From the NCBI GenBank assembly GCA_019192445.1, contig JAHCMK010000005.1:186001-250000 (forward strand): 64,000 bases of DNA, written 5' to 3'. The stretch comes from Oceanococcus sp. HetDA_MAG_MS8 (GTDB lineage: Bacteria; Pseudomonadota; Gammaproteobacteria; Nevskiales; Oceanococcaceae). The translations under genes were made by a program, and so were the position numbers. The notes beneath the pieces are model-generated. The model worked only from the letters and a program-made list of their open reading frames with translations. It ran no database searches and was not told the origin of the DNA. Shown piece by piece: positions 1 to 64,000 of the stretch (within the stretch, counting starts at the first letter, position 1; each line of letters opens with the position of its first letter).

Positions 1-1373
1 GTGTCCCCGGCGCTCTCGCCGCCGGTAACGCCAGCACGCACCCCTAAGGAGCGGCTGAAGTCATCATTGGCAATGACAATTCGGGCTTCGATCAGCACCT
101 GACGAACAGGAATGTCGAGTTGCCGCACCAGCTGGCGGATATCCGCTAAGCGTTCACGTGTGTCTTGGACGATGAGCACGCTGGTACGCTCGTCCACGTT
201 CACTCGGCCGCGGTCCGAGAGAAAAGCCCCCGATTCGCTGGCAAGCAACTCGGCTAAGTCCACTGCATTGGCATAGTTGATCTGGATCACTTCGGTGACC
301 AGCGGCGCCAGTTCCATGCGTTGTTGCATGGCCTGTAGCTGTTCTTTTTCGTTGGCGGCCACTTCTTGAGTCGGCGCGATCCACATCACATCGCCTTCAA
401 TGGACTTGGTTAGGCCCTTGGTGCGCAGCACGATGTCCAGTGCCTGGTCCCAGGGCACGTTTTCTAAGCGCAGGGTCAGTTCGCCGACCACAGAATCAGA
501 CACCACCAGGTTTTTGCCCGCAACGTCTGCAATGATTTGCAGTAATGCGCGCAGTTCGATGTCCTGGAAGCTGAAGTTGATGCGCTCGCCCGTGTACTCG
601 GGCTCCTCACGGGCGCGGCGGGCAATTTCGTCCGGGGTGAGGGGGGCGAGTTCCACCGTGAAGGTTTTGCCAACCTGATAAGCCACACGCTCAAACTCGG
701 CATTCGCGACCGGGCGAATGCTGACGCGTGAACTAGGCCCCTGGGTGCTCACGGTGACCTGACTGACGGGCGTGGCGAAATCCAGAACATCCAACTTTTG
801 CGCGGGGGTGTCTAACTGGGTGTTGAAGAACTCGGCAACCACCAAGCCGCCTTCATCCCGGACATCAACGCTGGCTTGGGCGGTCGATAAGCTAATCTGA
901 ATTTGCCCAGCTCCGGTTTCCGAGCGCCGGAAATCAATATCTTCGATGCGGGCCGCAGGAAGTTCAGCACGGGACTGTGCTCCAGGCGTACTCACAGCGG
1001 GTTGAATGGTGGCCAGAATCTGGTTGCCGCTACGCTCTAAGGAGTGTGGGGTTAACTCATCTAAGCTCAAGACAATACGAGTCCGCGCCTCTGTTTCAAG
1101 CACGATGTAGGACTCAACCACACCTTGATTGACCGCTCGCTGTGGCTGTGTGAGGCCAACTTCGGTTTGCGGTAGATCAATCGAGATGCGCGCCGGAGAT
1201 TCCAGCGCAAAGCTGCTGGGTTGCGGTGCTGGGCCGTCAAAGCGCAGCTTGAGCTGCACCGGAGCGCCGGAGCGCGTTGGCTCTACATCAATGGCGGTGA
1301 GGGTGGCGGCATGAGCCCACAGCGGAGTCAACGTTGTTGCAGCAAGCAAGGCAATTCGCAGGCAGGTTTTCAT
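1..1373 (-). CDS. pilQ: Type IV pilus secretin PilQ (3' end cut off)
   Basis: Outer-membrane secretin through which the type IV pilus passes. The 457 visible codons begin with a signal peptide (MKTCLRIALLAATTLTPLWA), followed by two AMIN-like peptidoglycan-binding segments over about residues 25-240. A secretin/TonB short N-terminal domain follows (FSFQDIELRALLQIIADVAG). The frame leaves the window in the start of the secretin N1/core region (RQVLIEARIVIANDDFSRSL), which is highly characteristic of PilQ. The ATG overlaps the pilP stop by four bases (ATGA), so the two are translationally coupled. The C-terminal beta-barrel gate lies outside the window. Confidence 0.95.
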   Translation of the reverse strand, partial: MKTCLRIALLAATTLTPLWAHAATLTAIDVEPTRSGAPVQLKLRFDGPAPQPSSFALESPARISIDLPQTEVGLTQPQRAVNQGVVESYIVLETEARTRIVLSLDELTPHSLERSGNQILATIQPAVSTPGAQSRAELPAARIEDIDFRRSETGAGQIQISLSTAQASVDVRDEGGLVVAEFFNTQLDTPAQKLDVLDFATPVSQVTVSTQGPSSRVSIRPVANAEFERVAYQVGKTFTVELAPLTPDEIARRAREEPEYTGERINFSFQDIELRALLQIIADVAGKNLVVSDSVVGELTLRLENVPWDQALDIVLRTKGLTKSIEGDVMWIAPTQEVAANEKEQLQAMQQRMELAPLVTEVIQINYANAVDLAELLASESGAFLSDRGRVNVDERTSVLIVQDTRERLADIRQLVRQLDIPVRQVLIEARIVIANDDFSRSLGVRAGVTGGESAGD

Positions 1374-1897
1374 TCTTCTTCTCCCGTCAACGACACGCTG
1401 GCGGTGCGCTTGGTATAGCCCCCCAGGCCGTCCGGTACGATTTCTTCAAGCTGTACTTCGGCCGCTGTAATGGCGGAAATCCGCCCGTAGTTTTGTCCCA
1501 TGTAATTTCCGACTTGTACGCGGTGCACTTTGTTGTCCGGCGCTTCGATAACGGCAAACTCTTGCCCTTGAAATCCCAAACGCCCTTTGAGTCTGAGCGC
1601 TTCCAGAGGGAAAGCCTCAAGCGGCTCCCGGTTGCGATTGGGGTCTGGGGCTAGAGTCGATGTGCTCACCGCTGCGGTGGCATCCGTAAGACCCTGAGCA
1701 AAGGGCAAGAAGGGGTCGCGCGCCTCAGCTTGAGTGTAGCGGTGCGGTTCATACACCAACACCTGAGGAATAGGTTCAACCGCGGTCGATTTGCGCGACT
1801 TCACTTCTGCGATGTAGGAATCCAGATCATCGCCGTCACTACCGCAAGCGCTGAGCAAGGCCAGTCCGGCAATGGCTCCCAGACGCAGGCTCGTCAT
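1370..1897 (-). CDS. pilP: Type IV pilus assembly lipoprotein PilP
   Basis: Inner-membrane lipoprotein of 175 aa that links the PilNO heterodimer to the PilQ secretin. The lipobox LLSAC puts the acylated Cys at about residue 18, followed by Gly-Ser-Asp. A proline-containing linker leads to the C-terminal beta-sandwich homology region (LRLKGRLGFQGQEFAVIEAP, then VQVGNYMGQNYGRI), typical of PilP. Length matches the family (about 175 aa). It overlaps pilO upstream and pilQ downstream by four bases each, inside the pilMNOPQ operon. Confidence 0.95.
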   Translation of the reverse strand: MTSLRLGAIAGLALLSACGSDGDDLDSYIAEVKSRKSTAVEPIPQVLVYEPHRYTQAEARDPFLPFAQGLTDATAAVSTSTLAPDPNRNREPLEAFPLEALRLKGRLGFQGQEFAVIEAPDNKVHRVQVGNYMGQNYGRISAITAAEVQLEEIVPDGLGGYTKRTASVSLTGEEE

Positions 1898-2520
1898 GGG
1901 CTAGCCTCCTCTTCTAGGTAGCGATAGGTTTTGGCCACCGCAGTCATGCGCAGGAGGCCATCTTTGTCCGGGTGCGGAGCTAGGCGTGTGCGATGGATGG
2001 TCACAATGCGGGGCAGGGCCGAGACTTGGCTGACAAAGCTGGCGATATCATGAAATTCGCCCGCGACTTCAATCCTATTGGGCATTTCCGCATAGAACTC
2101 ACGTGGCTGGTCTTCTTCGGGTTGGAATAGCTCTTCTTCCAAGCCAGCGGCTACGCGCGTTTGCGAAATGTCATTGAGCAAGCTGGCGACTTCGGTCTCA
2201 CTGGGTAGCTGACGCAGCAGCCCGGCGAAGCTTTTACGCATTTCTTCGAGTTGCGCGCGGTAGGCATCGAGGTTGGCCACCTTGCGCTGCTTTTCCTCAA
2301 AGTCTTTACGCAGCTGTCGTTCCTTGCGTTGTGCACTGTCAATTTGGTCCTGTACCGGCTGCACTTGCAGATAGAGCATGCCGGCCACCACGACAATAAA
2401 GACCAGCACGGTGAAGAAACCATAGATAAAGTCAGACCAGCTTCCAACATCGGAAGTATCTAGACCTTGGAGCTCCTCCAGCCGCGCTTTAATCTGCGGT
2501 CCAAGTTCATTGAGATTCAT
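1894..2520 (-). CDS. pilO: Type IV pilus inner-membrane protein PilO
   Basis: Alignment-complex protein (208 aa) that pairs with PilN. It has a short cytoplasmic N-terminus, one transmembrane segment at about residues 30-52 (FFTVLVFIVVVAGMLYLQV), a charged coiled coil (about 55-100) and a periplasmic ferredoxin-like domain. The segment RQLPSETEVASLLNDISQTR is the recognisable PilO signature. Start and stop overlap pilN and pilP by four bases, which suggests stoichiometric translation of the complex. Confidence 0.95.
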   Translation of the reverse strand: MNLNELGPQIKARLEELQGLDTSDVGSWSDFIYGFFTVLVFIVVVAGMLYLQVQPVQDQIDSAQRKERQLRKDFEEKQRKVANLDAYRAQLEEMRKSFAGLLRQLPSETEVASLLNDISQTRVAAGLEEELFQPEEDQPREFYAEMPNRIEVAGEFHDIASFVSQVSALPRIVTIHRTRLAPHPDKDGLLRMTAVAKTYRYLEEEASP

Positions 2521-3113
2521 TCGCTAAATCCCTCTTTGGGAGCCTGCATCTCGGCGGCTGAGCCAATTTTGACGCGCAAAGAAAACTCTGAGAGTCGGCG
2601 GCGGTTGCTCTCTTTGGCGCGAATGAAAACCAGCCTGGGCTGATGCATCCATTCGGATGCCTCAATGTTGCGGATGTAGGTGGAAACGCGTCCATTAGAT
2701 TCGGCAATACCATCGATTTGCGTATCACCTTCACGCTGTTCGACGCGGGTGAGGTACAGCCCGTCGGGAACCGTTTTCACCAATTCGTCAAAAAAGTGCA
2801 CGGTTTCAGCGCGACTTTGTTGGAGTTTTTCAATGACCTGTGTCCGTGCAATCAGGTCTTCGCGCAGCTTTTCCAGGTCCTTAATTTCCTGGATTTTGGC
2901 TTCGGTGAGCTTGATTTCCTGACTCAGGCGCTGGTTGCGGTCCTGTTGCCCCCGGAGTTGGGCCTGATACACCTGCATGATGCCGAAACCCAGCAAAAAG
3001 CCAGCAAAGGCCCCACCACCCAGCATGGCCATAAAGCGTTTTTGGCGAGCTTCTCGACGAGCCGCGCGCCAGTCCAGCAGGTTGACCCGAATTTCGCCTG
3101 GAAGACGGTTCAT
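2517..3113 (-). CDS. pilN: Type IV pilus assembly protein PilN
   Basis: Inner-membrane bitopic protein (198 aa). The N-terminal segment RVNLLDWRAARREARQ matches the INLLPWR motif by which PilN docks in the groove of PilM, with Asp replacing Pro. A transmembrane helix follows (about 27-48, AMLGGGAFAGFLLGFGIMQV), then a coiled coil and a periplasmic domain that dimerises with PilO. It overlaps pilM and pilO by four bases each. Confidence 0.95.
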   Translation of the reverse strand: MNRLPGEIRVNLLDWRAARREARQKRFMAMLGGGAFAGFLLGFGIMQVYQAQLRGQQDRNQRLSQEIKLTEAKIQEIKDLEKLREDLIARTQVIEKLQQSRAETVHFFDELVKTVPDGLYLTRVEQREGDTQIDGIAESNGRVSTYIRNIEASEWMHQPRLVFIRAKESNRRRLSEFSLRVKIGSAAEMQAPKEGFSE

Positions 3114-4180
3114 AGATCGCCTCCGCGCATGCCCAGGCCCATGGCTACCAGTAGCCCAGGAGCTTCTGTGCGTGCGATGGTGCGCCTGAGGTTCGGCCCC
3201 ATACTGACCTGAGCAAGGGGATCAACCAGTTCGCACTTCACGCCCAGCTTCTCTTCTATGGTTTCGGGCAAGCCTGGAATGCTTGCGGTGCCGCCTGCAA
3301 AGAGCATGCGGTCCACGCTGGTGTAGGTATTGGTGTTGGCAAAAAACAACTGCAAAGCACGATCAATTTGCTGCGCCAAATCGTCGATGAAGTAGGGTAG
3401 AACTTCGCTAGGGTAGTCTGCTGGGAGGGTGCCATTGCGCTTACCCTCTTCAGCCTCAGCCGCGCTCATGCCGTAATGACGCATGATGTCTTCGGTGAGC
3501 TGGCGACCGCCAAAGTTTTGCTCACGTCTATAGATGGGGCTATGCCCATCGATCACCGATAACAGGGTGTGATGTGCGCCGATGTCACACACAAGCGTGA
3601 CCCCGTGGCTTTGCGGTGGAATGGCGAAGTGCAGAATAGCGTTATCCAGCGCGAACTCTTCGATATCGACAACTTTGGCCGTCATGCCGGCCGCTTCAAC
3701 CGCTGCCAGTCGTTCGTCGATGGTTTCAGAACGGCAGGCCGCCAACATCACCTTCAGCTGGCCATCAGCGTGTTCGGCATTCCCGAGCACGGTGAAATCC
3801 AGGTTGACCTCTTCAATAGGATACGGAACGTACTGGTCCGCTTCCAAACGGATTTGCTCCTCCATGTCCCGCTCAGACAAGCTGGCTGGAAGGGTGATCA
3901 CTTTGGTAATCACAGGGCTGCCAGTCACAGCCACAGCAGCGTCTCGGCTGTTGACATTCAGTCGCCGTAGTAGCCGCGACAGAGCCTTGCCGACCTCTTC
4001 GGGTTCGGCAACCTGTCGATCATTCATCGCTCCCGTTGGCAGGTCAGCCCGCCCGCAAGCCAACAGCTCAAAGCCGTGACTCGTGGGACGCATCTCCGCC
4101 ACTTTGACGGATCCGCTGCTGATATCCACCCCAACGAGGCTGTGGTCCTTCCCCCCAAACAATCGGATGTTTCGCCTCAT
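3110..4180 (-). CDS. pilM: Type IV pilus actin-like ATPase PilM
   Basis: Cytoplasmic FtsA/actin-fold ATPase (356 aa) that binds the PilN N-terminus and couples the pilus machine to the inner membrane. Visible motifs are the phosphate-1 loop (LVGVDISSGSVKVAEM), phosphate-2 (VCDIGAHHTLLSVIDG) and the adenosine loop (LFAGGTASIPGLPE). I start it at the ATG at 4180 because GGGAG sits five bases upstream. A TTG at 4192 would add four residues but overlaps that ribosome-binding site. It is the first gene of pilMNOPQ and divergent from the PBP1A gene, as in pseudomonads. Confidence 0.95.
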   Translation of the reverse strand: MRRNIRLFGGKDHSLVGVDISSGSVKVAEMRPTSHGFELLACGRADLPTGAMNDRQVAEPEEVGKALSRLLRRLNVNSRDAAVAVTGSPVITKVITLPASLSERDMEEQIRLEADQYVPYPIEEVNLDFTVLGNAEHADGQLKVMLAACRSETIDERLAAVEAAGMTAKVVDIEEFALDNAILHFAIPPQSHGVTLVCDIGAHHTLLSVIDGHSPIYRREQNFGGRQLTEDIMRHYGMSAAEAEEGKRNGTLPADYPSEVLPYFIDDLAQQIDRALQLFFANTNTYTSVDRMLFAGGTASIPGLPETIEEKLGVKCELVDPLAQVSMGPNLRRTIARTEAPGLLVAMGLGMRGGDL

Positions 4181-4367
4181 GCGCTCTCCCAATGGCGCTC
4201 GCTGTGCGCATTAAGTCTGCAAAGGTAAACTATCGATCCAGGGCTTGCACAACTACGCAATCCATAAGGAGCCTGTAGCGGTGCATGCGCGCTTGGCGTG
4301 TTCGCCTTCGGGTTCTTACTGCATCGTCTGCGCTTTTCCTGCACACCGTCCAACCCAGGCTTATTCC

Positions 4368-6863
4368 ATGGCTCGATTCCTGAAACCGTTGCTGCTGGCC
4401 GGCGTGGCCATGGGGCTGCTCGCTTTGCTCGCAGTCGCGGCCGTGCTGCTGTACTTCTCACGTGATTTGCCGCCGGTGGAGCAAGCCCAGGAGCTGCAGT
4501 TGCATCAGCCCCTGCGGGTACTGGCTAGGGACGGAACAGTGATTGGCGAGTTCGGTGCAGAACGGCGTGAACCACTGGCTTGGGAGGATGTTCCCCCGGT
4601 GTTGGTTGATGCCTTCTTGGCCGCCGAGGATGATCGGTTTTTCGAGCATCCTGGAGTCGATTATCAAGGCTTGTTGCGCGCGGTTTGGGTGTTGATTGCC
4701 ACGGGCGAAAAGGCGCAGGGCGGCTCGACCATCACCATGCAATTGGCGCGCAACCTGTTTTTGAGCAACGAAAAAAGCTACGAACGCAAAATTCGGGAAA
4801 TTTTGTTGGCCTTTCGGTTGGAACAGCGCTTTGCCAAAACAGAAATCCTGCGGCTGTATCTGAACAAGATTTTCTTGGGTCAACGGGCTTACGGCGTGGC
4901 GGCGGCGGCACGGATTTATTACGGCAAGGCGGTGGATGAGCTGAGTTTGGCGGAGGCGGCAATGATCGCAGGGCTGCCCAAAGCACCGTCTGCCTACAAT
5001 CCGGTGGCCAATCCGCGGCGCGCTGAGCTGCGCAGAAACTACGTTCTCCGGCGGATGCGCGAATTGGGCCGTATTACGGAGCAGGAGGAGTTGGCTGCCA
5101 AGGCGGTGCCGGTTAAGCAAGCCCTGGCTGCTAGTGACATCAGCTTGGATGCGCAGTACGTGGCCGAGATGGCGCGGGCTGAGTTGGTGCAGCGCTACGG
5201 TACGGCCGTGTACACCAGCGGGGTGAACGTCTACACCACCATTGATGCTTCCTTGCAGCGCGCGGCCGCAGAAGCGGTGCGCGCTGGTGTACTCAGTTAT
5301 GACGCCAGACACGCTTGGCGCGGCGCTCCTGGGCGTACCGAGTTGCCGACTAATCTCGATGCACAGCGCATTCTCGGCGCGAGTTTGGATACGCGCATGG
5401 CCTGGGCCACGCAGTGGTTGGAAGACATGCCTGACGTGGCTGGCCTCGAGGCCGCCTTGGTGGTAGCGGTGAGCCCGCAGACTGATGAGCAGGCTCACCA
5501 GTGGCATGTTCTGGATGCTCAAGGGGAGCTGCATGCCCTGATTGCCGACCAGATACCGTGGAGCACCGCCAGGCAAGACTTGCGGCCGGGAGATTGGGCC
5601 TACTTGCGGGGGTCGGAGTCCGACGTGCAATTGGCGCAGGCCCCCCAGGCCCAGTCGGCTCTGATTGCTATGAGCCCGCAAACCGGGGCAATCCGCGCTC
5701 TGGTCGGCGGTTACGACTATTTCCTCAGTAAATTTAATCGGGCGGTTCAAGCGAAACGCCAGCCGGGCTCGAGTTTCAAGCCCTTGTTGTATTCGGCGGC
5801 GCTGGAGTCTGGACTCACCACGGCTACGGTCATGAATGACGCTCCGGTGGTCTTCGATGACCCCGCTTTGGGTGGTGCATGGCGCCCGGAAAATTATGAT
5901 GGCCGTTTTCGCGGGCCGACTCGCCTGCGCGAGGCCTTGGTGCGTTCCAGTAATCTGATTTCGATACGGGTTTTGCAACGGGTAGGAATCGCGGAATTTC
6001 GCGACTATGCGCAGAAGTTTGGCTTGGATGCACAAAACCTGCCGCGCGACCTGTCTATTGCCTTGGGGAGTGGCACATTCAGCCCGCAGGACATCGCCAA
6101 GGCCTACAGCGTCATTGCCAACCAAGGCTTTGTGGTGGAGCCATGGTTCATTGAACGTGTGGAAACCGCTGACGGAGCGGTTGTGGAAGTGGCCCAGGTA
6201 TTAAAGGCTTGTCCGGAATGTGAGGAGGCACCGCAGGCCGCCGCCAATAGCCTAGAGAACCCACCCGGAGAGCCGGTCGCCGAGGTTGCCGTGGATGACG
6301 CGTCTATAGAGGCTGCGGCCGAGCCAGCCGGACTACCCTCGCAGCCGCAGTTCAGCCCGGCGCCACGCGCTTTAGAAGCCGCCAACATGTTTATTGTTGG
6401 GGACATGATGCGCGACGTAATCCAGCGCGGGACCGGGCGCAAGGCGCGTGCCCTAGGACGAAAGGACATTGCTGGTAAAACCGGCACCACCAATGAACAG
6501 CGGGACGCTTGGTTTGCTGGATTCCATCCAGATTTGGTGGCAGTGACCTGGATTGGTTTTGATGACCTCACCCCCTTGGGGCGGGGCGAAACAGGTGGGC
6601 GTGCCGCGTTGCCCATTTGGATGGACTTCATGGCGCAGGCCTTACCAGGATTGCCACCCAAGGAATTTTTACCCCCTCCGGGCGTCGTGATCGCGCGCAT
6701 CGATCCGGAGACCGGGCTGTTGGCCAGCGATGGCCGTGAAGAGATGTTCCTGGAGGGCAAATTACCCGACCAGGCGCCGCGCAAAAATGGGCCAGCCGCG
6801 GCGGCTACCTCATCCAGTCCTGAGGAAGACGCTGCAGAGGAGCTCTTAGATGAGCTATTTTGA
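4368..6863 (+). CDS. mrcA: Penicillin-binding protein 1A (bifunctional transglycosylase/transpeptidase)
   Basis: Class A PBP (831 aa) that polymerises and crosslinks peptidoglycan in the periplasm. From the ATG at 4368 it has an N-terminal signal anchor (FLKPLLLAGVAMGLLALLAV). The GT51 domain shows the catalytic EDDRFFEHPGVD, the GGSTITMQLARNLFL motif and the LYLNKIFLGQRAYGV segment. The transpeptidase domain carries SSFK (in RQPGSSFKPLLYS), SSN (VRSSNLIS) and KTGT (GKTGTTNEQ). A PBP1A-type OB insertion lies between the domains. A TTG at 4245 would extend it by 41 residues, but that segment is not family-like and separates the start from the membrane anchor. The C-terminus is acidic and low in complexity. 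Confidence 0.96.
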   Translation: MARFLKPLLLAGVAMGLLALLAVAAVLLYFSRDLPPVEQAQELQLHQPLRVLARDGTVIGEFGAERREPLAWEDVPPVLVDAFLAAEDDRFFEHPGVDYQGLLRAVWVLIATGEKAQGGSTITMQLARNLFLSNEKSYERKIREILLAFRLEQRFAKTEILRLYLNKIFLGQRAYGVAAAARIYYGKAVDELSLAEAAMIAGLPKAPSAYNPVANPRRAELRRNYVLRRMRELGRITEQEELAAKAVPVKQALAASDISLDAQYVAEMARAELVQRYGTAVYTSGVNVYTTIDASLQRAAAEAVRAGVLSYDARHAWRGAPGRTELPTNLDAQRILGASLDTRMAWATQWLEDMPDVAGLEAALVVAVSPQTDEQAHQWHVLDAQGELHALIADQIPWSTARQDLRPGDWAYLRGSESDVQLAQAPQAQSALIAMSPQTGAIRALVGGYDYFLSKFNRAVQAKRQPGSSFKPLLYSAALESGLTTATVMNDAPVVFDDPALGGAWRPENYDGRFRGPTRLREALVRSSNLISIRVLQRVGIAEFRDYAQKFGLDAQNLPRDLSIALGSGTFSPQDIAKAYSVIANQGFVVEPWFIERVETADGAVVEVAQVLKACPECEEAPQAAANSLENPPGEPVAEVAVDDASIEAAAEPAGLPSQPQFSPAPRALEAANMFIVGDMMRDVIQRGTGRKARALGRKDIAGKTGTTNEQRDAWFAGFHPDLVAVTWIGFDDLTPLGRGETGGRAALPIWMDFMAQALPGLPPKEFLPPPGVVIARIDPETGLLASDGREEMFLEGKLPDQAPRKNGPAAAATSSSPEEDAAEELLDELF

Positions 6864-6868
6864 GGTCT

Positions 6869-7477
6869 ATGACTTCCCTGCACGACACCCTGCCTGGGCG
6901 GGAGCAACAGCGCGCTGACATTGCTCAAGAAGCAGCTCGGCTGTTGGCCGAGGCGGGTATCCGCGACTGGGCTTTTGCCAAACAAAAGGCGGTATCTGGA
7001 TTAGGCCTGAGGCGCCCTCAGATGCCCTCAAACTTGGAAGTGGCTGAGGCCTTGAGGGCTTATCTGGAGCTGTTTGCTGGCGAAGAGACGGCCGCCTACT
7101 TACAGGAATTACGTGCGCTGGCGCGGCGTTTGATGCCATCCCTCAGCGTTTTTGATCCGCGTGTAGTGGGCGCGGCAGTGAGTGGTTTGGCGACGCAGCG
7201 CTCGCCCTTGGAGCTGCACCTTTTTTCCGACCCCGCCGAACAGGTAGACATTTTTTTGGCAGATCGCGGCTGGCCTTACGAAGAAGATGAAGCTCGGCTG
7301 CGCCATCCAGACGGGCGCGAGCTTATTCTTCCCATGTGCTGTTTGGGCGATGGGCGTGGGCCGGAGGTGGAGATCACAATATTCTCGCAGCAAGATCGGC
7401 GTTGGTCGCCTGCCTCCATCATCGATGGTCGGCCCATGACGCGCTGGAGCTTAGAGGAATTGCAAGCCGCGAGCTGA
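6869..7477 (+). CDS. Conserved hypothetical protein, possible nucleotidyltransferase-like fold
   Basis: A 203-aa soluble protein five bases downstream of the PBP1A stop, so probably in the same transcript. No signal peptide or membrane segment. The N-terminal half is helical (AQEAARLLAEAGIRDWAFAK). The C-terminal half contains LELHLFSDPAEQVDIFLADR and PEVEITIFSQQDRR, whose alternating acidic strands recall nucleotidyltransferase-type proteins, but I cannot point to a catalytic GS...DxD motif. Function unknown. I use the ATG at 6869 with GAGG just upstream; an overlapping TTG at 6860 is the alternative. Confidence 0.75.
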   Translation: MTSLHDTLPGREQQRADIAQEAARLLAEAGIRDWAFAKQKAVSGLGLRRPQMPSNLEVAEALRAYLELFAGEETAAYLQELRALARRLMPSLSVFDPRVVGAAVSGLATQRSPLELHLFSDPAEQVDIFLADRGWPYEEDEARLRHPDGRELILPMCCLGDGRGPEVEITIFSQQDRRWSPASIIDGRPMTRWSLEELQAAS

Positions 7478-7501
7478 TTGCGCCACAACGCGGCAATCAG
7501 C
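7473..7501 (+). terminator. Stem-loop over the stop codon of the preceding gene
   Basis: Perfect 9-bp inverted repeat GCTGATTGC/GCAATCAGC with an 11-base loop. The TGA stop of the gene ending at 7477 lies inside the left arm. No T-tract follows, so it is either a Rho-assisted 3' end or an RNA-stabilising hairpin. Confidence 0.4.
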
Positions 7502-7921
7502 GTGAATCTCAATCGTGGCCCTTCGAATAACTACGTTTTGTTCGGGGTTGGAGAGAGCATGGTTGCCATGGGTCACCAAAGAACCAATGCAGGTTCTGCT
7601 TGTATGAGCAGGCCTCGTACGCGTCCTGTTTAACCTTCTCTTCTAGCGGTGAATCAACCGGGAAAGACTACTCAGGGCAGGCTGCTCATTGAGCCGATAG
7701 GCTCCATGCGGTCGTCCATGGCCGAAGGGGTGTCGTCACTCTGGGCGCCTGCGGCGCCCTCCATGAATGCATGCTCAGAGGGGAGTCACACGCCTGAGCC
7801 TCGCTGCAGAGCGGAGCCTCCATCAATGTCTCAGAGGGCTCTGAGGTTGCACCAGGCCGAGGGTGGATCACCAAAACGATATGGGGCAGGGAATGAAGCG
7901 TTTTCCTTTGAGATCGCCCCC
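7502..7921. other. Gene-free intergenic region with several short hairpins
   Basis: About 420 bases between two convergent genes with no credible coding frame. Several short inverted repeats occur: CATGG/CCATG near 7560, AGAACC/GGTTCT near 7580, and a GC-rich GGGCGCC-tgc-GGCGCCC at 7743-7759. None is followed by a T-tract and I see no promoter. It may be decayed sequence. Confidence 0.4.
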
Positions 7922-7953
7922 AAAAAAAAAGCACCCATGACGGGTGCTTTTTT
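7922..7953 (-). terminator. Rho-independent terminator of gltA (bidirectional)
   Basis: GCACCC-atga-CGGGTGC hairpin flanked by nine A residues on one side and six T residues on the other, 17 bases beyond the gltA stop. On the minus strand it ends in a long U-tract, and the symmetry lets it work in both directions. Confidence 0.9.
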
Positions 7954-7969
7954 CCGGCGCTTATGCGGC

Positions 7970-9262
7970 TTAGCGCTTGCTCAAGTCCACGTAGTCCCGG
8001 GGCTGTGCGCCCGTGTAAACCTGACGAGGACGGCCGATGCGGTTGCCGGGGTCTGCGGTCATTTCCTGCCAGTGCGCTGCCCAGCCCACGGTGCGGGCAA
8101 TGGCAAACATCGGCGTCATCATAGACACAGGAATTCCAAGGGCCTTGTAGATGATGCCGGAGTAGAAGTCGACATTGGGGTAGAGCTTCTTCTCTTTGAA
8201 GTAATCATCTTCCAAGGCAACCTGTTCTAGCTTGAGCGCTAATTCGAACTTAGGATCGTTCTCCATGCCCAAGTGCTCTAGGACCTGGTGGCAGTACTCC
8301 CGAATGATGGTGGCGCGTGGGTCGAAATTTTTGTACACGCGGTGGCCGAAACCCATCAGGCGGAAGGGGTCGTTCTTGTCCTTCGCCTTGGCGATAAATT
8401 TATCAGCCTGGGAGATATCGCCAATCTGGTCCAGCATGCGCAGCACAGCTTCGTTAGCGCCGCCATGCGCAGGACCCCATAGGGCTGTAATGCCAGCCGC
8501 CACTGCAGCGTAGGGGTTACAGCCGGTGGAGCCCGCTAGCCGCACTGTAGAGGTGGAGGCATTTTGCTCGTGGTCGGCATGCAGAATGAAGAGTACGTCC
8601 AGTGCTTTGGCTGCAATGGGATCCACTTCATATTCTTCTGCTGGCACTGCAAATAGCATGTTCAGCAGGTTAGAGCAGTAATCCAACTTGTTTTGCGGGT
8701 ACATGAAGGGCTGGCCTTCACTGCGCTTGTAGGCTGCTGCCGCAATGGTTGGGATTTTGGCAATCATGCGCCGAGCAAAGATGTTGCGATGCTCCGGATC
8801 ATGAATGTTGGTGGTGTCATGGTAGAAGGCCGACAGGCTAGCTACCACTCCAGCCATCATGGCCATAGGGTGAGCGTCGTAGCGGAAGCCATTAAAGAAG
8901 CTTCGCAGTGACTCGTTAATCATCGTGTGATAACGAATTGCGGTATCAAACTCCTCCAGCTGGGCTGGGGAGGGTAGTTCCCCATAGAGCAGCAAGTAGC
9001 AGACTTCAATAAAGCTGGAATGCTTGGCCAGCTGATCCACAGGATAGCCGCGGTAGAGCAGCACACCTTTGGCTCCGTCGATGTAGGTGATCTTCGACTC
9101 GGTGGAGCAGGTGGAGTTAAAGCTGGGGTCATAGGTAAACATGCCGGTATTGGCATACAAACCACGGACGTCGACGGCCTTGGGCCCCATTGTTCCTTCA
9201 ACCACCGGCAGATCGGTCAGGCTTTGGCCATCCGGTCCGGTGAACTGATAGTTGGCGCTCAT
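7970..9262 (-). CDS. gltA: Citrate synthase
   Basis: Condenses acetyl-CoA and oxaloacetate to citrate, first step of the TCA cycle (430 aa). Family landmarks are the N-terminal beta-sheet extension (TFDPxFxST-like segment [20 protein letters not shown]), typical of hexameric type II enzymes, and the catalytic histidine and aspartate regions [33 protein letters not shown] and [14 protein letters not shown] start at the ATG at 9262 because AGGAG lies about ten bases upstream. A longer frame (to 9301) reads through a poor Lys/Arg-rich segment. It is followed by a strong terminator. Confidence 0.96.
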
Positions 9263-9326
9263 CGGAAGAGTTCTCCTAGTTCGCGTTTTAAAAAAAGTCA
9301 CTAAATTCGTCGCGCAACCCGATCCC

Positions 9327-9342
9327 GCCGCCGCTCGGCGGC
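9327..9342 (-). terminator. GC-rich hairpin after the malic enzyme gene
   Basis: GCCGCCG-ct-CGGCGGC, a 7-bp stem with a two-base loop, begins five bases beyond the malic enzyme stop and precedes gltA on the same strand. A T-run exists only 30 bases further on, so termination is probably partial or Rho-assisted. Confidence 0.35.
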
Positions 9343-9346
9343 AAGA

Positions 9347-10591
9347 TCAGCGCGCTGGATAGTGCTTAGGGTAGCCTGTTCTGGCAATCCCGGATACGAC
9401 TGCGGCCTGAGCAACCGCCGCCGGCACCACGTCAATGAGTCTAGGATCCAAGGGCGTGGGCAAGATGTAGTCGCGACCAAAGGACCATTCGCTGCGTCCA
9501 TAGGCCTCGAGAACCGAATTTGGCACAGGCTCGCGGGCCAAGTTGCGCAGGGCCTCGACGGCGGCGATGTGCATTTCTGTGTTGATACCGCGAGCGCGGA
9601 CATCCAGAGCCCCGCGGAAAATAAACGGGAAGCCGAGGACGTTATTCACCTGATTGGGGAAATCGCTGCGGCCAGTCGCCATGATGAGATCATCCCGGCA
9701 GGCATTAGCCTCGTCCGGCATGATTTCCGGTACGGGGTTGGAGAGGGCAAATACCACGGGGCGCGCCGCCATACTTTGCACCATCGCCGGTGTCACCAAG
9801 CCTGGCCCCGATACGCCAATAAACACATCGGCGTCCTGCATGGCCTCGGCCAAGGTTTGTGGCCCGCCGTCTTGGGCGAACTCGGCCTTGAAGTCGACCA
9901 TGTCGCCGCGCGATTTTTGGATGACCCCTTGCCGGTCGATCACAAAAATGTTCTCGCGCTTGGCGCCCATGGCGATGGCCAGACGGAGGCTCGCTATGCC
10001 GGCGGCGCCGGCCCCGAGGCAGACGATGCGCGCATCACCAAGATGCTTGTCCTGCAGTTCCAGGGCATTGAGTAGGCCGGCCATCACAATAATGGCGGTG
10101 CCATGTTGATCATCGTGGAAGATGGGGATGTCCATCTTCTCCTGCAGCGCACGTTCGATCTCGAAACAATGCGGTGCCGCGATATCTTCGAGATTGATGC
10201 CGCCGAAGGTGGCGCCAATTCTCGCCACCGTATTGATGAAGTCCTGAGGGTCGGCCGCATCGACTTCGATGTCGAAAACGTCGACATCAGCAAACTTCTT
10301 GAACAGCACCGCCTTGCCTTCCATGACAGGCTTGGAGGCTAATGGGCCAGCATTACCCAGACCCAGTACAGCGGTGCCATTCGAGATCACACCCACAAGG
10401 TTACCCTTGGAGGTGTAGCGGTACGCATCCTCCGGGTTGTCCATGATCGCTTTGACGGGTTCTGCGACCCCAGGCGAATACGCCAGGGAAAGCTCTTCAG
10501 GAGTCGTGAAGGGCTTGGTAACAGAGATCGCCAGCTTTCCGGGTTGTGGCTTTTCGTGGTAATCCAGTGCGGCTTGAACCCGGTTTGTCAT
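9347..10591 (-). CDS. maeB: Malic enzyme (short form, likely NADP-dependent)
   Basis: Oxidatively decarboxylates malate to pyruvate (414 aa). It shows the malic N-domain ([42 protein letters not shown]), the metal-binding FDIEVD and HDDQHGTAI, and a Rossmann NAD(P) site ([20 protein letters not shown]). It stops near 414 residues and lacks the C-terminal phosphotransacetylase-like domain of full-length MaeB (about 760 aa). Gene order PBP1A-malic enzyme-rpmE is also seen in pseudomonads. The upstream gap to rpmE is 55 bases. Confidence 0.93.
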
Positions 10592-10646
10592 GCTGGCGAT
10601 CCGTTGCAGTCAGTAGCGGTGAAACGTGGCTGTGATCGAGGCGGCT

Positions 10647-10847
10647 TTACTTGCCGTAGCGCTCCTTAAAGCGGTTCACCCGACCACCTGAGTCGAGGAT
10701 CTTCTGCTTGCCGGTGTAAAACGGATGGCAGGCAGAACACACTTCCACCTGTAGCGGTTCGCACAGGGTGGAGCGGGTTTCAAAGGTGTTACCGCAGCTG
10801 CAGGTAACGGTAACAGTTTCGTATTGCGGATGAATGTCGGCTTTCAT
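10647..10847 (-). CDS. rpmE: 50S ribosomal protein L31 (zinc-binding form)
   Basis: Ribosomal protein L31 (66 aa), a bridge protein of the large subunit. [20 protein letters not shown] is diagnostic. Cysteines at about 16, 18, 37 and 40 form the zinc site of the C+ paralogue; a C-minus paralogue may exist elsewhere for zinc starvation. The ATG at 10847 is chosen by homology. A longer upstream frame to 10916 overlaps the end of hemW and is unlikely. Confidence 0.95.
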
Positions 10848-10890
10848 GGCCGTGGCCCCATTAACAAGGTGTACCAGAGAACTGCGCATT

Positions 10891-12048
10891 CTACCCTGCG
10901 TTGGTGGCCTCTGCAAAGCACATCAGCAAGCTGTTGAGATAGCGTAGTCCCAACGCCGTGGGTTGTACACGATTATTGGACTGCCGTACCAAGCCTAAAT
11001 GCTGCGCCTGCGCCAGACCGGGCGCTAGGCGCGCGCGTTCCAAGCCAGTGGTTTGTTCGAACTGGCGCAGACTAAAGCCATGCACCAACCTGAAGGCATT
11101 GAGCAAGAACTCTTCCTGGCGGTCGGCTGGCGTTGGCTGCGAGCATTGGCTGAGAACCTGCGCGCTTCCGGCGCAAGCCAAATATCGGCCCGGAGCACGC
11201 TGCCGGGCGCTGCGCTGGATGTGGCCATGGGCGCCAGTGTGTTTTTGATGGGCGCCAGCGCCCAGGGCCAGAAAGTCGCCATACCGCCAGTAGTTGAGGT
11301 TGTGCCTAGCGCGGCGGCCGGGTTGGGCCCAGGCCGAAATCTCGTAGCGCCGGAATCCGGCTCCGCGCAGTAAGCGTCTGCCCTGGCGTTCTATGGCGGC
11401 TAGAACATCTTCCGCCGGAAGTTCTGGGGGGTGGCGTGCAAAGGCTGTTTGTGGCTCTAAAGTGAGCTCGTACCAGGACAAGTGCTCGGGCTGGTGGTCT
11501 AGAGCGCGCTCCAAATCGAACAGGGAGTCTTCCAAGCTCTGGCCTGGTAAGCCGTGCATGATGTCGATGTTGATATTGTCGAAGCCGGCAGCACGGGCCA
11601 GTGCGATGGCGCGGTCCGCTGCCTGATGGTCGTGGATCCGTCCCAGGGCTTTGAGCTTGTCGTCCTGGAAGCTTTGCACACCAATCGAGAGCCGGTTAAC
11701 GCCTGCCTGCCGGTAGCCGGCAAAGTGAGCTTCGTCAGCTGTGCCAGGGTTGGCCTCCAAGGTGATCTCAGTCGCGGGATGCAGCCCGGGGCCAGTTTTC
11801 AATGCCTGGATAATGCGGCCGATTTGGTCTGGAGGGCAGAGGCTGGGAGTGCCGCCACCGAAGAACACACTGCGCAGTGGGCGCCAAGCCTGCTCATTGA
11901 GAGTCCACTGCAGATCGGCGAGTACTGCATCAACGTATTGAACGTAGTCGCTATCGTCACGCAGGTTGTGCGAGTTGAAGTCGCAGTAGGGACATTTGCG
12001 CACACACCAGGGCAGGTGTACGTACGCGCCGGGCTGCGGCAGGCTCAT
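10891..12048 (-). CDS. hemW: Radical-SAM haem chaperone HemW
   Basis: 385-aa radical-SAM protein of the HemN/HemW family. Cys15, Cys19 and Cys22 (CVRKCPYC) bind the [4Fe-4S] cluster, followed by the SAM-binding FGGGTPS. The motif HNLNYW, typical of HemW haem binding, favours a haem-trafficking chaperone over coproporphyrinogen dehydrogenase. The usual GAGAHGK is GAGAHQK here and is followed by a His-rich stretch (HTGAHGH). It lies downstream of rdgB with a four-base overlap, as in many gammaproteobacteria. Confidence 0.9.
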
Positions 12049-12635
12049 GCGCGGCGCAGTTGATCCAGTAATTGGCGCACAGCATGACCACGATGACTGC
12101 GCGCTTGCTTCGTCTCGGGGTTCATCTCGGCGGCGCTTAAGCCTAGATCAGGGTCAAAAAAGACAGGATCGTAGCCAAACCCGCCGTCGCCGCGTTCGGC
12201 GCGCAGGATTTCACCGGCCCAGTGGCCTTGAGCAATTCGAGGTAGGGGGTCCTGGGCTGAGCGCACCAGCGCTAAAACACAATGAAAAGCAGCTGTTCGT
12301 TGTGGCTGCTCGGCCAGGGCTTGCAGCAGCTTGGCGCGGTTTGCTGCATCGTCCGCCTCTGGACCAGCGTAGCGAGCGGAGTAAACCCCAGGAGCACCGC
12401 CGAGGGCGTCGACGCTGAGGCCTGAGTCATCGGCTAATGCCGGCAGACCGCTTGCGTCCGCGGCGTGGCGCGCTTTGATCAGAGCGTTTTCCACGTAGCT
12501 TAGCCCTGTCTCCTCCGCTTGGGTGCTCGTAAAATCCGACAGGGGCAATAGCTCCACACCCAAGGGCAGTAGTGCGCGGCTGAGCTCGCGCAGCTTGCCT
12601 GCATTACCAGAGGCCAGCACGATCCTGTCCATCAT
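12045..12635 (-). CDS. rdgB: XTP/dITP diphosphatase RdgB (HAM1 family)
   Basis: House-cleaning NTP pyrophosphatase (196 aa) that removes dITP, XTP and ITP. ASGNAGKLREL is the N-terminal substrate motif, ALADDSGLSVDALGGAPGVYSARYAG holds the metal-binding acidic residues, and GDGGFGYDPVFF the base-recognition loop. Two tandem ATG codons abut the rph stop (TAA-ATG-ATG), so translation is coupled to rph. The end overlaps hemW. Confidence 0.95.
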   Translation of the reverse strand: MMDRIVLASGNAGKLRELSRALLPLGVELLPLSDFTSTQAEETGLSYVENALIKARHAADASGLPALADDSGLSVDALGGAPGVYSARYAGPEADDAANRAKLLQALAEQPQRTAAFHCVLALVRSAQDPLPRIAQGHWAGEILRAERGDGGFGYDPVFFDPDLGLSAAEMNPETKQARSHRGHAVRQLLDQLRRA

Positions 12636-13355
12636 TTAACGCCCAAGCACCTGCTTTTGAATCTCGTGCAGCTGACGAATTCCGCCTTCGGCCAAATCCA
12701 GCATGCGGTCCAGCTCGCTGCGCAGGAAGGGGTGTCCCTCGGCTGTGCCCTGGACCTCGATGAGGCCGCCGGCCTCATTCATAACAACGTTGCAGTCGGT
12801 TTCGGCGGCGGAGTCTTCCACATAATCCAAATCCAGCACGGCGTCGCCATTCACAATACCAACGGATACGGCGGCAACTTGTCCAAACAATGGGTGACGT
12901 TTGAGCTTTTGCGTTTTGTGCACATGATCCAGGGCCTGAGCCAAAGCCACATAACCACCGGTAATTGCGGCGCAGCGAGTGCCGCCATCGGCTTGGATGA
13001 CGTCGCAGTCAACCGTGATTGATACTTCGCCCAAAGCTTCCAAGTTGACCGCTGCGCGCAGGGAACGCCCGATGAGCCGCTGGATTTCCAAGGTGCGCCC
13101 ACCTTGTTTACCTCGCGCCGCTTCGCGGCCCATACGTTCACCAGTGGAGCGCGGCAACATCCCGTATTCAGCCGTCACCCAGCCTTTACCCGTGTTGCGC
13201 AGCCAAGGTGGCACGCGGGTTTCCACGCTGGCAGTGCACATGACTTGAGTATGGCCGGCACGAATGAGCGCGGAGCCTTCGGCATGGCGGGAAACGCCAG
13301 CCTCGATGGAAATGTCGCGGAGAGTGTCAGCGCTACGATGATCGTGACGGAGCAT
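12636..13355 (-). CDS. rph: Ribonuclease PH
   Basis: Phosphorolytic 3'-5' exoribonuclease (239 aa) that trims tRNA and other RNA 3' ends. The full RNase PH fold is present: N-terminal [16 protein letters not shown], the phosphate/RNA-binding [20 protein letters not shown] and catalytic [20 protein letters not shown]. It is intact at the C-terminus, unlike the frameshifted E. coli K-12 copy. First gene of rph-rdgB-hemW and divergent from yicC, a common arrangement. Confidence 0.95.
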
Positions 13356-13440
13356 AAATGCAGTCTTTGATGATGGGCGCCGGAGTATAGCGACCTCAGC
13401 CCTGTATCCTAAAACGCTTTACTTCCTACGCACCTCATTC

Positions 13441-14316
13441 ATGAGCACAGCCACTTTGCATTCCATGACCGGCTACGCCCGTATTCAGGCCTCTACTGAG
13501 CTGGGTGAGCTCAGCTTAGAAATTCGCAGCGTGAACCATCGTTACCTGGAGGTTTTCCTTCGCCAGCCGGAGGAGTTGCGGAGTACAGAAATCGCAGTGC
13601 GCCAACGTCTGGCCAAAGACCTTGGGCGTGGCAAGCTCGATGTGAATATGCGCCTGGACGGTAGCGCCAAGCCGCAGGCCCAGCTCGAGTTTGATGAGGC
13701 GGTATTGAATCAGCTGGGCACGGCCTACGCTACCTTGAGCCAGAAGCTGCCCTCTGTGGCGGCCTTGGACCCGCTGGCCTTATTACGTTGGCCGGGAGTT
13801 CTTAAGGAAACTGACGTCGATGCAGATACCGTTGCGGCTCAGGTTATGGCAGCACTGGACGAGGCTATCCAGGCATTGTGTGCTAGCCGCGCAGAAGAGG
13901 GGCAGCGCTTAGCCGTCATGCTTGAAGAGCGTCTGCAAGCTATCGAGGCCAATGTGGAGCGGGTTCGCGCACGTCTGCCAGAGCAAACTCGCCGCTGGCG
14001 CGAAAAGCTGACTGAACGCCTCAAAGATATTTCCGACATGGACGAAGAGCGTCGCGATAACGCTCTGGCCCAGTTCGCGCAGCGCGCCGATGTAGACGAA
14101 GAGTTAGACCGACTCGGCAGCCACGTGCAGGCCGTGCGCGAAGTCATGACCAAGGCCGGACCCGTTGGCCGCAAGCTCGACTTTTACATGCAGGAGTTCA
14201 ACCGCGAGGCCAATACCTTGGGCTCCAAGTCATTAGACGCCGAAATCACGGCAGTGGCTGTAGACCTGAAAGTGCTCATCGAGCAGATGCGCGAGCAGGT
14301 GCAGAATGTGGAGTGA
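13441..14316 (+). CDS. yicC: Endoribonuclease YicC
   Basis: 291-aa YicC-family protein. LHSMTGYARIQ and LEIRSVNHRYLEVFLRQPEELR near the N-terminus and the C-terminal EVMTKAGPVGRKLDFYMQEF with EANTLGSKSLD are diagnostic. E. coli YicC is reported as an endoribonuclease that promotes decay of certain small RNAs. A long central coiled coil (EERLQAIEANVERVRARLPE) is visible. Divergent from rph with an 85-base shared promoter region. Confidence 0.93.
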   Translation: MSTATLHSMTGYARIQASTELGELSLEIRSVNHRYLEVFLRQPEELRSTEIAVRQRLAKDLGRGKLDVNMRLDGSAKPQAQLEFDEAVLNQLGTAYATLSQKLPSVAALDPLALLRWPGVLKETDVDADTVAAQVMAALDEAIQALCASRAEEGQRLAVMLEERLQAIEANVERVRARLPEQTRRWREKLTERLKDISDMDEERRDNALAQFAQRADVDEELDRLGSHVQAVREVMTKAGPVGRKLDFYMQEFNREANTLGSKSLDAEITAVAVDLKVLIEQMREQVQNVE

Positions 14317-14343
14317 ACGGCCAGAGCGCCCTTTGATTTTGGT

Positions 14344-14619
14344 TTAAGGATTCGCTGCCTTTTTGGCCAGATCAGCGGCGGCGAGCGCTTCAGCGATGCA
14401 GCCCTCGTAGTCTTTGCCAATTCGCTTGGCCTCAGCGCTGGCAATTTTGGCCGAGGCTTGCAACAGGTCGCCATTGAGTTTCGCAAGGCCGGACTTCGCC
14501 GCGCGGGCCGAGTCTACAGCTTGGCTGGCGCGCGTGATTTGTCGGTCACAGCGGCTTGCTGGCTCACAGGCGGTGAGGAATAGACTGGCAGTAATGATGT
14601 AAAGGGCCATTCGCAGCAT
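14344..14619 (-). CDS. Small putative lipoprotein, helical
   Basis: 91 aa with a lipoprotein signal (MALYIITASLFLTAC, acylated Cys at about 18) followed by Glu at +2. The mature part is Ala/Lys-rich and predicted helical (QAVDSARAAKSGLAKLNGDL), resembling Lpp-like or colicin-type spacer proteins, without a family I can name. AGGAAC lies about seven bases before the ATG. The candidate sRNA terminator at 14693-14721 sits 74 bases upstream on the same strand, so that RNA could also be an attenuated leader of this gene. Confidence 0.7.
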   Translation of the reverse strand: MLRMALYIITASLFLTACEPASRCDRQITRASQAVDSARAAKSGLAKLNGDLLQASAKIASAEAKRIGKDYEGCIAEALAAADLAKKAANP

Positions 14620-14692
14620 GGGTTGTTCCTAGAACATGAAACGGGGCGAGCTCTGCGTGGCACTGTGACACGGATGAGCACCGCTCTGCTGC

Positions 14693-14721
14693 AAAAAAGA
14701 ACCCGCCTCCTGGGCGGGTTC
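14693..14721 (-). terminator. Rho-independent terminator of the candidate sRNA
   Basis: Perfect 9-bp stem GAACCCGCC/GGCGGGTTC with a five-base loop, followed on the minus strand by six U residues. No annotated minus-strand gene lies upstream of it, so it is an orphan terminator. Confidence 0.85.
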
Positions 14722-14778
14722 GGACAGATCGCCACACTTTGCGAGGTGGACTTGGATTGGGGGGAAGACTTCATCTGT
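14693..14778 (-). ncRNA. Candidate Fur-controlled small RNA
   Basis: Predicted ~86-nt transcript starting near the A at 14778 and ending in the U-tract at 14693. The 5' end ACAGAT can pair with ATCTGT just before the terminator (14724-14729), closing a domain. An inner hairpin CCAC/GTGG and a C-rich single-stranded stretch (CTTCCCCCCAATCC) lie inside. The promoter overlaps a Fur-like box. No coding frame fits. The sequence is not recognisably RyhB or PrrF, so the class is inferred from architecture alone. Confidence 0.5.
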
Positions 14779-14784
14779 GAATAA

Positions 14785-14813
14785 ATAATAATGGGAACCA
14801 TTCGCAAAAGCAA
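14785..14813 (-). promoter_or_regulatory. Sigma-70-like promoter overlapping a Fur-like box
   Basis: On the minus strand TTGCTT (14813-14808), a 17-base spacer and TATTAT (14790-14785) make a good promoter. Bases 14805-14787 (GCGAATGGTTCCCATTATT) match the 19-base Fur consensus at 12 positions by my count and include the dyad AATGG-nnn-CCATT. A repressor there would occlude the -10 region. The same box lies 139 bases upstream of the plus-strand lipoprotein gene. Confidence 0.5.
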
Positions 14814-14943
14814 TAGCAGATGCGATTCTGCGGGAATGTTCGATAAGATGGCGCCAAAGTGATTTGTTCTTTTTCTCGCTGCTTAAGACCCGCTAGGGCG
14901 TCTTTGAGGGCGATGGATTTGGCTTGAAATGGTTGAGGCAGCT

Positions 14944-15528
14944 ATGCATAACTTCCGATTCGCATTCCTCACGGTGACACTGAGTTTGGTCCTCAGTGCT
15001 TGCGACAAAGACACCGGCGCGCAGCCAGCGACTCCGCAAGTCGGCCAGAGCAGTTCCAAGGCTATGGCCCGCGTTTCGCCGGCCTCAAAGAAGGCTCTGG
15101 CAGAGTATGAAATGGTGGCTCGGGATTTTCTGCAGGGGATAGAAGCCGATGCTTCGGTCCAGCAGCTCCGACCAATGGCGCAGCGCATGCTGGACTTGGG
15201 CGTCTCAGTCGTACCGGACTACGTGACTGCGGTTCCCGATTGTCAGCGCTATCTGGAGGAGGCTGCAAAAATCGAGTCGCGCTGGTCAGAACTTGACCCA
15301 GAAGTGATCGAGCGCGATTACCACCAAGACGGCGCCTTGCCGCCCATGCCCAATAATGTGGACTGCTACCACATGAAAGATGTGGTGGTGCATCCAGCAA
15401 CGGCTCTGGCCTTACTAGCTCAGCCAGAAGTGGATCGCGATCAGGTGCGGCTGGAAATCTTTGAAGTAGTGAGTCACGCCATTGCGGTGCGTACCGGGAG
15501 TGGCTTCAACAGCGACGACGGCGACTGA
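14944..15528 (+). CDS. Putative lipoprotein of unknown function
   Basis: 194 aa from the ATG at 14944, which has TGAGG seven bases upstream; an ATG at 14929 would place five residues before the signal. The lipobox LSAC is followed by Asp, the classical +2 inner-membrane retention residue. The mature part is mostly helical with a conserved-looking NVDCYHMKDVVVHPATALAL containing Cys and His residues that could bind metal. It is six bases upstream of the DUF1513 gene, so the two are probably cotranscribed. I do not recognise the family. Confidence 0.75.
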   Translation: MHNFRFAFLTVTLSLVLSACDKDTGAQPATPQVGQSSSKAMARVSPASKKALAEYEMVARDFLQGIEADASVQQLRPMAQRMLDLGVSVVPDYVTAVPDCQRYLEEAAKIESRWSELDPEVIERDYHQDGALPPMPNNVDCYHMKDVVVHPATALALLAQPEVDRDQVRLEIFEVVSHAIAVRTGSGFNSDDGD

Positions 15529-15534
15529 GTCTGA

Positions 15535-16617
15535 ATGCGTAGGCGTCAGCTTCTGGGTGGTTTGGCGGCGGGCGCGCTGCTGGGGGCCGGTGGTTCTGCT
15601 TGGCACATCACCCGATCCCGACAGGGAATGCTGGTGAGCTGTGTTCGCAAGACAAGTGGCGGTTATGCGGTGGTTGCCTTCGATCCGGTGACGGCCGAGG
15701 TGTACTGGGATTGCCTCTTGCCGGCGCGTGGTCATGCGATTGCTGTGAGCCCTGGTGGCGATCACCTCGCAGTCTTCGCTCGGCGGCCAGGGCAATGGGT
15801 GTGGATTATTGCAGCCCAGGATGGGAGGCTACTGCGCACCCTGGCTGTGCCGAATAAGGCCCAATTTAATGGACATGGACTATTTGCAGCTGATGGACAG
15901 CAGGTCTGGGTGTCGGCCACCTCCTATGCGACACATGGCCAGCCTCGCGGCGAAATTCTCCAGTTTGATTGGGGCCGTGCGCGGCTAGAGCAGCGCTGGT
16001 CTTCAGCCGGACTGGACCCCCATGAGTGCGCCCTGCATGGAGATTGTCTCGTGGTTGCAAATGGCGGTTACGCTGAGCAGTACGCCAACGGCGATGACAA
16101 GCGCTTAGTCGCCGAGCAGCCGCCTAATCTGGCCTGGCTGGATGCAGCGACCGGCGGTGTTAAGCGTATTGATACCTTGGCGGATCCCAAGCTCAGCATT
16201 CGACATCTGGACGTTGGGCCACAGGGGGTTTTTGTCGGTTTCCAGCATGCCGATGGCCCTCTAGCTCAAACCCCACTATTGGGCCGCGCGCGCAGTAACG
16301 GCCCCTTGGTCATGCTGGAGCCTCCCGTCGAGGGTTGGGAAGCGTGGTATGGCTACGTTCTGAGTGTTCACCTGCAGGCGAATAAAGGGCAGGTCTTGGC
16401 AACCAGCCCGCGTTCGGGGCGCATGGGAGTTTGGGATGCCTTGAGCGGCGCGGCTTTGCAGAGTCGGCCTTTGGCGGATGTGTCAGGAGTGGCGGCTCAG
16501 GGTGATTCTTGGTGGGCCAGCTCCGGCCATGGCGTGATTGCCGGTGCTTCGCAAGAGCGTTATCTCATGCCGAATTGGCAATTTGACAACCATATGGTTG
16601 CGATTCCACGCGCATAA
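15535..16617 (+). CDS. DUF1513 family exported protein
   Basis: 360 aa with an N-terminal Arg-rich export signal (MRRRQLLGGLAAGALLGAGG) that looks Tat-like. The mature part is a seven-bladed beta-propeller-like series of repeats (VSPGGDHLAVFARRPGQWVW, FAADGQQVWVSATSY, NAHEC-type segments), as in DUF1513 proteins. From memory, relatives in Pseudomonas and Vibrio sit beside imelysin lipoproteins in iron-regulated operons. No imelysin gene is present here, only the small lipoprotein upstream. A role in periplasmic iron handling is therefore inference, supported by the Fur-like box upstream. Confidence 0.82.
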   Translation: MRRRQLLGGLAAGALLGAGGSAWHITRSRQGMLVSCVRKTSGGYAVVAFDPVTAEVYWDCLLPARGHAIAVSPGGDHLAVFARRPGQWVWIIAAQDGRLLRTLAVPNKAQFNGHGLFAADGQQVWVSATSYATHGQPRGEILQFDWGRARLEQRWSSAGLDPHECALHGDCLVVANGGYAEQYANGDDKRLVAEQPPNLAWLDAATGGVKRIDTLADPKLSIRHLDVGPQGVFVGFQHADGPLAQTPLLGRARSNGPLVMLEPPVEGWEAWYGYVLSVHLQANKGQVLATSPRSGRMGVWDALSGAALQSRPLADVSGVAAQGDSWWASSGHGVIAGASQERYLMPNWQFDNHMVAIPRA

Positions 16618-16654
16618 GGGGTCTGCCTCGCTGTTGTGCGATGCACAAGGGTGG

Positions 16655-16669
16655 GCACCAAAATGGTGC
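16655..16669. promoter_or_regulatory. NtrC-type enhancer palindrome
   Basis: GCACC-AAAAT-GGTGC is an exact match to the core of the NtrC consensus (GCACC-N5-GGTGC). Its centre is about 120 bases upstream of the start predicted from the sigma-54 promoter at 16755-16771, the usual enhancer distance. A second dyad TTGTGC-gat-GCACAA lies just upstream (16634-16648). Confidence 0.7.
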
Positions 16670-16754
16670 GACCGCTCAGGGTCCCTAGCCATTGTGGTAC
16701 TCGCTGGCGCTTCACATCCTCGTATTGACGTGATTTGAACGCTGCTCGAGAAAA

Positions 16755-16771
16755 TTGGCACGGCGGTTGCT
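16755..16771 (+). promoter_or_regulatory. Sigma-54 (RpoN) promoter
   Basis: TTGGCACGGCGGTTGCT matches the -24/-12 consensus TTGGCACG-N4-TTGCT at every defined position, with GG and GC ten bases apart. It predicts transcription start near 16782, giving a leader of about 100 bases before the outer-membrane protein gene at 16885. Confidence 0.85.
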
Positions 16772-16884
16772 TTATCCCTTTTGCCAGACCTGCACGTCCC
16801 TTGGCGGCGGCAGGTATTGCGTGCGGCCCAGGGTCGTAAAGGCTGGTGATTCCTTCAACAAAGATCATTACAGAGGACATCACT

Positions 16885-17628
16885 ATGTCGATCGTATCTG
16901 CGCGGCTGGCTAAGGCCGCACTCGCGATGACCGTCACCGGCCTTTCCAGTGTAGCCACCGTTGCCCCCGCTCAAGAGCTGATGGTTCCAGAGAGCTCTTA
17001 CACGGTGATGCTCAACCAGGATAGCTTCTTCGGTTTTTACCCCTCTTTTAACGGCCTGATGGCGTTGTCCGAGAATATGGACTTCTCCTTCTACGGTATT
17101 TTCTGGACCACGCCTGACTTCGCCAGCAACGCCCCCGGTGGTGCTGACCTCTGGACTGAGTTCGGCGCTGGTGTGAACCTGAAGTACATGGATGGCAAGC
17201 TGAATGTGAAGCCACAACTGGGCATCACCAACGGTGTGCTGCAATCTGGCCCATCCGATGGTGCAGGCAACTTTGGCGACGGTATCGTCCCCAGCTTGAC
17301 CATCAACTACTCGGATGATTACTTCGAACTCGAGTCGTACAACGGTTACTACATCGCCACTGCGGATAGCGACGGTAACGACTTCCTCCACTTGTGGATC
17401 AACGGTGGTTACAAGTTCGCCGATTTCGCATCAGGCGGTCTGCACTATGAGTGGTTAGACATTCCTAGTGCGGATGGCGATACCGTTCTCTACAAGTGGT
17501 TCGGTCCTTACGTGCAGTTCAGCGTGGACTCCGGCTTGTTCGCCCGCTTCACTGCTGGCTCCCAGATCGATGCTGCTGGCGGCGAAGAAGGTGACTTCTA
17601 CAAGCTGAACGTTGGGATGTCCTTCTAA
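16885..17628 (+). CDS. Putative outer-membrane beta-barrel protein, sigma-54/NtrC-controlled
   Basis: 247 aa with a cleavable signal peptide (LAKAALAMTVTGLSSVATVAPAQA-type, cut after about residue 30). The mature part is rich in alternating aromatic strands (NMDFSFYGIFWTTPDF, KWFGPYVQFSVD) and ends in Phe (LNVGMSF), the hallmark of BAM-assembled barrels. It may belong to the uncharacterised DUF6733 group, recalled without search. I start at the ATG at 16885 with AGAGGA upstream; an in-frame start at 16846 would put 13 residues before the signal. The promoter region suggests expression in nitrogen limitation. Possible channel or porin-like role. Confidence 0.8.
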   Translation: MSIVSARLAKAALAMTVTGLSSVATVAPAQELMVPESSYTVMLNQDSFFGFYPSFNGLMALSENMDFSFYGIFWTTPDFASNAPGGADLWTEFGAGVNLKYMDGKLNVKPQLGITNGVLQSGPSDGAGNFGDGIVPSLTINYSDDYFELESYNGYYIATADSDGNDFLHLWINGGYKFADFASGGLHYEWLDIPSADGDTVLYKWFGPYVQFSVDSGLFARFTAGSQIDAAGGEEGDFYKLNVGMSF

Positions 17629-17657
17629 GCGGACGTCGACCTCCTCGATGGATCAAG

Positions 17658-17687
17658 CCTGGCCCACCTTCCTCATGGTGGGTCAGG
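17658..17687 (+). terminator. Stem-loop after the outer-membrane protein gene
   Basis: Eleven-bp stem CCTGGCCCACC/GGTGGGTCAGG with one G-U pair and an eight-base loop, 30 bases after the stop. No real T-tract follows, so read-through into the structured RNA downstream is likely. Confidence 0.45.
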
Positions 17688-17690
17688 TTG

Positions 17691-17967
17691 ACTGAACGGT
17701 GGTACCTAGTTCAGCTCGCATCCCAAGTATGCCTAGCCTAGCTTTATCGCTATTTAGGCTTGCTGGAATCCCGTTGCGGGGTGAACTGGTGGCTACCTCA
17801 GTTGTCGCTGGGGATGCACGCCGCTCGCAGATCCTGGTTTAAGGATGTTCGCCTGCGAGTATTGAGGCTGCCCCAGCCGAAGCTGGAAAAGCAGCCTTTA
17901 ATGGCCACCTAGTTCACACGATGCCACCAGGGCCGGATATGTCGTAAGGCATGTCCGGCTTTTTTGT
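17691..17967 (+). ncRNA. Candidate structured RNA of unknown class
   Basis: Dense base pairing with no coding frame. Elements in order are hairpin CTGAAC/GTTCAG (17692-17714), hairpin AGCCTA/TAGGCT (17735-17760) and hairpin CCCG-ttg-CGGG. A long-range 13-bp stem pairs 17781-17793 with 17904-17917. Inside it lie CTCGCAG-ATCCT/AGGAT-CTGCGAG (17824-17859) and a GGCTGC/GCAGCC arm capped by CCAGC-cgaa-GCTGG (17866-17896). GCTGGGG (17807-17813) can instead pair with CCCCAGC (17871-17877). The 10-mer ACCTAGTTCA occurs at 17704 and 17907, and both copies can pair with 17782-17791. A terminator closes the element. It could be a 3'-UTR RNA of the upstream gene or a switch. Confidence 0.5.
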
Positions 17968-17970
17968 TTT
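17931..17970 (+). terminator. Rho-independent terminator of the structured RNA
   Basis: Ten-bp stem (17932-17941 with 17950-17959: GCCGGATATG/CATGTCCGGC, one G-U pair), an eight-base loop and TTTTTTGTTTT. It lies 144 bases before the GAPDH start and would isolate that gene from upstream transcription. Confidence 0.9.
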
Positions 17971-18048
17971 GGGGGCTCGGTGCTTAAGCGGCTACCTCAG
18001 GCTAAAATAGCGGCCTTTTTAGCGCTCCTGCTGGAGTTGCGCAGAGTT

Positions 18049-18074
18049 GTCGCGCACAGTGCGCGACACTTTTT
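18049..18074 (+). terminator. Terminator-like hairpin in the GAPDH leader
   Basis: GTCGCGCAC-a-GTGCGCGAC inverted repeat followed by ACTTTTT, 40 bases before the gene start. It lies downstream of a weak -10 element TAAAAT (18003-18008), so it could attenuate GAPDH transcription. CCTGCT (18026-18031) could pair with AGCAGG (18086-18091) across it. Confidence 0.55.
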
Positions 18075-18114
18075 GATGCAGCCGGAGCAGGGTTAACGAT
18101 GAGGAACGATGCGG

Positions 18115-19566
18115 ATGACGAGTGCAGATCTGGACCTGACAATTGCTCAATGGGATGACGAAGAGCGGGCGGCGGAGGCCATGGTTCCCCTGGTTGGTCA
18201 GCTTTACCGCAATCGCTCGGTAGAAGTCTCGGTATACGGGCAGTTACTGGTCAAGCGGGCGGTGAGTGACATCCTCAAGGCGCATGAATTCTCCCGCCAA
18301 GTAGAAGATGCAGCGATTCATCCCAGTGAGAGCCTAAAAATCGTTGAGCTTTTGGGGCGTATGCCAGTAGAGCGGGCGCATGTGGACGTGGGCAAGTTGG
18401 CGACGCGCTTTCGTAGTGCTGAGTCGGGCCTGACTCTGGAGGCCTTTTTGCAGGCCGAGTTAGCGCCGGCGCTAGAAGCCACCAAAGAAGACGCTCCGCA
18501 TGCCGAACAAAAAGATGTGGTGCTATTCGGCTTCGGTCGTATCGGCCGTATCGTGGCGCGTCTGCTTTGCGATCGCCCCGGCAGCCAACATGGGGCACGG
18601 CTGCGCGCCATCGTAGTCCGCAAAGGCAAGGGCGATGATCTGGAAAAGCGGGCCAGCCTATTGCGCTTCGATTCCGTACATGGACCCTTCAAAGGCATCA
18701 TTGACGTAGATCGTGAAAATCAGGCCATGATCATTAATGGCCAACGGGTGCAGGTGATCTATGCCGATAAACCAGAAGCCGTGGACTACGCAGCTCACGG
18801 TATTTCCGGGGCTGTATTGGTCGATAACACCGGGGCGTGGCGTGACGAGGAAGGCCTCAGTCGGCACCTGAGCTCCGGAGCCATTTCCCAGGTTGTGCTC
18901 ACCGCCCCTGGCAAAGGCGACCTAAAAAATATCGTTCACGGCCTTAATCAGGACATGATTGCCGCCGACGATCAGATCATTTCCGCAGCATCCTGCACCA
19001 CCAACGCCATCGCGCCCGTGCTCAAAGCCATCAATGACAAGTACGGCATTGTGAGCGGCCATATGGAGACGGTGCACTCCTACACGAATGACCAGAACCT
19101 GATTGATAACTATCACGGTGCCAATCGTCGCGGACGCAGTGCACCGCTGAATATGGTGCTGACCGAAACCGGAGCCACCAAGGCGGTCGGCAAGGCATTG
19201 CCGGAACTGGTTGGGAAGTTAACGGGGTCCTCTGTGCGGGTGCCAACGGCAAACGTTTCCTTGGCCGTGTTGTCCTTGAACCTAGAGGGCAGCCCGAGCA
19301 CGGAGGAATTGAACGACTACCTGCGTCATATGGCCATGCACTCAGAACTGCAAAAACAAATTGGCTTCTCCAAGGCGGCTGATGCGGTATCCAGCGACTT
19401 CGTGGGCATGCGTAGCACTGGGGTTGTCGATGGCCCAGCAACGCAAACGGCACCGAACCGCTGCGTGGTGTATGTGTGGTACGACAATGAGTTCGGCTAC
19501 ACCTGTCAGGTGGTGCGGATCCTGCGCCAGCTCACGCACAGCACCTTGCGGGTGTTCCCGAGTTAA
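18115..19566 (+). CDS. gap: Glyceraldehyde-3-phosphate dehydrogenase, long N-terminally extended form
   Basis: 483 aa. About 130 N-terminal residues (AMVPLVGQLYRNRSVEVSVY, VKRAVSDILKAHEF) precede a complete GAPDH domain, as in the long Gap proteins of Pseudomonas. The Rossmann motif is VLFGFGRIGRIVARLL, the catalytic Cys lies in SAASCTTNAIAPVLKAI, and the C-terminal WYDNEFGYTCQVVRI is conserved. It oxidises or, in gluconeogenesis, reduces triose phosphate; cofactor choice cannot be read safely. GAGGA (18101-18105) favours the ATG at 18115 (spacing nine), although the ATG at 18109 is in frame. Leader hairpins suggest regulation. Confidence 0.93.
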   Translation: MTSADLDLTIAQWDDEERAAEAMVPLVGQLYRNRSVEVSVYGQLLVKRAVSDILKAHEFSRQVEDAAIHPSESLKIVELLGRMPVERAHVDVGKLATRFRSAESGLTLEAFLQAELAPALEATKEDAPHAEQKDVVLFGFGRIGRIVARLLCDRPGSQHGARLRAIVVRKGKGDDLEKRASLLRFDSVHGPFKGIIDVDRENQAMIINGQRVQVIYADKPEAVDYAAHGISGAVLVDNTGAWRDEEGLSRHLSSGAISQVVLTAPGKGDLKNIVHGLNQDMIAADDQIISAASCTTNAIAPVLKAINDKYGIVSGHMETVHSYTNDQNLIDNYHGANRRGRSAPLNMVLTETGATKAVGKALPELVGKLTGSSVRVPTANVSLAVLSLNLEGSPSTEELNDYLRHMAMHSELQKQIGFSKAADAVSSDFVGMRSTGVVDGPATQTAPNRCVVYVWYDNEFGYTCQVVRILRQLTHSTLRVFPS

Positions 19567-19593
19567 GGGTTCTGCAACAAGCAAGATTCAACA

Positions 19594-19621
19594 GAGCCGG
19601 CGATTGCCGGCTCTTTTTTTT
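19594..19621 (+). terminator. Rho-independent terminator of the GAPDH gene
   Basis: Eight-bp stem GAGCCGGC/GCCGGCTC with loop GATT and eight T residues, 28 bases after the stop. Confidence 0.93.
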
Positions 19622-19727
19622 GCGCATCAATCAGGCCGAAGGGGCGGTCAGCGGCCCCGTCTTGACCGCTGCAGCGCTGCGCTGCGGCGCGATGGGCGCA
19701 TCTATTGGGCCTGCTGACCTTTGCCGC

Positions 19728-21434
19728 TCAGTACCCAGCAGCCATGCCGTCTTTGCGGGACTCTGAGGCGCCGGCATACACGCCATTGGGCAAACGTTGT
19801 ATGGCTTGGTAGCCACCATAAGGGCCATGGGCGTAGCCCACATCATGGCCCCAGTCCATGAGCTGGCGAATGCTGGTGTAGTCAAAGCCCGTTTCTAGGT
19901 GAACGCGACCCCCATCAACCATCGATACCTTGTGATCAGCCGTCGGACTGGTGGCCCCACTCACAAACACGCGCGGCGCATCACCAGCTTCCTGAAGGCC
20001 CATTTGGAAATCAATCAGGTTCATGACAATTTGGGCATGTCCTTGGGGCTGCATGCTGCCGCCCATTAAGCCAAAGCTCACCCAGGGTTTTCCCTTATGG
20101 GTGATAAAGGCAGGAATGATGGTGTGGAAGGGGCGTTTGCCCGGCGCATAGACATTGGCATGCTGTGGGTCCAAGGAAAACAGCTGCCCCCGGTCTTGTA
20201 AGATGAAGCCCAGCCCATCTGGCGCCATGCCAGAGCCCATGCCGCGGTAATTCGACTGAATCAGCGACACCATGTTGCCCTCGGCGTCCGCGGTGGTGAG
20301 GTAGATGGTGTCACCAGCTTGTTCCAATACAGCCGAAGTCACGGTTTGGAGCGCCGAACCTTGCTCAATACGCTTGCGTTGCTGGCGGGCATAACGGTTG
20401 GAGAGCAGAGTCTTGATGGGGGCCGGACTAAAGTGAGGGTCTGCATAGACCTTTGCGCGGTCGGCAAAGGCCAGCTTGGTGGCTTCTATAAGCCAATGCA
20501 GATGCTCGGGGCTGCCAAAGCCGGCGGCCCGAATGTCGAAGCCTTCCAGGATGTTCAGTATTTGTAATGCAGCAATCCCCTGCGTGTTTGGGGGGAGCTC
20601 CCATACCTCATAGCCGCGGTAGTTAATGCTCAGCGGTTCTACCCACTCTGAGCGGTGCTCCGCCATATCTTTGGGGCTGAGAAAACCACCATGGCGTTGC
20701 ATGAACTCCCCGATTTGACGGCCAATCCGCCCTTGGTAAAAGACCTCAGCTCCTTCATCAGCCAGGGCCTGGAGCGTACGGGCCAATTGTGGGTTACGCC
20801 AGATCTCTCCTTTGACTGGCGCGCGCCCATCAATCGTGAACTGTTCCACAAAGCCAGGATAACTTTGCAGCCGCGGCACGGACTTATCCCAGTAGTACGC
20901 GACTAACTCCGTCACTGCAAAGCCCTGAGTGGCGTAACGAATAGCAGGCGCTAGCACCTGCGCCATGGGGAGCTTGCCGAATCGTTGATGCAGCGTGAAC
21001 CAACCGTCCACACAGCCAGGAACGGTGACGGGTAGCGGCCCATAGGGCGGAATGCCGTCGGGTGCCAGAGCTTTGAGTTTGGCTAAGTCCAAACTTTTGG
21101 GGGAGCGGCCACTGGCATTTAAACCATGGAGCTTTTCCGCGTCAGCCTCCCAGACCATGGCGAAAAGGTCGCCACCGATGCCATTGCCGACCGGCTCCAC
21201 CAGGCCCAAAACAGCATTGGCTGCAATGGCGGCATCGACGGCGCTGCCGCCGGCTTTGAGAATATCAAGGGCAGCCTGGCTGGCGAGTGGGTGACTCGTC
21301 GCGGCCATTCCCTGACGGGCCAAGACCTCCGACCGAGTGGCAAAGGGTGCACCTGTGATGCGGTCAGCGGCGCTGGCGTGAGTGCTTAGAACAGCGAGTC
21401 CAAGGAAAACAAGACTGAGAAATCGGGTGGTCAT
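19728..21434 (-). CDS. ggt: Gamma-glutamyltransferase (periplasmic)
   Basis: 568-aa Ntn-hydrolase that cleaves and transfers gamma-glutamyl groups of glutathione and similar peptides. A signal peptide (FLSLVFLGLAVLSTHASA) precedes the large-subunit motifs ATSHPLASQAALDILKAGGSAVDAAIAANAVLGLVEP and NGIGGDLFAMVW. Self-cleavage is expected just before the Thr in QAGDTIYLTTADAEGNMVSL, and GLMGGSMQPQGHAQIV is the small-subunit oxyanion region. The family usually has DTTHYSV at the cleavage site, so DTIYLTT is a variant. Monocistronic and divergent from the DUF4149 gene. Confidence 0.93.
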   Translation of the reverse strand: MTTRFLSLVFLGLAVLSTHASAADRITGAPFATRSEVLARQGMAATSHPLASQAALDILKAGGSAVDAAIAANAVLGLVEPVGNGIGGDLFAMVWEADAEKLHGLNASGRSPKSLDLAKLKALAPDGIPPYGPLPVTVPGCVDGWFTLHQRFGKLPMAQVLAPAIRYATQGFAVTELVAYYWDKSVPRLQSYPGFVEQFTIDGRAPVKGEIWRNPQLARTLQALADEGAEVFYQGRIGRQIGEFMQRHGGFLSPKDMAEHRSEWVEPLSINYRGYEVWELPPNTQGIAALQILNILEGFDIRAAGFGSPEHLHWLIEATKLAFADRAKVYADPHFSPAPIKTLLSNRYARQQRKRIEQGSALQTVTSAVLEQAGDTIYLTTADAEGNMVSLIQSNYRGMGSGMAPDGLGFILQDRGQLFSLDPQHANVYAPGKRPFHTIIPAFITHKGKPWVSFGLMGGSMQPQGHAQIVMNLIDFQMGLQEAGDAPRVFVSGATSPTADHKVSMVDGGRVHLETGFDYTSIRQLMDWGHDVGYAHGPYGGYQAIQRLPNGVYAGASESRKDGMAAGY

Positions 21435-21546
21435 CTAGCAGTGTCGTGACAATTCATTCACTACCTTATCAAGAGCTGAGCCCTCGTCTACGACATCTGT
21501 CAGGGCTGCTGAAGCGTAAAAACAACACCCTCTACGTGGACTCCTT

Positions 21547-21978
21547 ATGACTTTGTTACCGATGTTGACAGACACCCTCTTGGCCTTGCTCCTTGGCGGT
21601 ATGATTTTCTTCCCGCTAGTGGTGGCTCCTACTGTCTTTATCGTCCTGGAAGATGAGCCTGCAGGGCGCTTTTTACGCGCTCTGTTTCCGCGTTACTACC
21701 TGTACCTGATTGTGCTTTCTGGCTTGTTGGCGGCGGCTTTTATGCTGAGCTCCTTCTGGCTTAGTGCTACTTTCGCTGCGGTTGCGCTGAGCACCTTGTG
21801 GGTTCGCCAGCGTTTGATGCCGCGGATCAATAGGGCCCGAGATCAGATGCTGCAAGGGGACCGCCATGCACAAAGGCTGTTTGCCCGCGGGCATCGCTTG
21901 TCTGTGAGCATCAATATGCTGCAGCTGCTGGTGATCGTGGCTTGGTGGGTGCAGCTACGCTGGCCGGTCAGCCTATGA
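21547..21978 (+). CDS. DUF4149 family membrane protein
   Basis: 143 aa with four predicted transmembrane helices (about 8-30, 48-70, 72-88, 118-138). The N-terminal GGMIFFPLVVAPTVFIVL and the Arg-rich loop RQRLMPRINRARDQM resemble DUF4149/TMEM205-like proteins of unknown function. The TGA stop overlaps the coq7 ATG (ATGA), which indicates translational coupling. Confidence 0.8.
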   Translation: MTLLPMLTDTLLALLLGGMIFFPLVVAPTVFIVLEDEPAGRFLRALFPRYYLYLIVLSGLLAAAFMLSSFWLSATFAAVALSTLWVRQRLMPRINRARDQMLQGDRHAQRLFARGHRLSVSINMLQLLVIVAWWVQLRWPVSL

Positions 21979-22514
21979 TTCCCAGCTGGAGCGAGCTTGA
22001 GCTGCCGCCGGCCCTGCGCGCCGAGCTGCGCACAGATCACGCTGGCGAAACCGGCGCGGTGTGGATTTACCGCGGCATTCTAAGTTGCAGTATGAACCCG
22101 GCTGTACGCCGCTTTGCCCGTGGGCATTTGCGTGCTGAGCAGCGCCATTTGGCCTTTTTTGAGGCTTGGCTACCGCCCGCGGAGCGCAGCCGCTTACTGC
22201 CAATATGGCGATTGGCCGGCTGGACGCTTGGAGCGCTAAGCGCATTGGGCGGCGCGTTTATGGTGTATCGCAGCATCGATGCGGTGGAAAGCATGGTCGA
22301 TCAGCACTATGCCGCGCAGTTACAGGCCTTGGAGTCCTACCCACACGCGAGGGCGCTGCAGCAGCAGCTCAGCCGCTTTCGTGAGGATGAGTGTTCCCAC
22401 CGCGATGAAGCGCGGGACTTGGGTCCAGCCAACATGGGGCCATGGGCGCAAATGTGGCGAAGTATTGTGATGTCTGGCTCCCAGCTTGGTGTGTTGGTTT
22501 CGCGTCACATCTAG
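21975..22514 (+). CDS. coq7: Ubiquinone biosynthesis hydroxylase Coq7
   Basis: Di-iron monooxygenase (179 aa) that hydroxylates the demethoxyubiquinone ring, the last hydroxylation in aerobic ubiquinone synthesis. The iron ligands appear as RTDHAGETGAVWIY, the EQRH of RAEQRHLAFFE, the Glu of SIDAVESMVDQHY and EDECSHRDEA, forming two E-x-x-H sites. The hydrophobic segment TLGALSALGGAFMVYRS fits its interfacial membrane association. Start at the ATG overlapping the upstream stop; a GTG at 21942 is less likely. Confidence 0.95.
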   Translation: MIPSWSELELPPALRAELRTDHAGETGAVWIYRGILSCSMNPAVRRFARGHLRAEQRHLAFFEAWLPPAERSRLLPIWRLAGWTLGALSALGGAFMVYRSIDAVESMVDQHYAAQLQALESYPHARALQQQLSRFREDECSHRDEARDLGPANMGPWAQMWRSIVMSGSQLGVLVSRHI

Positions 22515-22743
22515 TGTTTGAGCCGATTGTGCCGCGCCCTGCGGTCTGCGGCTGAATTGCCCAGCCCATGACGCGGCCGGGTTATGCGCCTCCTGCTCTT
22601 TGCGGGCCGCAACGCTGAAAGCGCATCTGTGGCCGGCGCTAGCGGGTGGCACCAGCTGCTGGTCATCCTGAGTCCATTGCTCGGCCTTGGGCTAGGGTGG
22701 TTGGGGGGAGTAGGATCAAGACTCGCCTGGTCCTCTTGTTTGC

Positions 22744-23523
22744 ATGGCCTCTGACGACTCTAGCCCCCCAATGTTGGCTCCCTGCCGGGATATCCCCATC
22801 ACAGCGCCTTGGCAATGGTTGAGGTTGGCATGGGCAGACATCCGCGCCAATCCTGTCGTGAGCTTGAGTTATGGCGGCCTTATGACAATGGTCAGTTGGG
22901 CCTTGAGTATTGCGACTTGGTATTGGGGCAACGCAGGCCTGTATTTGGGGCTCATCAGTGGATTTGTCTTTTTGGGCCCCATTTTGGCCATGGGTCTCTA
23001 CGCGGCCAGTGCACAGCGGGCGATGGATATTCACCCCGTGCGCCTGCGCTCCACGCTGCATTTAGCCCGCGAGGCCCTGGGGGACGCTATGGTCTTCGCC
23101 TTGGTGCTGCTCGTCGTTTTTCTGCTCTGGGCGCGCTCGGCCATGATGGTTAGCGTCTTCGTTCCGGCTGGGCAAGGCGACTCCTGGCAGAGCTGGCTGA
23201 GCTTTTTAGGTGTTGGTACGGCGGTCGGAGCCATATTTTGCGTCGTTGTGTTTAGTGCCAGTGCTTTTTCTTTACCGATGATGCTGGACCGGCGCAGCGA
23301 CACGATTACGGCAGTCCTGAGTAGTGTGAACGCCGTGCTGCGCAACAAACCTGCGATGCTGATGTGGGGCACCATCATCGTCGCTGTCGTGGTCATCGAC
23401 GTGCTCACCTTGTATCTGGCTGGCTGGGTGCTGTTGCCGCTATTGGGGCATGCGGCTTGGCATGGATACCGCAATTACCTGGATGCCAGTGCATGGCCGG
23501 CGCGCATCCCCGAACCCAGCTAA
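22744..23523 (+). CDS. DUF2189 family inner-membrane protein
   Basis: 259 aa with about six transmembrane helices. The N-terminal WQWLRLAWADIRANPVVSLSYG and the segment GPILAMGLYAASAQRAMDIHP are characteristic of DUF2189 proteins, often found near cytochrome oxidase genes in other bacteria but not here. No function is established. Preceded by 229 bases with no recognisable feature. Confidence 0.85.
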   Translation: MASDDSSPPMLAPCRDIPITAPWQWLRLAWADIRANPVVSLSYGGLMTMVSWALSIATWYWGNAGLYLGLISGFVFLGPILAMGLYAASAQRAMDIHPVRLRSTLHLAREALGDAMVFALVLLVVFLLWARSAMMVSVFVPAGQGDSWQSWLSFLGVGTAVGAIFCVVVFSASAFSLPMMLDRRSDTITAVLSSVNAVLRNKPAMLMWGTIIVAVVVIDVLTLYLAGWVLLPLLGHAAWHGYRNYLDASAWPARIPEPS

Positions 23524-23953
23524 GGTCTTTCCTGCTGACCACGGTCAGCTCGGGTTCATCTAGCGGATGAAGACCTAAGGCCTGCCTTCGTCTTCTGTTG
23601 TCTTCCGCCAATGATTGGTCGTCGCGAAGGGGGCGCTGCCGGTCTTTGTCGCCCGCGCAGGCTGCAGCGGCGAACTAGTCATGCTCGGCCGCAGTCGATG
23701 GTCGTAGCTCGCAGCGATTCGCCCGTGCGGAAGTCAAGCTTGGGTTTCTGCCCTAGCCCTTCGGACGCGCCTACTGTGGTGGCGGATACACGTTTTTCGG
23801 TGTCGAGCAGCCTCGTTGGGGCTCGCTAGAGCTGAGGGGCAGCTCAGGTCTCAGAATGGCTTCGCCGGCGGCTTTCTCCGACAACACGCCATGGCGCAGA
23901 CCTTGCGTGGGATTTTTCTATTTGCTCCAACTTGGGGCGCCTTGGGAAGGGAT
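23524..23953. other. Intergenic region with a compact folded element at its start
   Basis: No convincing gene. Immediately after the DUF2189 stop, GCTGACC-ac-GGTCAGC and TTCATC-tagcg-GATGAA hairpins lie between AGGTC and GACCT, making a possible three-way junction (23524-23576). No T-tract follows. The rest shows no promoter or repeat I trust. Confidence 0.35.
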
Positions 23954-24604
23954 ATGTCCATACTAATTACGGGTGTGGTGCGCAGTTTGGCTGCCACCTA
24001 CCGCTTCCGTTGGGAGGGCCAGCCTGGCGTTCGTGGCCCAGCCGGTCATGAGCACTGTTTGCTGGCGATTTGGCACCAAAACCTATTCGCGGGCATCTTG
24101 GCGCAAACCGGACGACGTCATGTGGTGATCGTGTCTCGCTCCGGTGATGGCAACCCGGTTACGCATTTATGTGAAAGCCTGGGCCATACAGTGGCCCGTG
24201 GGAGCTCGCGCAGTAAGGGGCGTGATAAAGGTGGACAAGCAGCCAAGCAGGCCATGATCGAGGCCCTGCGCTCAGGCTTGCCCGGGGCGGTGACCGTAGA
24301 CGGTCCTCGGGGCCCCATCTATCAGGTGAAACCAGGAATTGTAGATATGGCGCGGCAAACCGGGCTGCCCATCATCCCGTATTTGCCAATGCCCAGACAA
24401 TATTGGAGCTTTAGCAGCTGGGATCGTTTTCGCCTGCCGTATCCGTTTACCCGCATTGATGTGCACTACGGTGAGCCCATTTTCGTGCCGGAGTCGGCCA
24501 CTGATGCGCAGCTTGTGGAGTATCAAGAGCGGGTGCGGGTCGCCTTGCAAGATCTACAGCTCATGGTGAGCCAGAGCCATCAGCCAGCGCCGAGGCGCGC
24601 TTGA
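23954..24604 (+). CDS. Lysophospholipid acyltransferase family protein (DUF374)
   Basis: 216 aa. LAIWHQNLFAG and the HxxxxD-like region, VSRSGDGNPVTHLCESLGH, then AVTVDGPRGPIYQVKPGIVDMARQTG are diagnostic of the DUF374 branch of the LPLAT superfamily, whose members acylate lipid A precursors or lysophospholipids at the inner membrane. The substrate is unknown. I prefer the ATG at 23954 because GGAAGGG precedes it and MSILITGVVRSLAATYRFRW matches typical N-termini. An ATG at 23891 adds 21 residues and lacks a ribosome-binding site. Followed by a bidirectional terminator. Confidence 0.85.
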   Translation: MSILITGVVRSLAATYRFRWEGQPGVRGPAGHEHCLLAIWHQNLFAGILAQTGRRHVVIVSRSGDGNPVTHLCESLGHTVARGSSRSKGRDKGGQAAKQAMIEALRSGLPGAVTVDGPRGPIYQVKPGIVDMARQTGLPIIPYLPMPRQYWSFSSWDRFRLPYPFTRIDVHYGEPIFVPESATDAQLVEYQERVRVALQDLQLMVSQSHQPAPRRA

Positions 24605-24613
24605 TCGCACCAT

Positions 24614-24641
24614 AAAAAAGGGGCCTTGCGGCCCCTTCTTT
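24614..24641. terminator. Bidirectional terminator between convergent genes
   Basis: AAGGGGCC-ttgc-GGCCCCTT hairpin with six A residues on the left and TTCTTT on the right. It serves the acyltransferase gene (plus) and the TIGR02001 gene (minus). Confidence 0.88.
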
Positions 24642-24692
24642 AATCCCACTAGCGCTGATTGGGCAGCGCCAGCGGAAATTCGCATCACCCGA

Positions 24693-25424
24693 TTAAGGGT
24701 TCAGATCGAAATCGACCGAGTAGGACACGACAAATTTGAAGTCGTCGTTGCTCAGCCCAGGGGAGCCCTGAGAACCGGTAGATTCGTCTTCTTCGATATC
24801 GGTTTTGCTGACCATCAACCCGAAGCCATTTTTGGCGATGGTAACGTTGTAGTCCATGTACCCTTCGATGCCGTTGAAGGCTTCTACGAAATCACCGTCG
24901 TGACTACCCACGTGGAAGGAGATTCCGAGACCATTGGCCGTTTCAAAGCCGTAGTCCAGCGACAAGTAGGTGGCTTCGCCAGCTCCAAAGTCTTGGCCGG
25001 GGCCTTCTGCAGCTTCGGTATTCGTCAACACGTAAGCGGTAGCACTCAAGCCACCCATGCCTAGGCTGAAGTACACCTCACCAAAGTCAAAGTTGGTGTC
25101 GTTATCGTAGTTGTAATACAGGTAACCAACATCCCAAGCGACGGTGTCACCGCCGGAGAGGCCGAAGTACAGATCGTGCTCGTAAGAGTAGTTATCGTCG
25201 GCACCGTACTGCACGTTGGAAATCCAGGTGCCAGCGTAGAAGCCTGATTCGTGAGCGTAGTCCATGCCGCCCGAAACAGATGCTTCGTTAGTGGTTTGCG
25301 TGAGGCCGCGCCATACGTAGTTGTTGTTGACCGTTAAGTTACCACTTAACTCGGCCATGGCTGATCCACTGACCGCCACCCCCGCGATCAAAGCTGCTTG
25401 TGCAAAGCGCTTGCTATTCATCAT
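24693..25424 (-). CDS. TIGR02001/Gcw_chp family outer-membrane protein (TorF-like putative porin)
   Basis: 243 aa with a signal peptide ending in GSAMAE. The mature sequence begins LSGNLTVNNNYVWRGLTQTT and contains GGMDYAHESGFYAGTWISNVQ, the family signature, followed by amphipathic aromatic strands. In many proteobacteria relatives lie beside glnK-amtB, which links them to nitrogen metabolism (recalled, not searched). The upstream sigma-54-like promoter and NtrC-like palindrome fit that link. Transport substrate unknown. The ATG at 25424 or the adjacent one at 25421 may be used. Confidence 0.9.
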   Translation of the reverse strand: MMNSKRFAQAALIAGVAVSGSAMAELSGNLTVNNNYVWRGLTQTTNEASVSGGMDYAHESGFYAGTWISNVQYGADDNYSYEHDLYFGLSGGDTVAWDVGYLYYNYDNDTNFDFGEVYFSLGMGGLSATAYVLTNTEAAEGPGQDFGAGEATYLSLDYGFETANGLGISFHVGSHDGDFVEAFNGIEGYMDYNVTIAKNGFGLMVSKTDIEEDESTGSQGSPGLSNDDFKFVVSYSVDFDLNP

Positions 25425-25496
25425 GGTGATCCCTTCTGTCCAATCGTTGTTTGTTTCAATCGTTGCGATCTGCCTGCTGGCAGTCGGGTCAGGTGG

Positions 25497-25513
25497 AGCA
25501 GGAATCAGGCCAA
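25497..25513 (-). promoter_or_regulatory. Sigma-54-like promoter of the TIGR02001 gene
   Basis: On the minus strand TTGGCCTGATTCCTGCT has the invariant GG and GC ten bases apart and matches the sigma-54 consensus at 10 of 13 defined positions. It predicts a start near 25486 and a leader of about 60 bases. Confidence 0.5.
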
Positions 25514-25609
25514 CTTCAATAAAGCATTGATAGAAAATAAGAAAAATACTGTAGAAGCATCTTTAGGCTGCATACCTCTTCAGCCCTGAATGATGCGTAT
25601 GGCGATGGC

Positions 25610-25624
25610 GCACCAGAATGGGGC
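25610..25624. promoter_or_regulatory. NtrC-like enhancer site
   Basis: GCACC-AGAAT-GGGGC differs from the NtrC core palindrome by one base. It is centred about 130 bases upstream of the predicted start of the TIGR02001 gene and shares GCACCAnAATGG with the site at 16655. Confidence 0.5.
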
Positions 25625-25681
25625 AAGGTCATCGGCAGGCTGCCGTTACACTGCAGGGCCTACTTACTCTGGAGCCGCTTC

Positions 25682-26035
25682 ATGCGTCATAGCCCTATCT
25701 GCGTTTGGTTGCTCTTAGCTGGGTGTGTCAGCAGCTCTCACGCCGTTCAAGGCGAAGCCTCCACAGCAGACTGCCGGTCCGTTGTGGAGCACACCATGGC
25801 GGAAATGGAGCTTGCGGACCCGCAGTGGTCTGAAGAACGCGCCGCAATTGCTCGTCAAGCGGCGGCGTCAGCCTGTATGAAGGCGTTGCGGCGGCTTGCA
25901 GCGGCCGAGTCTGGCACTGCGGAGCAACCTCAGGCTGTCCAAGATCAAGATGACAATATGGGTACCTTTTTGGGGATGCCCAGAAATAAACAATCCGGTG
26001 GTTTGCACGGTAAGCCTTATGAGCGCCGGCGCTAA
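25682..26035 (+). CDS. Small exported protein of unknown function
   Basis: 117 aa. The N-terminal signal RHSPICVWLLLAGCVSS contains LAGC, so it may be a lipoprotein (Cys at about 15), although the hydrophobic stretch is short. The mature part is helical and polar with two Cys residues (TADCRSVVEH, AASACMKALR) that could form a disulfide, and a disordered basic tail. No recognised family. Its start lies within 60 bases of the NtrC-like site that I assign to the divergent gene. Confidence 0.55.
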   Translation: MRHSPICVWLLLAGCVSSSHAVQGEASTADCRSVVEHTMAEMELADPQWSEERAAIARQAAASACMKALRRLAAAESGTAEQPQAVQDQDDNMGTFLGMPRNKQSGGLHGKPYERRR

Positions 26036-26054
26036 GCCATGCCAGCATCCGCTT

Positions 26055-27941
26055 TCACGGCCTGGGACTCACCGGGCCCAGCAGTTCAATCAGGGCCTCT
26101 AAGTAGGTCTCCAGGTCCACATCCTCGGGGGCGACCGAAGTTGCAGTCATCAAGGCTTGTTGTTGCGCGGCATTGAAGGCCTGCAAAGTGGGGAAGGCGG
26201 TCAGAGGGCTGGGAACGATGTCTGGAGGGAACCGGTGCAGTGTGGCTTGCTCGTAGTCGTAAGCAATACCGATTGCCGTGGCCTCATCGAAGCGACGCAC
26301 AAAGATTTCCATCCCACGCGGTACTCCTACACTTGGATCTACGCCAATGGGAACGACGATACTGCCCATTTGGGTGGTGGAGCCCAAGTCGCAAGTTCGT
26401 CCTCCACTGGGGCCGGGTGACAGGATGAAGGCGTCCAGGCGTACGCGCTGACCACGCTCATCGAGCACTGCTTCGCCTTGCTCATCGACTAAGTTGTCCA
26501 TAATGGACGTCACTTTTGCGCGCTCATCGGCAATGGCTTGGAGCTCATCTGCGGACTGATCTCGGTCTGGGTCGCCCAGCCCGGTGCTGAGCATGAGGGC
26601 TGCACTGCGTGGGCCGACCCGCAGGCTTTCAACAATGCCCTGGTCTAATCGGCAGTCTGCACGATCATTGCTGGAGGTCGCCCGGCTACTGCTGACGCAG
26701 CGGCGGGCGCTGGTGCCACCCTCGGACTCAAAGACATTGAAATAGTCATTCATGTCGAAGTGGGCGGAGCCAGCCCCCCGACTTTGAAAATTTGGCAAAT
26801 AAATATCAAAGATATTGGCACCCAGTGCCTTCAGGTCATCGATGGCAGCAGCCATTAGTTCTGCCTGGGCACCCGTGCCGGCGGGGCTGGTGTTGTTGCC
26901 CAATTGACGGAGTACGCCGATGTTACGACCAGCGACCCCGTGCTTCTCGCGGTCCAAGAACTGGCCGTAGCTGCTAGGGCGCTGGTCTGCTGGAAACTCT
27001 AGAGTTTTGGGGTCGCGTGGATCTACGCTGGCCATGGCCTCGAGCATCAAAGCGGCATCACGGACGGTGCGCGTCATCGGGCCGCCAGTATCACGGGCGT
27101 GTGACAGCGGGAAGATCCCATGCTGCGAAATAACCCCAACACTAGGACGAATGCCGACCAGTCCATTGACTGAACTGGGGTGACGAATGGATTGGCAGGT
27201 ATCGCTACCGGTACCACCGAGGGCAAAGTTGGCGGCTATGGCCGCCCCTGTACCGGAGGAGGAGCCCGCAGGGCTTTCGGCGGTGTTGTAAGGATTACTG
27301 ACCTGAATGGCCCGTGCGGAAAAGCCCGTGGTGAAGAAGGCAAACTCATCCTGGTTGGCCTTGCCCAATATCAATGCTCCGGCTTGGCGCAATCCGGCCA
27401 CGGAGTGAGCATCGACCCCGGCTTGGTGCCCCAACATGGCGTAAGAGCCAGACGTGGATGGATGATCGACTGTGTCGTAGTTATCTTTGAGGAGTACGGG
27501 CATACAGTGGAGGCTGCGCGAGCCCGGCCCGCTGTCTTGTGCATACAGCTGGTCGAGCTGTATGGCCTGGTTGATGACCTGAGGGTTGATGTAGAGCGCC
27601 CCTCGAATGGGCCTGCCACCGTTAGGCTGCGGGTGATCGTTATAAGCCAATATGCGATCGATATACATCTGCGCCAATTTTTCGCAGCTCAAGGTGCTGC
27701 CGTCCGCCAACAGCTGCTCACCTGCAAGCGCAGCATGCACGTCGGCCAACGTGGCTTCGACGAGCTCAAAGTGTTTTTCCGGGCTGTGCTCAGACGCGCG
27801 CTCCGACTCAGTGGGCCCGCCACCACAAGCGCCGAGCAGCATCAGCAGGCCAAGGATGGCCTCAGGCAAAGCAGAGCGATGTTGAGGCGCAGCATTGTCG
27901 GCGCAGGGACGGCGAAGCCTGTAGGGCAGTCGTGTGGACAT
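26055..27941 (-). CDS. Lipoprotein amidase (amidase signature family)
   Basis: 628 aa from the ATG at 27941, chosen because GGAGAA lies five bases upstream; a further in-frame start at 28016 lacks this. The lipobox LLGAC is followed by Gly-Gly-Gly. The amidase core has the catalytic Lys in MPVLLKDNYDT, the cis-Ser in SPAGSSSGTGAAIAANFALG and the nucleophile Ser in GSDTCQSIRHPSSVNG. Extracytoplasmic lipoprotein amidases are unusual, since most family members are cytoplasmic. Substrate unknown. First of three consecutive lipoprotein genes. Confidence 0.88.
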   Translation of the reverse strand: MSTRLPYRLRRPCADNAAPQHRSALPEAILGLLMLLGACGGGPTESERASEHSPEKHFELVEATLADVHAALAGEQLLADGSTLSCEKLAQMYIDRILAYNDHPQPNGGRPIRGALYINPQVINQAIQLDQLYAQDSGPGSRSLHCMPVLLKDNYDTVDHPSTSGSYAMLGHQAGVDAHSVAGLRQAGALILGKANQDEFAFFTTGFSARAIQVSNPYNTAESPAGSSSGTGAAIAANFALGGTGSDTCQSIRHPSSVNGLVGIRPSVGVISQHGIFPLSHARDTGGPMTRTVRDAALMLEAMASVDPRDPKTLEFPADQRPSSYGQFLDREKHGVAGRNIGVLRQLGNNTSPAGTGAQAELMAAAIDDLKALGANIFDIYLPNFQSRGAGSAHFDMNDYFNVFESEGGTSARRCVSSSRATSSNDRADCRLDQGIVESLRVGPRSAALMLSTGLGDPDRDQSADELQAIADERAKVTSIMDNLVDEQGEAVLDERGQRVRLDAFILSPGPSGGRTCDLGSTTQMGSIVVPIGVDPSVGVPRGMEIFVRRFDEATAIGIAYDYEQATLHRFPPDIVPSPLTAFPTLQAFNAAQQQALMTATSVAPEDVDLETYLEALIELLGPVSPRP

Positions 27942-28060
27942 GACGTTCTCCGCTGCACAATCACCGCAGCATTCAATGAAGGTTCTGAGCCACCCCACCA
28001 GCGAAAGCTGTGCCAACTGTTTGTGCGAGAGCGCCCTACGCGCGAAATGGATTGAAGGTC

Positions 28061-28083
28061 AAAAAAAACCCCGCATAAAGCGG
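28061..28083 (-). terminator. Rho-independent terminator of the hydrolase gene
   Basis: Short CCGC-ataaa-GCGG stem followed on the minus strand by GG and eight U residues, about 90 bases after the stop of the gene at 28173-29942. Confidence 0.65.
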
Positions 28084-28172
28084 TGGTGAGTTATGCGTGT
28101 ACACCTATTGCGGCTGACCACAGGTCTCCCGATGGTAGGTCAGACCTAGTTCTATGAAATCAGCGGACGACA

Positions 28173-29942
28173 TCAGGGGACAGCGTCGAGACTGCCGTCA
28201 ATGACCGGAATGGATACTTCACCTGAAATAGTGGCGGCTGGAACGGCAATGTCGCGTGACCAGGTCACCGGGTACTGGGCATGGAAGCCCAAGATTCGCA
28301 AACCAAGCTCATCGCCGGGGGCGAGCCGCTCGGCGACGCCCGTCATGTCTAAGGGTTGTAGATTGTCCCCATGTTGGCCAAAGCCGCGTAGGGGGGTGAG
28401 TTGGTCATCAATAATGCTGCGCTGCTGCTCGCCCTGCCGGCGGTGAGTCAGGGCTAGCCAGTAGATTGGATCGCATGAGGCCTGGGCAAGCGGCGCAATG
28501 CATTCGCTTTGGCCGATCCCCAGGGCGTCTATCACATTGAGGGCCAGCTGCGGTATGCCCGCAACTACCGCGCCTTCGGCGCCCGCAATGCCGAGCGGGA
28601 TATCTGCAAGAACCAGGTCACGGGCTACGGTTCCAGTCAGCGAACCAGCCACGGCGAGGGCTGAGTTGAGTTGCGGGGTATTAATATCCACAGAGAAGCC
28701 GCGCCCACCCCGTGGGATCCGATCCAACTCGATGGCATCACCCTCGGCTAAGCTCATACAGATGCCATTCAGGTTTGCGGTGATGGCAGAGAAGGCGGCT
28801 TCCTGGCCCTTTAAGCTGGCGTCGAACCAAGCCAAAGTGGCACTGTCGAGCGAAATATTGCCGCAGCTGCGAGTGCCGCCGGCGCTTTGGAAGGCCGGTG
28901 GAGTCACCAGAGCAAAAGCAGGATCGATTTGGTCGGCTATATCATCGGGCACCGAAGCGGGAAGAATATGGCCGGTTTCATGCGTCAACAATCGCACGCG
29001 ACTGCCCATTTGGGTTAAGCAGGCGAGATTCGCGGCTGCTTCATTGAAGTTAAACAAGGTGTCACGCATCCCTTGGGTGAGCAGCACATCCACCTTGGGA
29101 AGCCGCCGGGAGGGTACCAGCCCTGGATCTGGCATAGCGAGGAGAAAATCTTGCTCCTCCACCTCTAGGCCTTCGCAGTGGTAGACAGGGCTGTGGTACG
29201 CGAACAGGTTGCTGGCGGCAGCGGGAAACTCATTACTGAGCAAGCCTTGGACGAGGCTTTCGCGAATAAAGTCATCTTGACGGAACCCGGACCCAGACTC
29301 TCCCCCCGCGACCAGGGCCAATACCCAGCCGGACTTAATGACGTTGTTGGGGTTGAGGCTGTAGCGCAGGTCATGCCAGGTGATGTCCGGCGCAAGGGCA
29401 TCCAAGCGGTTCTTGGGATCAGCGCCCAGAAGCAGAAGTTGGAAACCTCCACCATAGCTGCTGCCATAGGCACCGAGCCGCATATTGCCACTGCTGTCAC
29501 GGGCGAGGCCGGGTAGGCTTTCTGCCCAGTCCAGAATGTGAATGAGGTCTTGACCCTCAAAATCTGGTGACATGACGCGCACATCACCGCCCGAATCCCC
29601 AAAGCCGCGTTGGTCTATGGAGATGACGTAGTAGCCGGCGGCGGTGAGTGCTGCGAGTAAACCGCTACGTTCTTGGATGCGGCTACCGCCGTAACCGTGG
29701 CCATGCAGGATGAGCGGGTAGCTACCCCCAGGATCTACCTGATCGGGCTCGAAGAGCTCGAAGGAAATGTTGGCACTATCAACGGGCGAACTAATGACTA
29801 CATGCTCTTGGGTGCCGCTGCGCGAGGTTGTGACGGGCGGGCTGGAGCCATCATTCCCATTGCCGATTTTGGGTTCGCCGCCGCAGGCAGACAGAAGCAC
29901 GCCCGCTACGAGGAGCGGGCTGAACACGCGTAGATTGTGCAT
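28173..29942 (-). CDS. Lipoprotein alpha/beta hydrolase (S15/CocE-like)
   Basis: 589 aa. The lipobox LLSAC is followed by Gly-Gly. The alpha/beta hydrolase domain shows the oxyanion segment LILHGHGYGG, the nucleophile elbow GAYGSSYGGG, and plausible Asp (TQGMRDTLFN) and His (THETGHILP) triad members. The C-terminal part (about residues 400-589) is a beta-rich domain such as follows the catalytic domain in X-Pro dipeptidyl-peptidase/CocE proteins. It is an exported esterase or peptidase of unknown substrate. Cys residues in YHCEGLE, GTRSCGN and GQSECIAPLAQASCDP suggest disulfides. Confidence 0.83.
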   Translation of the reverse strand: MHNLRVFSPLLVAGVLLSACGGEPKIGNGNDGSSPPVTTSRSGTQEHVVISSPVDSANISFELFEPDQVDPGGSYPLILHGHGYGGSRIQERSGLLAALTAAGYYVISIDQRGFGDSGGDVRVMSPDFEGQDLIHILDWAESLPGLARDSSGNMRLGAYGSSYGGGFQLLLLGADPKNRLDALAPDITWHDLRYSLNPNNVIKSGWVLALVAGGESGSGFRQDDFIRESLVQGLLSNEFPAAASNLFAYHSPVYHCEGLEVEEQDFLLAMPDPGLVPSRRLPKVDVLLTQGMRDTLFNFNEAAANLACLTQMGSRVRLLTHETGHILPASVPDDIADQIDPAFALVTPPAFQSAGGTRSCGNISLDSATLAWFDASLKGQEAAFSAITANLNGICMSLAEGDAIELDRIPRGGRGFSVDINTPQLNSALAVAGSLTGTVARDLVLADIPLGIAGAEGAVVAGIPQLALNVIDALGIGQSECIAPLAQASCDPIYWLALTHRRQGEQQRSIIDDQLTPLRGFGQHGDNLQPLDMTGVAERLAPGDELGLRILGFHAQYPVTWSRDIAVPAATISGEVSIPVIDGSLDAVP

Positions 29943-30004
29943 GGCGTCTCCTCCTGGCGGAATCGCCAGAGGCTCCGTTAAAACGAGTTATTGTTGTCGT
30001 AATG

Positions 30005-30034
30005 GCTGCGGGCTCGTAGCAACGAGCCCGCAGC
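30005..30034 (-). terminator. Strong stem-loop after the acidic lipoprotein gene
   Basis: Perfect 12-bp stem GCTGCGGGCTCG/CGAGCCCGCAGC with a six-base loop, eleven bases past the stop. No U-tract follows on either strand. Confidence 0.5.
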
Positions 30035-30045
30035 AGGCTCTACAT

Positions 30046-31149
30046 TTAGAAGGTGAAGCAGGCAAGGGGATCGAAGGGGCAGCCGCTGAAGATGCTATCG
30101 CCGCCATCGTCCTCGTTATCAGTGGCAGCCGCGTAGGCACCAACGCAGGCCTGGGAAAGCTCTTCAGCGGTTGCGCTGAGGGCTTCGCCGCCGAGGCGGA
30201 AACTAATGTCACCGTTGCTGGCAAAGCTAACACCCACACCACCCACATCGGCCGTAGACAGCAGCAGCTCCCCGGCGCTAGGCGCCGTGCCTGCAGCGGG
30301 GTCCACGCTGAGTGGCTCTCCAGTGCCGATACGTACCAACCCAGTGGAGCAGCTTTGATCGGCTAAGTCGTCGAAATTGATCTCGCCGTCGAGCTCCAAC
30401 ACAAATGCAGGGTTGTCCGCGTCGCCAGTGTTGGCCACACCTAAACGGAAGTCCTCGATTTGACTGCGGACTTCGCTGCGGCTGCCATCGGTTTGGGTGC
30501 GGCGGTCGCTGCGGTCATCCTTAATGAGCAATTGGTAGCCGTTGTCCATGTCGACGACGCCGATGAAGGTTGCTTGGTCGCTGCGCGTGCTGCTGGTTGT
30601 AGTCTCAGCATCGTCGCCTTCACCCTGGGTGCGTTCCTGGACGGTTTCCGTGACCAAGGGGACGATCGTCAGACAACGATCGGCACTGGTTTGAATGTCC
30701 TCAGCACAGTCTTCACTAAAGACACCGTCGAGCACAGTGCGATCTACGACTTGCACTTCCACGCTATTGCCTTCGCCGTCGTCCACAGTCTCTGTGCTTT
30801 CCACAGAGTTGCGGCAGTTGTCGTAGGTGGTAATGGCCAGGTCTTCATCGAAAGTGACCGAGCCGCCGTCAGCACAGTCTTCGCTGACTTGACCCTCAGT
30901 TTCGCCGCTTTGAGGTTGTGGCCGCACTGGGGCCGACTCCGCGACATAGGGCTGGGCGTAGGCCCATACGCTTGCCACGGCCTTAATCACATCATCGCGG
31001 CTGTTTAAAGCAACGCTGGGCAGCACAACAACTTCGTCGTTGCTGGCATCGGTGTTGTCGTCATCGTCACATCCGCTCAGTGGTAGCATGCATAGCGCCG
31101 CCGAGAGCAATGCCAGTGTCTTCCACGCAGAGGCAGTGGTATTCGCCAT
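30046..31149 (-). CDS. Acidic Cys-rich lipoprotein of unknown function
   Basis: 367 aa from the ATG at 31149. The signal ends in LSGC followed by four Asp residues; Asp at +2 predicts inner-membrane retention. The mature protein is very acidic and carries at least eight further Cys residues (SEDCADGG, YDNCRNS, SEDCAED, SADRCLTI, DQSCSTG, SQACVGA, SGCPFDPLACF), consistent with several disulfides in a periplasmic beta-rich protein. No catalytic motif or family recognised. Upstream of the hydrolase and amidase genes on the same strand with about 100-base gaps. Confidence 0.72.
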   Translation of the reverse strand: MANTTASAWKTLALLSAALCMLPLSGCDDDDNTDASNDEVVVLPSVALNSRDDVIKAVASVWAYAQPYVAESAPVRPQPQSGETEGQVSEDCADGGSVTFDEDLAITTYDNCRNSVESTETVDDGEGNSVEVQVVDRTVLDGVFSEDCAEDIQTSADRCLTIVPLVTETVQERTQGEGDDAETTTSSTRSDQATFIGVVDMDNGYQLLIKDDRSDRRTQTDGSRSEVRSQIEDFRLGVANTGDADNPAFVLELDGEINFDDLADQSCSTGLVRIGTGEPLSVDPAAGTAPSAGELLLSTADVGGVGVSFASNGDISFRLGGEALSATAEELSQACVGAYAAATDNEDDGGDSIFSGCPFDPLACFTF

Positions 31150-31178
31150 GAGATTGGTTGTCCTGTGGTTCTCCAAGC

Positions 31179-31388
31179 CTAGGATTGTGCGGATTTCCTC
31201 GGTTTTTGCAAATCTCCAGGCGTGTTGTTGACGTGACTGTCGGGCTGAGAAGGCGATTCTTGCTGACCTAGCTGTTCCTGTAGGCGCTGAGCAAAGCGGC
31301 GGCGAATGCGCCGACGCATCTGCCACCAAGGCAGCACCATGCCCAGCACAAAGGCTGCCGCAGTCATCCACCAGACCGAGTCATTCAT
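31179..31388 (-). CDS. Small membrane protein overlapping the DUF445 gene
   Basis: 69 aa with one N-terminal transmembrane helix (WWMTAAAFVLGMVLPWW), a basic stretch (MRRRIRRRFAQRLQEQ) and a polar tail. Its ATG overlaps the DUF445 stop by four bases (ATGA), which supports real translation by coupling. The topology suggests a cytoplasmic helix. Function unknown. Confidence 0.65.
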   Translation of the reverse strand: MNDSVWWMTAAAFVLGMVLPWWQMRRRIRRRFAQRLQEQLGQQESPSQPDSHVNNTPGDLQKPRKSAQS

Positions 31389-32662
31389 GCCAACGCGCTG
31401 AGACCACCTACCAGCGCCGCTGTTTGCGCCACCGAAAGCGCTTTAAACATGAGCAATTGGCCAATACCCACCATCAGGCCCAAGCCTGCGCCCACAGCAA
31501 TGAGCATCCATTCATCTTCTTCAAAGGCCGGGCGCAGCATGGCTTCGAACTGATCCGGCGATAAGGCTCCCAACCGCTCGCTCAAGGTATGCGAGATATC
31601 CATGGCCTGCGTCGCGTAGTGGTCCACATGGGCTACGGCCTGGGGCAGGGTGGCGACAAGTCGATCGACCACCTCATTTTTCATGTCGATGTAGCGCTTC
31701 GTGCCTACCGTCCAGGCAACAAAGGGTTTGGCCAAGCCCGACTGTTCGTCGATGATGGTTTTGACATGCCGGGAAATCATGCTGAAAACCCGATCCGAAT
31801 AGGGCCCTTTGAGGACGGCTTCAATGATGTGGGAGGGGGTGACGATTTCGTCCGCAATCAGCTGTGCGTAGTCGCGCGCCACCTCTTGTTGCCGCTTATG
31901 AAACAGGCCTTGCACGAGGAAGGGGCCGAAGCGGCGAGGTTGCTGCGGCCTAAAGATCATGCGCAGTGCGATCCAGTTGGTGAGATAGCCCACCAGTAGG
32001 CCAAAAAGGGGTAGTTGAAAGTCGGCCTTGAAGAAGGTCCAGCCCACCATCTGTACCAGACCAAAGAGGAAGCCAAAATAGAAGCCCGAGCGCCCAATAA
32101 AGGTGAACTCTTCTTTGCCCACCTCCAAAAATACGCGGTTAATCAGCTGTTTATCCCGGCTGAGTGTGGTTACGACCATGTCGGTTAGGTCGAACATTTC
32201 ATTCACGTTCTCGCGAATTTCAGCCATCACCGACTCCACCACTTCGGGGGCGTCATTCTTAATGCGTGACAGAATCAGCCGGCGCGCAGCCTTGGGCGTG
32301 TTTTCCCAAATGACCGGCTCATATTGATACATGACCTCGTCGGTAATGTTCTCAATAATCGAGACAATGGGGCCTTCGATTTCCTCCGTGACCCGCGCCG
32401 GGTCCAGGCGCGCGAAGATCTCTTCCTCGGTGACGAGGTGCGGGACAAGGGTGTTGCAGGAGATGGTCGCCATCTTGCCGGCCTTTTTCGGCACGATGCC
32501 CTGCCAGCCCAAAAAGGGAGGGATGCCCACAAACTCCAGGGGGTGGAACATCATGCGAATGGCGATGACGTTGGTGACGTAGCCGACAATGCCGCTGGTC
32601 AGGGGCATCGACAGATACAGCCACATATTTGCTTGAAAATCGGCCCATGCCTGAGTGAGCAT
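31385..32662 (-). CDS. DUF445 family membrane protein
   Basis: 425 aa. The N-terminal membrane segment SMPLTSGIVGYVTNVIAIRMMFHPLEF, repeated later as LFGLLVGYLTNWIALRMIFRPQQP, is the DUF445 duplication (YTN...ALRMLF..P). Between the repeats is a long soluble helical region. The C-terminus ends with a hydrophobic helix. I start at the ATG at 32662, with GGGGAG nine bases upstream, instead of a TTG at 32695. Function unestablished. Confidence 0.88.
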   Translation of the reverse strand: MLTQAWADFQANMWLYLSMPLTSGIVGYVTNVIAIRMMFHPLEFVGIPPFLGWQGIVPKKAGKMATISCNTLVPHLVTEEEIFARLDPARVTEEIEGPIVSIIENITDEVMYQYEPVIWENTPKAARRLILSRIKNDAPEVVESVMAEIRENVNEMFDLTDMVVTTLSRDKQLINRVFLEVGKEEFTFIGRSGFYFGFLFGLVQMVGWTFFKADFQLPLFGLLVGYLTNWIALRMIFRPQQPRRFGPFLVQGLFHKRQQEVARDYAQLIADEIVTPSHIIEAVLKGPYSDRVFSMISRHVKTIIDEQSGLAKPFVAWTVGTKRYIDMKNEVVDRLVATLPQAVAHVDHYATQAMDISHTLSERLGALSPDQFEAMLRPAFEEDEWMLIAVGAGLGLMVGIGQLLMFKALSVAQTAALVGGLSALA

Positions 32663-32716
32663 GTTGTAAGTCTCCCCAAATATGATCAGCGCCAACCCTT
32701 TGCTGGTCGGGCGCCC

Positions 32717-33529
32717 TTAGCCAGACCTTTTTGGTCCCTTCGCGGCGGTTCCCGACGCACAATAATCCCATAAGTCGCGGCCATAAGTACTAATGCGCAG
32801 GCTTTGTCGTTGCGGGCGCAAGTTGCGGCCCTGGCCGCGACCTTCGCTGATCAGCTTACGAACCTGGGGGTCGCCCTCCAAGGTTTGGTAATCCATCTCC
32901 AAGCTTTTGTCTTCCGGCCCGGTTTGTACCAAGCCGAGCTGCTGCATATGCACAATGTGGCGAGGGACATGCTCACGGACCTTGACGGGCGACTTGCGCG
33001 CCAGGGTGCAAAAGTGGCCGGCGACGCGCTCACCTCGGCCTAAAGCCGAGGCGGTGACGAGGTGCACCAGGGCGAAGCTGCCACCGTCAGACAGGGCCGC
33101 CAACAACAAGGCCTGGTCTGGCGTGAGCTGCAACAAGGTTGCGGTGTAGGCGCAGCGCAGGGCTTCGTCGCGGTGTTGCTCTACGGCCTCATCCAACAGG
33201 CTGGACAGCAGAATCTGTGGGTGCAGGCGTTTGGCCAGGCTGGCCGGCGTGTCTTCAATCGCCTCTTTTTCGTCATCATCCAGGTCATGTAGACGATTAC
33301 GCAGTTCGCGGATGGCGATTTGTTCGGCGCTGGCTAGGGCTTCTGCCGCCAAGTCGGCGCCGGGAAGCCTTGCGGCAAAATTCTGCAAGCGACCAAAAAG
33401 ACCGCGACCGATTTCCATGGCCGGCACCAGAGCGCTGTCACGATCTCGCTCAGCTGGTGCTGGAAGCTGATCGCGCTTGGCCTGAGTGCGGGCTCGTTTC
33501 CGCTTCGTTGACGTGCGTGGTTGAGCCAT
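32717..33529 (-). CDS. Abi-alpha (DUF4393)-like protein
   Basis: 270 aa, soluble, with a very basic N-terminus (TSTKRKRARTQAKRDQ). The core LHPQILLSSLLDEAVEQHRDEALRCAYTATLLQLTPDQALLLAAL and the C-terminal LRISTYGRDLWDYC follow the layout of DUF4393/Abi_alpha proteins (pairs of helices, then a winged-helix-like segment, then TxFGRxxxxxC). The assignment is by pattern memory only. It lies between the crotonase and DUF445 genes, with no phage or restriction genes nearby, so a defence role is not supported by context. Confidence 0.5.
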   Translation of the reverse strand: MAQPRTSTKRKRARTQAKRDQLPAPAERDRDSALVPAMEIGRGLFGRLQNFAARLPGADLAAEALASAEQIAIRELRNRLHDLDDDEKEAIEDTPASLAKRLHPQILLSSLLDEAVEQHRDEALRCAYTATLLQLTPDQALLLAALSDGGSFALVHLVTASALGRGERVAGHFCTLARKSPVKVREHVPRHIVHMQQLGLVQTGPEDKSLEMDYQTLEGDPQVRKLISEGRGQGRNLRPQRQSLRISTYGRDLWDYCASGTAAKGPKRSG

Positions 33530-33532
33530 GGC

Positions 33533-34336
33533 TTATAGACCTTTGCGGCGGGGCTCAAAGGGCATATCAGCACCTTTGATATTGCGTTTCATCGCCACAC
33601 GTTGGTTGCGGCCGGTCAGCATTCGGCGCTGCCAACGACGTTCAGCCGCGAGTGCTTCGCCGTTGTCAGCCATCCACGTTTCTTGGAGCAAGTGCTTACT
33701 AGCGGCCACAGCATCGGGAGAACCTTGGCTGATGCGATCCAGCAGCTCGCGAGCGCGGGCCTCAGGACTATCATCAACCTCGCTCACCAAGCCCCACTGC
33801 TGGGCTTGCGGCGCATCGAAGACTTCGCCAGTCATGCATAAGCGCTTAGCCAGGTCCATGGGAATGAGCTCGCGCAAGGTAATGCTGGCACTCATATCAG
33901 GGATCAATCCCCATTTGATCTCCATGATCGACAGTTGGGCCTCAGGAGTTGCAAAGCGAAAGTCGCAGCCTAGGGCGAGTTGTAACCCAGCACCAAAGCA
34001 ATGGCCTTGAATGACTGCGGCGACCGGAACGGACAAGTTGCGCCAGCCCAGGCAGGCCTGCTGGAAGAGGTTGGTACCGTCACCGCCCGGCTGCAAGAAG
34101 CCCTGAATAATGCGCGCGGGTTGACGCGAAAAGGTGGGGAAGTCCAGGCCGGCGCAAAAAGATGGGCCAGCTCCGCGAATGATCACTCCGCGTAGGGTGC
34201 GATCGTCCTGAAGCTGTTTTTGCGCGTCTACCCAAGCGCGAAGCATGGGCCAGTCCACCGCATTGCGTTTTTCAGGTCGGGTGAGGGTCACGATGGCGAG
34301 TGCGCCCTCGCGCTCGATGCTGAGACGATCACTCAT
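33533..34336 (-). CDS. Crotonase/enoyl-CoA hydratase family protein
   Basis: 267 aa. The crotonase fold is shown by VTLTRPEKRNAVDWPML, the CoA oxyanion segment GAGPSFCAGLDF and AAVIQGHCFGAGLQLALGCDFRFAT. The first catalytic Glu of true hydratases lies in the ALGCD region as Leu/Gly here, while the IMEIKWGLIPDMSASITL segment keeps Glu and Asp. The activity may therefore be isomerase-like or different. The start overlaps the PCu(A)C gene by four bases. Confidence 0.87.
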   Translation of the reverse strand: MSDRLSIEREGALAIVTLTRPEKRNAVDWPMLRAWVDAQKQLQDDRTLRGVIIRGAGPSFCAGLDFPTFSRQPARIIQGFLQPGGDGTNLFQQACLGWRNLSVPVAAVIQGHCFGAGLQLALGCDFRFATPEAQLSIMEIKWGLIPDMSASITLRELIPMDLAKRLCMTGEVFDAPQAQQWGLVSEVDDSPEARARELLDRISQGSPDAVAASKHLLQETWMADNGEALAAERRWQRRMLTGRNQRVAMKRNIKGADMPFEPRRKGL

Positions 34337-34785
34337 GAGTTTGGCGCTTGGTTGCGAATATCGAAGCGCAGCTCAAGGGTCTGGCCGGAGCGTAGCCGGA
34401 TACGGCCTGAACGCTGACTTCCGAGTTCAAACGCCTCTTCCACACCCATCAACATGAGATGGGTTCCGCCAGGCTGCAGCTGAACTGTTTGCCCTGCGGG
34501 AAGGGGTAGGGACTCGAGTGGGCGCATGCGCATCATGCCCTCAGAGTGGCTCATGCTGTGAACCTCGGCTTTGCCTACACCCGGGATCTCCACGGCAACG
34601 ACCGCGTCATCCTCAGAGCTGGTGTTGCGTAGCGTCAAATATCCGGCGCTTACTTTGGAGCCGGGCACACTAGCGCGAATCCATGCGCTTTCGGCTTGCA
34701 CTCCGCCATCTGGCGAATTTGCGGCTCCACAAGCCAATAGCGCAGCTGCAGCGAATACGAAGCCGATGAAGTTCAGTAGGCGCAT
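34333..34785 (-). CDS. PCu(A)C copper chaperone lipoprotein
   Basis: 150 aa. Lipobox LLAC at about residue 19. The copper site H(M)x10Mx21HxM is visible as EVHSMSHSEGMMRMRPLE and GGTHLMLMGVE. Such proteins deliver Cu(I) in the periplasm, chiefly to the CuA or CuB site of cytochrome oxidase. No SCO or oxidase gene lies near. Coupled by a four-base overlap to the crotonase gene, an unexpected partner. Confidence 0.9.
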   Translation of the reverse strand: MRLLNFIGFVFAAAALLACGAANSPDGGVQAESAWIRASVPGSKVSAGYLTLRNTSSEDDAVVAVEIPGVGKAEVHSMSHSEGMMRMRPLESLPLPAGQTVQLQPGGTHLMLMGVEEAFELGSQRSGRIRLRSGQTLELRFDIRNQAPNS

Positions 34786-34945
34786 GGGGTCACCGCGACA
34801 ATAAAAACACCGCGCATGGTACTGCGAGCTGCAAAGCTGTGCTTAGCCGAGCGTGTTTGACGGTGGTCTATGCCTTGCAGTGCTTGGAGCTGAATTTTCA
34901 CTGCCTTTGGTTCTGGGCCAGCGGCTACAGGAGACTTCTCTGCCG

Positions 34946-36070
34946 ATGGATATACGCGCTGTTCTGCAATTAATGCATACGCAGAAAGCCTCTGATGCCT
35001 TCTTGAGCGCGGGTGCTCCGCCCCATGTGCGGATTGACGGGCGTAGTCATGTTGTGAAAACCGCAGCGCTCACGGCTGCGCAACTGCGCGAGGTGGGCTT
35101 TGGGATGATGACCGAAGCGCAGCAAAAGGAGTTTGAAGTCCAACAGGACATCAGTTTTGCTGTGGTGCTGTCAGGCTTAGGTCGCTTCCGTGTGAGTTTG
35201 TACATGCAGCGTGCAGAAGTCGCGATGGCAATACGCCGCATTCCCGCGCAAGTGCCACAAATTGATCAGTTGGGCCTGCCAGAGGTGGCGAGTCGGGCCG
35301 CCATGTTTCAAAGCGGTCTGGTCCTCGTGGTTGGAGCGGCCGGATCGGGTAAGAGCACCACCTTGGCGGCTATGGTGCGGCATCGCGCTGAACGGGCTGG
35401 CGGCCATATTCTGACCATTGAGGATCCGGTGGAATATGTGCACCAACATGCGCGCTCCATCGTCGATCAGCGTGAGGTTGGCTTAGATACGCCCAGCTTC
35501 GCTCAAGCGCTGCGCAGTGCAATGCGCCAATCTCCAGACATGATTGTCATTGGAGAAATTCGTGACCGGGAGTCGGCACAGCATGCACTCATGTTTGCCG
35601 ACACAGGACACCTCTGCCTGGCGACTCTGCATGCCACCTCCGCCAACCAAGCTTTGGAGCGGATGGTGAATATGTTCCCCGAGCATGCGCGAGAGCAGCT
35701 GTTTCAGGACTTGGCCTTGCACCTCAAAAGTGTCATTGGGCAGCGCCTGCTCCCCGCCGAAGGTGGTGGTCGTGTATTGGCCACGGACTATTTTGCGCGT
35801 AGCGCCTATTTAGCGGACTTGATTCGCGACGGCCGCGTTGGAGACATTCGCGACGCCATGGAGCGGGGGCCGGATGAACAGATGCAAAGTTTTGACCAGA
35901 CCTTGTATGCCTTATATCGGCAGGGGCGTATTTCCTTACGCAATGCCCTGCACTATGCCGAGTCACAAACCAATTTGGGGCTGAAGATCCGCCAAGCGGA
36001 CCGGCACATGATGGAAACTGCGCCTCTACTCACGGTGCATGAAGCCGCACCGGACGAGCTGAGCTCCTGA
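34946..36070 (+). CDS. pilU: PilT/PilU family retraction ATPase (PilU-like)
   Basis: 374 aa. GspE/PilT ATPase with Walker A GAAGSGKSTTLAAMV, Asp box ILTIEDPVEYVH, Walker B DMIVIGEIRDRE and His box GHLCLATLHAT. The N-terminal LMHTQKASDAFLSAGAPPHVRIDG and the extended C-terminus (QTNLGLKIRQADR) resemble PilU, the accessory retraction motor. pilT, normally next to it, is not in the window. AGGAGA lies 12 bases upstream of the ATG; an in-frame start at 34853 adds a non-family segment. Confidence 0.88.
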   Translation: MDIRAVLQLMHTQKASDAFLSAGAPPHVRIDGRSHVVKTAALTAAQLREVGFGMMTEAQQKEFEVQQDISFAVVLSGLGRFRVSLYMQRAEVAMAIRRIPAQVPQIDQLGLPEVASRAAMFQSGLVLVVGAAGSGKSTTLAAMVRHRAERAGGHILTIEDPVEYVHQHARSIVDQREVGLDTPSFAQALRSAMRQSPDMIVIGEIRDRESAQHALMFADTGHLCLATLHATSANQALERMVNMFPEHAREQLFQDLALHLKSVIGQRLLPAEGGGRVLATDYFARSAYLADLIRDGRVGDIRDAMERGPDEQMQSFDQTLYALYRQGRISLRNALHYAESQTNLGLKIRQADRHMMETAPLLTVHEAAPDELSS

Positions 36071-36098
36071 GGCAAAAGGGCGAGTACTACGCCTGGGT

Positions 36099-36539
36099 TT
36101 AACGGCCTGGGGTAAACATCTGCTGATGAAATTTCAGGCTGATTTGTTCCGCACTCTGCTCAGGCTGCACTTGGTAGTCGAAGCGTAGCGTTTCCAGGTG
36201 GGTATAAGAAAAGGTCACCAAAGTGTAGATGGCGTCTTTGGTCTCAACCCGTCGCTGCTCCTCAATTTTGGTTTGCCCAACGAGGTTGCGAATGGTGCCT
36301 TCCGCACTGTGATCGTAACTCTTCACCGGCCCCTGGGCTTTTTGCAGATTGAGCATCAGCAAACCGCGACGCTTACTGCGACGCACGCCATAAGTCTTGG
36401 CCACATCTGGCGTCAGTTCGGTGGTGTTCAGGGTCATATAGTGCAGTACCCAATCACCACTACGGATGGCTTGCTCAGCGGATGCGGTCCCCGCCCACAG
36501 CGCGCCTAGTACCGCAAAAACAGTCCACCAGCTTTTCAT
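36099..36539 (-). CDS. DUF4426 exported protein
   Basis: 146 aa with a signal peptide (VFAVLGALWAGTASAEQ). SGDWVLHYMTLNTTELTPDVAKTYGV and RRGLLMLNLQ identify DUF4426, a periplasmic immunoglobulin-like family nearly always found after metW in pseudomonads. Function unknown. Its ATG overlaps the metW stop by four bases. Confidence 0.88.
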   Translation of the reverse strand: MKSWWTVFAVLGALWAGTASAEQAIRSGDWVLHYMTLNTTELTPDVAKTYGVRRSKRRGLLMLNLQKAQGPVKSYDHSAEGTIRNLVGQTKIEEQRRVETKDAIYTLVTFSYTHLETLRFDYQVQPEQSAEQISLKFHQQMFTPGR

Positions 36540-37162
36540 TCTCCGGCTCCTTCCAACAAATACAAGCCTACTTCCGCCCTTAAATTCGGCCAGATGCGGG
36601 CTCCAGCGTTGTGCTGATGATTAGCATCAGTGACCGCGCGGCGAACGATGGCAAAACCTTCCTCCGCACACAGGGCTTCAAAGTCTTTCAATGTGCATAA
36701 ATGAATGTTCTGGGTGTCATACCAATGTGCAGGAAGGCTGCGCGTTCTTGGCATGCGGCCATTGAGGAGCAGGCCCAGGCGGGTACTCCAATGCCCAAAA
36801 TTTGGAAAGGTCACAATGCCTTGGCGGCCCACGCGCAGCATGTCGCGGAGCAGGGCATCAGGAGCCTCCACCACCTGCAAGGCCTGGCTGAGGATGACGA
36901 CGTCGAAACTTTGGTTGCGAAAATCGTCCAAGCCCGCGTTAAGGTCGCGCTGGATCACATTCACGCCATGGCCTAAGCATTGTTGGAGCTTGTCTGGGTT
37001 CAGCTCCAAGCCATAGCCCTGCACCTGACGTTGTTGCTGCAGGTACGCCAGTAAGGCGCCGTCGCCACATCCCAGGTCCAAGACTCGAGCCCCTGGCTGC
37101 ACCCACTGGCTGACGACTGCGAGGTCGCTACGCAAGCTGTTGGGTGTGATGACGCTGTTCAT
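36536..37162 (-). CDS. metW: Methionine biosynthesis protein MetW
   Basis: 208-aa class I SAM-methyltransferase fold. Motif I is [15 protein letters not shown], followed by [23 protein letters not shown] and [20 protein letters not shown], the MetW signature. It works with MetX in homoserine O-acylation in bacteria with this gene pair; the exact reaction is not settled. It overlaps metX and the DUF4426 gene by four bases each. Confidence 0.95.
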
Positions 37163-38298
37163 GCACAGTCCTCGGCCACGCGGCGCATGTAAGCACTAAA
37201 AATTTGCAGATATTCAGGAACCGGGACCAAGAAGTCGTCATGCCCCAATGGCGAGTCAATACAGGCGTAGCTCACCGAGCGTCCGGCGCGTACAGCTGCC
37301 TGCATAATTTCTTCGCTGCGTTGCGGGGAAAAGCGCCAGTCCCGCGAAAAGGCCAGAAGCAGCAGCTGTGCCTGCATGCGTTCCATCGCGGCAACGAGGT
37401 CCCCGCCATAGTCTCGTGCGGGATCGAAGTAATCCAAGGCCTTGGTCATGCGCAAGTAAGTATTGGCATCGAACTGATCAATAAAGCGGCTGCCTTGATA
37501 GCGCAAATAGCTCTCCACCTGAAACTCAGGCTCAAAGCGATATTGCGGTTGGCCACTCATCAGCTCCCGCCCAAATTTATCCGCCATGGCACTATCACTG
37601 AGATAGGTGATGTGCCCCAGCATACGAGCCAATGCCAAGCCTCGGGCCGGGCGAGCGCCATACTTGAGGTAATGCCCGCCGTGGAATTCTGGGTCGGTCA
37701 GGATGGCCTGCCGGGCAACCTCATTGAAAGCAATATTCTGCGTGGACAAGCGCGGAGCAGCGGCAATGGCGACCACATGCGCGACAAGCTCCGGATAATC
37801 AATACCCCACTGTAGGGCTTGCATTCCTCCCAGCGAGCCACCGACGACGGCTTGCCATCGGGGGATGCTCAGGCGCTCTCGTAGACGATCTTGGGATCGC
37901 ACCCAATCACGTACGGTCACTATGGGGAAATCTGGCCCCCAAGGGGCATCGCCGGTTGGTCCAGTGCTTAACGGGCCCGTGGAGCCAGAGCACCCGCCGA
38001 TATTGTTCAGGGCTACCACATGGAAACGATTGGTATCGATGGGCTTGCCGGGGCCAATACAGGCATCCCACCAGCCGGGCTTGCGATCATCGGCATGGTG
38101 AATGCCGGCGGCATGATGGTTCCCCGACAAGGCATGGCAGATCAGCACCGCATTACTGCGCTTGGCATTGAGTTGCCCGTAGCGCTCGATACGCAGGGTG
38201 TAATGCGGAAGTTCACTGCCACAATCCAAGGGCAGCGGCTCTGCGAAGTGAATATCCTCGGGTTGGACTAACCCGACTGACCCGGGTGCAGCAGTCAT
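37159..38298 (-). CDS. metX: Homoserine O-acyltransferase MetX
   Basis: 379-aa alpha/beta hydrolase-fold enzyme that acylates homoserine for methionine synthesis. [17 protein letters not shown], the conserved [12 protein letters not shown], nucleophile elbow [14 protein letters not shown] and C-terminal [11 protein letters not shown] (His) are present. With MetW beside it, gammaproteobacterial MetX enzymes often use succinyl-CoA; which acyl donor applies cannot be read here. Nine bases after yggT in the proC-yggT-metX-metW run. Confidence 0.94.
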
Positions 38299-38307
38299 GC
38301 GCAGGAA

Positions 38308-38859
38308 CTAGCGCAGAACGGGTGCCAATGGCACCAAAATCGATAAGACCTGCAAGACGATGATCACGAGAAGCGGAGAGAGGTCCAGTCCACCGATGGG
38401 GGGCAGGCGACGCCTGACCGGTCGCAGCAAAGGCTCATTCAGGGCAAAGAGCAGGCCATAAGCGGGGCTGTGACCTGCGGCCCCAAACCAGCTCATCACG
38501 GCCTGAATCAAAATACTGAAGGTGTAGAAGGTCATGAACATCAGGACGAGCTTGAGTCCGGCCAGCACGATCACCGTAGGCGACCAAGCCACTGCTAGCA
38601 GTGCAAAGTCCAAGCTCAAATTGACCACCAATACCACCCAAGCAAAGACCAGGGTTGCCAGATCCCAACTACGCCAGCGCGGAATCCAGCGTTGTAGAGG
38701 TTGCACCACAGGGTTGGTGACCCGCCAGATGAACTGGGCCAAAGGGTTGTAGAAGTCGGCGCGACTGGCTTGCAGCAAAAACCGCGCAATCAGCGTGTAT
38801 ACATACAGGCCGAACACGGTATTGACTAAAAATAGCGAGGCGTCGTTTAGCGGACTCAT
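38308..38859 (-). CDS. yggT: YggT family membrane protein
   Basis: 183 aa with two YGGT repeats (RFLLQASRADFYNPLAQFIWRVTNPVVQPLQRWIP, and SWFGAAGHSPAYGLLFALNEPLLRPVRRRLPPIGGLDLSPLLVI) and about four membrane helices. Associated with osmotic tolerance or K+ transport in some bacteria, but the mechanism is unproven. Between proC and metX, its usual site. Confidence 0.92.
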   Translation of the reverse strand: MSPLNDASLFLVNTVFGLYVYTLIARFLLQASRADFYNPLAQFIWRVTNPVVQPLQRWIPRWRSWDLATLVFAWVVLVVNLSLDFALLAVAWSPTVIVLAGLKLVLMFMTFYTFSILIQAVMSWFGAAGHSPAYGLLFALNEPLLRPVRRRLPPIGGLDLSPLLVIIVLQVLSILVPLAPVLR

Positions 38860-38982
38860 GATTCAACCGATGATGACACGAAGCAGCGAGAGCGAAACAC
38901 TGAGATTGTGTCAGATCGGCTCGCGCTCGTGGCCTTGGGCATTGTGCAATAAAGCATGCGGAAGAGCTTGGGCGACCAGGGT

Positions 38983-39813
38983 TTAGTCGGCGTCAAGTTG
39001 TTGTGTGAGCTCCTCGGCGCGGGCAATTGCTGCATCAGCGACCTTGTCCCATAGGCCGGCAAAATCATGATCGATGAGCACCTGCAGAGCCGCCGCTGTG
39101 GTGCCGTTGGGCGAGGTCACCTTGCGCCGGAGCTCGCCAGGAGCGGTGCCGGTTTGATTGACGAGCTGGGCTGCGCCCATGGCGGTTTTGCGTACTAACT
39201 CGGCGCTGCGCTCCGCAGATAAGCCCAGACGCAGGCCCACTGCCTCCAGGTGCTCCATCATGGCGAAGTAGTACGCAGGGGCGCTACCCGCTAAGGCAAT
39301 GACAATGTCGATTTCATGCTCGGCATCACACCATTGCACGGCGCCCACGCTCTGCATGGCCTGGGTGGTGGCCTTTTTTTGCTCGGCGGACACCTCGGCA
39401 GAGGCAAACAATCCGCTCATGCCATAGCCCACCAGTGAGGGGGTGTTGGGCATGCAGCGCACGGTGGGTAAAGGCCCTCCGGCAAAGCGTTGAAGCTGTT
39501 CTACGTTCAGGCCGGCCGCCACCGACACGAGGAGTGGTTGCTGCTCTGCCAACAGGCCCTGCAGGGGCTGCAGCATCTCCCGCATTTGATAAGGCTTGAC
39601 CGCGAGCATCACCATAGGCGCTTCCCGGATGACTCTGGCGTTGTCGCACACGGCATGCACGCCGTAATCGGCTTCCAGCCGAGCCCGGGTCTCCTCGCTA
39701 CGCACGCTCACGATGATGGACTGGGGGGCAAAGCCTTGCTTGATCATGCCGCTGAAGATGGCTTCGGCCATGTTGCCGCCGCCGATAAAACCAATGCGAA
39801 TGCTATTCGTCAC
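38983..39813 (-). CDS. proC: Pyrroline-5-carboxylate reductase
   Basis: 276 aa. Reduces P5C to proline. N-terminal Rossmann IRIGFIGGGNMAEAIFSGM, then VMLAVKPYQM, PTVRCMPNTPSLVGYGMSGL and the C-terminal proline-binding GSAPAYYFAMMEHLEAVG with TSPNGTTAAALQVL. I choose the GTG at 39813 because it places the start directly before the Rossmann strand. A GTG at 39855 would add 14 residues. Normal upstream partner yggS is absent; the neighbour is the divergent ilvA. Confidence 0.95.
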   Translation of the reverse strand: MTNSIRIGFIGGGNMAEAIFSGMIKQGFAPQSIIVSVRSEETRARLEADYGVHAVCDNARVIREAPMVMLAVKPYQMREMLQPLQGLLAEQQPLLVSVAAGLNVEQLQRFAGGPLPTVRCMPNTPSLVGYGMSGLFASAEVSAEQKKATTQAMQSVGAVQWCDAEHEIDIVIALAGSAPAYYFAMMEHLEAVGLRLGLSAERSAELVRKTAMGAAQLVNQTGTAPGELRRKVTSPNGTTAAALQVLIDHDFAGLWDKVADAAIARAEELTQQLDAD

Positions 39814-39922
39814 TCTGTTGCTTCTCTTGCGTAGAAATTCATCAATCGGCCGCACACCATAACAATGTCTGAGCCGCGGATTGGGTATGCTGCGGGATTA
39901 GGTCGCCAGTCGGACGGAGCCG

Positions 39923-41440
39923 ATGTCACCGGATTACCCCGCTATGATCGCTGCGGCAAATGTCTACGCGGTCGCCAGCAAAAGCCCATTGGAACGGGCA
40001 CCCAAGCTGAGTCAACGCCTGGGCCACGAGGTGTATTTCAAACGCGAGGATCTGCAAGAGGTTCGCTCGTTCAAGTTGCGTGGTGCCTACAACATGGCGG
40101 TGTCCTTAAGTCCGCAGCAGCGCGCACGCGGGGTCATCGCGGCTTCTGCCGGCAATCATGCTCAAGGCTTGGCCCTGGCAGGACGTGAGCTGGGCATGCG
40201 GGCCGTGATTGTCATGCCGCGTACCACGCCTTCCATCAAGGTGGATGCGGTGCGCGCCCTCGGCGGCGAGGTGATTCTGCATGCGGACACCTTTGACGAG
40301 GCCAATGCGCATGCGCAGGGTATGGCAGAGGAGCAGGGTCTCACCTACGTGCCACCTTATGACCACCCCTTAGTGATCGCCGGGCAGGGCACGGTGGGGC
40401 GCGAAATTCTAGAACAGTGCCCCACGCGACCGGATGCCATATTCGTACCCGTTGGCGGCGGAGGGTTGTTGGCCGGAATCGCGGCTTGGGTGAAGGCACA
40501 CTCTCCCCAGACCCGCATCATCGGAGTCGAGCCAGACGATGCGGCGTGTTTGGCTGCTGCCATGGCGGCTGGGCAGCCGGTCACCTTGCCCCAGGTGGGG
40601 TTGTTCGCTGATGGGGTGGCGGTTAAACGCATTGGCGAGCATACCTTTGCGGCAGCGCAATCCCTGGTGGACGAGGTCATTACCTGCAGCGTGGACGAAA
40701 TTTGCGCAGCTGTGCGCGATGTCTTTGAAGATAACCGCAGCATGCTGGAACCTGCCGGGGCGCTGTCGGTGGCCGGACTGAAGGCCTATGGAGAAAAGTA
40801 TCCCGGGCTGCGTCAGCAGACCTGGGTGAGTATTAACTCAGGCGCCAATGTGAATTTTGACCGTCTACGGCATATCGCGGAGCGGGCAGAGTTGGGTGAG
40901 CATCGCGAAGCATTATTGGCGGTCACCATTCCGGAGGAGCCAGGCAGCTTCCTGCGCTTTTGCAAAATTTTGGGCCGGCGGGCCATCACCGAATTTAATT
41001 ACAGACTCGCGGATGCTTCCGAAGCCCATGTGTTTGTGGGGGTGAAGCTCAGCTCTGGTACCGCAGAGTGCGCACGCATTGTGGCTGAACTGCGGGAAGC
41101 TGGTCTCACCGTGGCCGATCTATCCGGCGATGAGATGGCGAAGGTACACATTCGTTATATGGTTGGCGGCCGGTCGGCGCAGGCCCATGATGAGCACTTG
41201 TTTCGATTCGAGTTTCCCGAACGACCGGGTGCCCTATTGGACTTTCTTGAAGCGGTCGCCAATCGTTGGAACATTAGCCTGTTCCACTACCGTAATCATG
41301 GCGCAGCCTACGGCCGAGTCCTTTGCGGAATGCAGGTTCCTGAGGCGGATCTTGCGGCGTGTCGGGAAGTCATGGACCGAATCGGTTATCGCTACAGCGA
41401 AGAAACGCAAAACCCGGCTTACCGCTTGTTTTTATCCTAG
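39923..41440 (+). CDS. ilvA: Threonine ammonia-lyase, biosynthetic
   Basis: 505 aa. PLP enzyme converting threonine to 2-oxobutyrate for isoleucine synthesis. The PLP Lys lies in EVRSFKLRGAYNMA, the phosphate loop is VGGGGLLAGIA, and two C-terminal ACT-like regulatory repeats (LLAVTIPEEPGSFLRFCKIL and LFRFEFPERPGALLDFLEAV) indicate feedback by isoleucine/valine. Length matches the two-ACT biosynthetic form. A small hairpin GGGGC-ttt-GCCCC at 41460-41472 follows the stop, without a T-tract. Confidence 0.96.
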   Translation: MSPDYPAMIAAANVYAVASKSPLERAPKLSQRLGHEVYFKREDLQEVRSFKLRGAYNMAVSLSPQQRARGVIAASAGNHAQGLALAGRELGMRAVIVMPRTTPSIKVDAVRALGGEVILHADTFDEANAHAQGMAEEQGLTYVPPYDHPLVIAGQGTVGREILEQCPTRPDAIFVPVGGGGLLAGIAAWVKAHSPQTRIIGVEPDDAACLAAAMAAGQPVTLPQVGLFADGVAVKRIGEHTFAAAQSLVDEVITCSVDEICAAVRDVFEDNRSMLEPAGALSVAGLKAYGEKYPGLRQQTWVSINSGANVNFDRLRHIAERAELGEHREALLAVTIPEEPGSFLRFCKILGRRAITEFNYRLADASEAHVFVGVKLSSGTAECARIVAELREAGLTVADLSGDEMAKVHIRYMVGGRSAQAHDEHLFRFEFPERPGALLDFLEAVANRWNISLFHYRNHGAAYGRVLCGMQVPEADLAACREVMDRIGYRYSEETQNPAYRLFLS

Positions 41441-41694
41441 GGCGGCTTAGTGCCCAATCGGGGCTTTGCCCCAGGGTTCTTTGCCTCAACCTGGGTGCTG
41501 AGGCTGGAGCGGCTGCGCCGCTGCGCATGGACCACCACGTGGACGTGCAGATTTCACTACGCCCTACGGTCAGGGCTCACTACAGACAATCACGGACAAA
41601 GCGCCGACTGTAGAGAGGCGCTGGGAAGCAGCGTGAGAACCGACGTCCTCCGCGGGCGCCATGAGCGATCGCGGACAGAACACTTGGAGAACCC

Positions 41695-43458
41695 ATGAAT
41701 AAACAGCTTGCGAGCTTAGCGCTCGGTCTGGCCGTGGTAGGCGGTGCGCAGGCCGCTATTGACGAAGGCCGCATTCACGGCCAGTACATTGTGACTATGG
41801 ATGCCGCGCAGGTCAGTGACATCAGCTCGACCGTTCAATCCCTCTTGGCTGGCATCCCGGGTAGCCAGCTGTTATTTGAATACGACACTGTGCTGCAGGG
41901 CTTTGCCGTGCGCATGGACGCCACACAGGCTCAGCTCTTGGCTCAAAATCCCCTGGTCAAGGCTATTGAGCAGGATCACCAAGTGGTGGCTTTTGGTACG
42001 CAAACCAATGCAACTTGGGGTTTGGACCGTGTTGACCAAGAGGATCTGCCACTGGATGGGAGTTACACCTACCCAGCTTCGGCTGGAAGCAGTGCCCATG
42101 TGTATGTCATTGATACTGGCATCAACCCAGATCATGCTGAATTTACAGGCCGGGTAGGTGCTTCGCGTAACTTTGTGTCCAGCGGGCTATTCTTCGCGCC
42201 GGACCCCGACGCTTGGCAGGACTGTGAAGGCCATGGAACCCACGTTGCGAGTACGGCCATGGGGACCACTTGGGGGGTTGCCAAAAGTGCCACTGTGCAT
42301 GCAGTTCGCGTGCTGGATTGTTTGGGCTCGGGCTCCGGTAGTGCCATTATTGCTGGCATGGAGTGGGTGGCGGAAAACGCCGAAAAACCAGCTGTGGCAA
42401 ACCTCAGCTTGGGAACGCTGAACGGGCGTTCAAGTGCGCAAGAAGAAGCCGCCCGTAATCTTTATGCAGCGGGGGTACTTCCCGTGGTTGCCGCGGGTAA
42501 CGATAGTGCGAATGCGTGCAACACCTCACCAGCCGCAGAGCCTCTGGCATTGACCGTTGCCTCTAGCGACAGTGCTGACCGCCAGTCATCCTTCTCAAAC
42601 CACGGTAGCTGTGTTGATATTTTCGCGCCTGGTTCGAGCATTCGCGCGGCCGATCACAACAGCAACGCCGGCTCCAAGCTGCTCAGTGGTACGTCCATGG
42701 CGGCGCCGCATGTGGCCGGAGCTGTGGCCATCGAGCTCGACCAAGCTCCGAGTCTGAACGCCGCTCAGGTCAGCGATGTGGTGGTCGCTCAGGCAACGCC
42801 GGGAACCCTGACTCAGGTCAGCGCTGGGACGCCGAACTTGCTGCTATATGTGCCGGCCGACGGTGGTGGTAGTGAGCCTGTCGATCAGCCACCAGTCGCA
42901 GCCTTCGACAGCACTTGCGATGCCTTGAGCTGTAGTTTTGACGCCAGCGCGTCTAGCGATGATGGCACCAACTTGGCATACGCCTGGGACTTCGGCGATG
43001 GCAATGTCGCCTCCGGAGTGGCCGTAAGCCACAGCTTTGGCAGCGATGGTAGCTACACCGTGCGCCTGACGGTCACCGACAGTGCTGGTCAATCCGACTC
43101 GCAAACAGAGACGCTGGAGGTGAGCGCTGCGCCTGCGGGTTGCTCCGGTTGCACGGAATACAGCGGCACGCTCAATGGCTCTGGCGATAGCGATATTCAT
43201 CCTGAAGGAGGCTTCGACTTCCCTGGCGGCACGCTGAGCGGTGAACTCGTGGGCCCCTCAAGCGCTGACTTCGATCTGCGTTTGCAGCGTTATGGGTGCG
43301 GCTTCCTCTTCGGCTGTACCTGGAGCAATGTGGCCAGTGCGACGACCAGCAGCAGCAATGAGTCCATCAGCTATAACGCCTCCAGCGGGACCTATCGCTG
43401 GTTGGTTGAATCCTATGCGGGGTCTGGCAGCTACCTACTGACGGCAACCCCGCAGTAA
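41695..43458 (+). CDS. Secreted subtilisin-like serine protease with PKD and C-terminal beta domains
   Basis: 587 aa. Signal peptide 1-20 ([12 protein letters not shown]), inhibitor-I9 propeptide about 28-100, then an S8 proteinase-K-like domain with triad Asp140 (YVIDTGI), His180 (GHGTHVAS) and Ser334 ([12 protein letters not shown]). A PKD domain covers about 398-477 ([14 protein letters not shown]), followed by a Cys-containing linker GCSGC and a C-terminal PPC-like domain ([19 protein letters not shown]), often removed on maturation. TTGGAGAA precedes the ATG. Likely an extracellular nutritional protease, probably exported by the type II system. Strong terminator follows. Confidence 0.93.
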
Positions 43459-43495
43459 CCCAACAACAGCGCTGATATTAGGTGCTGCAAATAAC

Positions 43496-43526
43496 AAGGC
43501 CGCCCATTCGGGCGGCCTTTTTGTTT
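43496..43526 (+). terminator. Rho-independent terminator of the protease gene
   Basis: Ten-bp stem AAGGCCGCCC/GGGCGGCCTT with loop ATTC and TTTTTGTTT, 37 bases after the stop. Confidence 0.92.
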
Positions 43527-43659
43527 CTCGCACAATGGCTTGGCTTGAGTCCGTCATCCCTTACTGGGCATTGGCTTGGGATGTTGGTCTGCTAGGTCGC
43601 AGTCCTCCGCGCCGCTTCGATATGCCCTACGGTACCCTGCGCTCAGACCGTAGCCGGCT

Positions 43660-44139
43660 CTAATCGGCTGCGGGCTGCTCTTCCATGTGTAGGATCATGT
43701 CCCAGTGTTCTGGCGCCACGGGCATGACGGAGAGCCGGTTGCCACGCCGTACCAGTGGAAAGTCCCCTAATTCCTCTGCACGCGCTTTAAGTTCATGCAG
43801 AGTGATCGGCCGTTTGAGCGGTCTTAGCGCTTGTACATCGCGTAAGAACCAGCGGGGGTTGTCTGGATCACTCTTGGGGTCGTGATATTTACAATCTGGG
43901 TCAAAGGCCGTAGGGTCTGGCCGGGCGTCGCCAAGAATGGTTGCGATGCCAACGATGCCGGGTTGTTTGCAATTGGAGTGGTAGAAAAAGGCCAAGTCGC
44001 CGTCACGCATTTGATCGCGGATGAAGTTGCGCGCTTGGTAGTTCCGAATCCCGTCCCAGGGCTCTCGCTGATCTTTGCACTGCAGCAAGTGATCCCAGCC
44101 AAAAACATCAGGTTCGGATTTCAGTAGCCAGTAAGCCAT
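43660..44139 (-). CDS. EVE domain protein
   Basis: 159 aa. MAYWLLKSEPDVFGWDHL, GIRNYQARNFIRDQMRDGDLAFFYHS and PRWFLRDVQAL are the signatures of the EVE/PUA-like domain (thymocyte nuclear protein 1 type), thought to bind modified nucleic acid bases. The start overlaps the end of the cyclo-ligase gene by 19 bases, so it is read from the same mRNA downstream of 6S RNA, a common order. Confidence 0.9.
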   Translation of the reverse strand: MAYWLLKSEPDVFGWDHLLQCKDQREPWDGIRNYQARNFIRDQMRDGDLAFFYHSNCKQPGIVGIATILGDARPDPTAFDPDCKYHDPKSDPDNPRWFLRDVQALRPLKRPITLHELKARAEELGDFPLVRRGNRLSVMPVAPEHWDMILHMEEQPAAD

Positions 44140-44711
44140 CGGTGTCCTTTGGGTGTGAAGGCCAGCGCATGGGAGGCGCTGAGAAAAAGGTCCAGAGTTT
44201 GATCATGCGGCTCGTGCGGAAGTTTTGCTACCAGCTGGCAGTCATAGCCGACTCCGACCAGTAGGGGGCGATGCCAAGCGCTGCGGGCGAGGGCGCGATC
44301 ATAGTAGCCACCGCCTTGACCGAGTCTGTAGCCGCTACGGTCGCAGGCCAGCAGTGGCATGACCACTGCAGAGAACGACCATAACGGAGCTGCTCGGGCG
44401 CTATTTGTTGGCTGCCAAGCGCCGACTGAACTTTGTTCCAGTTGCTTGCTATTGGCTGCGGCAAAACGCAGCCCGGTATGCCGAATTTGCGGCCAATACA
44501 ACTCGCCATCCTCGCGCCACTGCCCAGCTTGAATGGTGGGGTTGATTTCAGCGCCCATGGGGTAATAGCTTGCGATGCGCCGCGGCCGGCGGTGGGCAAG
44601 TAATCTCAGTAACCGAGTGAGCAAATGCTGCTCTTCGGTTTGCCGCTGCGCGGTCGTGAGTTGCCGCCGTAGCGCACGTAGCTGCCGGCGATAAGAGGCT
44701 TTGGAGCACAT
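44121..44711 (-). CDS. fau: 5-formyltetrahydrofolate cyclo-ligase
   Basis: 196 aa (YgfA/MTHFS family), ATP-dependent conversion of 5-formyl-THF to 5,10-methenyl-THF. YRRQLRALRRQL at the N-terminus, IASYYPMGAEINP, and the signature LACDRSGYRLGQGGGYYDRALA with LVGVGYDCQL are present. It directly follows the 6S RNA gene on the same strand, as in E. coli, so it is probably cotranscribed with the 6S precursor. Confidence 0.93.
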   Translation of the reverse strand: MCSKASYRRQLRALRRQLTTAQRQTEEQHLLTRLLRLLAHRRPRRIASYYPMGAEINPTIQAGQWREDGELYWPQIRHTGLRFAAANSKQLEQSSVGAWQPTNSARAAPLWSFSAVVMPLLACDRSGYRLGQGGGYYDRALARSAWHRPLLVGVGYDCQLVAKLPHEPHDQTLDLFLSASHALAFTPKGHRWLTGY

Positions 44712-44750
44712 GCGAGCGAGACGAGGCTGATGAATCTATGAGCAGCAGCA

Positions 44751-44943
44751 GAGTCTGGGGGACCGCCTGTGCCGCTATCCGCATATCCCTTGAGACGAAG
44801 TCTCAAGTGGGTGCCGCCCCGTCACCTTTAGGCTTCCCGCACAAGTGCAGGCATGCTCACCGGCGCGGACGACGACTCCCGGGATACCGTAATTGGCTCA
44901 AGGGGTTCATTTGGAAAGAGCGAACACGGCAGCCACACCCAGA
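44751..44943 (-). ncRNA. ssrS: 6S RNA
   Basis: Regulatory RNA of about 193 nt that binds sigma-70 RNA polymerase in stationary phase. On the minus strand it contains CCCCTTGAGCC, GCCGGTGAGCATGCCT, AAGCCT and a CTTGAGACTTCGTCTCAAGG hairpin, which line up with the E. coli 6S core (GGTGAGCATGC and AAGCCTTA). The ends TCTGGG and CCCAGA pair to close the molecule. Location between zapA and fau is the conserved gammaproteobacterial site. Ends are estimated from the promoter and the closing stem. Confidence 0.88.
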
Positions 44944-44949
44944 GCGTGC

Positions 44950-44978
44950 AGTATACGCAGGCCAAGACTGGAGTTCAG
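44950..44978 (-). promoter_or_regulatory. Sigma-70 promoter of 6S RNA
   Basis: TATACT (44955-44950) with CTGAAC 17 bases upstream (44978-44973), overlapping the zapA stop codon. Predicts the 6S 5' end near 44943. Confidence 0.6.
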
Positions 44979-45337
44979 TCGTCTGCCAAGGCGTCCCGGA
45001 TAGTTAAAGTCAATTGACTGAGTCGGTCTTCGGTGTTGCCCTGGGCGTGATTGGCCTCACGCTCTTTGGGCGCGGGGTGCTGCGGGTCGACCCGTGGCGG
45101 TTCTTGTTGGCGAGGCGGTTGCCCGCGTTCGTACTGCATCAATTCGCGCGCCATGTTCAAGCCGGTCATGATCGCAATGCGCTCCAAGCCCAAGCCAGCG
45201 GAGCGTTTACGGATGGACTGCATCCGATCATCGAGGTAGCGTGCAGCGGCATACAGTGCGTCGCGCTCATCAGGAGGGCAGGCAACCTGATAATCCCGGC
45301 CCAGGACCTTGACGGTGATGGATCGTGCGTCGCTCAT
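44975..45337 (-). CDS. zapA: Cell division protein ZapA
   Basis: 120 aa. SITVKVLGRDYQVACPPDERDALYAAARYLDDRM is the ZapA head domain, followed by a coiled coil (LGLERIAIMTGLNMARELM) that forms the tetramer crosslinking FtsZ protofilaments. After about residue 80 a polar, Pro/Gln-rich tail is inserted before the last helix. The ATG overlaps the upstream TIGR02449 stop by four bases, which fixes the start; a longer frame to 45481 is not used. Confidence 0.93.
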   Translation of the reverse strand: MSDARSITVKVLGRDYQVACPPDERDALYAAARYLDDRMQSIRKRSAGLGLERIAIMTGLNMARELMQYERGQPPRQQEPPRVDPQHPAPKEREANHAQGNTEDRLSQLTLTIRDALADD

Positions 45338-45525
45338 GCCTCTACCTCCGCTTCTAGTTTGCGAACCTTCTCCAGTAGAACTTCTAAGCGTCCGCGCAGG
45401 GCTGCATTGCGTTCCAGCAAGGTTTGATGCTGGTCTTGCAACTGACGGTTCTCGCGTTTGAGGCGGATGTGCGCGTCGCACAGCTCCTCAATCCAGTCCT
45501 CGAGTTCGGAGATAGGATCGGTCAT
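45334..45525 (-). CDS. ZapB-like coiled-coil protein (TIGR02449)
   Basis: 63 aa, almost entirely a single heptad-repeat coiled coil (LEDWIEELCDAHIRLKREN, then LLERNAALRGRLEVLLEKV). Matches TIGR02449 proteins, which sit directly before zapA and are thought to act in division like ZapB. Overlaps zapA by four bases. Confidence 0.88.
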   Translation of the reverse strand: MTDPISELEDWIEELCDAHIRLKRENRQLQDQHQTLLERNAALRGRLEVLLEKVRKLEAEVEA

Positions 45526-45596
45526 AACCTGATCTTGAATAAGCTATTAAGCCGAAGATTAACAGGCCCTCGCTTGCAATGGCAGGCCTACAGCAA

Positions 45597-45629
45597 CAAG
45601 GCCAGCCCATCAATGATGGACTGGCCTTG
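45597..45629 (-). terminator. Stem-loop downstream of the Do protease gene
   Basis: Thirteen paired bases with one mismatch (CAAGGCCAG..CCAT/ATGG..CTGGCCTTG). No clear U-tract on the minus strand (TTGTTGCTG). It separates the protease gene from the divergently read division genes. Confidence 0.55.
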
Positions 45630-45673
45630 CAAAGTTCACAGTAGCGAGCGCTGCACTCGCGGTTGAGCCGGGC

Positions 45674-47008
45674 TCAGCGAAGGAGCAGGAACAAAGCCCC
45701 TTCACCGCGACGAACACGCAGCAACAAGTTGGCGTCGTCAGCTTCGTTCGCTAAATGGTTACGGAGGTCGGTCAGGTTGCGCACAGCTTTGCGATTGACC
45801 GCATCCACAATATCGCCTTCGCGTAGGCCAGCACGAGCCGCCTCCGAGTCAGCGGCGATCTCGGCAACACGGACCCCCTCACCATCATCCAGGTTCGCAA
45901 AGCGCACTTGGCGCAACCTGGGGTGTACATCGCTGCCACCGCCGCGACCGCTGCGGTCGGCGCCGAGGGTCACTTTGGTACTGCGTTTTTTGCCGTCACG
46001 TAGGTACGCCACTTTGACTGTATCGCCTTCCCGGTGGAGGCCGATGGCGTTACGGAGGGCATCGAAGTTGCGGATCTCATCTCCGTCGATGGCGGTAATG
46101 ACATCCCCCGGTTCCAGCCCCGCCTCATCAGCAGCGGAGTCTTCCAAAACCTCTGCGATGACGGCTCCGCGGCCCTTATCCAGACCAAAGGCTTCGGCCA
46201 ACTCCGGGGTCAAGTCTTGGCCGATGACGCCAAGCATGCCGCGCTTGACGCTGCCATGCTCCACAAGTTGCTCCATGACGGATAAGGCCAACTTGGTTGG
46301 GATGGCAAAGCCAATGCCAACGCTGCCGCCAGAGGTGGAAATGATGGCGGTATTGATACCCACAAGGCGACCGGCCAAATCCACTAAAGCTCCACCACTG
46401 TTGCCGCGGTTAATGCTGGCATCGGTCTGAATGAAGTTTTCGTAACGATTTCCCAGCCCCGAACGCCCCAAGGCGCTGACGATGCCGGAGGTCACGGTTT
46501 GACGCAGGCCAAAGGGGTTGCCAATAGCCACTACAAAGTCGCCCACTTCCAGGCTGTCCGAGTCGCCCATCTCTACAGCGACCAAATTGTCCTCTTCGAT
46601 GCGCAATACGGCGACATCGCTATCCGGATCGCTGCCGACCAGTTCGGCCTCAACCTCGCGGTCATCAGAAAGGCGGACGCGAATCTCGTCCGCATCAGCG
46701 ATCACATGAGCGTTCGTGAGGACCAAGCCTTCTTCGGCGTCAACGATAACGCCAGAGCCCAGGCCGCGTACCTCACGCTCGGGCATACGGTCCCCAAAGA
46801 AGAAGCGAAAGTTTGGGTCATTGAAGAAGGGATGGCGAGCTTGTTGGGTGCCGCGGGTGATGACGTTGACCACCGCGGGGGTGACTTCCTTAAGCATAGG
46901 CGACAGGCTCGGTGTGCCGTCGGCTTTGGTCGGAAGTGGAATGCCCGCATGAGCGACAGGTAACACAAGCAGTAGGCTGAGCAGCGCCCAGCGCATCAAT
47001 TTCGGCAT
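45674..47008 (-). CDS. Periplasmic Do-type serine protease (DegQ/MucD-like)
   Basis: 444 aa. Signal peptide ending VAHAG, then a trypsin-like domain with His in LTNAHVI, Asp in SDPDSDVAVLRI and Ser in INRGNSGGALVDLAG. Two PDZ domains follow (GVIGQDLTPELAEAFGLDKG..., and VRVAEIAADSEAARAGLREG). A DegP-type Q-linker is short, so DegQ/MucD is the closest type. It degrades or refolds damaged envelope proteins. Monocistronic by position. Confidence 0.94.
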   Translation of the reverse strand: MPKLMRWALLSLLLVLPVAHAGIPLPTKADGTPSLSPMLKEVTPAVVNVITRGTQQARHPFFNDPNFRFFFGDRMPEREVRGLGSGVIVDAEEGLVLTNAHVIADADEIRVRLSDDREVEAELVGSDPDSDVAVLRIEEDNLVAVEMGDSDSLEVGDFVVAIGNPFGLRQTVTSGIVSALGRSGLGNRYENFIQTDASINRGNSGGALVDLAGRLVGINTAIISTSGGSVGIGFAIPTKLALSVMEQLVEHGSVKRGMLGVIGQDLTPELAEAFGLDKGRGAVIAEVLEDSAADEAGLEPGDVITAIDGDEIRNFDALRNAIGLHREGDTVKVAYLRDGKKRSTKVTLGADRSGRGGGSDVHPRLRQVRFANLDDGEGVRVAEIAADSEAARAGLREGDIVDAVNRKAVRNLTDLRNHLANEADDANLLLRVRRGEGALFLLLR

Positions 47009-47068
47009 AACAATCTTTCGGTGCAGGTTGGGGAAGAGAAGGCTCAGACTAACGGGGGACGCGCAAGT

Positions 47069-47701
47069 TCACTGCGGACGTAAGCGAGGGTTGAGCGTGT
47101 ACAAGCCGGTAATTTGCCCCACGTCGAGTACATGCCCCTCCATGGCCCGGCGTAGCTCTCCTAGACCAAAGCCCGAGGGCAAGTCCAAGCGCTCTACATC
47201 CAGGGCGTAGACGCAAAAGTGATACTGGTGAACCCGCGCATCATTCCAGGGAGGGCAGGGGCCATCGTAGCCGCAATAGGTGCCGCGCATGCTGGGATCG
47301 TCCGCAAACCAACTGGTGTAGTCGTTTTGCCCTTGCACTGAGCCCGTGGGCCCCTGTGGGTTCGATAACCCTCCCGGCATGACTCTAGCGCCAAAACTAC
47401 CCGCCCAAAGCTCGGTGATTTGGGCCGGCATGTTCGCCAAAAGCCAGTGCACAAACTCTGCGCGCGCGAGATCTTTGGGAACTTCCCGGTCGTCCTTGTT
47501 GACGTCATCGGCTTGAGCCGGGGCATCTTCGTCTATGCAGGTAATGACAAAGCTGCGCGTGGCCTCCGGGAAGTCCGACCAGCTGAGCTGCGGGTTGCGG
47601 TTGTCACCAAAGCGCACATGCGCGTCAGCATCCGGAACGCCAAAGGCAAACTCATCTGGGATAAAGGCGCGGTGCTCAAAGCTCTGACTGGTAACGCGCA
47701 T
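47069..47701 (-). CDS. YbhB/YbcL family Raf-kinase-inhibitor-like (PEBP) protein
   Basis: 210 aa. PEBP fold with the anion pocket DNRNPQLSWSDFPEATRSFVITCIDEDAP, FVHWLLANMPAQ and the GPCPP motif (YDGPCPPWNDARVHQYHF). Bacterial members have no settled function. The ATG at 47701 has GAGGAG nine bases upstream and lies 26 bases inside the sohB 3' end, so the two are coupled. No signal peptide, hence cytoplasmic. Confidence 0.9.
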   Translation of the reverse strand: MRVTSQSFEHRAFIPDEFAFGVPDADAHVRFGDNRNPQLSWSDFPEATRSFVITCIDEDAPAQADDVNKDDREVPKDLARAEFVHWLLANMPAQITELWAGSFGARVMPGGLSNPQGPTGSVQGQNDYTSWFADDPSMRGTYCGYDGPCPPWNDARVHQYHFCVYALDVERLDLPSGFGLGELRRAMEGHVLDVGQITGLYTLNPRLRPQ

Positions 47702-48749
47702 GGGGGCTTTCTCCTCGGGCTTGAATTCTGGGGCTGGGCGCATCGACATGCGGCCAGCGACGGAGCAATGGACGGCTGAGTAAGCGCAGCGACTCACCTA
47801 GCTTCTCCGTCAAGGGGCGCCGACGCTTGTACTCCACACTGAAAATATCGTGACTGGCTAAATTCTTCAGTAAGTAGTCATCGGATGTGGTGACTTCATC
47901 GATCAACTCTAGTTCTAAAGCCTGGCGTCCATACCAATGCTCACCGGTGGCGACTTTGTCCAGATCGAGTTTGCTGCGATGCTCGTTGAGGAACTGTTTA
48001 AACAGGCCGTGGGTTTCCTCTAGCTCTTGTTTGAACTTCGCGCGGCCTTCCTCGGTGTTTTCGCCCAACATGGTGAGAGTGCGTTTGTATTGGCCGGCCG
48101 TGTGCAGTTCGATGTCCACATCGTGCTTTTTCAGCAGGCGGTGCACGTTGGGCAGTTGAGCCACCACGCCAATGCTGCCAATGATGGCAAAGGGAGCAGC
48201 CAAAATACGATCAGCCACGCCAGCCATCAAGTAACCGCCGGACGCAGCTACTTTGTCCACGGCGACGGTGAGTTGCAGTTGCCGCTCGCGTATCCGTTGC
48301 AGTTGCGAGGCGGCCAAGCCATAAGAGTGTACGAAGCCCCCAGCAGACTCCAGTCGCAGTAAAACTTCATCCTCGCTCTCTGCAATTTGCAAAATAGCGC
48401 TGATTTCCTCGCGCAGGCTGTCGGTGGCAGTCGCACTGACGTCGCCATCAAAGTCGAGTACAAACAGGCGCGGTTTGCGCCCCGTTTTCTTGGCTTTGCT
48501 GTGTGCTTTGTCTTCTTTCTTTTTGCGCTTGAGGTAGTCCTTCCAGGACTTATTGTCGAGTAACTCACTGCGCAGCACATCGGCCATACGCTCTAGGCGT
48601 TCATTGAGATTACGAACTTCAAGCTGCTCGCTGAGTTGCTCACGTGCCTGACGCAGCAGCGAGACCACACTGCCCACAACAAAGATGATGGCCACGACAA
48701 GGGTGATGGCTTTGGCCAGAAACAGGCCGTATTGATAGAGGTATTCCAT
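47676..48749 (-). CDS. sohB: Inner-membrane peptidase SohB (S49)
   Basis: 357 aa. N-terminal membrane anchor (AKAITLVVAIIFVVGSVVSLL), a charged coiled region rich in Lys (KRKKKEDKAHSKAKKTGRK), then the S49 signal-peptide-peptidase domain. The nucleophile Ser is in VDKVAASGGYLMAGVAD and the catalytic Lys in HTAGQYKRTLTML. The SohB-type N-terminal domain precedes it. Its C-terminal codons overlap the PEBP gene. Confidence 0.93.
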   Translation of the reverse strand: MEYLYQYGLFLAKAITLVVAIIFVVGSVVSLLRQAREQLSEQLEVRNLNERLERMADVLRSELLDNKSWKDYLKRKKKEDKAHSKAKKTGRKPRLFVLDFDGDVSATATDSLREEISAILQIAESEDEVLLRLESAGGFVHSYGLAASQLQRIRERQLQLTVAVDKVAASGGYLMAGVADRILAAPFAIIGSIGVVAQLPNVHRLLKKHDVDIELHTAGQYKRTLTMLGENTEEGRAKFKQELEETHGLFKQFLNEHRSKLDLDKVATGEHWYGRQALELELIDEVTTSDDYLLKNLASHDIFSVEYKRRRPLTEKLGESLRLLSRPLLRRWPHVDAPSPRIQARGESPHARYQSEL

Positions 48750-49033
48750 GTGTATCCGTCGTTCAAGCCCCTGCCTGGGGGCTTGAGTTAGCGAAAAAAA
48801 CGCTCAATGCGCCCAGTATCTTCAGTCAGCAGAGGCTGTCAAAGCTCCCCCTGGGTAAAGCATCCTGAGCCGTGCCCAAGGGTTCTATTGACGATCAGCA
48901 TCTGCACTGCCCATCCCGAGCCATATTTCGGCAACCAACCGGTTCTTATGGGGCTGGATTACAGATCTACAAGTGCTTTCGCCGCATCCGTGGCGGAGGC
49001 TGCCATGAGCCCTACCCGCGGCAGTGTTGTCAG

Positions 49034-50044
49034 TTAGGCGGCCTTGAGCCCCTTGTAGCGTGCGCAGCCCGTCTTGGGACAGCCTGCTAGGTCGGCAAAC
49101 ACTGATGTGAGCGCTGCACTGTCATTGAGCGCGGGAATGTAACGCAGCGACTCACCACCAGCCTCAACGAAGGTTTCCTGTGCTCCCAAGGCGATTTCTT
49201 CCAGGGTTTCCAAACAATCGGCCAGGAACCCAGGGCAAATGACATCGACGCTGCGAACCCCGTCTTCAGCCAGCTCTTCCAGCTTAGGTTCCGTATACGG
49301 CTGCAGCCACTCAGCGGGGCCGAAGCGGCTTTGGTAGGTGTGCAACCAAGCGTCGGACTCCAGGCCCAAGCGCTGCGCCAAGGCATTTGCAGTTTGCTCG
49401 CATTGGCCTTGATAGGGGTCACCGCGCTCAACATTCCGCGCGGGCAGGCCATGAAAGCTCATCAGCAGTTTGTCGGCGCGGCCATGCTTTTCCCAATACG
49501 TTTCTACCTGCTGAGCCAAGGCTTCAATGTAGGCAGGGTGCGTGGGGTAGGCGTTAATGAAGTCCAAACCGGGGATATCACGGGTGGTCTTCAGGATTTG
49601 GGCAATCTTGTCAAAGATGGTCGCCGTGGTCGTTGCCGAGTTCTGCGGATACATTGGCAGCACACTGATGTGCTGCACCCCGGCCGCACGCAACTTGTCG
49701 ATGCCGGTCTGCAGCGAGGGCTGTCCGTAGCGAAAAGCGGGCTCCACTGGCAACCGGGTGAGTTTCGCCAGAGCCTTAGCTTGATCCTCGGTATGAAACC
49801 GCAGGGGTGAGCCACGGTCACTCCAAATTTTGGCGTAGTTGCGAGCCACGCGTGGGCTACGCAAGGGCAGGATGACCCCGTACAGCAACATCAACCAAAT
49901 CAGGCGCGGCACCTCCACCACGCGCGGGTCGGCCAAAAACTCGGCCAGATAGCGACGCACCGCGCTCGCAGTGGGCGCATCCGGGGTTCCAAGGTTGACC
50001 AGCAAAATGCCCCGGCACGGGGCAGAGGTGCAGCATTGTGTCAT
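49034..50044 (-). CDS. hemH: Ferrochelatase
   Basis: 336 aa. Inserts Fe2+ into protoporphyrin IX. GILLVNLGTPDAPTASAVRRYL at the N-terminus, MYPQNSATTTATIFD, LMSFHGLPARNVERGDPYQGQCE (catalytic His) and VDVICPGFLADCLETLEEI (Glu) are all present. It ends with CPKTGCARYKG, as in other gammaproteobacterial enzymes. I start at the ATG at 50044; another at 50077 would overlap the transporter gene upstream by 26 bases. Downstream are 284 bases with nothing identifiable. Confidence 0.95.
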   Translation of the reverse strand: MTQCCTSAPCRGILLVNLGTPDAPTASAVRRYLAEFLADPRVVEVPRLIWLMLLYGVILPLRSPRVARNYAKIWSDRGSPLRFHTEDQAKALAKLTRLPVEPAFRYGQPSLQTGIDKLRAAGVQHISVLPMYPQNSATTTATIFDKIAQILKTTRDIPGLDFINAYPTHPAYIEALAQQVETYWEKHGRADKLLMSFHGLPARNVERGDPYQGQCEQTANALAQRLGLESDAWLHTYQSRFGPAEWLQPYTEPKLEELAEDGVRSVDVICPGFLADCLETLEEIALGAQETFVEAGGESLRYIPALNDSAALTSVFADLAGCPKTGCARYKGLKAA

Positions 50045-50051
50045 CGGGTTT

Positions 50052-51728
50052 TCAGACTTCCTTAATTTCTCCGGCATTGAAGCGCCGGAAGTAATCTTTC
50101 CATGCAGCCATGGCTCTGGAGCCCATCAACCACATCAAGGGAAGGTTAACGGCCATCATGAAGCCCAGCGCTACGGTGCTGATGGTATCGATTTCCGTGA
50201 TGCGGCGAATAAAGCCTAGGCACGGGATCACGATGACTACGCACCAAATCATCTTATAGATGATGACGCCGCGACCACCGGTCATATACACCCAACCCTG
50301 CTCACCGTAGTAACTCCAGGTGATGATGGTCGACAGGGCGAACATCATGATGGCAATCGTGACCATGTAGCGGCCTAAACCTTCAACCCCAAGATCGAAG
50401 GCACGCGCCGTCATTGCAGCGCCGGGGTAGTCCTTGAACACTCCGGGTTCGCGCAGACTAATGGCTTCGTCCGTCCCGATTTCTTCTGGGAACCAGGTAA
50501 TTTCCACCTGCTCTGGTCCGGCCGACTCCAGCTCTCCGTAGATGCGCGCAATACGGGTTTCACCCGAGGCGGAGCGGATATCAGCCAAGGCGAAAACAGT
50601 ATCGCCGCTACGCATTTCATCGGTGCTGGCGATGGTGTTGACGGCCGGCACATAACCGTCTTGAACCTGCTGCATCACGGGTGTGTTCTCCCAGGTTGAG
50701 CTGGGGGCCCGGTTCCAAACTCCGGAGATCAAGATCACCAAGGCTGTGATGGTGCAAACCACAATGGTGTCTACGAAGGGCTCTAGGCCGGCAACAACAC
50801 CTTCAGTGGCGGGCTCTTTGGTCCGCACGGCCGAGTGGGCGATAGGTGCACTACCCAAACCGGCTTCAGAAGAAAACAGAGCGCGCTTCATGCCGAAGAT
50901 GAAGGCCACACCGAAGGTGGCTCCCATGAAGGCACCACTGGCCTCGGTGGGATTGAAGGCAGAGGTAAAGATGAGCTTGAACATGCCCGGCACGGCTTCG
51001 TAATTGATGCCGATGACGATGATCCCGCAGAGCAGGTAAATGCCGCACATGACGGGCACGATCAAGGAGGCAATTTGGCCAATGCGTTTAATGCCGCCAA
51101 TAATCACCAAACCAACCAAAACGGCGAGTACCACGCCGGTGATCCAACTCGGGATGCCGAAATAGACTTCGGTGCTGGTCGCCACACTCCAGGCCTGGAA
51201 CATGTTGCCACCGGTAAAGGCGAACATGAGCAGCGGTATGCAGAACAGGCCGCCAACAATCCCGCTAATGCTTTTTAACGCTGGGAAACGTTCCGGGAGG
51301 CCTTTCTTCGCCACCCACATGGTGCCGCCATGCGGATTGTTGGGGTCTTCGGTGTTGCGGTAGAGCATGGATAGCAACACTTCGAAGGATTTAATCGCCA
51401 TTCCGGCAAACCCAACCAGCCACATCCAAAACACAGCGCCAGGACCGCCGAGTTCTACCGCAATAGCTACGCCAGCGATGTTACCCAAACCGACGGTTGC
51501 CGATAATGCAGCGGATAGGGCTTGGAAGTGAGAAATAGCTCCGGGGCCATCAGCAGAGTCCAATCCACCCCGCACCAAAAAGGCGCCATGGGTCAGTGAG
51601 CGGTACTGACAAAAGCCACTCCAAAAGGTGAAGACGATGCCCGTGCCCAGTAGCGTCAGCAGCACTGGGACCGAAAGCATCACGGAATTAATCGCGTTCA
51701 GATACCCAATAAGGGATTCCATAAACAA
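50052..51728 (-). CDS. Alanine/glycine:Na+ symporter (AGCS family) with a large insertion
   Basis: 558 aa. The AGCS signature ATVGLGNIAGVAIAVELGGPGAVFWMW and several membrane helices are clear, so it should import alanine or glycine with Na+. At residues about 338-435 there is a soluble segment of about 100 residues (SGDTVFALADIRSASGETRI, then VEITWFPEEIGTDEA) absent from the usual 450-480-aa proteins. It probably forms an extracytoplasmic domain. Twenty bases after the NSS transporter gene, probably cotranscribed. Confidence 0.9.
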   Translation of the reverse strand: MFMESLIGYLNAINSVMLSVPVLLTLLGTGIVFTFWSGFCQYRSLTHGAFLVRGGLDSADGPGAISHFQALSAALSATVGLGNIAGVAIAVELGGPGAVFWMWLVGFAGMAIKSFEVLLSMLYRNTEDPNNPHGGTMWVAKKGLPERFPALKSISGIVGGLFCIPLLMFAFTGGNMFQAWSVATSTEVYFGIPSWITGVVLAVLVGLVIIGGIKRIGQIASLIVPVMCGIYLLCGIIVIGINYEAVPGMFKLIFTSAFNPTEASGAFMGATFGVAFIFGMKRALFSSEAGLGSAPIAHSAVRTKEPATEGVVAGLEPFVDTIVVCTITALVILISGVWNRAPSSTWENTPVMQQVQDGYVPAVNTIASTDEMRSGDTVFALADIRSASGETRIARIYGELESAGPEQVEITWFPEEIGTDEAISLREPGVFKDYPGAAMTARAFDLGVEGLGRYMVTIAIMMFALSTIITWSYYGEQGWVYMTGGRGVIIYKMIWCVVIVIPCLGFIRRITEIDTISTVALGFMMAVNLPLMWLMGSRAMAAWKDYFRRFNAGEIKEV

Positions 51729-51748
51729 GGTTCTCTAAGGTTGGGCGC

Positions 51749-53080
51749 TTAGCTCAGCGCGCTGAACAGGATGTAGCCAATCCCCAGCGGCGCCACGTAG
51801 CGCAAAGTGACAATCCAGAACTTCGCCATCCACGCAGGCAGGCCACCTGCAATCAATGCTTCTTGAGCAGGAGTCGCCCAACGCCAGCCAACGAAAATGG
51901 CTGTCAGCATGCCGCCAAAGGGCAGCATTAAATTGGAGGCTGTGAAGTCCAGGAAATCGAAAATGGAAAATTTAGTGCCAGGTACGGTGAAGCCGCTCCA
52001 AATACCCAGCGAAAGCGAGGCAGGAATGCCTAGCCCAAAGCTCACCAAAGCGACGATGGCGGTGGCGCTATTGCGCGATAGGCCATGTTCGTCGGTGAAG
52101 TAGCACACGACCGTTTCCAACAAGGAAATGGCCGAAGTGAGTGCGGCTACAGCGAGCAGGGCGAAAAAGGCCATTCCAAAAAATTGCCCGCCCGGCATCT
52201 GCGCGAACACCGCAGGCAGAGTGATGAAGGTGAGGCCAGGTCCGGCACTGGGGTCAAAGCCAAAGGCAAACACCGCCGGCAGGATCATGAGCCCGGCAAG
52301 GACAGCGACCAGTGTGTCTAGCCCGGCGATGATCCCAGCGTTTGCGGGGATGCGGTCATTTTGGTGCAGGTAGGAGCCGTAGGTGATCAGCGTCCCCATC
52401 CCTAACGATAGCGAGAAGAAGGCCTGGCCGATGGCGCTGCTAATGGTGCTGGCCGAGACTTTGCTCCAGTCGGGCTGTAGAAAGTAGCGCAGTCCTTCAC
52501 CGGCACCGGGGAGGGTGACCGAGCGTCCTACCAGCAGCAAAAGCAGCACGAAGAGCGCCGGCATCAGCAGCCGCGACGCCCGTTCGATTCCGCCACTCAC
52601 GCCGCCGTGAACCACACCTACGCATAGCACCATAAACAATGCTGCATAACCGATGGGGGCGATGGGTGAGGAGACAAAGGCGCCGAATTGCTCAGCCAAT
52701 AGTCCGGCTTCGATATCGAGTTGACCGGTGGCCATAAAGCCGAGGTAGGCCAAGGTCCAGCCAGCGACTACGATGTAGAACGACAAGATCACGAAACCAG
52801 CCAGCACCCCAACTCCGCCAACGGCGGGCCAGCCGGCGCCGCCCAAGGCGCGAAATGCCCCCACGGGATTACGCTGGGTGGTGCGGCCCAGGAGTAGCTC
52901 GGCGATGACTAAAGCCAGGCCAAAGAGCGCGACGAAGAACAGGTACATCAACAAAAAGGCACCGCCTCCGTTCTCTCCCGCCTCATAGGGGAACTTCCAC
53001 ACGTTTCCCAAGCCCACAGCCGAGCCGGCCGTCGCCATGATGAAACCAAATCTGCCACTCCAATGCTCGCGCGATGACAC
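51749..53080 (-). CDS. Neurotransmitter:Na+ symporter (NSS) family transporter
   Basis: 443 aa, LeuT fold. N-terminal REHWSGRFGFIMATAGSAVGLGNVWKFPYEAGENGGGAFLLMY is the NSS TM1 signature with unwound Gly-Asn and Na+ ligands. About 11-12 helices follow. Likely Na+-coupled amino-acid uptake; substrate unknown. I choose the GTG at 53080 (GGGGAAAAGAG upstream), which places SSREHW at the N-terminus. A TTG at 53137 would add 19 residues. It forms a tandem with the AGCS gene. Confidence 0.9.
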   Translation of the reverse strand: MSSREHWSGRFGFIMATAGSAVGLGNVWKFPYEAGENGGGAFLLMYLFFVALFGLALVIAELLLGRTTQRNPVGAFRALGGAGWPAVGGVGVLAGFVILSFYIVVAGWTLAYLGFMATGQLDIEAGLLAEQFGAFVSSPIAPIGYAALFMVLCVGVVHGGVSGGIERASRLLMPALFVLLLLLVGRSVTLPGAGEGLRYFLQPDWSKVSASTISSAIGQAFFSLSLGMGTLITYGSYLHQNDRIPANAGIIAGLDTLVAVLAGLMILPAVFAFGFDPSAGPGLTFITLPAVFAQMPGGQFFGMAFFALLAVAALTSAISLLETVVCYFTDEHGLSRNSATAIVALVSFGLGIPASLSLGIWSGFTVPGTKFSIFDFLDFTASNLMLPFGGMLTAIFVGWRWATPAQEALIAGGLPAWMAKFWIVTLRYVAPLGIGYILFSALS

Positions 53081-53203
53081 AGCGTCTCTTTTCCCCAAGG
53101 TTGTTGTTGGCGGGCTGCTAAGCAAGATCGACGCCAAAGCTTATTCGGGCAGCCGACTCGTGCAGCACACAGCTAAGAGTTTCTTTTTTCAGGATAAACC
53201 ATA

Positions 53204-53220
53204 GGCTCAAGTTTTGAGCC
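53204..53220. promoter_or_regulatory. Perfect 7-3-7 inverted repeat in a divergent promoter region
   Basis: GGCTCAA-gtt-TTGAGCC lies between the NSS transporter gene (minus) and the small membrane gene (plus), 70-120 bases from each start. No T-tract follows, so an operator is more likely than a terminator. The regulator is unknown. Confidence 0.4.
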
Positions 53221-53274
53221 AGAGCGTATTCAAGCTATCCGCACATCCTCAGTCAATTTGGAGTCGCGACAGCC

Positions 53275-53502
53275 ATGAACGAACTCAACAACGCTTCCGT
53301 ATCGCCGGTCTGGCGCCTTCTGGCCGCATTGATGGCTGCTGGTTTTTTGCTGGCTGGCGCCGACGGTGAGCCGCGCGTTCAGGCCAGCTTTTTGCTGCTT
53401 GGCGCAGCCAGTTTGTGGGTGGGGCCGGAGCTACAGCGCCTGTGGCAGCGCTGGGAGGCGGGCGTCATGCGCAAGCCACTGCTGTGGAATAGTCGTTGGT
53501 AG
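53275..53502 (+). CDS. Small two-helix membrane protein
   Basis: 75 aa with two hydrophobic stretches (LLAALMAAGFLLAGA and ASFLLLGAASLWVG) and polar ends. TTTGGAGT lies upstream of the ATG with suitable spacing. No family recognised. Convergent with the short-chain dehydrogenase gene eight bases away. Confidence 0.6.
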   Translation: MNELNNASVSPVWRLLAALMAAGFLLAGADGEPRVQASFLLLGAASLWVGPELQRLWQRWEAGVMRKPLLWNSRW

Positions 53503-53510
53503 GGTGCCAA

Positions 53511-54332
53511 TTAGGCGCCGTGCTTAGCCTGTAGGCGCTTTAGCATGTGGCGAAGAAAGCGCGCGGTGAGCCGTGTGGTGAGTCCGGGAGCTAAAGCGGT
53601 GGAGACTTGCCAGGCATGGCCACTGGCCGCGCAGACGCGCGCAGGTTTTTGGCGCACCGCTTTGAGCATCCAGCTCGCCGCTTCTTCGACTTCCATCATC
53701 GGTAAGGCGCGATAAATGGGGGTAGCTCCCGACATCGGCGTGCGTACCAAGGGGTAGTTCACAATGGTGATGTGGACCCCGGTGGCTTCTAGCTCGCAAG
53801 CTAGCGAACGCGAGAAGCCCTCCAAGGCTGCCTTGCTACCCACATAGGCACTAAACCGTGGGGTTGGCATCTGTACCGATTGGCTAGACACATTGATGAT
53901 CTGACCGCGATCCCGCTCCAGCATGCCGGGCAGCAGCTTCAGGCAAAGGCGTACAGCCGCGTGATAGTTCAGCGTCATGGTGCGCTCAAAATCATGCGGC
54001 CGGTTGAGGGAGTCTTGAATCGATCGGCGGATGCTGCGACCCGCGTTATTGATCAAGATGTCCACTTCGCCAAAGCGTTTGATGACCTCATCGCTCAGAG
54101 CGTCCACAGCCTGCAGGTCGCTGAGGTCAACGGGTAAGCAATGTGCGGTACCACCGGTTTGCCGAATATGCCGCGCTAGGGCGTCTAGCTCCGCCTCGCG
54201 GCGAGCTACCAGAATCATCTCAGCACCAAGCGCAGCCAGCTGCCGCGCGCATTCATAACCAATTCCCGACGAAGCGCCCGTGAGCAGAATGCGTTGGCCG
54301 GTCAAGTCTGAATCGGCAGGGCGATCAGTCAT
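53511..54332 (-). CDS. Short-chain dehydrogenase/reductase
   Basis: 273 aa. Classical SDR: cofactor site ILLTGASSGIGYECARQLAA, NNAG (DILINNAGRSI), catalytic Ser in INVSSQSVQM and YxxxK as YVGSK. The Arg after the second strand (LVARREAEL) suggests NADP(H). A C-terminal basic region could be membrane-associated. Substrate unknown. Overlaps the end of rlmJ by eight bases. Confidence 0.88.
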   Translation of the reverse strand: MTDRPADSDLTGQRILLTGASSGIGYECARQLAALGAEMILVARREAELDALARHIRQTGGTAHCLPVDLSDLQAVDALSDEVIKRFGEVDILINNAGRSIRRSIQDSLNRPHDFERTMTLNYHAAVRLCLKLLPGMLERDRGQIINVSSQSVQMPTPRFSAYVGSKAALEGFSRSLACELEATGVHITIVNYPLVRTPMSGATPIYRALPMMEVEEAASWMLKAVRQKPARVCAASGHAWQVSTALAPGLTTRLTARFLRHMLKRLQAKHGA

Positions 54333-55161
54333 GCGTAGTCAACTCGGAATCCATGCGCCAGCCTACCTGATTTGTGGGGCCCAACAGAGGCAGCAGTGCG
54401 TGCATGCATTGATTCAGGGCCTGGGCTGCACCAAAAGGAGCATTGATGCAGGCCATCGCAGAGGCATGCATACCCCGCTCACCGCTTTGAGCAAGGCTCA
54501 GCTCCGCTGTCCAACAATCACGCCCCTGAGCCAGCGGGGCAAGGGCACGACGCAGATTGCCGCTACCCGCTAAGCAAGGAAACCAGATCAGGATCGTGGC
54601 CGCACGAAAATGTTTGCAAAGATGGTTGGCTAAGCTTGCCGCTGCCTGAAAATCCTCAGGACGCTCATAGCTGGGGTCAATCAGAACCAGTCCCCGTTTT
54701 TGTGCGGGTGGTAGTAAGGCTCGGGCTTGTTGCCAGCCATCTGCAGCCAAGATTCGCAGCCCAGATTGACCGTGCAGATTGTGCGCTAGTGCCGCATGCT
54801 CAGCGGGATGTGCCTCGCAGAAAATCGCTTCATCTTGAGGGCGCAAAGCCTTGGCGATAATGGCGGCCGAGCCTGGGTAGTAGCGCAGGGCGCCGTTGCC
54901 GTTGTAATGCGCAAGCGCTTGTCTGTAGAGCTCGGGTAAGGCTTGGCGCTGCTCCCAAACGGCCGCGATGCCGGAGGCAAACTCCTGGTTCTTGAGCGCT
55001 TGGACGTCGGCGAGGTCATACAGTCCACGCCCGCTGTGGGTATCAAAGACGCACAGCGGGCTGGACTTGCGCAGACGCGCCTGCAGACACAGCGCTAAGG
55101 CACAGTGTTTGAGTAGATCGGCGTGATTACCAGCGTGATAGCCGTGCTGATAACTCAGCAC
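54325..55161 (-). CDS. rlmJ: 23S rRNA (adenine(2030)-N6)-methyltransferase RlmJ
   Basis: 278 aa. MLSYQHGYHAGNHADLLKHCALAL is the family N-terminus, THSGRGLYDL contains the SAM-binding motif, and LVLIDPSYERPEDF is the (D/N)PPY-type motif, here DPSY. It methylates A2030 of 23S rRNA in the free RNA. Ser in place of the first Pro of DPPY is worth noting, since the second Pro position is normally invariant. Confidence 0.9.
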   Translation of the reverse strand: MLSYQHGYHAGNHADLLKHCALALCLQARLRKSSPLCVFDTHSGRGLYDLADVQALKNQEFASGIAAVWEQRQALPELYRQALAHYNGNGALRYYPGSAAIIAKALRPQDEAIFCEAHPAEHAALAHNLHGQSGLRILAADGWQQARALLPPAQKRGLVLIDPSYERPEDFQAAASLANHLCKHFRAATILIWFPCLAGSGNLRRALAPLAQGRDCWTAELSLAQSGERGMHASAMACINAPFGAAQALNQCMHALLPLLGPTNQVGWRMDSELTTHD

Positions 55162-55213
55162 CTTGCGCTACGCATTGGCCGCCGAGGATGGGCAGTAATC
55201 AAGGCGACCTGAA

Positions 55214-55861
55214 TTAAAGGCCTAGGGTGTCGCAGATCGTCTGGTAGATCTTATTCGGATCGCCTTCGCCAGCGACCGAGACCATCTTGCCTTGGGCATC
55301 GTAGAAGCCTACAACCGGCTCGGTTTGCGCACGGTAAACCTCAAGCCGGTTGGTAATTGTGGCTTCGTTGTCATCTGCGCGATGTTGCAGGTCGGTTCCG
55401 CCGCAGCGATCACACACGCCCTCTTTTTCCGGTGGGCTGAAGTACAGGTTGTACATCTGCCCGCAGTCCGCGCAGGTGCGGCGCCCAGTCAGGCGCTTGA
55501 CCAAGCTATCGAAAGGCACATTGATGAGCAGCGCCTTGTCGATAGGTTGGCCGGCAGCGGCAAGCATCTCATCCAAGGCTTCGGCCTGTACGGTTGAGCG
55601 CGGAAAACCATCCAAAATGAAGCCCTTAGCCGTGTCTGGCTGCTCCAGCCTCTCGCGGATCATGCCAATAACCACCTCGTCGGCTACCAGCTCGCCTGCA
55701 TCCATGGCCGCTTTGGCTTTTTGACCTAAAGCAGTTCCGTCGCGTACAGCCGCACGCAGCAGATCGCCGGTGGAAATTTGCGGGATGCCCCGCGCATCCA
55801 TGATTTTCTTCGCTTGGGTTCCTTTACCCGAGCCCGGTGCGCCGAGCAAGACAATTCGCAT
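55214..55861 (-). CDS. adk: Adenylate kinase
   Basis: 215 aa. P-loop GAPGSGKGTQAKKI, AMP site ISTGDLLRAAV and FPRSTVQAEAL, and a long LID. The LID holds four Cys (CADCGQMYNLYFSPPEKEGVCDRCG), the zinc-binding pattern found in many Gram-positive and some proteobacterial enzymes but replaced in E. coli. Recycles AMP, and lies divergent from the PPi-dependent phosphofructokinase gene. Confidence 0.96.
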   Translation of the reverse strand: MRIVLLGAPGSGKGTQAKKIMDARGIPQISTGDLLRAAVRDGTALGQKAKAAMDAGELVADEVVIGMIRERLEQPDTAKGFILDGFPRSTVQAEALDEMLAAAGQPIDKALLINVPFDSLVKRLTGRRTCADCGQMYNLYFSPPEKEGVCDRCGGTDLQHRADDNEATITNRLEVYRAQTEPVVGFYDAQGKMVSVAGEGDPNKIYQTICDTLGL

Positions 55862-56027
55862 GGGGTCCCGTCCCTATCCAACGTGAATCAAGAGGGCGGA
55901 GGCTAGCCGCGGGAGTACGACCCGTCAATGCACCCTTCGTCGAGTCCGTGGGATAAAGCCGCACAATCGGCTATCCTTGCGCGCCTCCATTGCCATCCAT
56001 CCGCCCTGCAAAGAACGGGTCAGGTTC

Positions 56028-57293
56028 ATGCCGAAGAATGCTTTTTACGCCCAGTCCGGAGGCGTTACCGCCGTCATCAACGCGTCTGCCGCAGGGGTGA
56101 TAGAAGCTGCGCGACAACACCCCGAACATATCGGCAAGGTATATGCCGGGCGCGATGGGATCATCGGTGCATTGACCGAAGATTTGATTGACACTTCCGC
56201 CGAAAGCCCGGCGGCCATTGCTGCGCTCAAACACACTCCCAGCGGAGCCTTCGGCTCATGCCGTTACAAGCTCAAAGGTTTTGAACAAAACCGCGCTGAG
56301 TACGAGCGCTTGATCGAAGTTTTCAAGGCGCATGACATCGGTTACTTCTTCTACAACGGAGGTGGTGACTCCGCTGACACCTGTTTGAAGGTGAGCCAAT
56401 TAGGCGCGCAGATGGGATATCCGCTGCAGGCCATTCATGTGCCCAAGACCATGGACAACGACCTGCCGCTGACCGATTGCAGCCCAGGCTTTGGCTCCGT
56501 GGCCAAGTACACGGCGGTGGCGATTCGTGAAGCCAGTTACGACTTGGCGTCGATGTGTAAGACCTCAACCAAGGTGTTCATCTTGGAAGTGATGGGGCGG
56601 CATGCGGGTTGGACTGCGGCAGCCGGTGGCCTGGCCAGTGTGGACGGCCGCGATCCCCATCTACTCTTGTTCCCAGAAGTCACTTTCGACAAACAGCGCT
56701 TCCTGGCGCGCGTCCAGCAGTGCGTGGAGCAACATGGGTATTGCACCATTGTTGCCTCAGAAGGTATTCGCAACGCGGATGGCAAGTTTGTGGCCGACGC
56801 TGGTACCACCGACGCGTTTGGCCACACCCAGCTGGGTGGAGTGGCGAGCACTTTGGCCACCATGGTGCAAAGCGAGCTGGGACTGAAATACCACTACGCC
56901 ATTGCCGATTACCTCATGCGGTCGGCACGTCACATCGCTTCCAAAACCGACCTGGACCAGGCCTATGCCGTTGGCGCAGCTGCGGTCGAGGCCGCCGTTG
57001 CGGGCAAGAGCGGTATTATGATGAGCATTGTCCGCGAGGCCGATAGTCCCTACCGCTGGCACATTGGCGAAGCCCCTCTGGAAGAGGTGGCCAACGTCGA
57101 AAAGGAAATGCCGGCGGAATTCATTAGTGAGGACGGTTTTCAGATCACCGAGGCCTGTCGCCGCTACATGCTGCCGCTGATTGCCGGTGAAAACCCTCCA
57201 CCTTATGGACCCGATGGCTTGCCGGCCTACGTCAAGCTGAAAAAAGTGGCCGTACCCAAAAAGACGGGCACGACCTTCACCCTCAAGTCATAA
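56028..57293 (+). CDS. pfp: Pyrophosphate-type 6-phosphofructokinase
   Basis: 421 aa from the ATG at 56028 (AGG upstream; the frame is open from 55977). Phosphorylates fructose-6-phosphate reversibly. NGGGDSADT at about 110-118 in place of the ATP-type GGDGS, and Lys in PKTMDND (about 139-145) in place of the ATP-type Gly, mark the PPi-dependent class. MGRHAGW (about 189) and GVASTLATMVQSELGLKYHY are also typical. Phosphoryl donor is inferred from these residues. Soluble pyrophosphatase follows 26 bases downstream. Confidence 0.9.
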   Translation: MPKNAFYAQSGGVTAVINASAAGVIEAARQHPEHIGKVYAGRDGIIGALTEDLIDTSAESPAAIAALKHTPSGAFGSCRYKLKGFEQNRAEYERLIEVFKAHDIGYFFYNGGGDSADTCLKVSQLGAQMGYPLQAIHVPKTMDNDLPLTDCSPGFGSVAKYTAVAIREASYDLASMCKTSTKVFILEVMGRHAGWTAAAGGLASVDGRDPHLLLFPEVTFDKQRFLARVQQCVEQHGYCTIVASEGIRNADGKFVADAGTTDAFGHTQLGGVASTLATMVQSELGLKYHYAIADYLMRSARHIASKTDLDQAYAVGAAAVEAAVAGKSGIMMSIVREADSPYRWHIGEAPLEEVANVEKEMPAEFISEDGFQITEACRRYMLPLIAGENPPPYGPDGLPAYVKLKKVAVPKKTGTTFTLKS

Positions 57294-57319
57294 CATCACC
57301 TTTACGGGAGGAAATCCTC

Positions 57320-57859
57320 ATGGCTTACGAACACGTTGGACCCGGCGACAAAGCCCCAGATGAAATCGATGTCATCATCGAAATTCCTGAGGCTGGGCCG
57401 CCAGTCAAATACGAACTCGACAAGGATATTCACTGCTTGCGCGTGGACCGCTTCATGAATGTGGCCATGCACTACCCAGCCAACTATGGCTTTGTGAACC
57501 AAACCTTGTATGACGATGGCGACCCGGTTGATGTCTTGGTGCTCACGCCCTATCCGGTGATTCCTGGCTGTGTGATTAAATGCCGCCCAGTGGCGGTATT
57601 GATGACGGAAGATGAATCCGGCATGGACGCCAAGCTGCTGGCAGTACCGACCGATAAAGTGTCTAACCACTACTATTCGGAGATGCAGGATCTGGCCCAG
57701 GTTCCGCAGCGCCTGCAGGACAAAATCACCCACTTCTTCGAGCGTTACAAAGACAACGAGAAAGGCAAATGGGTGAAGGTGTCGGGCTGGTACGGCGCTG
57801 AAAAAGCCAAAGAAGAGATTCGCAAGTCCATCGAGGCTTACAAAGCCGCCGAGTCCTGA
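57320..57859 (+). CDS. ppa: Inorganic pyrophosphatase (family I)
   Basis: 179 aa. Hydrolyses PPi to phosphate. Conserved VIIEIPEAGPPVKYELDKD, MHYPANYGFVNQTLYDDGDPVDVLVL (metal-binding DDGDPVD) and FERYKDNEKGKWVKVSGW. GGGAGGA lies seven bases before the ATG. Same transcript as the PPi-PFK, with a strong terminator after it. Confidence 0.96.
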   Translation: MAYEHVGPGDKAPDEIDVIIEIPEAGPPVKYELDKDIHCLRVDRFMNVAMHYPANYGFVNQTLYDDGDPVDVLVLTPYPVIPGCVIKCRPVAVLMTEDESGMDAKLLAVPTDKVSNHYYSEMQDLAQVPQRLQDKITHFFERYKDNEKGKWVKVSGWYGAEKAKEEIRKSIEAYKAAES

Positions 57860-57922
57860 TGGCCGCTTTGGCGGCGCCAAGCCTAGGCGTTGTCTAAGCA
57901 GATCGTTACGGCGATGATTCCG

Positions 57923-57960
57923 AAAAGCCGCAGGGTGCGCTGTTACCCTGCGGCTTTTTT
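57923..57960 (+). terminator. Rho-independent terminator of the pfp-ppa operon
   Basis: Fourteen-bp stem AAAAGCCGCAGGGT/ACCCTGCGGCTTTT, eight-base loop and six T residues. The A-run on the left makes it bidirectional. Confidence 0.95.
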
Positions 57961-57976
57961 ATGGCGGCAAACCGTG

Positions 57977-57990
57977 TGCGGATATCCGCA
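57977..57990. repeat. 14-base palindrome TGCGGATATCCGCA
   Basis: Perfect palindrome between the ppa terminator and the ABC-F gene, 47 bases before that start. May be an operator; no regulator assigned. Confidence 0.3.
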
Positions 57991-58036
57991 ATCACATGCT
58001 GATAATGATTCCTCACAACAAGGGAATGCGTAGCTG

Positions 58037-59935
58037 ATGTTGGTGTTTTCCGATGTGACAATCCGACGCGGGTCGCGCGTATTGCTCAGTGACTTCACGG
58101 CAGCTATTCACGCGGGTCAGAAGGTTGGGGTCACGGGACGCAATGGCACGGGGAAATCCACGCTGTTCGCTTTAATCCGGGGAGAACTGAGCGCGGACAA
58201 AGGTGAGTTTGTGAGGCCGCAGCGTCTCAGTATTGCCCACTTGGCCCAGGAAACACCGGCTTTGCCGCAGTCTGCACTGGACTATGTGCTGGACGGGGAC
58301 GCCGAATTACGGCGCATTCAAAACGCCCTAGCCACTGCCGAAGCGGCGCAGGACGCCCAGGCTCAGGCCCAGGCACATGAGCAACTCCACGCGGTTGATG
58401 GATACACGGCGCCGGCACGTGCTGCTCGCCTGTTGGCTGGTTTGGGTTTTGCTGATGCCGCCATGCGCAAACCAGTGGCGGATTTTTCTGGTGGCTGGCG
58501 TATGCGCTTGAACCTAGCCCAGTGCTTAATGTGTCGTTCGGAGCTATTGCTGCTGGATGAGCCCACCAACCATTTGGACCTAGATACGGTGCTCTGGCTG
58601 GCGCAGGAGCTGGAGCGCTACAGCGGAACTTTGCTGATCATCTCCCATGACCGCGATTTTCTGGATGGCTTTTCCACGCATACTTTGCACCTAGAACGCG
58701 CGACGGCGACCTTATACACTGGGAACTACTCCGCCAGTGAAGCTCAGCGCGCTGAACAGATGCGCCAGCAGGCCAAGGAGTACGAGGCGCAGAAGCGGCG
58801 CCTAGGCGAGCTGCAGCGCTTTGTGGATCGCTTTAAGGCCAAAGCTTCCAAGGCCCGCCAAGCCCAGAGTCGGGTCAAGCAGATTGAAAAGATCCAATTG
58901 GTGGAGCCGGCGCATTGGGCCTCTCCATTTTCTTTTGCATTTGCTCCCCCAGAACGTTTGCCGTCTCCTTTGATTCAGGCTGAGCAGCTACGTTGTGGTT
59001 ATCTGGATGGGCAGGCGATTATTGACGGCGCTCGGTTCAGCCTGGAGCCCGGTGACCGTGTGGGCATCCTCGGGCCGAATGGGGCGGGTAAGTCCACATT
59101 GGTTAAAACCATTGCTGGTCAGCTGCCGGCCCAAGGCGGCAAGCTCGAAAGAGATGAACGTTTGTCAGTGGGCTACTTCCACCAGCACCAAGTGGATGCT
59201 TTGCAGTCCGACTGGAGCCCCATCAAACACCTGCAAGACTTGGCCCCCATGGAGCGCGAGCAGAGCCTGCGCAACTTCTTAGGCGGTTTCGATTTTCATG
59301 GAGACCGGGTCTTTGAAGCCGTAGGTGACTTCTCCGGCGGCGAAAAAGCCCGTTTAGCCCTGGCGCTTCTGGTCTGGCAAAAGCCGAACCTGTTGTTGCT
59401 TGATGAGCCGACCAACCATTTGGATCTGGAGATGCGGCATGCCTTGGAGTTGGCCCTGTTGGATTACCCAGGCGCGGTGATTTTGGTCGCGCATGACCGT
59501 CACCTACTCGCCACATGCTGCGAAAGCCTCTGGCTGGTGCATGATGGCGCCTTGGCAGTCTTCGACGGCGATTTGGATGATTACGCGAGATGGTTGCAGC
59601 GTAACTCGGCCACGGGTGATAAAGCAGGCCCATCCGCCAAGGCTGAGAACTCCGCACCGTCTGCTGCGGAGCGCCGCAGGCTGGCGGCCGAGCAGCGCCA
59701 GCGGGAGCAACCGCTGCGCAAGGCCATCAAGCAGGCTGAGCAGCAAATGCAGACCGCCAGTACGCATCTGACAACATTGGAGCAAGAGCTGGCCGATCCC
59801 GAGTTGTATAGTGCCGATCCAAGCTGGGCAGCGGATTTAGCCCGTGAACAAGGGGAGTGGCGCAAAAGGCTGGAAGCAGCCGAAGAGCGTTGGATGATGG
59901 CAGCTGAAGAGCTGGAGGCTTTGCGGCAAAGCTAA
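58037..59935 (+). CDS. yheS: ABC-F ATPase (YheS-like)
   Basis: 632 aa. Two ABC domains without membrane segments. Walker A sites GRNGTGKSTLF and GPNGAGKSTLV, signatures DFSGGWRMRL and DFSGGEKARL, Walker B plus D-loop LLLDEPTNHLDLD and LLLDEPTNHLDLE. The linker between them is charged and coiled (AKASKARQAQSRVKQIEKI). The N-terminus MLVFSDVTIRRGSRVLL closely follows YheS. Acts on the ribosome E site; a C-terminal coiled coil is present. Confidence 0.92.
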   Translation: MLVFSDVTIRRGSRVLLSDFTAAIHAGQKVGVTGRNGTGKSTLFALIRGELSADKGEFVRPQRLSIAHLAQETPALPQSALDYVLDGDAELRRIQNALATAEAAQDAQAQAQAHEQLHAVDGYTAPARAARLLAGLGFADAAMRKPVADFSGGWRMRLNLAQCLMCRSELLLLDEPTNHLDLDTVLWLAQELERYSGTLLIISHDRDFLDGFSTHTLHLERATATLYTGNYSASEAQRAEQMRQQAKEYEAQKRRLGELQRFVDRFKAKASKARQAQSRVKQIEKIQLVEPAHWASPFSFAFAPPERLPSPLIQAEQLRCGYLDGQAIIDGARFSLEPGDRVGILGPNGAGKSTLVKTIAGQLPAQGGKLERDERLSVGYFHQHQVDALQSDWSPIKHLQDLAPMEREQSLRNFLGGFDFHGDRVFEAVGDFSGGEKARLALALLVWQKPNLLLLDEPTNHLDLEMRHALELALLDYPGAVILVAHDRHLLATCCESLWLVHDGALAVFDGDLDDYARWLQRNSATGDKAGPSAKAENSAPSAAERRRLAAEQRQREQPLRKAIKQAEQQMQTASTHLTTLEQELADPELYSADPSWAADLAREQGEWRKRLEAAEERWMMAAEELEALRQS

Positions 59936-59981
59936 GTCGGCGCAGCCATACCCCATCTAAGTGTTGTAGAGGAGTAGACCA

Positions 59982-60824
59982 TTGAAAGATTTCAAAGGCC
60001 GGGTGGCGGCGATTACAGGAGCTGCCTCAGGGATTGGTCGCGGCTTAGCGCTGAACCTGGCAAAAGCGGGATGCGAGCTGAGCTTGTCCGATGTGGATGC
60101 GCAAGGGCTCAGCCAGACAGCGGAGCAAGCGCGTGCACTGGGCGTCAAGGTGAGCGAGACCACCTTGGATGTTGCGGATCGTGCTGCGGTTTTTGCCTGG
60201 GCCGACGCAACGGTGGCCGAACACGGCAAGGTCAACATGATCTTCAATAACGCCGGCGTGGCCTTGGGGGGCACGGTCGAGGGCACCAGCTTGGATGAAT
60301 ACGAGTGGATCGTGAACATCAACTTCTGGGGCGTGGTTTATGGCACCAAGGCCTTCCTGCCACATTTGGTGGCGGCCGGGGAAGGTCATGTGATTAATGT
60401 CTCGTCGATTTTTGGGCTCTTTTCGCAGCCCACTCAAAGCGGTTACAACGCCACCAAATTCGCGGTGCGCGGTTTTACCGAGTCGCTACGCCAAGAGCTA
60501 GATTTGGCGGCCAATGGCGTCTCGGCTACCTGCGTTCATCCTGGCGGGATCAAGACCAACATTGCCGCTAATGCACGCACGAATGCCTCGGTCCAAAAAA
60601 TGACTGGCAAGACGGCTGAAGAGTCGCAAAAAGAATTCGAGCGCTTGTTCAGGACCACGGCCGACCAAGCCGCGCGGATTATTCTGGATGCGGTGCGTAA
60701 GGATCGCCGCCGGGTCTTGGTTGGACCAGACGCCAAAGCGATTGATGTGATGCAGCGGGCCCTACCCACCGCCTATCAGCGCATCCTCACTGGCTTGCTG
60801 AAGCGCCAGAACAAAGCGGCCTGA
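59982..60824 (+). CDS. Short-chain dehydrogenase/reductase
   Basis: 280 aa. Starts with TTG, supported by GAGGAG seven bases upstream and by KDFKGRVAAITGAASGIGRGL beginning immediately. SDR features: VNMIFNNAGVALGG, Ser in INVSSIFGLF, YNATK (Tyr-Lys). The sequence ends in a basic C-terminal region (RILTGLLKRQNKAA). Substrate unknown; the N-terminal Asp in LSDVDAQGLSQ suggests NAD. Confidence 0.88.
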   Translation: MKDFKGRVAAITGAASGIGRGLALNLAKAGCELSLSDVDAQGLSQTAEQARALGVKVSETTLDVADRAAVFAWADATVAEHGKVNMIFNNAGVALGGTVEGTSLDEYEWIVNINFWGVVYGTKAFLPHLVAAGEGHVINVSSIFGLFSQPTQSGYNATKFAVRGFTESLRQELDLAANGVSATCVHPGGIKTNIAANARTNASVQKMTGKTAEESQKEFERLFRTTADQAARIILDAVRKDRRRVLVGPDAKAIDVMQRALPTAYQRILTGLLKRQNKAA

Positions 60825-60858
60825 GAGCTAGGGTTGTGGCGAAATAGATAGCCGCCGT

Positions 60859-60896
60859 AGCAAGGCCCGGCCTGTATGGCCATGCCGGGCCTTGCT
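60859..60896. terminator. Long stem-loop between convergent genes
   Basis: Thirteen-bp perfect stem AGCAAGGCCCGGC/GCCGGGCCTTGCT with a 12-base loop, between the SDR gene and the epimerase-like gene. No T-tract, yet its position suits a bidirectional 3' end. Confidence 0.6.
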
Positions 60897-60914
60897 CAGT
60901 GGCTCAATGAGCAG

Positions 60915-61973
60915 CTAGCCGCGGACGACGCCGTCGTCGAGCATTTGTTGCACATGGGCAGCCAGGGTGTCGGCAATCGGGCGATACTCCAAACCCAGCT
61001 CCTGACGACTCTTGCTGTTATCGAAGCGGAGCTTGTGGCCCACGTTCAAGCTGACGAATTTGCGCGAAATGCCCTGCGTGGGGCCGGCCAGCCAAATCAG
61101 CCACTTCGGCAGTTCCATTTTCGGCAGCCGGAAGCGTCCTTGGAAGCGCTGGCCAATGACTTGGGCCATTTGCAACATGGTTAGGGTTTGGTTCACCAGA
61201 ACATGACGCCCCGCCGCCTTCTCCACAAACGCGGCCCGCACATGGGCATGCGCCACATCACGAACATCCACCAAAGCGATCTCTAGCTGAGGAACTCCGG
61301 TGCGCAGCTTGCCTTTGAGTAGATCGCCCATGATCACCAAAGACTCAGAGGCGGAATGGCGCGTCAGGGCTGGCCCCAGCACCAGGCCCGGATTAATGAC
61401 GACTAGATCCCAGCGAGACTGGGCTTCGGCAATAGCCCAGGCGGCCTGCTCAGCGGCGACTTTGGAGCGCGGATAAGGCTGGTGGTCCACTGAGGAGCTG
61501 GTGTTCCAATGGGATTCATCCAGGGTTTGGCCTTGGGCGTCGGCGACGTCGCCATAAATCGCCACGACGGAGGAGGTCAGCACCACGCGCTGCACGCTGT
61601 CGCAGCGATCCACGCTGCGCAACACGTTTTCGGTGCCTTGCACGGCGGGGTCGATGAGTTCGCGTTGGGCGTCTTTGATGCCGCGCACCACAAAGGGTGA
61701 GGCCGTATGCATCACCACTTTGCAGCCCTGAAGTGCTTCGTCGAAGCTGCCCGGCGTGAGCAAGTCGGCGGCGAAGAGCTTCAGAGTGCCTGGACGTGTG
61801 GCGGCCAGCGACTGTAAATGCTCGACTTTGCGCGAGTTGCTAGGGTCGCGCACGGTGGCGTGAACGGTGCAGCCAGCGTCCAGCAGTTCCTGCACGATCC
61901 AGGATGCGACGTAGCCATTGGCGCCAGTCACGGCAACAGGGTGCGCGGTATCGATGGCGAATTCTGTGGGCAT
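60915..61973 (-). CDS. NAD(P)-dependent epimerase/dehydratase (dihydroflavonol reductase-like)
   Basis: 352 aa from the ATG at 61973, which has AAGGAC about ten bases upstream. Extended SDR: PVAVTGANGYVASWIVQELL (cofactor), TVRDPSNSRKVEHLQSL with Arg for NADP, and YPRSKVAAEQAAW (YxxxK as YPRSK). The 2'-phosphate Arg and DFR-like architecture suggest ketone or aldehyde reduction. Substrate unknown. Divergent from egtB. Confidence 0.88.
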   Translation of the reverse strand: MPTEFAIDTAHPVAVTGANGYVASWIVQELLDAGCTVHATVRDPSNSRKVEHLQSLAATRPGTLKLFAADLLTPGSFDEALQGCKVVMHTASPFVVRGIKDAQRELIDPAVQGTENVLRSVDRCDSVQRVVLTSSVVAIYGDVADAQGQTLDESHWNTSSSVDHQPYPRSKVAAEQAAWAIAEAQSRWDLVVINPGLVLGPALTRHSASESLVIMGDLLKGKLRTGVPQLEIALVDVRDVAHAHVRAAFVEKAAGRHVLVNQTLTMLQMAQVIGQRFQGRFRLPKMELPKWLIWLAGPTQGISRKFVSLNVGHKLRFDNSKSRQELGLEYRPIADTLAAHVQQMLDDGVVRG

Positions 61974-62175
61974 ATGCAGCAATGTCCTTGATATTTGGTC
62001 GATAAATGCAATAACGCAGCGAAGTCTATCTGGTTCCGTCGAGGCTGCGGTGACCATTTTGTGCCGCCTGAGTCTTTTGCTTGGTCCCGCGGCTCTGGTC
62101 ATGCCGTGTGCTGTAGGGGCTTCGTGAGCCTGCCGATTTTGTTATGGTCGGGTCAGATTCAGCAGGAGACGGCGC

Positions 62176-63453
62176 ATGTTTGACGTGCCGGCATCATCCC
62201 AAAGCGCCGTGTCCGGAATCCAGGCAGAGGATTACAACGCGGTCCGTCGGCAGAGCATGCGCTTAGTCGCTGAACTGTCGGCTGAAGACTGTGCGCTGCA
62301 AAGCATGCCGGACGTGTCGCCCGCCAAATGGCATTTGGCTCACACCACATGGTTTTTTGAGACTTTTATCCTGCTGCCAAAGCTGCCGGGGTATAGCGCC
62401 TTCCACCCGCAGTTTAACTACCTGTTCAACTCCTACTACGAAGCTGTGGGCCCGCGGCATGCGCGACCGCAGCGGGGCTTGCTCTCACGCCCCAGCCTGG
62501 AGCAGGTGTTGGAGTATCGCCGCTATGTCGATGGCGCCATGCAGCAATGGTTGGCGCAGTGCTGCGCCGATGATTGGCCCTTGCTGCGTTTGGGCTTGGC
62601 GCATGAGCAGCAGCACCAGGAGTTAATGCTGACCGACATCAAACATGTGTTGGCGCAGAACCCTCTGCAACCAGCTTATGCGCCGCCGGCCGACTCTGCG
62701 CCCCAGCCTAGCCTGCCAGCTGCGCGGTGGTTGGAGCAGGGCGAGGGTCTGCACCTCATTGGTGTGAGCGAACCCGATGGGTTTTGCTTCGATAACGAAG
62801 GACCGGCTCACCGTGTTTGGTTAAACGCCTACGCGCTAGCATCCAGGCCGGTGAGTCAAGGGGAATGGCTGGAGTTCATGGCGGATGGTGGCTACACCAC
62901 CGCTAATTTATGGTTGTCGGACGGCTGGGCCTGGGTGCAGGCTGGCACGCGTCGCGCTCCACTGTATTGGTATCAGGATCAGGGTGAGTGGTGGCAGTTC
63001 ACTTTGCATGGTGCGCAGCGCGTCAACCCCGATCGGCCGGTGGCACATCTGAGCTTTTATGAAGCAGCGGCCTACGCTCTCTGGGCGGGAGCGCGGTTGC
63101 CGACGGAAGCCGAGTGGGAGGTGCTCGCAGCTCAGATCCTGCCCGCAGGAACCCTGCCGGGAGCTCCCTGTGATTCCGACTTCGAGAGTCAGTATGTGGC
63201 TGCGACCGCCTCATCGGATTGGCACGGCGGCGTATGGGAGTGGACCGCGTCCAGCTATGCTCCATACCCCGGTTTTCGCCCTCCGTCGGGGGCGCTGGGC
63301 GAATACAACGCGAAATTTATGGCTAGCCAAATGGTGCTGCGCGGGGCCTCCAGAGCGACACCGGCCGGGCATAGCCGGGTGAGCTATCGCAATTTCTTTT
63401 ACCCAGCACTGCAGTGGCAGTTCAGCGGATTGAGGTTGGCACGTGACATCTAA
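62176..63453 (+). CDS. egtB: Ergothioneine biosynthesis sulfoxide synthase EgtB
   Basis: 425 aa. Non-haem iron enzyme that joins trimethylhistidine (hercynine) and a thiol with O2. The DinB-like N-terminal domain carries the three-His site: HLAHTTWFFETF, and LGLAHEQQHQELMLTDIKH (HxxxE-type). The C-terminal FGE-sulfatase domain has NEGPAHRVWLNAYALASRPVSQGEWLEFMADGGY, RLPTEAEWEVLA and MVLRGASRATPAGHSRVSYRNFF. Length fits the class using glutamylcysteine or cysteine; substrate not decided. Overlaps egtD by 11 bases. Confidence 0.95.
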   Translation: MFDVPASSQSAVSGIQAEDYNAVRRQSMRLVAELSAEDCALQSMPDVSPAKWHLAHTTWFFETFILLPKLPGYSAFHPQFNYLFNSYYEAVGPRHARPQRGLLSRPSLEQVLEYRRYVDGAMQQWLAQCCADDWPLLRLGLAHEQQHQELMLTDIKHVLAQNPLQPAYAPPADSAPQPSLPAARWLEQGEGLHLIGVSEPDGFCFDNEGPAHRVWLNAYALASRPVSQGEWLEFMADGGYTTANLWLSDGWAWVQAGTRRAPLYWYQDQGEWWQFTLHGAQRVNPDRPVAHLSFYEAAAYALWAGARLPTEAEWEVLAAQILPAGTLPGAPCDSDFESQYVAATASSDWHGGVWEWTASSYAPYPGFRPPSGALGEYNAKFMASQMVLRGASRATPAGHSRVSYRNFFYPALQWQFSGLRLARDI

Positions 63454-64000
63454 TTCTTCAGCAAGCGCGGCCTACGATATTGCGCCGCGTCACGATGCAG
63501 CCCTCACTGCGGACATTGTCCGTGGCTTGCAGGCGGACCCGCCCAGGCTGGCGAGTAAATATTTTTACGACGCAAGAGGAGCGCGACTGTTTGAGCGCAT
63601 CTGTACCTTGCCCGAGTATTACCCCACCCGCTGTGAGCTAGAGATCCTCGAAGGCCAAGCCCTGGACATGGCGGCAGAACTCGGCGCCGGTATCGAAGTG
63701 GTGGAGCCGGGTAGCGGTGAGGGGGTGAAGATTCGTCATCTGCTGCGCGCTCTGGATGCACCGCATAGCTACCGGCCCATGGACGTCGCCGCAGAGCAAT
63801 TACATGAGGCCGCCAAAACCTTGGCTGCGGACTTCCCAAATCTCAGGATCAATCCTGTGGTTGGGGATTTTACCGCTGCGCTGAATCTAAAGCCCGTTGA
63901 TCACCCGCGGCTATTCTTTTTTCCGGGCTCGACCATTGGGAATTTTCCGCCACTTCAGGCGCAGGCCTTGCTTAAGCGCTGGGCAGATATGGCGGGCACC
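63443..64000 (+). CDS. egtD: L-histidine N-alpha-methyltransferase EgtD (3' end cut off)
   Basis: 186 visible codons from a GTG at 63443 that overlaps the egtB stop. Methylates histidine three times to hercynine. The segment LASKYFYDARGARLFERICTLPEYYPTRCELEIL and the SAM motif VVEPGSGEGVKIRHLLRAL are diagnostic, with FFFPGSTIGNFPPLQAQALL near the edge. Completes the ergothioneine operon with egtB. Confidence 0.94.
   Translation, partial: MTSNSSASAAYDIAPRHDAALTADIVRGLQADPPRLASKYFYDARGARLFERICTLPEYYPTRCELEILEGQALDMAAELGAGIEVVEPGSGEGVKIRHLLRALDAPHSYRPMDVAAEQLHEAAKTLAADFPNLRINPVVGDFTAALNLKPVDHPRLFFFPGSTIGNFPPLQAQALLKRWADMAGT

Follow-up and report, generated by a model that had tools for sequence, protein, structure and literature searches.

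The accessible portion of PMC11005374 gives RyhB, PrrF, NrrF and FsrA as examples of Fur-dependent small RNAs (sRNAs), and points out that Caulobacter has no identified sRNA belonging to the Fur regulon. RyhB, PrrF and NrrF, together with HrrF and BrrF as far as the excerpts available for these two describe them, are short intergenic RNAs with a Fur box over the promoter and a terminator of their own. IsrR of Staphylococcus, in the accessible part of PMC9410917, and FsrA of Bacillus, in the text available on it, are Fur-controlled RNAs that pair near Shine-Dalgarno sequences through C-rich regions, which in IsrR are single-stranded. For the part of the tree to which Oceanococcus belongs, our literature search found no iron-responsive sRNA.

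Here we analyse a window of 64,000 nucleotides, the whole stretch of DNA under study, on contig C5 of the Oceanococcus genome (G000). We consider it likely that positions 14693–14813 of this window are the gene for a Fur-repressed sRNA of ~86 nt. A preliminary description had seen at this locus the layout of RyhB- and PrrF-type RNAs without their sequence, and both halves of that statement hold: the layout is present, and the candidate matches no Rfam family. It differs from RyhB, PrrF, NrrF, HrrF and BrrF in this lack of an Rfam sequence or structure match, and also in the lack of a bias towards iron proteins among its predicted targets. With IsrR and FsrA it shares a C-rich stretch, but IsrR, in the same part of PMC9410917, has ~174 nt and three C-rich regions versus ~86 nt and one or two here, and both RNAs come from bacteria, and have sequences, unrelated to the candidate's. 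Fur-repressed sRNAs are a known kind; the candidate would be new in function and outside the known sequence families.

Layout of the locus

The candidate lies in a divergent intergenic region of 324 bases, flanked by a small minus-strand lipoprotein gene and a lipoprotein–DUF1513 operon on the plus strand. Genes were called with a simple custom script. The features are the following.

14693–14778, minus strand: predicted small RNA of ~86 nt, the promoter-to-terminator distance, with its start placed from the −10 element
14699–14721, minus strand: intrinsic terminator stem-loop of 9 bp, 7 of them G-C, then TTTTTT at 14698–14693
14743–14767, minus strand: C-rich stretch CUUCCCCCC ... CCACCUC, proposed seed region, from the folds
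14785–14813, minus strand: sigma-70-type promoter TTGCTT-17-TATTAT, −35 at 14813–14808 and −10 at 14790–14785
14787–14811, no strand assigned: Fur box AATAATGGGAACCATTCGC with flank, lying over the promoter from −35 to −10
14344–14619, minus strand: small predicted lipoprotein gene (ORF), downstream of the candidate RNA on the same strand and perhaps transcribed by read-through
14944–15528, plus strand: divergent lipoprotein gene, start taken at 14944
15535–16617, plus strand: gene for a DUF1513 protein, the second in the divergent operon (PF07433, E 4.4e-61)

The predicted RNA consists of ACAGAUGAAGUCUUCCCCCCAAUCCAAGUCCACCUCGCAAAGUGUGGCGAUCUGUCC, followed by the terminator (14721–14699), which begins 57 nt after the predicted start, and six T. 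Its ATG frame scores −36 in the coding model, which is strongly non-coding. Antisense to it, an ORF with a TTG start (14623–14784, plus strand) scores 17.6, a value reached by 152 of 6,761 spurious shadow ORFs; we therefore did not take this ORF as a gene, and it is left out of the intergenic counts given below. Being intergenic and non-coding, with a promoter and a terminator of its own, the candidate has at the sequence level what is expected of an iron-sparing sRNA.

Searches with the Rfam covariance models of RyhB, PrrF and NrrF gave no match by the candidate RNA, even at permissive settings. The permissive search returned P9 and other families, all of them sub-threshold. P9 (RF00624), an sRNA of Pseudomonas, has nearly the same terminator as the candidate and also a AUUAUUAU stretch, but the candidate's AUUAUUAU aligns from within the promoter and not from within the RNA. 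We rejected membership in this family, the score of 29.2 bits, versus a gathering score of 43, being carried by the terminator. Elsewhere in the window, at 44756–44938 on the minus strand, is a 6S RNA (88.6 bits), the window's sole Rfam match above the gathering score.

Fur box, promoter and terminator

The Fur box had been proposed from a 12/19 match to the consensus. This count is correct for the minus strand, and the plus strand gives 13/19, but a 12/19 match taken alone is noise: 20 Markov shuffles contained 8–33 sites of at least 12/19 per 64 kb. Since the count is worthless as evidence, we built a matrix from native Fur sites. The pattern AATGRKAAYCATTMTCATT, with up to three mismatches, gave 60 matches in six genomes versus 1 for a backwards control. 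Among the matches listed, the genes downstream, identified by reading their translations, include bfd, a ferredoxin reductase, a heme ABC transporter, hemP, iron-binding proteins and TonB receptors. The candidate box is matched by the pattern on both strands. The resulting matrix has 25 columns and is made from 36 of 42 unique sites in the candidate's own genome and five related ones; it omits L052, which is the candidate, and five sites excluded by eye (L064, L070, L087, L109 and L095).

By this matrix the candidate scores 22.4 bits and ranks third in 1.264 Mb, and the reversed-sequence control reaches a maximum of 17.4 bits. Native Fur sites, each left out in turn, score from 16.9 to 36.1 bits. 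Over 2.015 Mb of the genome there are 10 matches above 14 bits, with the candidate at rank 4. Six of the 36 matrix sites come from its own genome, including both sites that outrank it in the 1.264-Mb sample, and these two fall at one heme-uptake locus. The 31-bit box at G000:C2:292071-292095 (L053) directly follows a heme ABC transporter ATPase gene and precedes a short gene on the minus strand whose product resembles a heme-degrading monooxygenase; with its flanking heme genes it probably forms a single heme-uptake locus. Patterns made from exact variants of the candidate site matched nothing but the site itself in its own and related genomes, and the classical GATAATGATAATCATTATC, with up to three mismatches, had no match in the genome. 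Genes for Fur (G000:C1:609041-609496) and for Hfq are both present.

The 17-base-spaced promoter said to overlap this box was borne out. By a sigma-70 matrix, TTGCTT-17-TATTAT ranks fifth among the window's 127,938 positions. Over 2.0 Mb of the genome, 106 of 4,030,208 positions score as high, and 59 of these 106 lie among the 406,290 intergenic positions. A consensus promoter scan omitted it, because it has 8 of 12 matches and the scan needs 9. The sigma-70 matrix, the stacking energies and the protein motifs are background values. Judged from sequence, a predicted Fur site thus overlies the promoter, as it would in a member of the Fur regulon.

The terminator, described beforehand as an orphan of 9 bp with six U residues and no same-strand gene upstream, is indeed one. 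A strong terminator is found in only 1 of 140 divergent intergenic regions of 120–800 nt, namely the candidate region; elsewhere, strong terminators occur in 25 of the 81 regions between convergent genes and in 22 of the 296 between co-directional ones. When the 10 Fur matches above 14 bits (2.015 Mb, both strands) were examined for a terminator within 160 nt, the candidate alone had one. From the Fur score, the promoter rank and the orphan terminator, we conclude that a Fur box which is genuine by the standard of these genomes, a top promoter and a terminator meet within ~120 bases.

Conservation, fold and alternative readings

Stem and terminator had also been expected to be conserved in relatives, and this expectation failed. 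In a DNA search of 60 other genomes, including one of the same genus, the candidate sequence is not kept, and only pieces the size of the terminator match. Partial matches with E up to 0.1 in five genomes (G005, G021, G044, G045 and G050) all fall in the terminator segment of the query, and a second match in the candidate's own genome covers the stretch upstream of the promoter. Synteny is not kept either: in G001, G002 and G003, yicC is followed by unrelated genes, and the arrangement is lost even in the same-genus genome. That genome is distant, with YicC at 64% identity, and none of the genomes searched is a close relative; the missing conservation is therefore better seen as a gap than as an argument against the candidate.

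The proposed closure of the RNA on itself (ACAGAT/ATCTGT) forms in the minimum free energy (MFE) fold, but it is at chance level, with z relative to shuffles at +0.11 for the 5′ body and −1.36 for the whole 86 nt. With a 5′ part that is no more stable than its shuffled versions, the argument from the fold fails. The C-rich stretch fared better in part: CUUCCCCCC is unpaired in both the MFE and centroid folds, as had been claimed, but CCACCUC is partly paired. We infer that the stretch at 14743–14767 may act as the seed.

The Fur box could instead belong to the divergent plus-strand operon (14944, DUF1513), with the minus-strand promoter and terminator being incidental or minor. A relative of the 14944 lipoprotein in G007 has its own Fur box of 28.5 bits just upstream and a TonB receptor adjacent downstream, so that the candidate box is explicable without an RNA. 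The same Fur box and receptor suggest an iron-uptake role for the lipoprotein–DUF1513 pair (14944–16617, plus strand); our literature search found no paper naming DUF1513. Another relative, in G006, has a weak site of 15.1 bits, which is inside the range of noise matches. However, the box has only weak promoters on the plus strand, the best ranking 224 versus rank 5 for the minus strand, and the plus-side end of the box is ~132 nt from the start of the plus-strand gene. Assigning the box to the operon would also leave the sole strong terminator in 140 divergent regions unexplained. Both the weak promoters and the orphan terminator speak against a box that serves the plus strand alone, and we consider this assignment unlikely.

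It is more doubtful still that the RNA is a 5′ leader of the small lipoprotein gene (14344–14619), with the terminator as its attenuator. The gene is on the same strand and starts ~80 nt past the terminator, and between the two there are only weak promoters, the best of them, GTGCCA-16-TTTCAT, at rank 142. Against this, neither the MFE nor the centroid fold contains an antiterminator alternative, and Rfam has no riboswitch or leader at the candidate. The gene itself appears to be an orphan: it belongs to no Pfam family, and 60 other genomes contain no relative of it. A chance meeting of promoter-like, Fur-like and terminator-like sequences can practically be set aside: 12/19 consensus matches are common and the sequence is not conserved, but within ~120 bases stand a Fur box that outscores all controls, the only strong terminator of its class of regions and a top promoter.

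We therefore return to a Fur-repressed sRNA gene as the favoured reading. When iron is present, Fur-Fe(II) would sit on 14787–14811 and cover the promoter from the −35 through the spacer into part of the −10. Under iron shortage Fur would be released, and the RNA would begin near 14778 and stop at the terminator (14721–14699). The RNA is probably a trans-acting regulator; most likely, its C-rich stretch would pair with G-rich Shine-Dalgarno regions and block translation, with Hfq helping. Such an action would be like that of RyhB, PrrF and IsrR, from a sequence outside all those families. Fur at the same box, which may be common to the RNA and the divergent iron-linked operon, may regulate the lipoprotein–DUF1513 genes too. 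In this scheme we infer the transcription of the RNA, its iron response, its pairing mode and its targets.

Predicted targets and an analogous RNA in the sister genus

Targets were ranked over 1,699 gene starts of the candidate's own genome by a score of ungapped seed and accessibility; this score replaced a ranking by a full duplex program, in which the pairings were too long to be of use. The best predicted matches of the window RNA use CUUCCCCCC and are not iron genes. The top matches include, judged from their translations, a gene for a large secreted protein and one for a protein resembling pilus-assembly proteins (window 3110–4162). The ranking shows no iron bias: of 35 iron-motif genes, 2 are among the top 5% of the 1,699 (p = 0.33). 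The classical RyhB target, sodB, has a perfect 9-bp match to the window RNA at −25 to −17 and ranks 92nd of 1,699, which is at best suggestive of pairing.

Across the six genomes, a terminator lies within 160 nt at 4 of the 42 unique Fur sites (84 sides). These are the candidate, L106 in G002, L113 in G003, and L096, whose terminator is inside an ORF. L106 and L113 are the same locus in the sister genus, where a Fur box at 1501–1519 is followed by an RNA of ~77 nt at 1529–1605. This RNA has a 9-bp stem-loop and a 12-bp terminator, and its fold z is −6.4 and −6.6 in the two genomes. The two genomes agree at 73 of 73 positions of the RNA (1533–1605), or at 75 of 77 when counted from 1529; the Fur and promoter part is identical at 31 of 34, the upstream gene is 62% identical and the downstream gene 73%. 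By this comparison, it looks like a functional sRNA under selection. Among 117 genomes searched, it is whole or nearly whole in G002 and G003 alone, and six others contain short pieces (E up to 0.01). The locus comes after genes that read as PepSY-type or iron-linked, and before a convergent small gene. We regard this RNA as a stronger sRNA candidate than the window RNA.

The two RNAs are alike in having a Fur box followed by a terminator, at a distance of 52 nt in the sister genus versus 62 nt in the window, and in having C-rich unpaired segments. They differ in that the sister RNA is at another locus and has a strong 5′ stem-loop, which is absent from the window RNA. Homology between them is not supported. 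Plain shuffles (96 of 2,000) had at first been suggestive, but a local score of 20, the value for this pair, also came up in 532 of 17,378 intergenic tiles and in 529 of 3,000 Markov shuffles. The sister-genus RNA thus appears to be an analogue of the window RNA, not a homologue.

For the sister RNA, 366 gene starts in a 400-kb stretch were ranked. Its top target (1 of 366) is rubredoxin, with a perfect 11-bp match across the start codon at −12.2 kcal/mol (mRNA start region G002:C1:327931-328098, in L204); iscR ranks 8th and rlmN 12th. A pairing with sodB, predicted beforehand, failed at rank 317 of 366. Three of eight iron-motif genes are in the top 5%, with a p value of 0.009 that is partly post hoc because the rubredoxin, IscR and RlmN motifs were sharpened after the ranking had been viewed.

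Fur-controlled RNAs seem to arise repeatedly with unrelated sequences. We tentatively suggest that this bacterial family has Fur-repressed iron-sparing RNAs of its own, new as far as we have searched, which are replaced or relocated between genera. This suggestion, which we hold to be possible rather than probable, spans the 86-nt C-rich RNA described here and the 77-nt RNA of the sister genus that is kept nearly letter for letter. The two RNAs provide concrete genes for testing in this group. If the suggestion is true, the sequences of these regulators differ between genera while the Fur box, the length and the terminator persist, which would show the speed at which a regulator can be replaced.

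Follow-up and report, generated by a model that had tools for sequence, protein, structure and literature searches.

An outer-membrane barrel gene of Oceanococcus sp. HetDA_MAG_MS8 raises the question of why a protein family without a described function should stand behind what looks like a nitrogen-responsive promoter. The gene lies in a 64-kb window, the whole stretch of 64,000 nucleotides that was analysed, and a sequence-only reading had predicted that it is induced under nitrogen limitation and helps to take up a nitrogen source. The features concerned are listed in Table 1.

Table 1. Predicted features of the barrel gene and its upstream region, in window coordinates.
Feature	Position	Strand	Remarks
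NtrC-box palindrome GCACCAAAATGGTGC, predicted enhancer	16655..16669	.	centre at about -120
Sigma-54 (-24/-12) promoter TTGGCACGGCGGTTGCT	16755..16771	+	consensus match, orthologue conservation
Predicted 5' leader, ~103 nt	16782..16884	+	start inferred from the sigma-54 element
Ribosome-binding site AGAGGA	near 16871	+	in the leader, upstream of the ATG at 16885
DUF6733 (PF20507) gene, 247 aa	16885..17628	+	signal peptide and 12-strand outer-membrane beta-barrel, ending in Phe

The sigma-54 element shows zero mismatches to the consensus TTGGCACGNNNNTTGCT and exactly follows the TGGCACG-N4-TTGCW rule, with its GG and GC ten bases apart; the earlier claim of an RpoN match at every defined position was right, coordinates included. 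The runner-up matches in the window carry two mismatches. All genome-wide statistics given here are pattern searches, and in the 3,529,516-bp genome exact TTGGCACGN4TTGCW was recovered at 3 places, this site being one. Neither of the other two has an exact NtrC palindrome close by; one stands before a gene whose large product has a weak VPS10-like match, and the other (C1:221310) is without a clear target gene. Within the 250 bp before the ATG the sigma-54 score beats all 2000 dinucleotide shuffles, as does the NtrC score within the 150 bp above the sigma-54 site.

The published NtrC core consensus is TGCACCAnnnTGGTGCA (PMC8743547). Compared with the E. coli NtrC box (T)GCACCAnnnTGGTGC(A), the palindrome is exact over its 15-bp core and unmatched at the outermost T and A. 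It is located 101 bp above the sigma-54 promoter, from which transcription is predicted to start at about 16782, so that both the core site and the spacing previously proposed for it hold. The palindrome is the single exact case of GCACCN5GGTGC within the window. Genome-wide there are nine, against 8 expected from composition, which is about the chance number, and the loose palindrome alone is thus not significant. The GCACCANNNTGGTGC form, however, accounts for two of the nine, with 0.35 expected. Besides the present one, just one GCACCAN3TGGTGC occurs, ~400 bp upstream of the glnK-amtB promoter, an unusual distance; the remaining seven palindromes fall within long open reading frames.

The genome encodes both regulators, with rpoN at C5:267942 (440 bits) and ntrC (687 bits) adjoining glnA and an ntrB-like gene in the order glnA, ntrB-like, ntrC. 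A second rpoN copy appears to be split between two contig ends (C12:2-994 and C10:97378-97650), and the C10 contig also carries flagellar flhA/flhB-like genes. The glnA promoter consists of a sigma-54 site, TGGCATGTTTCCTGCT, and, immediately above it, four NtrC-type sites, three of them spaced 13 bp apart, and glnK has a sigma-54 site, TGGCACGGTTGGTGCT, 89 bp ahead of its start. Since both promoters use the same parts, the architecture between 16655 and 16771 is the organism's own nitrogen-promoter architecture. The same design recurs at the glnK promoters of three DUF6733-bearing gammaproteobacterial genomes, as exemplified by GCACCAAGATGGTGC 69 bp above TGGCACGAATGCTGCT, and E. coli glnA and glnK-amtB likewise have a TGGCAC-N5-TTGC promoter with an upstream box of the same kind. 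What differs from known NtrC/RpoN promoters is the target, here an outer-membrane barrel, and one good NtrC box was found in front of it, whereas glnA has its run of four. Elsewhere in the genome, five of the 34 strict sigma-54 sites cluster within 17 kb (C11:27878-45125) near a pqqB-like gene, with an NtrC-like activator gene close by at C11:18939.

DUF6733 is rare and patchy in its occurrence. It was found in 1 of 61 nearest relatives (the genome itself), 2 of 369 genomes of the class sample, 1 of 398 of the phylum sample and 3 of 296 in the order of a Steroidobacteraceae carrier. A scan of a genome collection with a two-sequence alignment as query recovered 31 loci labelled Alphaproteobacteria, Gammaproteobacteria, Acidobacteria, Gemmataceae, Cytophagales and one Verrucomicrobia bin; the collection scan with a single DUF6733 protein as query gave no match, and a plasmid search found none. 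Five gammaproteobacterial orthologues from three orders, 53-57% identical, were available for comparison: that of the window, L023, L025 (same genome as L017), L026 and L133.

All five have a sigma-54 site no more than 250 bp before the start (TGGCACGGCGGTTGCT, TGGCACGGGTCGTGCA, TGGCATAGCCTTTGCC, TGGCACGCGACGTGCA and TGGCACGGGATTTGCA), each with p<=0.001 against dinucleotide shuffles. A matrix trained on this genome's glnA/glnK sites alone was then applied to the 150 bp above each sigma-54 site, and the best NtrC-like sites had p values of 0.0005, 0.016, 0.0005, 0.009 and 0.051, the last being that of L133. In four of the five species an NtrC-like box thus stands above chance, 67-101 bp above the sigma-54 site, though imperfect in L023, L025 and L026; in L133 the box (GGTCCGCCATGGTGC, 79 bp above the promoter) holds little beyond a half-site. 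The upstream DNA is otherwise unalignable, the -24 box being the word that recurs between most pairs, while L023 and L133 also have the NtrC half-site CATGGTGCA in common.

Outside the Gammaproteobacteria, a convincing sigma-54 site is absent in 27 of 28 DUF6733 loci; the Verrucomicrobia-bin orthologue has TGGCACAGCGGCTGCT upstream. Absence of rpoN was considered as the cause in the alphaproteobacteria and rejected, nearly all of them carrying the gene, which is present in 24 of the 26 genomes of non-gammaproteobacterial loci without a site. As most of these loci lack the site despite having rpoN, sigma-54 control is lineage-specific rather than universal, and looks like a gammaproteobacterial trait. 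The pair of sites is conserved at orthologues within the Gammaproteobacteria (p<0.02 for the four NtrC-like boxes) and was not seen in the alphaproteobacteria. A group of Erythrobacteraceae/Blastomonas loci (L028-L033, L035, L048 and L024) has its own conserved leader, GGAACG...GGAGCGTTCC(N2)ATG, before the predicted DUF6733 ATG, in which an inverted repeat surrounds the ribosome-binding site and suggests control at the level of translation; a TGCAACACAA element farther upstream is conserved as well.

The predicted nitrogen regulation draws support from the conserved site pair, from the RpoN and NtrC genes of the genome and from the shared architecture of glnA and glnK, and the DUF6733 gene probably belongs to the nitrogen-limitation (Ntr) regulon, under NtrC and sigma-54 control. 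Gene neighbourhoods add a line of evidence that is independent of promoters. PII and AmtB genes occur within 6 kb of DUF6733 at 5 of the 31 loci, namely in Kordiimonas (L019), Sphingomonas UBA1000 (L021) and three Acidobacteria (L038-L040), the latter with glnD as well; these three are close relatives and therefore count as one or two events. In L021 the genes form a glnK-amtB-DUF6733 tandem on one strand, with 170 bp from amtB to DUF6733, and L038 has the order DUF6733-amtB-glnK-glnD, again on one strand. In L019, DUF6733 lies 2.2 kb from glnK with opposing genes intervening. Recurring in other classes and phyla, this adjacency speaks for a nitrogen role in several phyla and strengthens the nitrogen-uptake reading. 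Promoter logic and gene neighbourhood thus tie the family to GlnK-AmtB independently of each other. The window gene has no adjacent nitrogen gene. The neighbouring downstream GAPDH gene (18109-19566) encodes a ~130-residue N-terminal extension, and the best GAPDH matches in near relatives do not cover it and are only 36-40% identical, a level at which synteny in near relatives is uninformative.

The product had been described as an uncharacterised outer-membrane barrel, and rightly so. It matches Pfam DUF6733 over nearly its full length (E 5.9e-66, 222.8 bits against a gathering cut-off of 27); the Pfam search returned no other family, and in the literature searched no paper naming DUF6733 or PF20507 was found. 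The predicted structure (pLDDT 83, pTM 0.76) comprises a signal-peptide helix and 12 strands. A PDB sequence search gave no relative of solved structure. The KdgM-type porins (KdgM, NanC, VhGalP), which are solute-specific and have 12 strands like the model, show no detectable sequence relation to DUF6733, with 7-15% identity in structural alignment. When strand faces were assigned on the model via hydrophobicity, the polar, predicted inner face was much better conserved than the lipid-facing one (mean entropy 0.87 vs 1.56, p 8.5e-6). Invariant or nearly invariant on it are W90, E92, E148, Y156, H169, W171, H187, E189, Y203, W205, Y209, Q211, R221 and K240. A lumen lined with conserved residues, as predicted here, would fit a selective channel better than a general pore.

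A precedent exists in the porin BCAL3473 of Burkholderia cenocepacia, which is raised on nitrogen depletion, has sigma-54-like promoter elements and promotes growth on amines, for which it is needed, and on amino acids; it differs in the extended spacer of its sigma-54 site and in being controlled by a small RNA (PMC10117139). The likeness to DUF6733 considered here is one of description and regulation. The kind of system is accordingly already known, and the DUF6733 family is new to it.

From the sites, their conservation, the regulators present, the predicted fold and the AmtB/PII neighbourhoods, all established by computation, we infer induction, control by NtrC rather than another enhancer-binding protein, channel activity and the kind of substrate. 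When nitrogen is short, phosphorylated NtrC would bind the palindrome at 16655 and, via DNA looping, open the RpoN-RNA polymerase bound at 16755, so that the barrel would be produced together with glnA and glnK-amtB. Most likely the barrel forms a narrow channel of 12 strands whose polar and aromatic inner face is conserved, and it may pass a small nitrogen-containing solute (ammonium, an amine, an amino acid or an amino-sugar-type compound) across the outer membrane, to feed inner-membrane uptake. This uptake function is somewhat more likely than not. It would give a concrete, testable role to a family without a described function, which is a good candidate to define the poorly defined outer-membrane step of nitrogen scavenging.

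Alternatively, the promoter could be nitrogen-regulated and the barrel be an envelope-remodelling, secretion, enzymatic or structural protein rather than an uptake channel, a reading that we consider possible and clearly the less probable. The structural aligner also gave high Z to the beta domains of intimin and invasin and to FapF, with OMPLA-type 12-strand enzymes lower down. However, the best full-length matches among solved folds are the solute porins KdgM, GalP and NanC (Z 16-18), the model shows a barrel alone, with no passenger domain, and the pairing with amtB points to acquisition.

It is unlikely that the sigma-54 promoter is real and serves a different enhancer-binding protein and signal, the palindrome being incidental. 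Besides ntrC, the genome has genes for at least four NtrC-like activators, and among the orthologues uniform strength is limited to the sigma-54 site, the NtrC box being degenerate or imperfect in all but the window. Against this, the palindrome fits the published NtrC core (PMC8743547), the matrix trained on glnA and glnK places sites above chance at the expected distance in four of five species, and DUF6733 adjoins PII/AmtB elsewhere.

Coincidence of the motifs, with transcription of the gene starting at an ordinary promoter or running on from the DUF1513 gene, is very improbable. Loose palindromes do occur at background frequency, and the DUF1513 gene ends 37 bp before the palindrome; yet sigma-54 sites of such score are expected 0.0003-0.0025 times per 250-bp region and were found in five of five gammaproteobacteria, and a promoter scan gave no sigma-70-type match on the gene's strand between 16500 and 17900. 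Equally improbable is that GCACCAAAATGGTGC is the terminator hairpin of the DUF1513 gene, a reading rejected because, although a 6-bp stem with a 3-nt loop could form shortly past the stop codon, GACCGCTCAG follows it without a U-run and the terminator scan makes no call.

DUF6733 might be a dedicated outer-membrane partner of GlnK-AmtB, that is, a narrow ammonium or small-amine channel used in several phyla under nitrogen stress, controlled by sigma-54/NtrC in Gammaproteobacteria and by operon linkage or otherwise elsewhere. We offer this only tentatively. BBP2 (PF07642), and perhaps TorF, would then be analogues. BBP2 is a different family that shares the amtB-glnK-glnD region with DUF6733 in two Acidobacteria: in L039 and L040 a BBP2 beta-barrel porin gene lies beside these genes on the opposite strand. 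A literature search on amtB-linked porins found nothing specific. TorF/Gcw_chp (TIGR02001) is likewise a different family, with a TorF gene 7 kb from DUF6733 in the window. DUF6733 gave no match to the TIGR02001 and PF09694 profiles, and homology to the window TorF barrel was rejected (hhalign probability 0.3%). No sigma-54 site was found upstream of this TorF gene (24693-25424, minus strand); a one-mismatch NtrC-like box, GCACCAGAATGGGGC, is located ~185 bp upstream of it, at 25610-25624.

Follow-up and report, generated by a model that had tools for sequence, protein, structure and literature searches.

The structures known from the 3' UTRs of bacterial mRNAs, and the small RNAs that derive from them, tend to be short, with light folding and an open seed. 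Bacterial small RNAs of the intrinsically terminated kind are recognized by an intrinsic terminator followed by a U tail, by a discrete 5' end that comes from their own promoter or from processing, and by a discrete, stable transcript. Riboswitches and attenuators are recognized by a terminator that competes with an antiterminator, by an aptamer conserved across genomes with covariation and by a fold that changes when a ligand binds; a tmRNA has a tRNA-like domain and a tag reading frame. Candidate structured noncoding RNAs have also been collected from GC-rich intergenic regions by the GC-IGR pipeline, which also sorts some of them into a low-ranking class that as a rule has fewer than five unique representatives (PMC11109978, PMC8632094, PMC6429828).

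The region analyzed here occupies positions 17691-17970 of a window of 64,000 nucleotides (the whole stretch of DNA that was examined) from Oceanococcus sp. HetDA_MAG_MS8. This intergenic sequence is flanked by the gene of a DUF6733 porin-like protein, which stops at 17628, and by a long-form glyceraldehyde-3-phosphate dehydrogenase (GAPDH) gene, which starts at 18109. A preliminary description had presented it as a densely structured noncoding RNA with a terminator, and every coordinate and sequence element named there was found at its position. The genes and terminators of the locus are the following:

16885-17628, plus strand: gene of a DUF6733 (PF20507) outer-membrane/porin-like protein, Pfam E 5.9e-66, directly 5' of the structured RNA
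17929-17968, plus strand: intrinsic terminator T1 (terminator scan), a 15-bp stem at 17929-17962 and then TTTTTTGTTTT, stem pair probability 1.0
18048-18076, plus strand: terminator-like hairpin T2 in the GAPDH leader (terminator scan), with a perfect 10-nt inverted repeat
18109-19566, plus strand: long-form GAPDH gene (PRK08289 type), NCBIfam NF006139 E 6e-217, the next gene 3'

For the porin reading frame, we picked a start within the listed ORF 16846-17628. No ORF of at least 60 amino acids overlapped 17691-17970 in any frame of either strand, and the GC content of the region was ordinary (0.576 against 0.583). A stable hairpin without a T-tract was also observed at 17658-17687, 30 bases 3' of the porin stop (CCTGGCCCACC/GGTGGGTCAGG); it may be a decayed terminator or a piece of the porin 3' end.

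When the plus strand was folded, its MFE was -130.9 kcal/mol, compared with a shuffle mean of -96.7 (z -6.49), and none of the 200 shuffles equalled it. The minus strand gave a weaker z of -4.42. When the whole window was tiled on both strands (280-nt tiles, 464 tests, 20 shuffles per tile), the region ranked second of the 464 tiles. Taken with the shuffle z, this rank places the structure signal well beyond chance, and the dense noncoding structure was thus confirmed. The top-ranked tile, 24566-24845 on the minus strand, fell to a z of -4.92 when 200 shuffles were used; it consists mainly of coding sequence, together with a strong terminator (about 24615-24640) where two genes converge.

The predicted fold is made up of these elements:

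17692-17714, plus strand: 5' hairpin H1 (arms L1 and R1), pair probability about 0.77
17704-17713, plus strand: R1, ACCTAGTTCA, an arm of H1
17718-17924, plus strand: closing helix P1 (17718-17722 with 17920-17924) around the multibranched body, pair probability 0.77
17723-17766, plus strand: hairpin P2, pair probabilities mostly 0.9-1.0
17770-17780, plus strand: small hairpin P3, pair probability about 0.8
17781-17917, plus strand: long-range helix P4 (arms L2 and R2), the core helix of the preliminary description, pair probability 0.81-0.87
17796-17813, plus strand: hairpin P5, with the CCUCAGU and GCUGGGG strands of a proposed pseudoknot, pair probability about 1
17823-17860, plus strand: hairpin P6, pair probability 0.9-1.0
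17864-17898, plus strand: hairpin P7, with the CCCCAGC strand, pair probability mostly 0.99-1.0

In this prediction, P1 encloses P2, P3 and P4, and at its far end P4 opens into a four-way junction that joins it to P5, P6 and P7. The long-range helix of 13 bp was recovered as P4, in which 17781-17787 pairs with 17911-17917 and 17788-17793 with 17904-17909, with a single bulge at U17910. The proposed pseudoknot (CCUCAGU/AUUGAGG with GCUGGGG/CCCCAGC) is energetically disfavoured relative to the nested hairpins: P5 and P7 together amount to -33.1 kcal/mol, compared with about -28.9 of stacking, as a rough sum before loop penalties, for the two pseudoknot helices.

The 10-mer ACCTAGTTCA does occur twice, at 17704-17713 and at 17907-17916, as had been noted. 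In addition, 17693-17711 aligned to 17782-17803 with three single-base gaps and a score of 26, compared with a maximum of 25 in 1000 shuffles. Judged by this alignment, which exceeds all 1000 shuffles by a narrow margin, H1 is a copy, in shorter form, of the arms of P4. An exact 11-mer, GGCTACCTCAG, was also seen at 17791-17801, inside the RNA, and at 17990-18000, 3' of the terminator; its spacing of 199 is close to the 203 of the ACCTAGTTCA pair. These spacings hinted at a duplication of some 200 bp in tandem, which did not rise above shuffles.

Because each left arm (L1, L2) can pair with either right arm (R1, R2), two global folds are available, which differ by 1.7 kcal/mol or less (MFE). 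In the equilibrium model, the fold with H1 and P4 took up 82% of the predicted ensemble and the exchanged fold 13%. In the simulated growing transcript, R1-L2 dominated from 17792 to 17918 and was then replaced by P4 and P1, and a return of R1-L2 was predicted near 17945, before T1 is complete. However, transient helices were equally extensive in 11 of 100 dinucleotide shuffles, and 72 of the 100 had a transient helix at least as long as the longest one here. The mutually exclusive pairings that had been described therefore exist, but not beyond chance.

The terminator was found as announced, with its stem at 17929-17962 followed by a T-tract, and it is the sole terminator-like site that the scan detected from the porin stop to 17962. 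Its stem had a pair probability of 1.0 in the full RNA and at each length where it was complete. As T1 is fully formed in all cases once it has been transcribed, the fold does not gate termination; the predicted folds held no antiterminator, and T1 formed in both states. The second hairpin, T2, reads TGTCGCGCAC A GTGCGCGACA and then CTTTTT, with its stem at 18048-18068. It puts further separation between the RNA and the GAPDH gene and, lying 33 bases 5' of the start of this gene, it suggests that the GAPDH leader may itself be attenuated.

These data bear directly on the idea that the region is a riboswitch or attenuator acting in cis on the GAPDH gene 3' of it. In favour of this idea, the RNA lies upstream of this gene on the same strand, its two global folds are close in energy, and R1-L2 is predicted to come first and to yield to P4 and P1 after 17904-17924 has been made. 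Against this stand a T1 that forms whichever fold is adopted, the interposed T2, a refolding potential equal to that of shuffles and the 80 named genomes with a related GAPDH (54-63% identical), in none of which such an RNA was found within 4 kb. We consider cis control of GAPDH very improbable. The resemblance to a switching RNA put forward in the preliminary description is thus unsupported, the alternative fold being minor, and we read the alternative pairing (L1R1/L2R2 versus L1R2/R1L2) as a consequence of the local repeat and not as a proven switch.

The RNA had also been set apart from RNase P, tmRNA, SRP and 6S RNA, and this holds. No match at gathering score was obtained in 17691-17970 with Rfam 15, and a permissive search of the same release gave three sub-threshold matches at chance level (E 1.5-2.9), none of them over the body. 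ARAGORN detected neither tRNA nor tmRNA genes anywhere in the window. A 6S RNA gene is located elsewhere in the window, at 44756-44938 on the minus strand (Rfam 88.6 bits).

Relatives were sought by blastn in the genome itself, in 100 relatives and in 369 genomes of the class, which returned the region itself and chance matches of 16-36 bases only. The 100 relatives include the only genome of the same genus, both genomes of the same family and about 80 further genomes of the order. A covariance model built from the single sequence (model R1) found nothing convincing in these relatives, in the 369 class genomes or in 398 genomes of the phylum; since only 5-6 candidates were scored per genome, sensitivity was lower in the class and phylum runs than in the run on the relatives. 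The weak matches were inspected and rejected, their pairing being poor apart from the match in G060. The latter, the best in the relatives (L037 1501-1686), consists of GTTCATCCCCGCGATCGCGGGGAACGC-like repeats and was identified by eye from the alignment as a CRISPR array. Phage and plasmid records and IMG/VR patterns gave chance matches only.

As a control, a covariance model was built by the same procedure, with the one 6S RNA of the window as its sole sequence. It found 6S RNA in 87 of the same 100 relatives, with E 1.2e-36 in the same-genus genome, and this success makes the absence of the present RNA from the order informative. By this comparison, an RNA conserved like 6S would have been detected in the order; as 6S is unusually conserved, a fast-evolving relative could still be missed. 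The best reading of these searches is that the RNA is probably restricted to its species or strain.

Several surrounding genes were likewise not found in the relatives searched. Only the short GAPDH was found in the relatives searched within the order, whose matches to the long enzyme are confined to its core, starting at about residue 130 (36-42%). The DUF6733 protein was found in none of 30 relatives searched, and a DUF1513 protein in none of five. As the long GAPDH, DUF1513 and DUF6733 were not found in the relatives searched, the part of the genome that contains the stretch is lineage-specific. The closest other genome that has a long GAPDH is L040; the gene order read there from the proteins is mfd-gap-nqr, with GAPDH flanked by mfd and an nqr gene, in contrast to its lineage-specific surroundings here. 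Recent acquisition of the stretch is possible, although its GC content is ordinary. The GGT gene of the same-genus genome (71%) sits in an unrelated neighbourhood, so that no empty site could be compared.

Restriction to one species would also fit a nonfunctional remnant at the DNA level, for instance a palindromic mobile element in decay or inverted duplications that arose locally in the spacer. Sequence composed of inverted repeats would fold well, short repeats are clustered here (L1/L2, R1/R2 and GGCTACCTCAG), and the minus strand also folds well, at the z given above. However, the region is present as a single copy in the genome, phage and plasmid records matched it over no more than about 32 bases, and no extended duplication exceeded chance. 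The plus strand moreover folds clearly better than the minus strand, and the terminator is plus-oriented. A remnant of this kind therefore seems rather improbable to us.

We favour, with a probability of roughly 0.45, a structured 3' end of the DUF6733 porin transcript, perhaps the source of a stable small RNA. Transcription would run on from the porin gene past its stop at 17628, meet no terminator before T1 and end there. The resulting 3' untranslated region of about 340 nt would fold into the closed multibranched body (P1-P7), which would stand in the way of 3' exonucleases and could be released by cleavage as a stable small RNA. We infer the co-transcription of porin and RNA, its processing and any downstream target. 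The RNA is oriented on the porin strand and T1 is the first terminator 3' of the porin gene. The strong folding, the lack of an ORF and the formation of T1 in all predicted states also speak for this reading. The sole other DUF6733 porin found (L128), in another family of the class, has a plain T-tract terminator about 90 bases 3' of its stop, as would be seen if 3' UTRs closed by a terminator were the usual arrangement; no such RNA was found in the DUF6733 neighbourhood of G202. On the other side, a body of this size exceeds what protection of the mRNA needs, and the porin transcript could end on its own in a Rho-dependent manner.

The same terminator could alternatively close an independent, species-restricted small RNA gene of about 275 nt with its own promoter, acting in trans or binding a protein. 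The fold is compact, closed and very stable, with P1 and T1 as its bounds; this, the canonical U-tailed terminator and the intergenic position are consistent with such a gene. Yet no sigma-70-like promoter was detected 5' of the RNA, even with relaxed criteria, which speaks weakly for a 3' end of the porin transcript, as this sigma-70-only scan also missed any promoter for GAPDH. No relative was found in the same-genus genome, though the equally built 6S model succeeded there. An independent gene is thus somewhat unlikely. We regard as highly doubtful that the RNA founds a new, very narrowly distributed class (about 275 nt, a four-way core and strand-exchange folds), whether as an independent regulator or as a switch timed during transcription.

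If transcribed, it would exemplify a large and very stable RNA that even the only other available species of its genus does not share, and it would show how fast a structured RNA can appear or vanish. It also calls for caution: as shuffled sequences refold as much, neither a stable predicted fold nor the sight of rival pairings counts in itself as evidence for a switch.

Compared with known systems, the RNA resembles 6S RNA (RF00013) in its size range and in its long closed stem with terminal and internal loops, but differs from it in sequence and branching. With transcription-attenuating riboswitches it shares a multibranched, helix-closed fold beside a terminator and two competing folds; here, however, the terminator does not compete with the fold (T1 probability 1.0 throughout), no homologue was found in which an aptamer would be conserved with covariation, and a second terminator precedes the gene. 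Like the GC-IGR candidates, it is a long structured intergenic region without coding potential; the named motifs have many representatives with covariation, whereas the present RNA has one. With 3'-UTR structures and 3'-UTR-derived small RNAs, it has in common the strand of the upstream gene, the lack of an intervening terminator and the U-tailed intrinsic terminator, and it departs from the known examples by about 230 nt of nearly continuous pairing. It is, in our view, an orphan candidate of a known kind and not a new kind of system.
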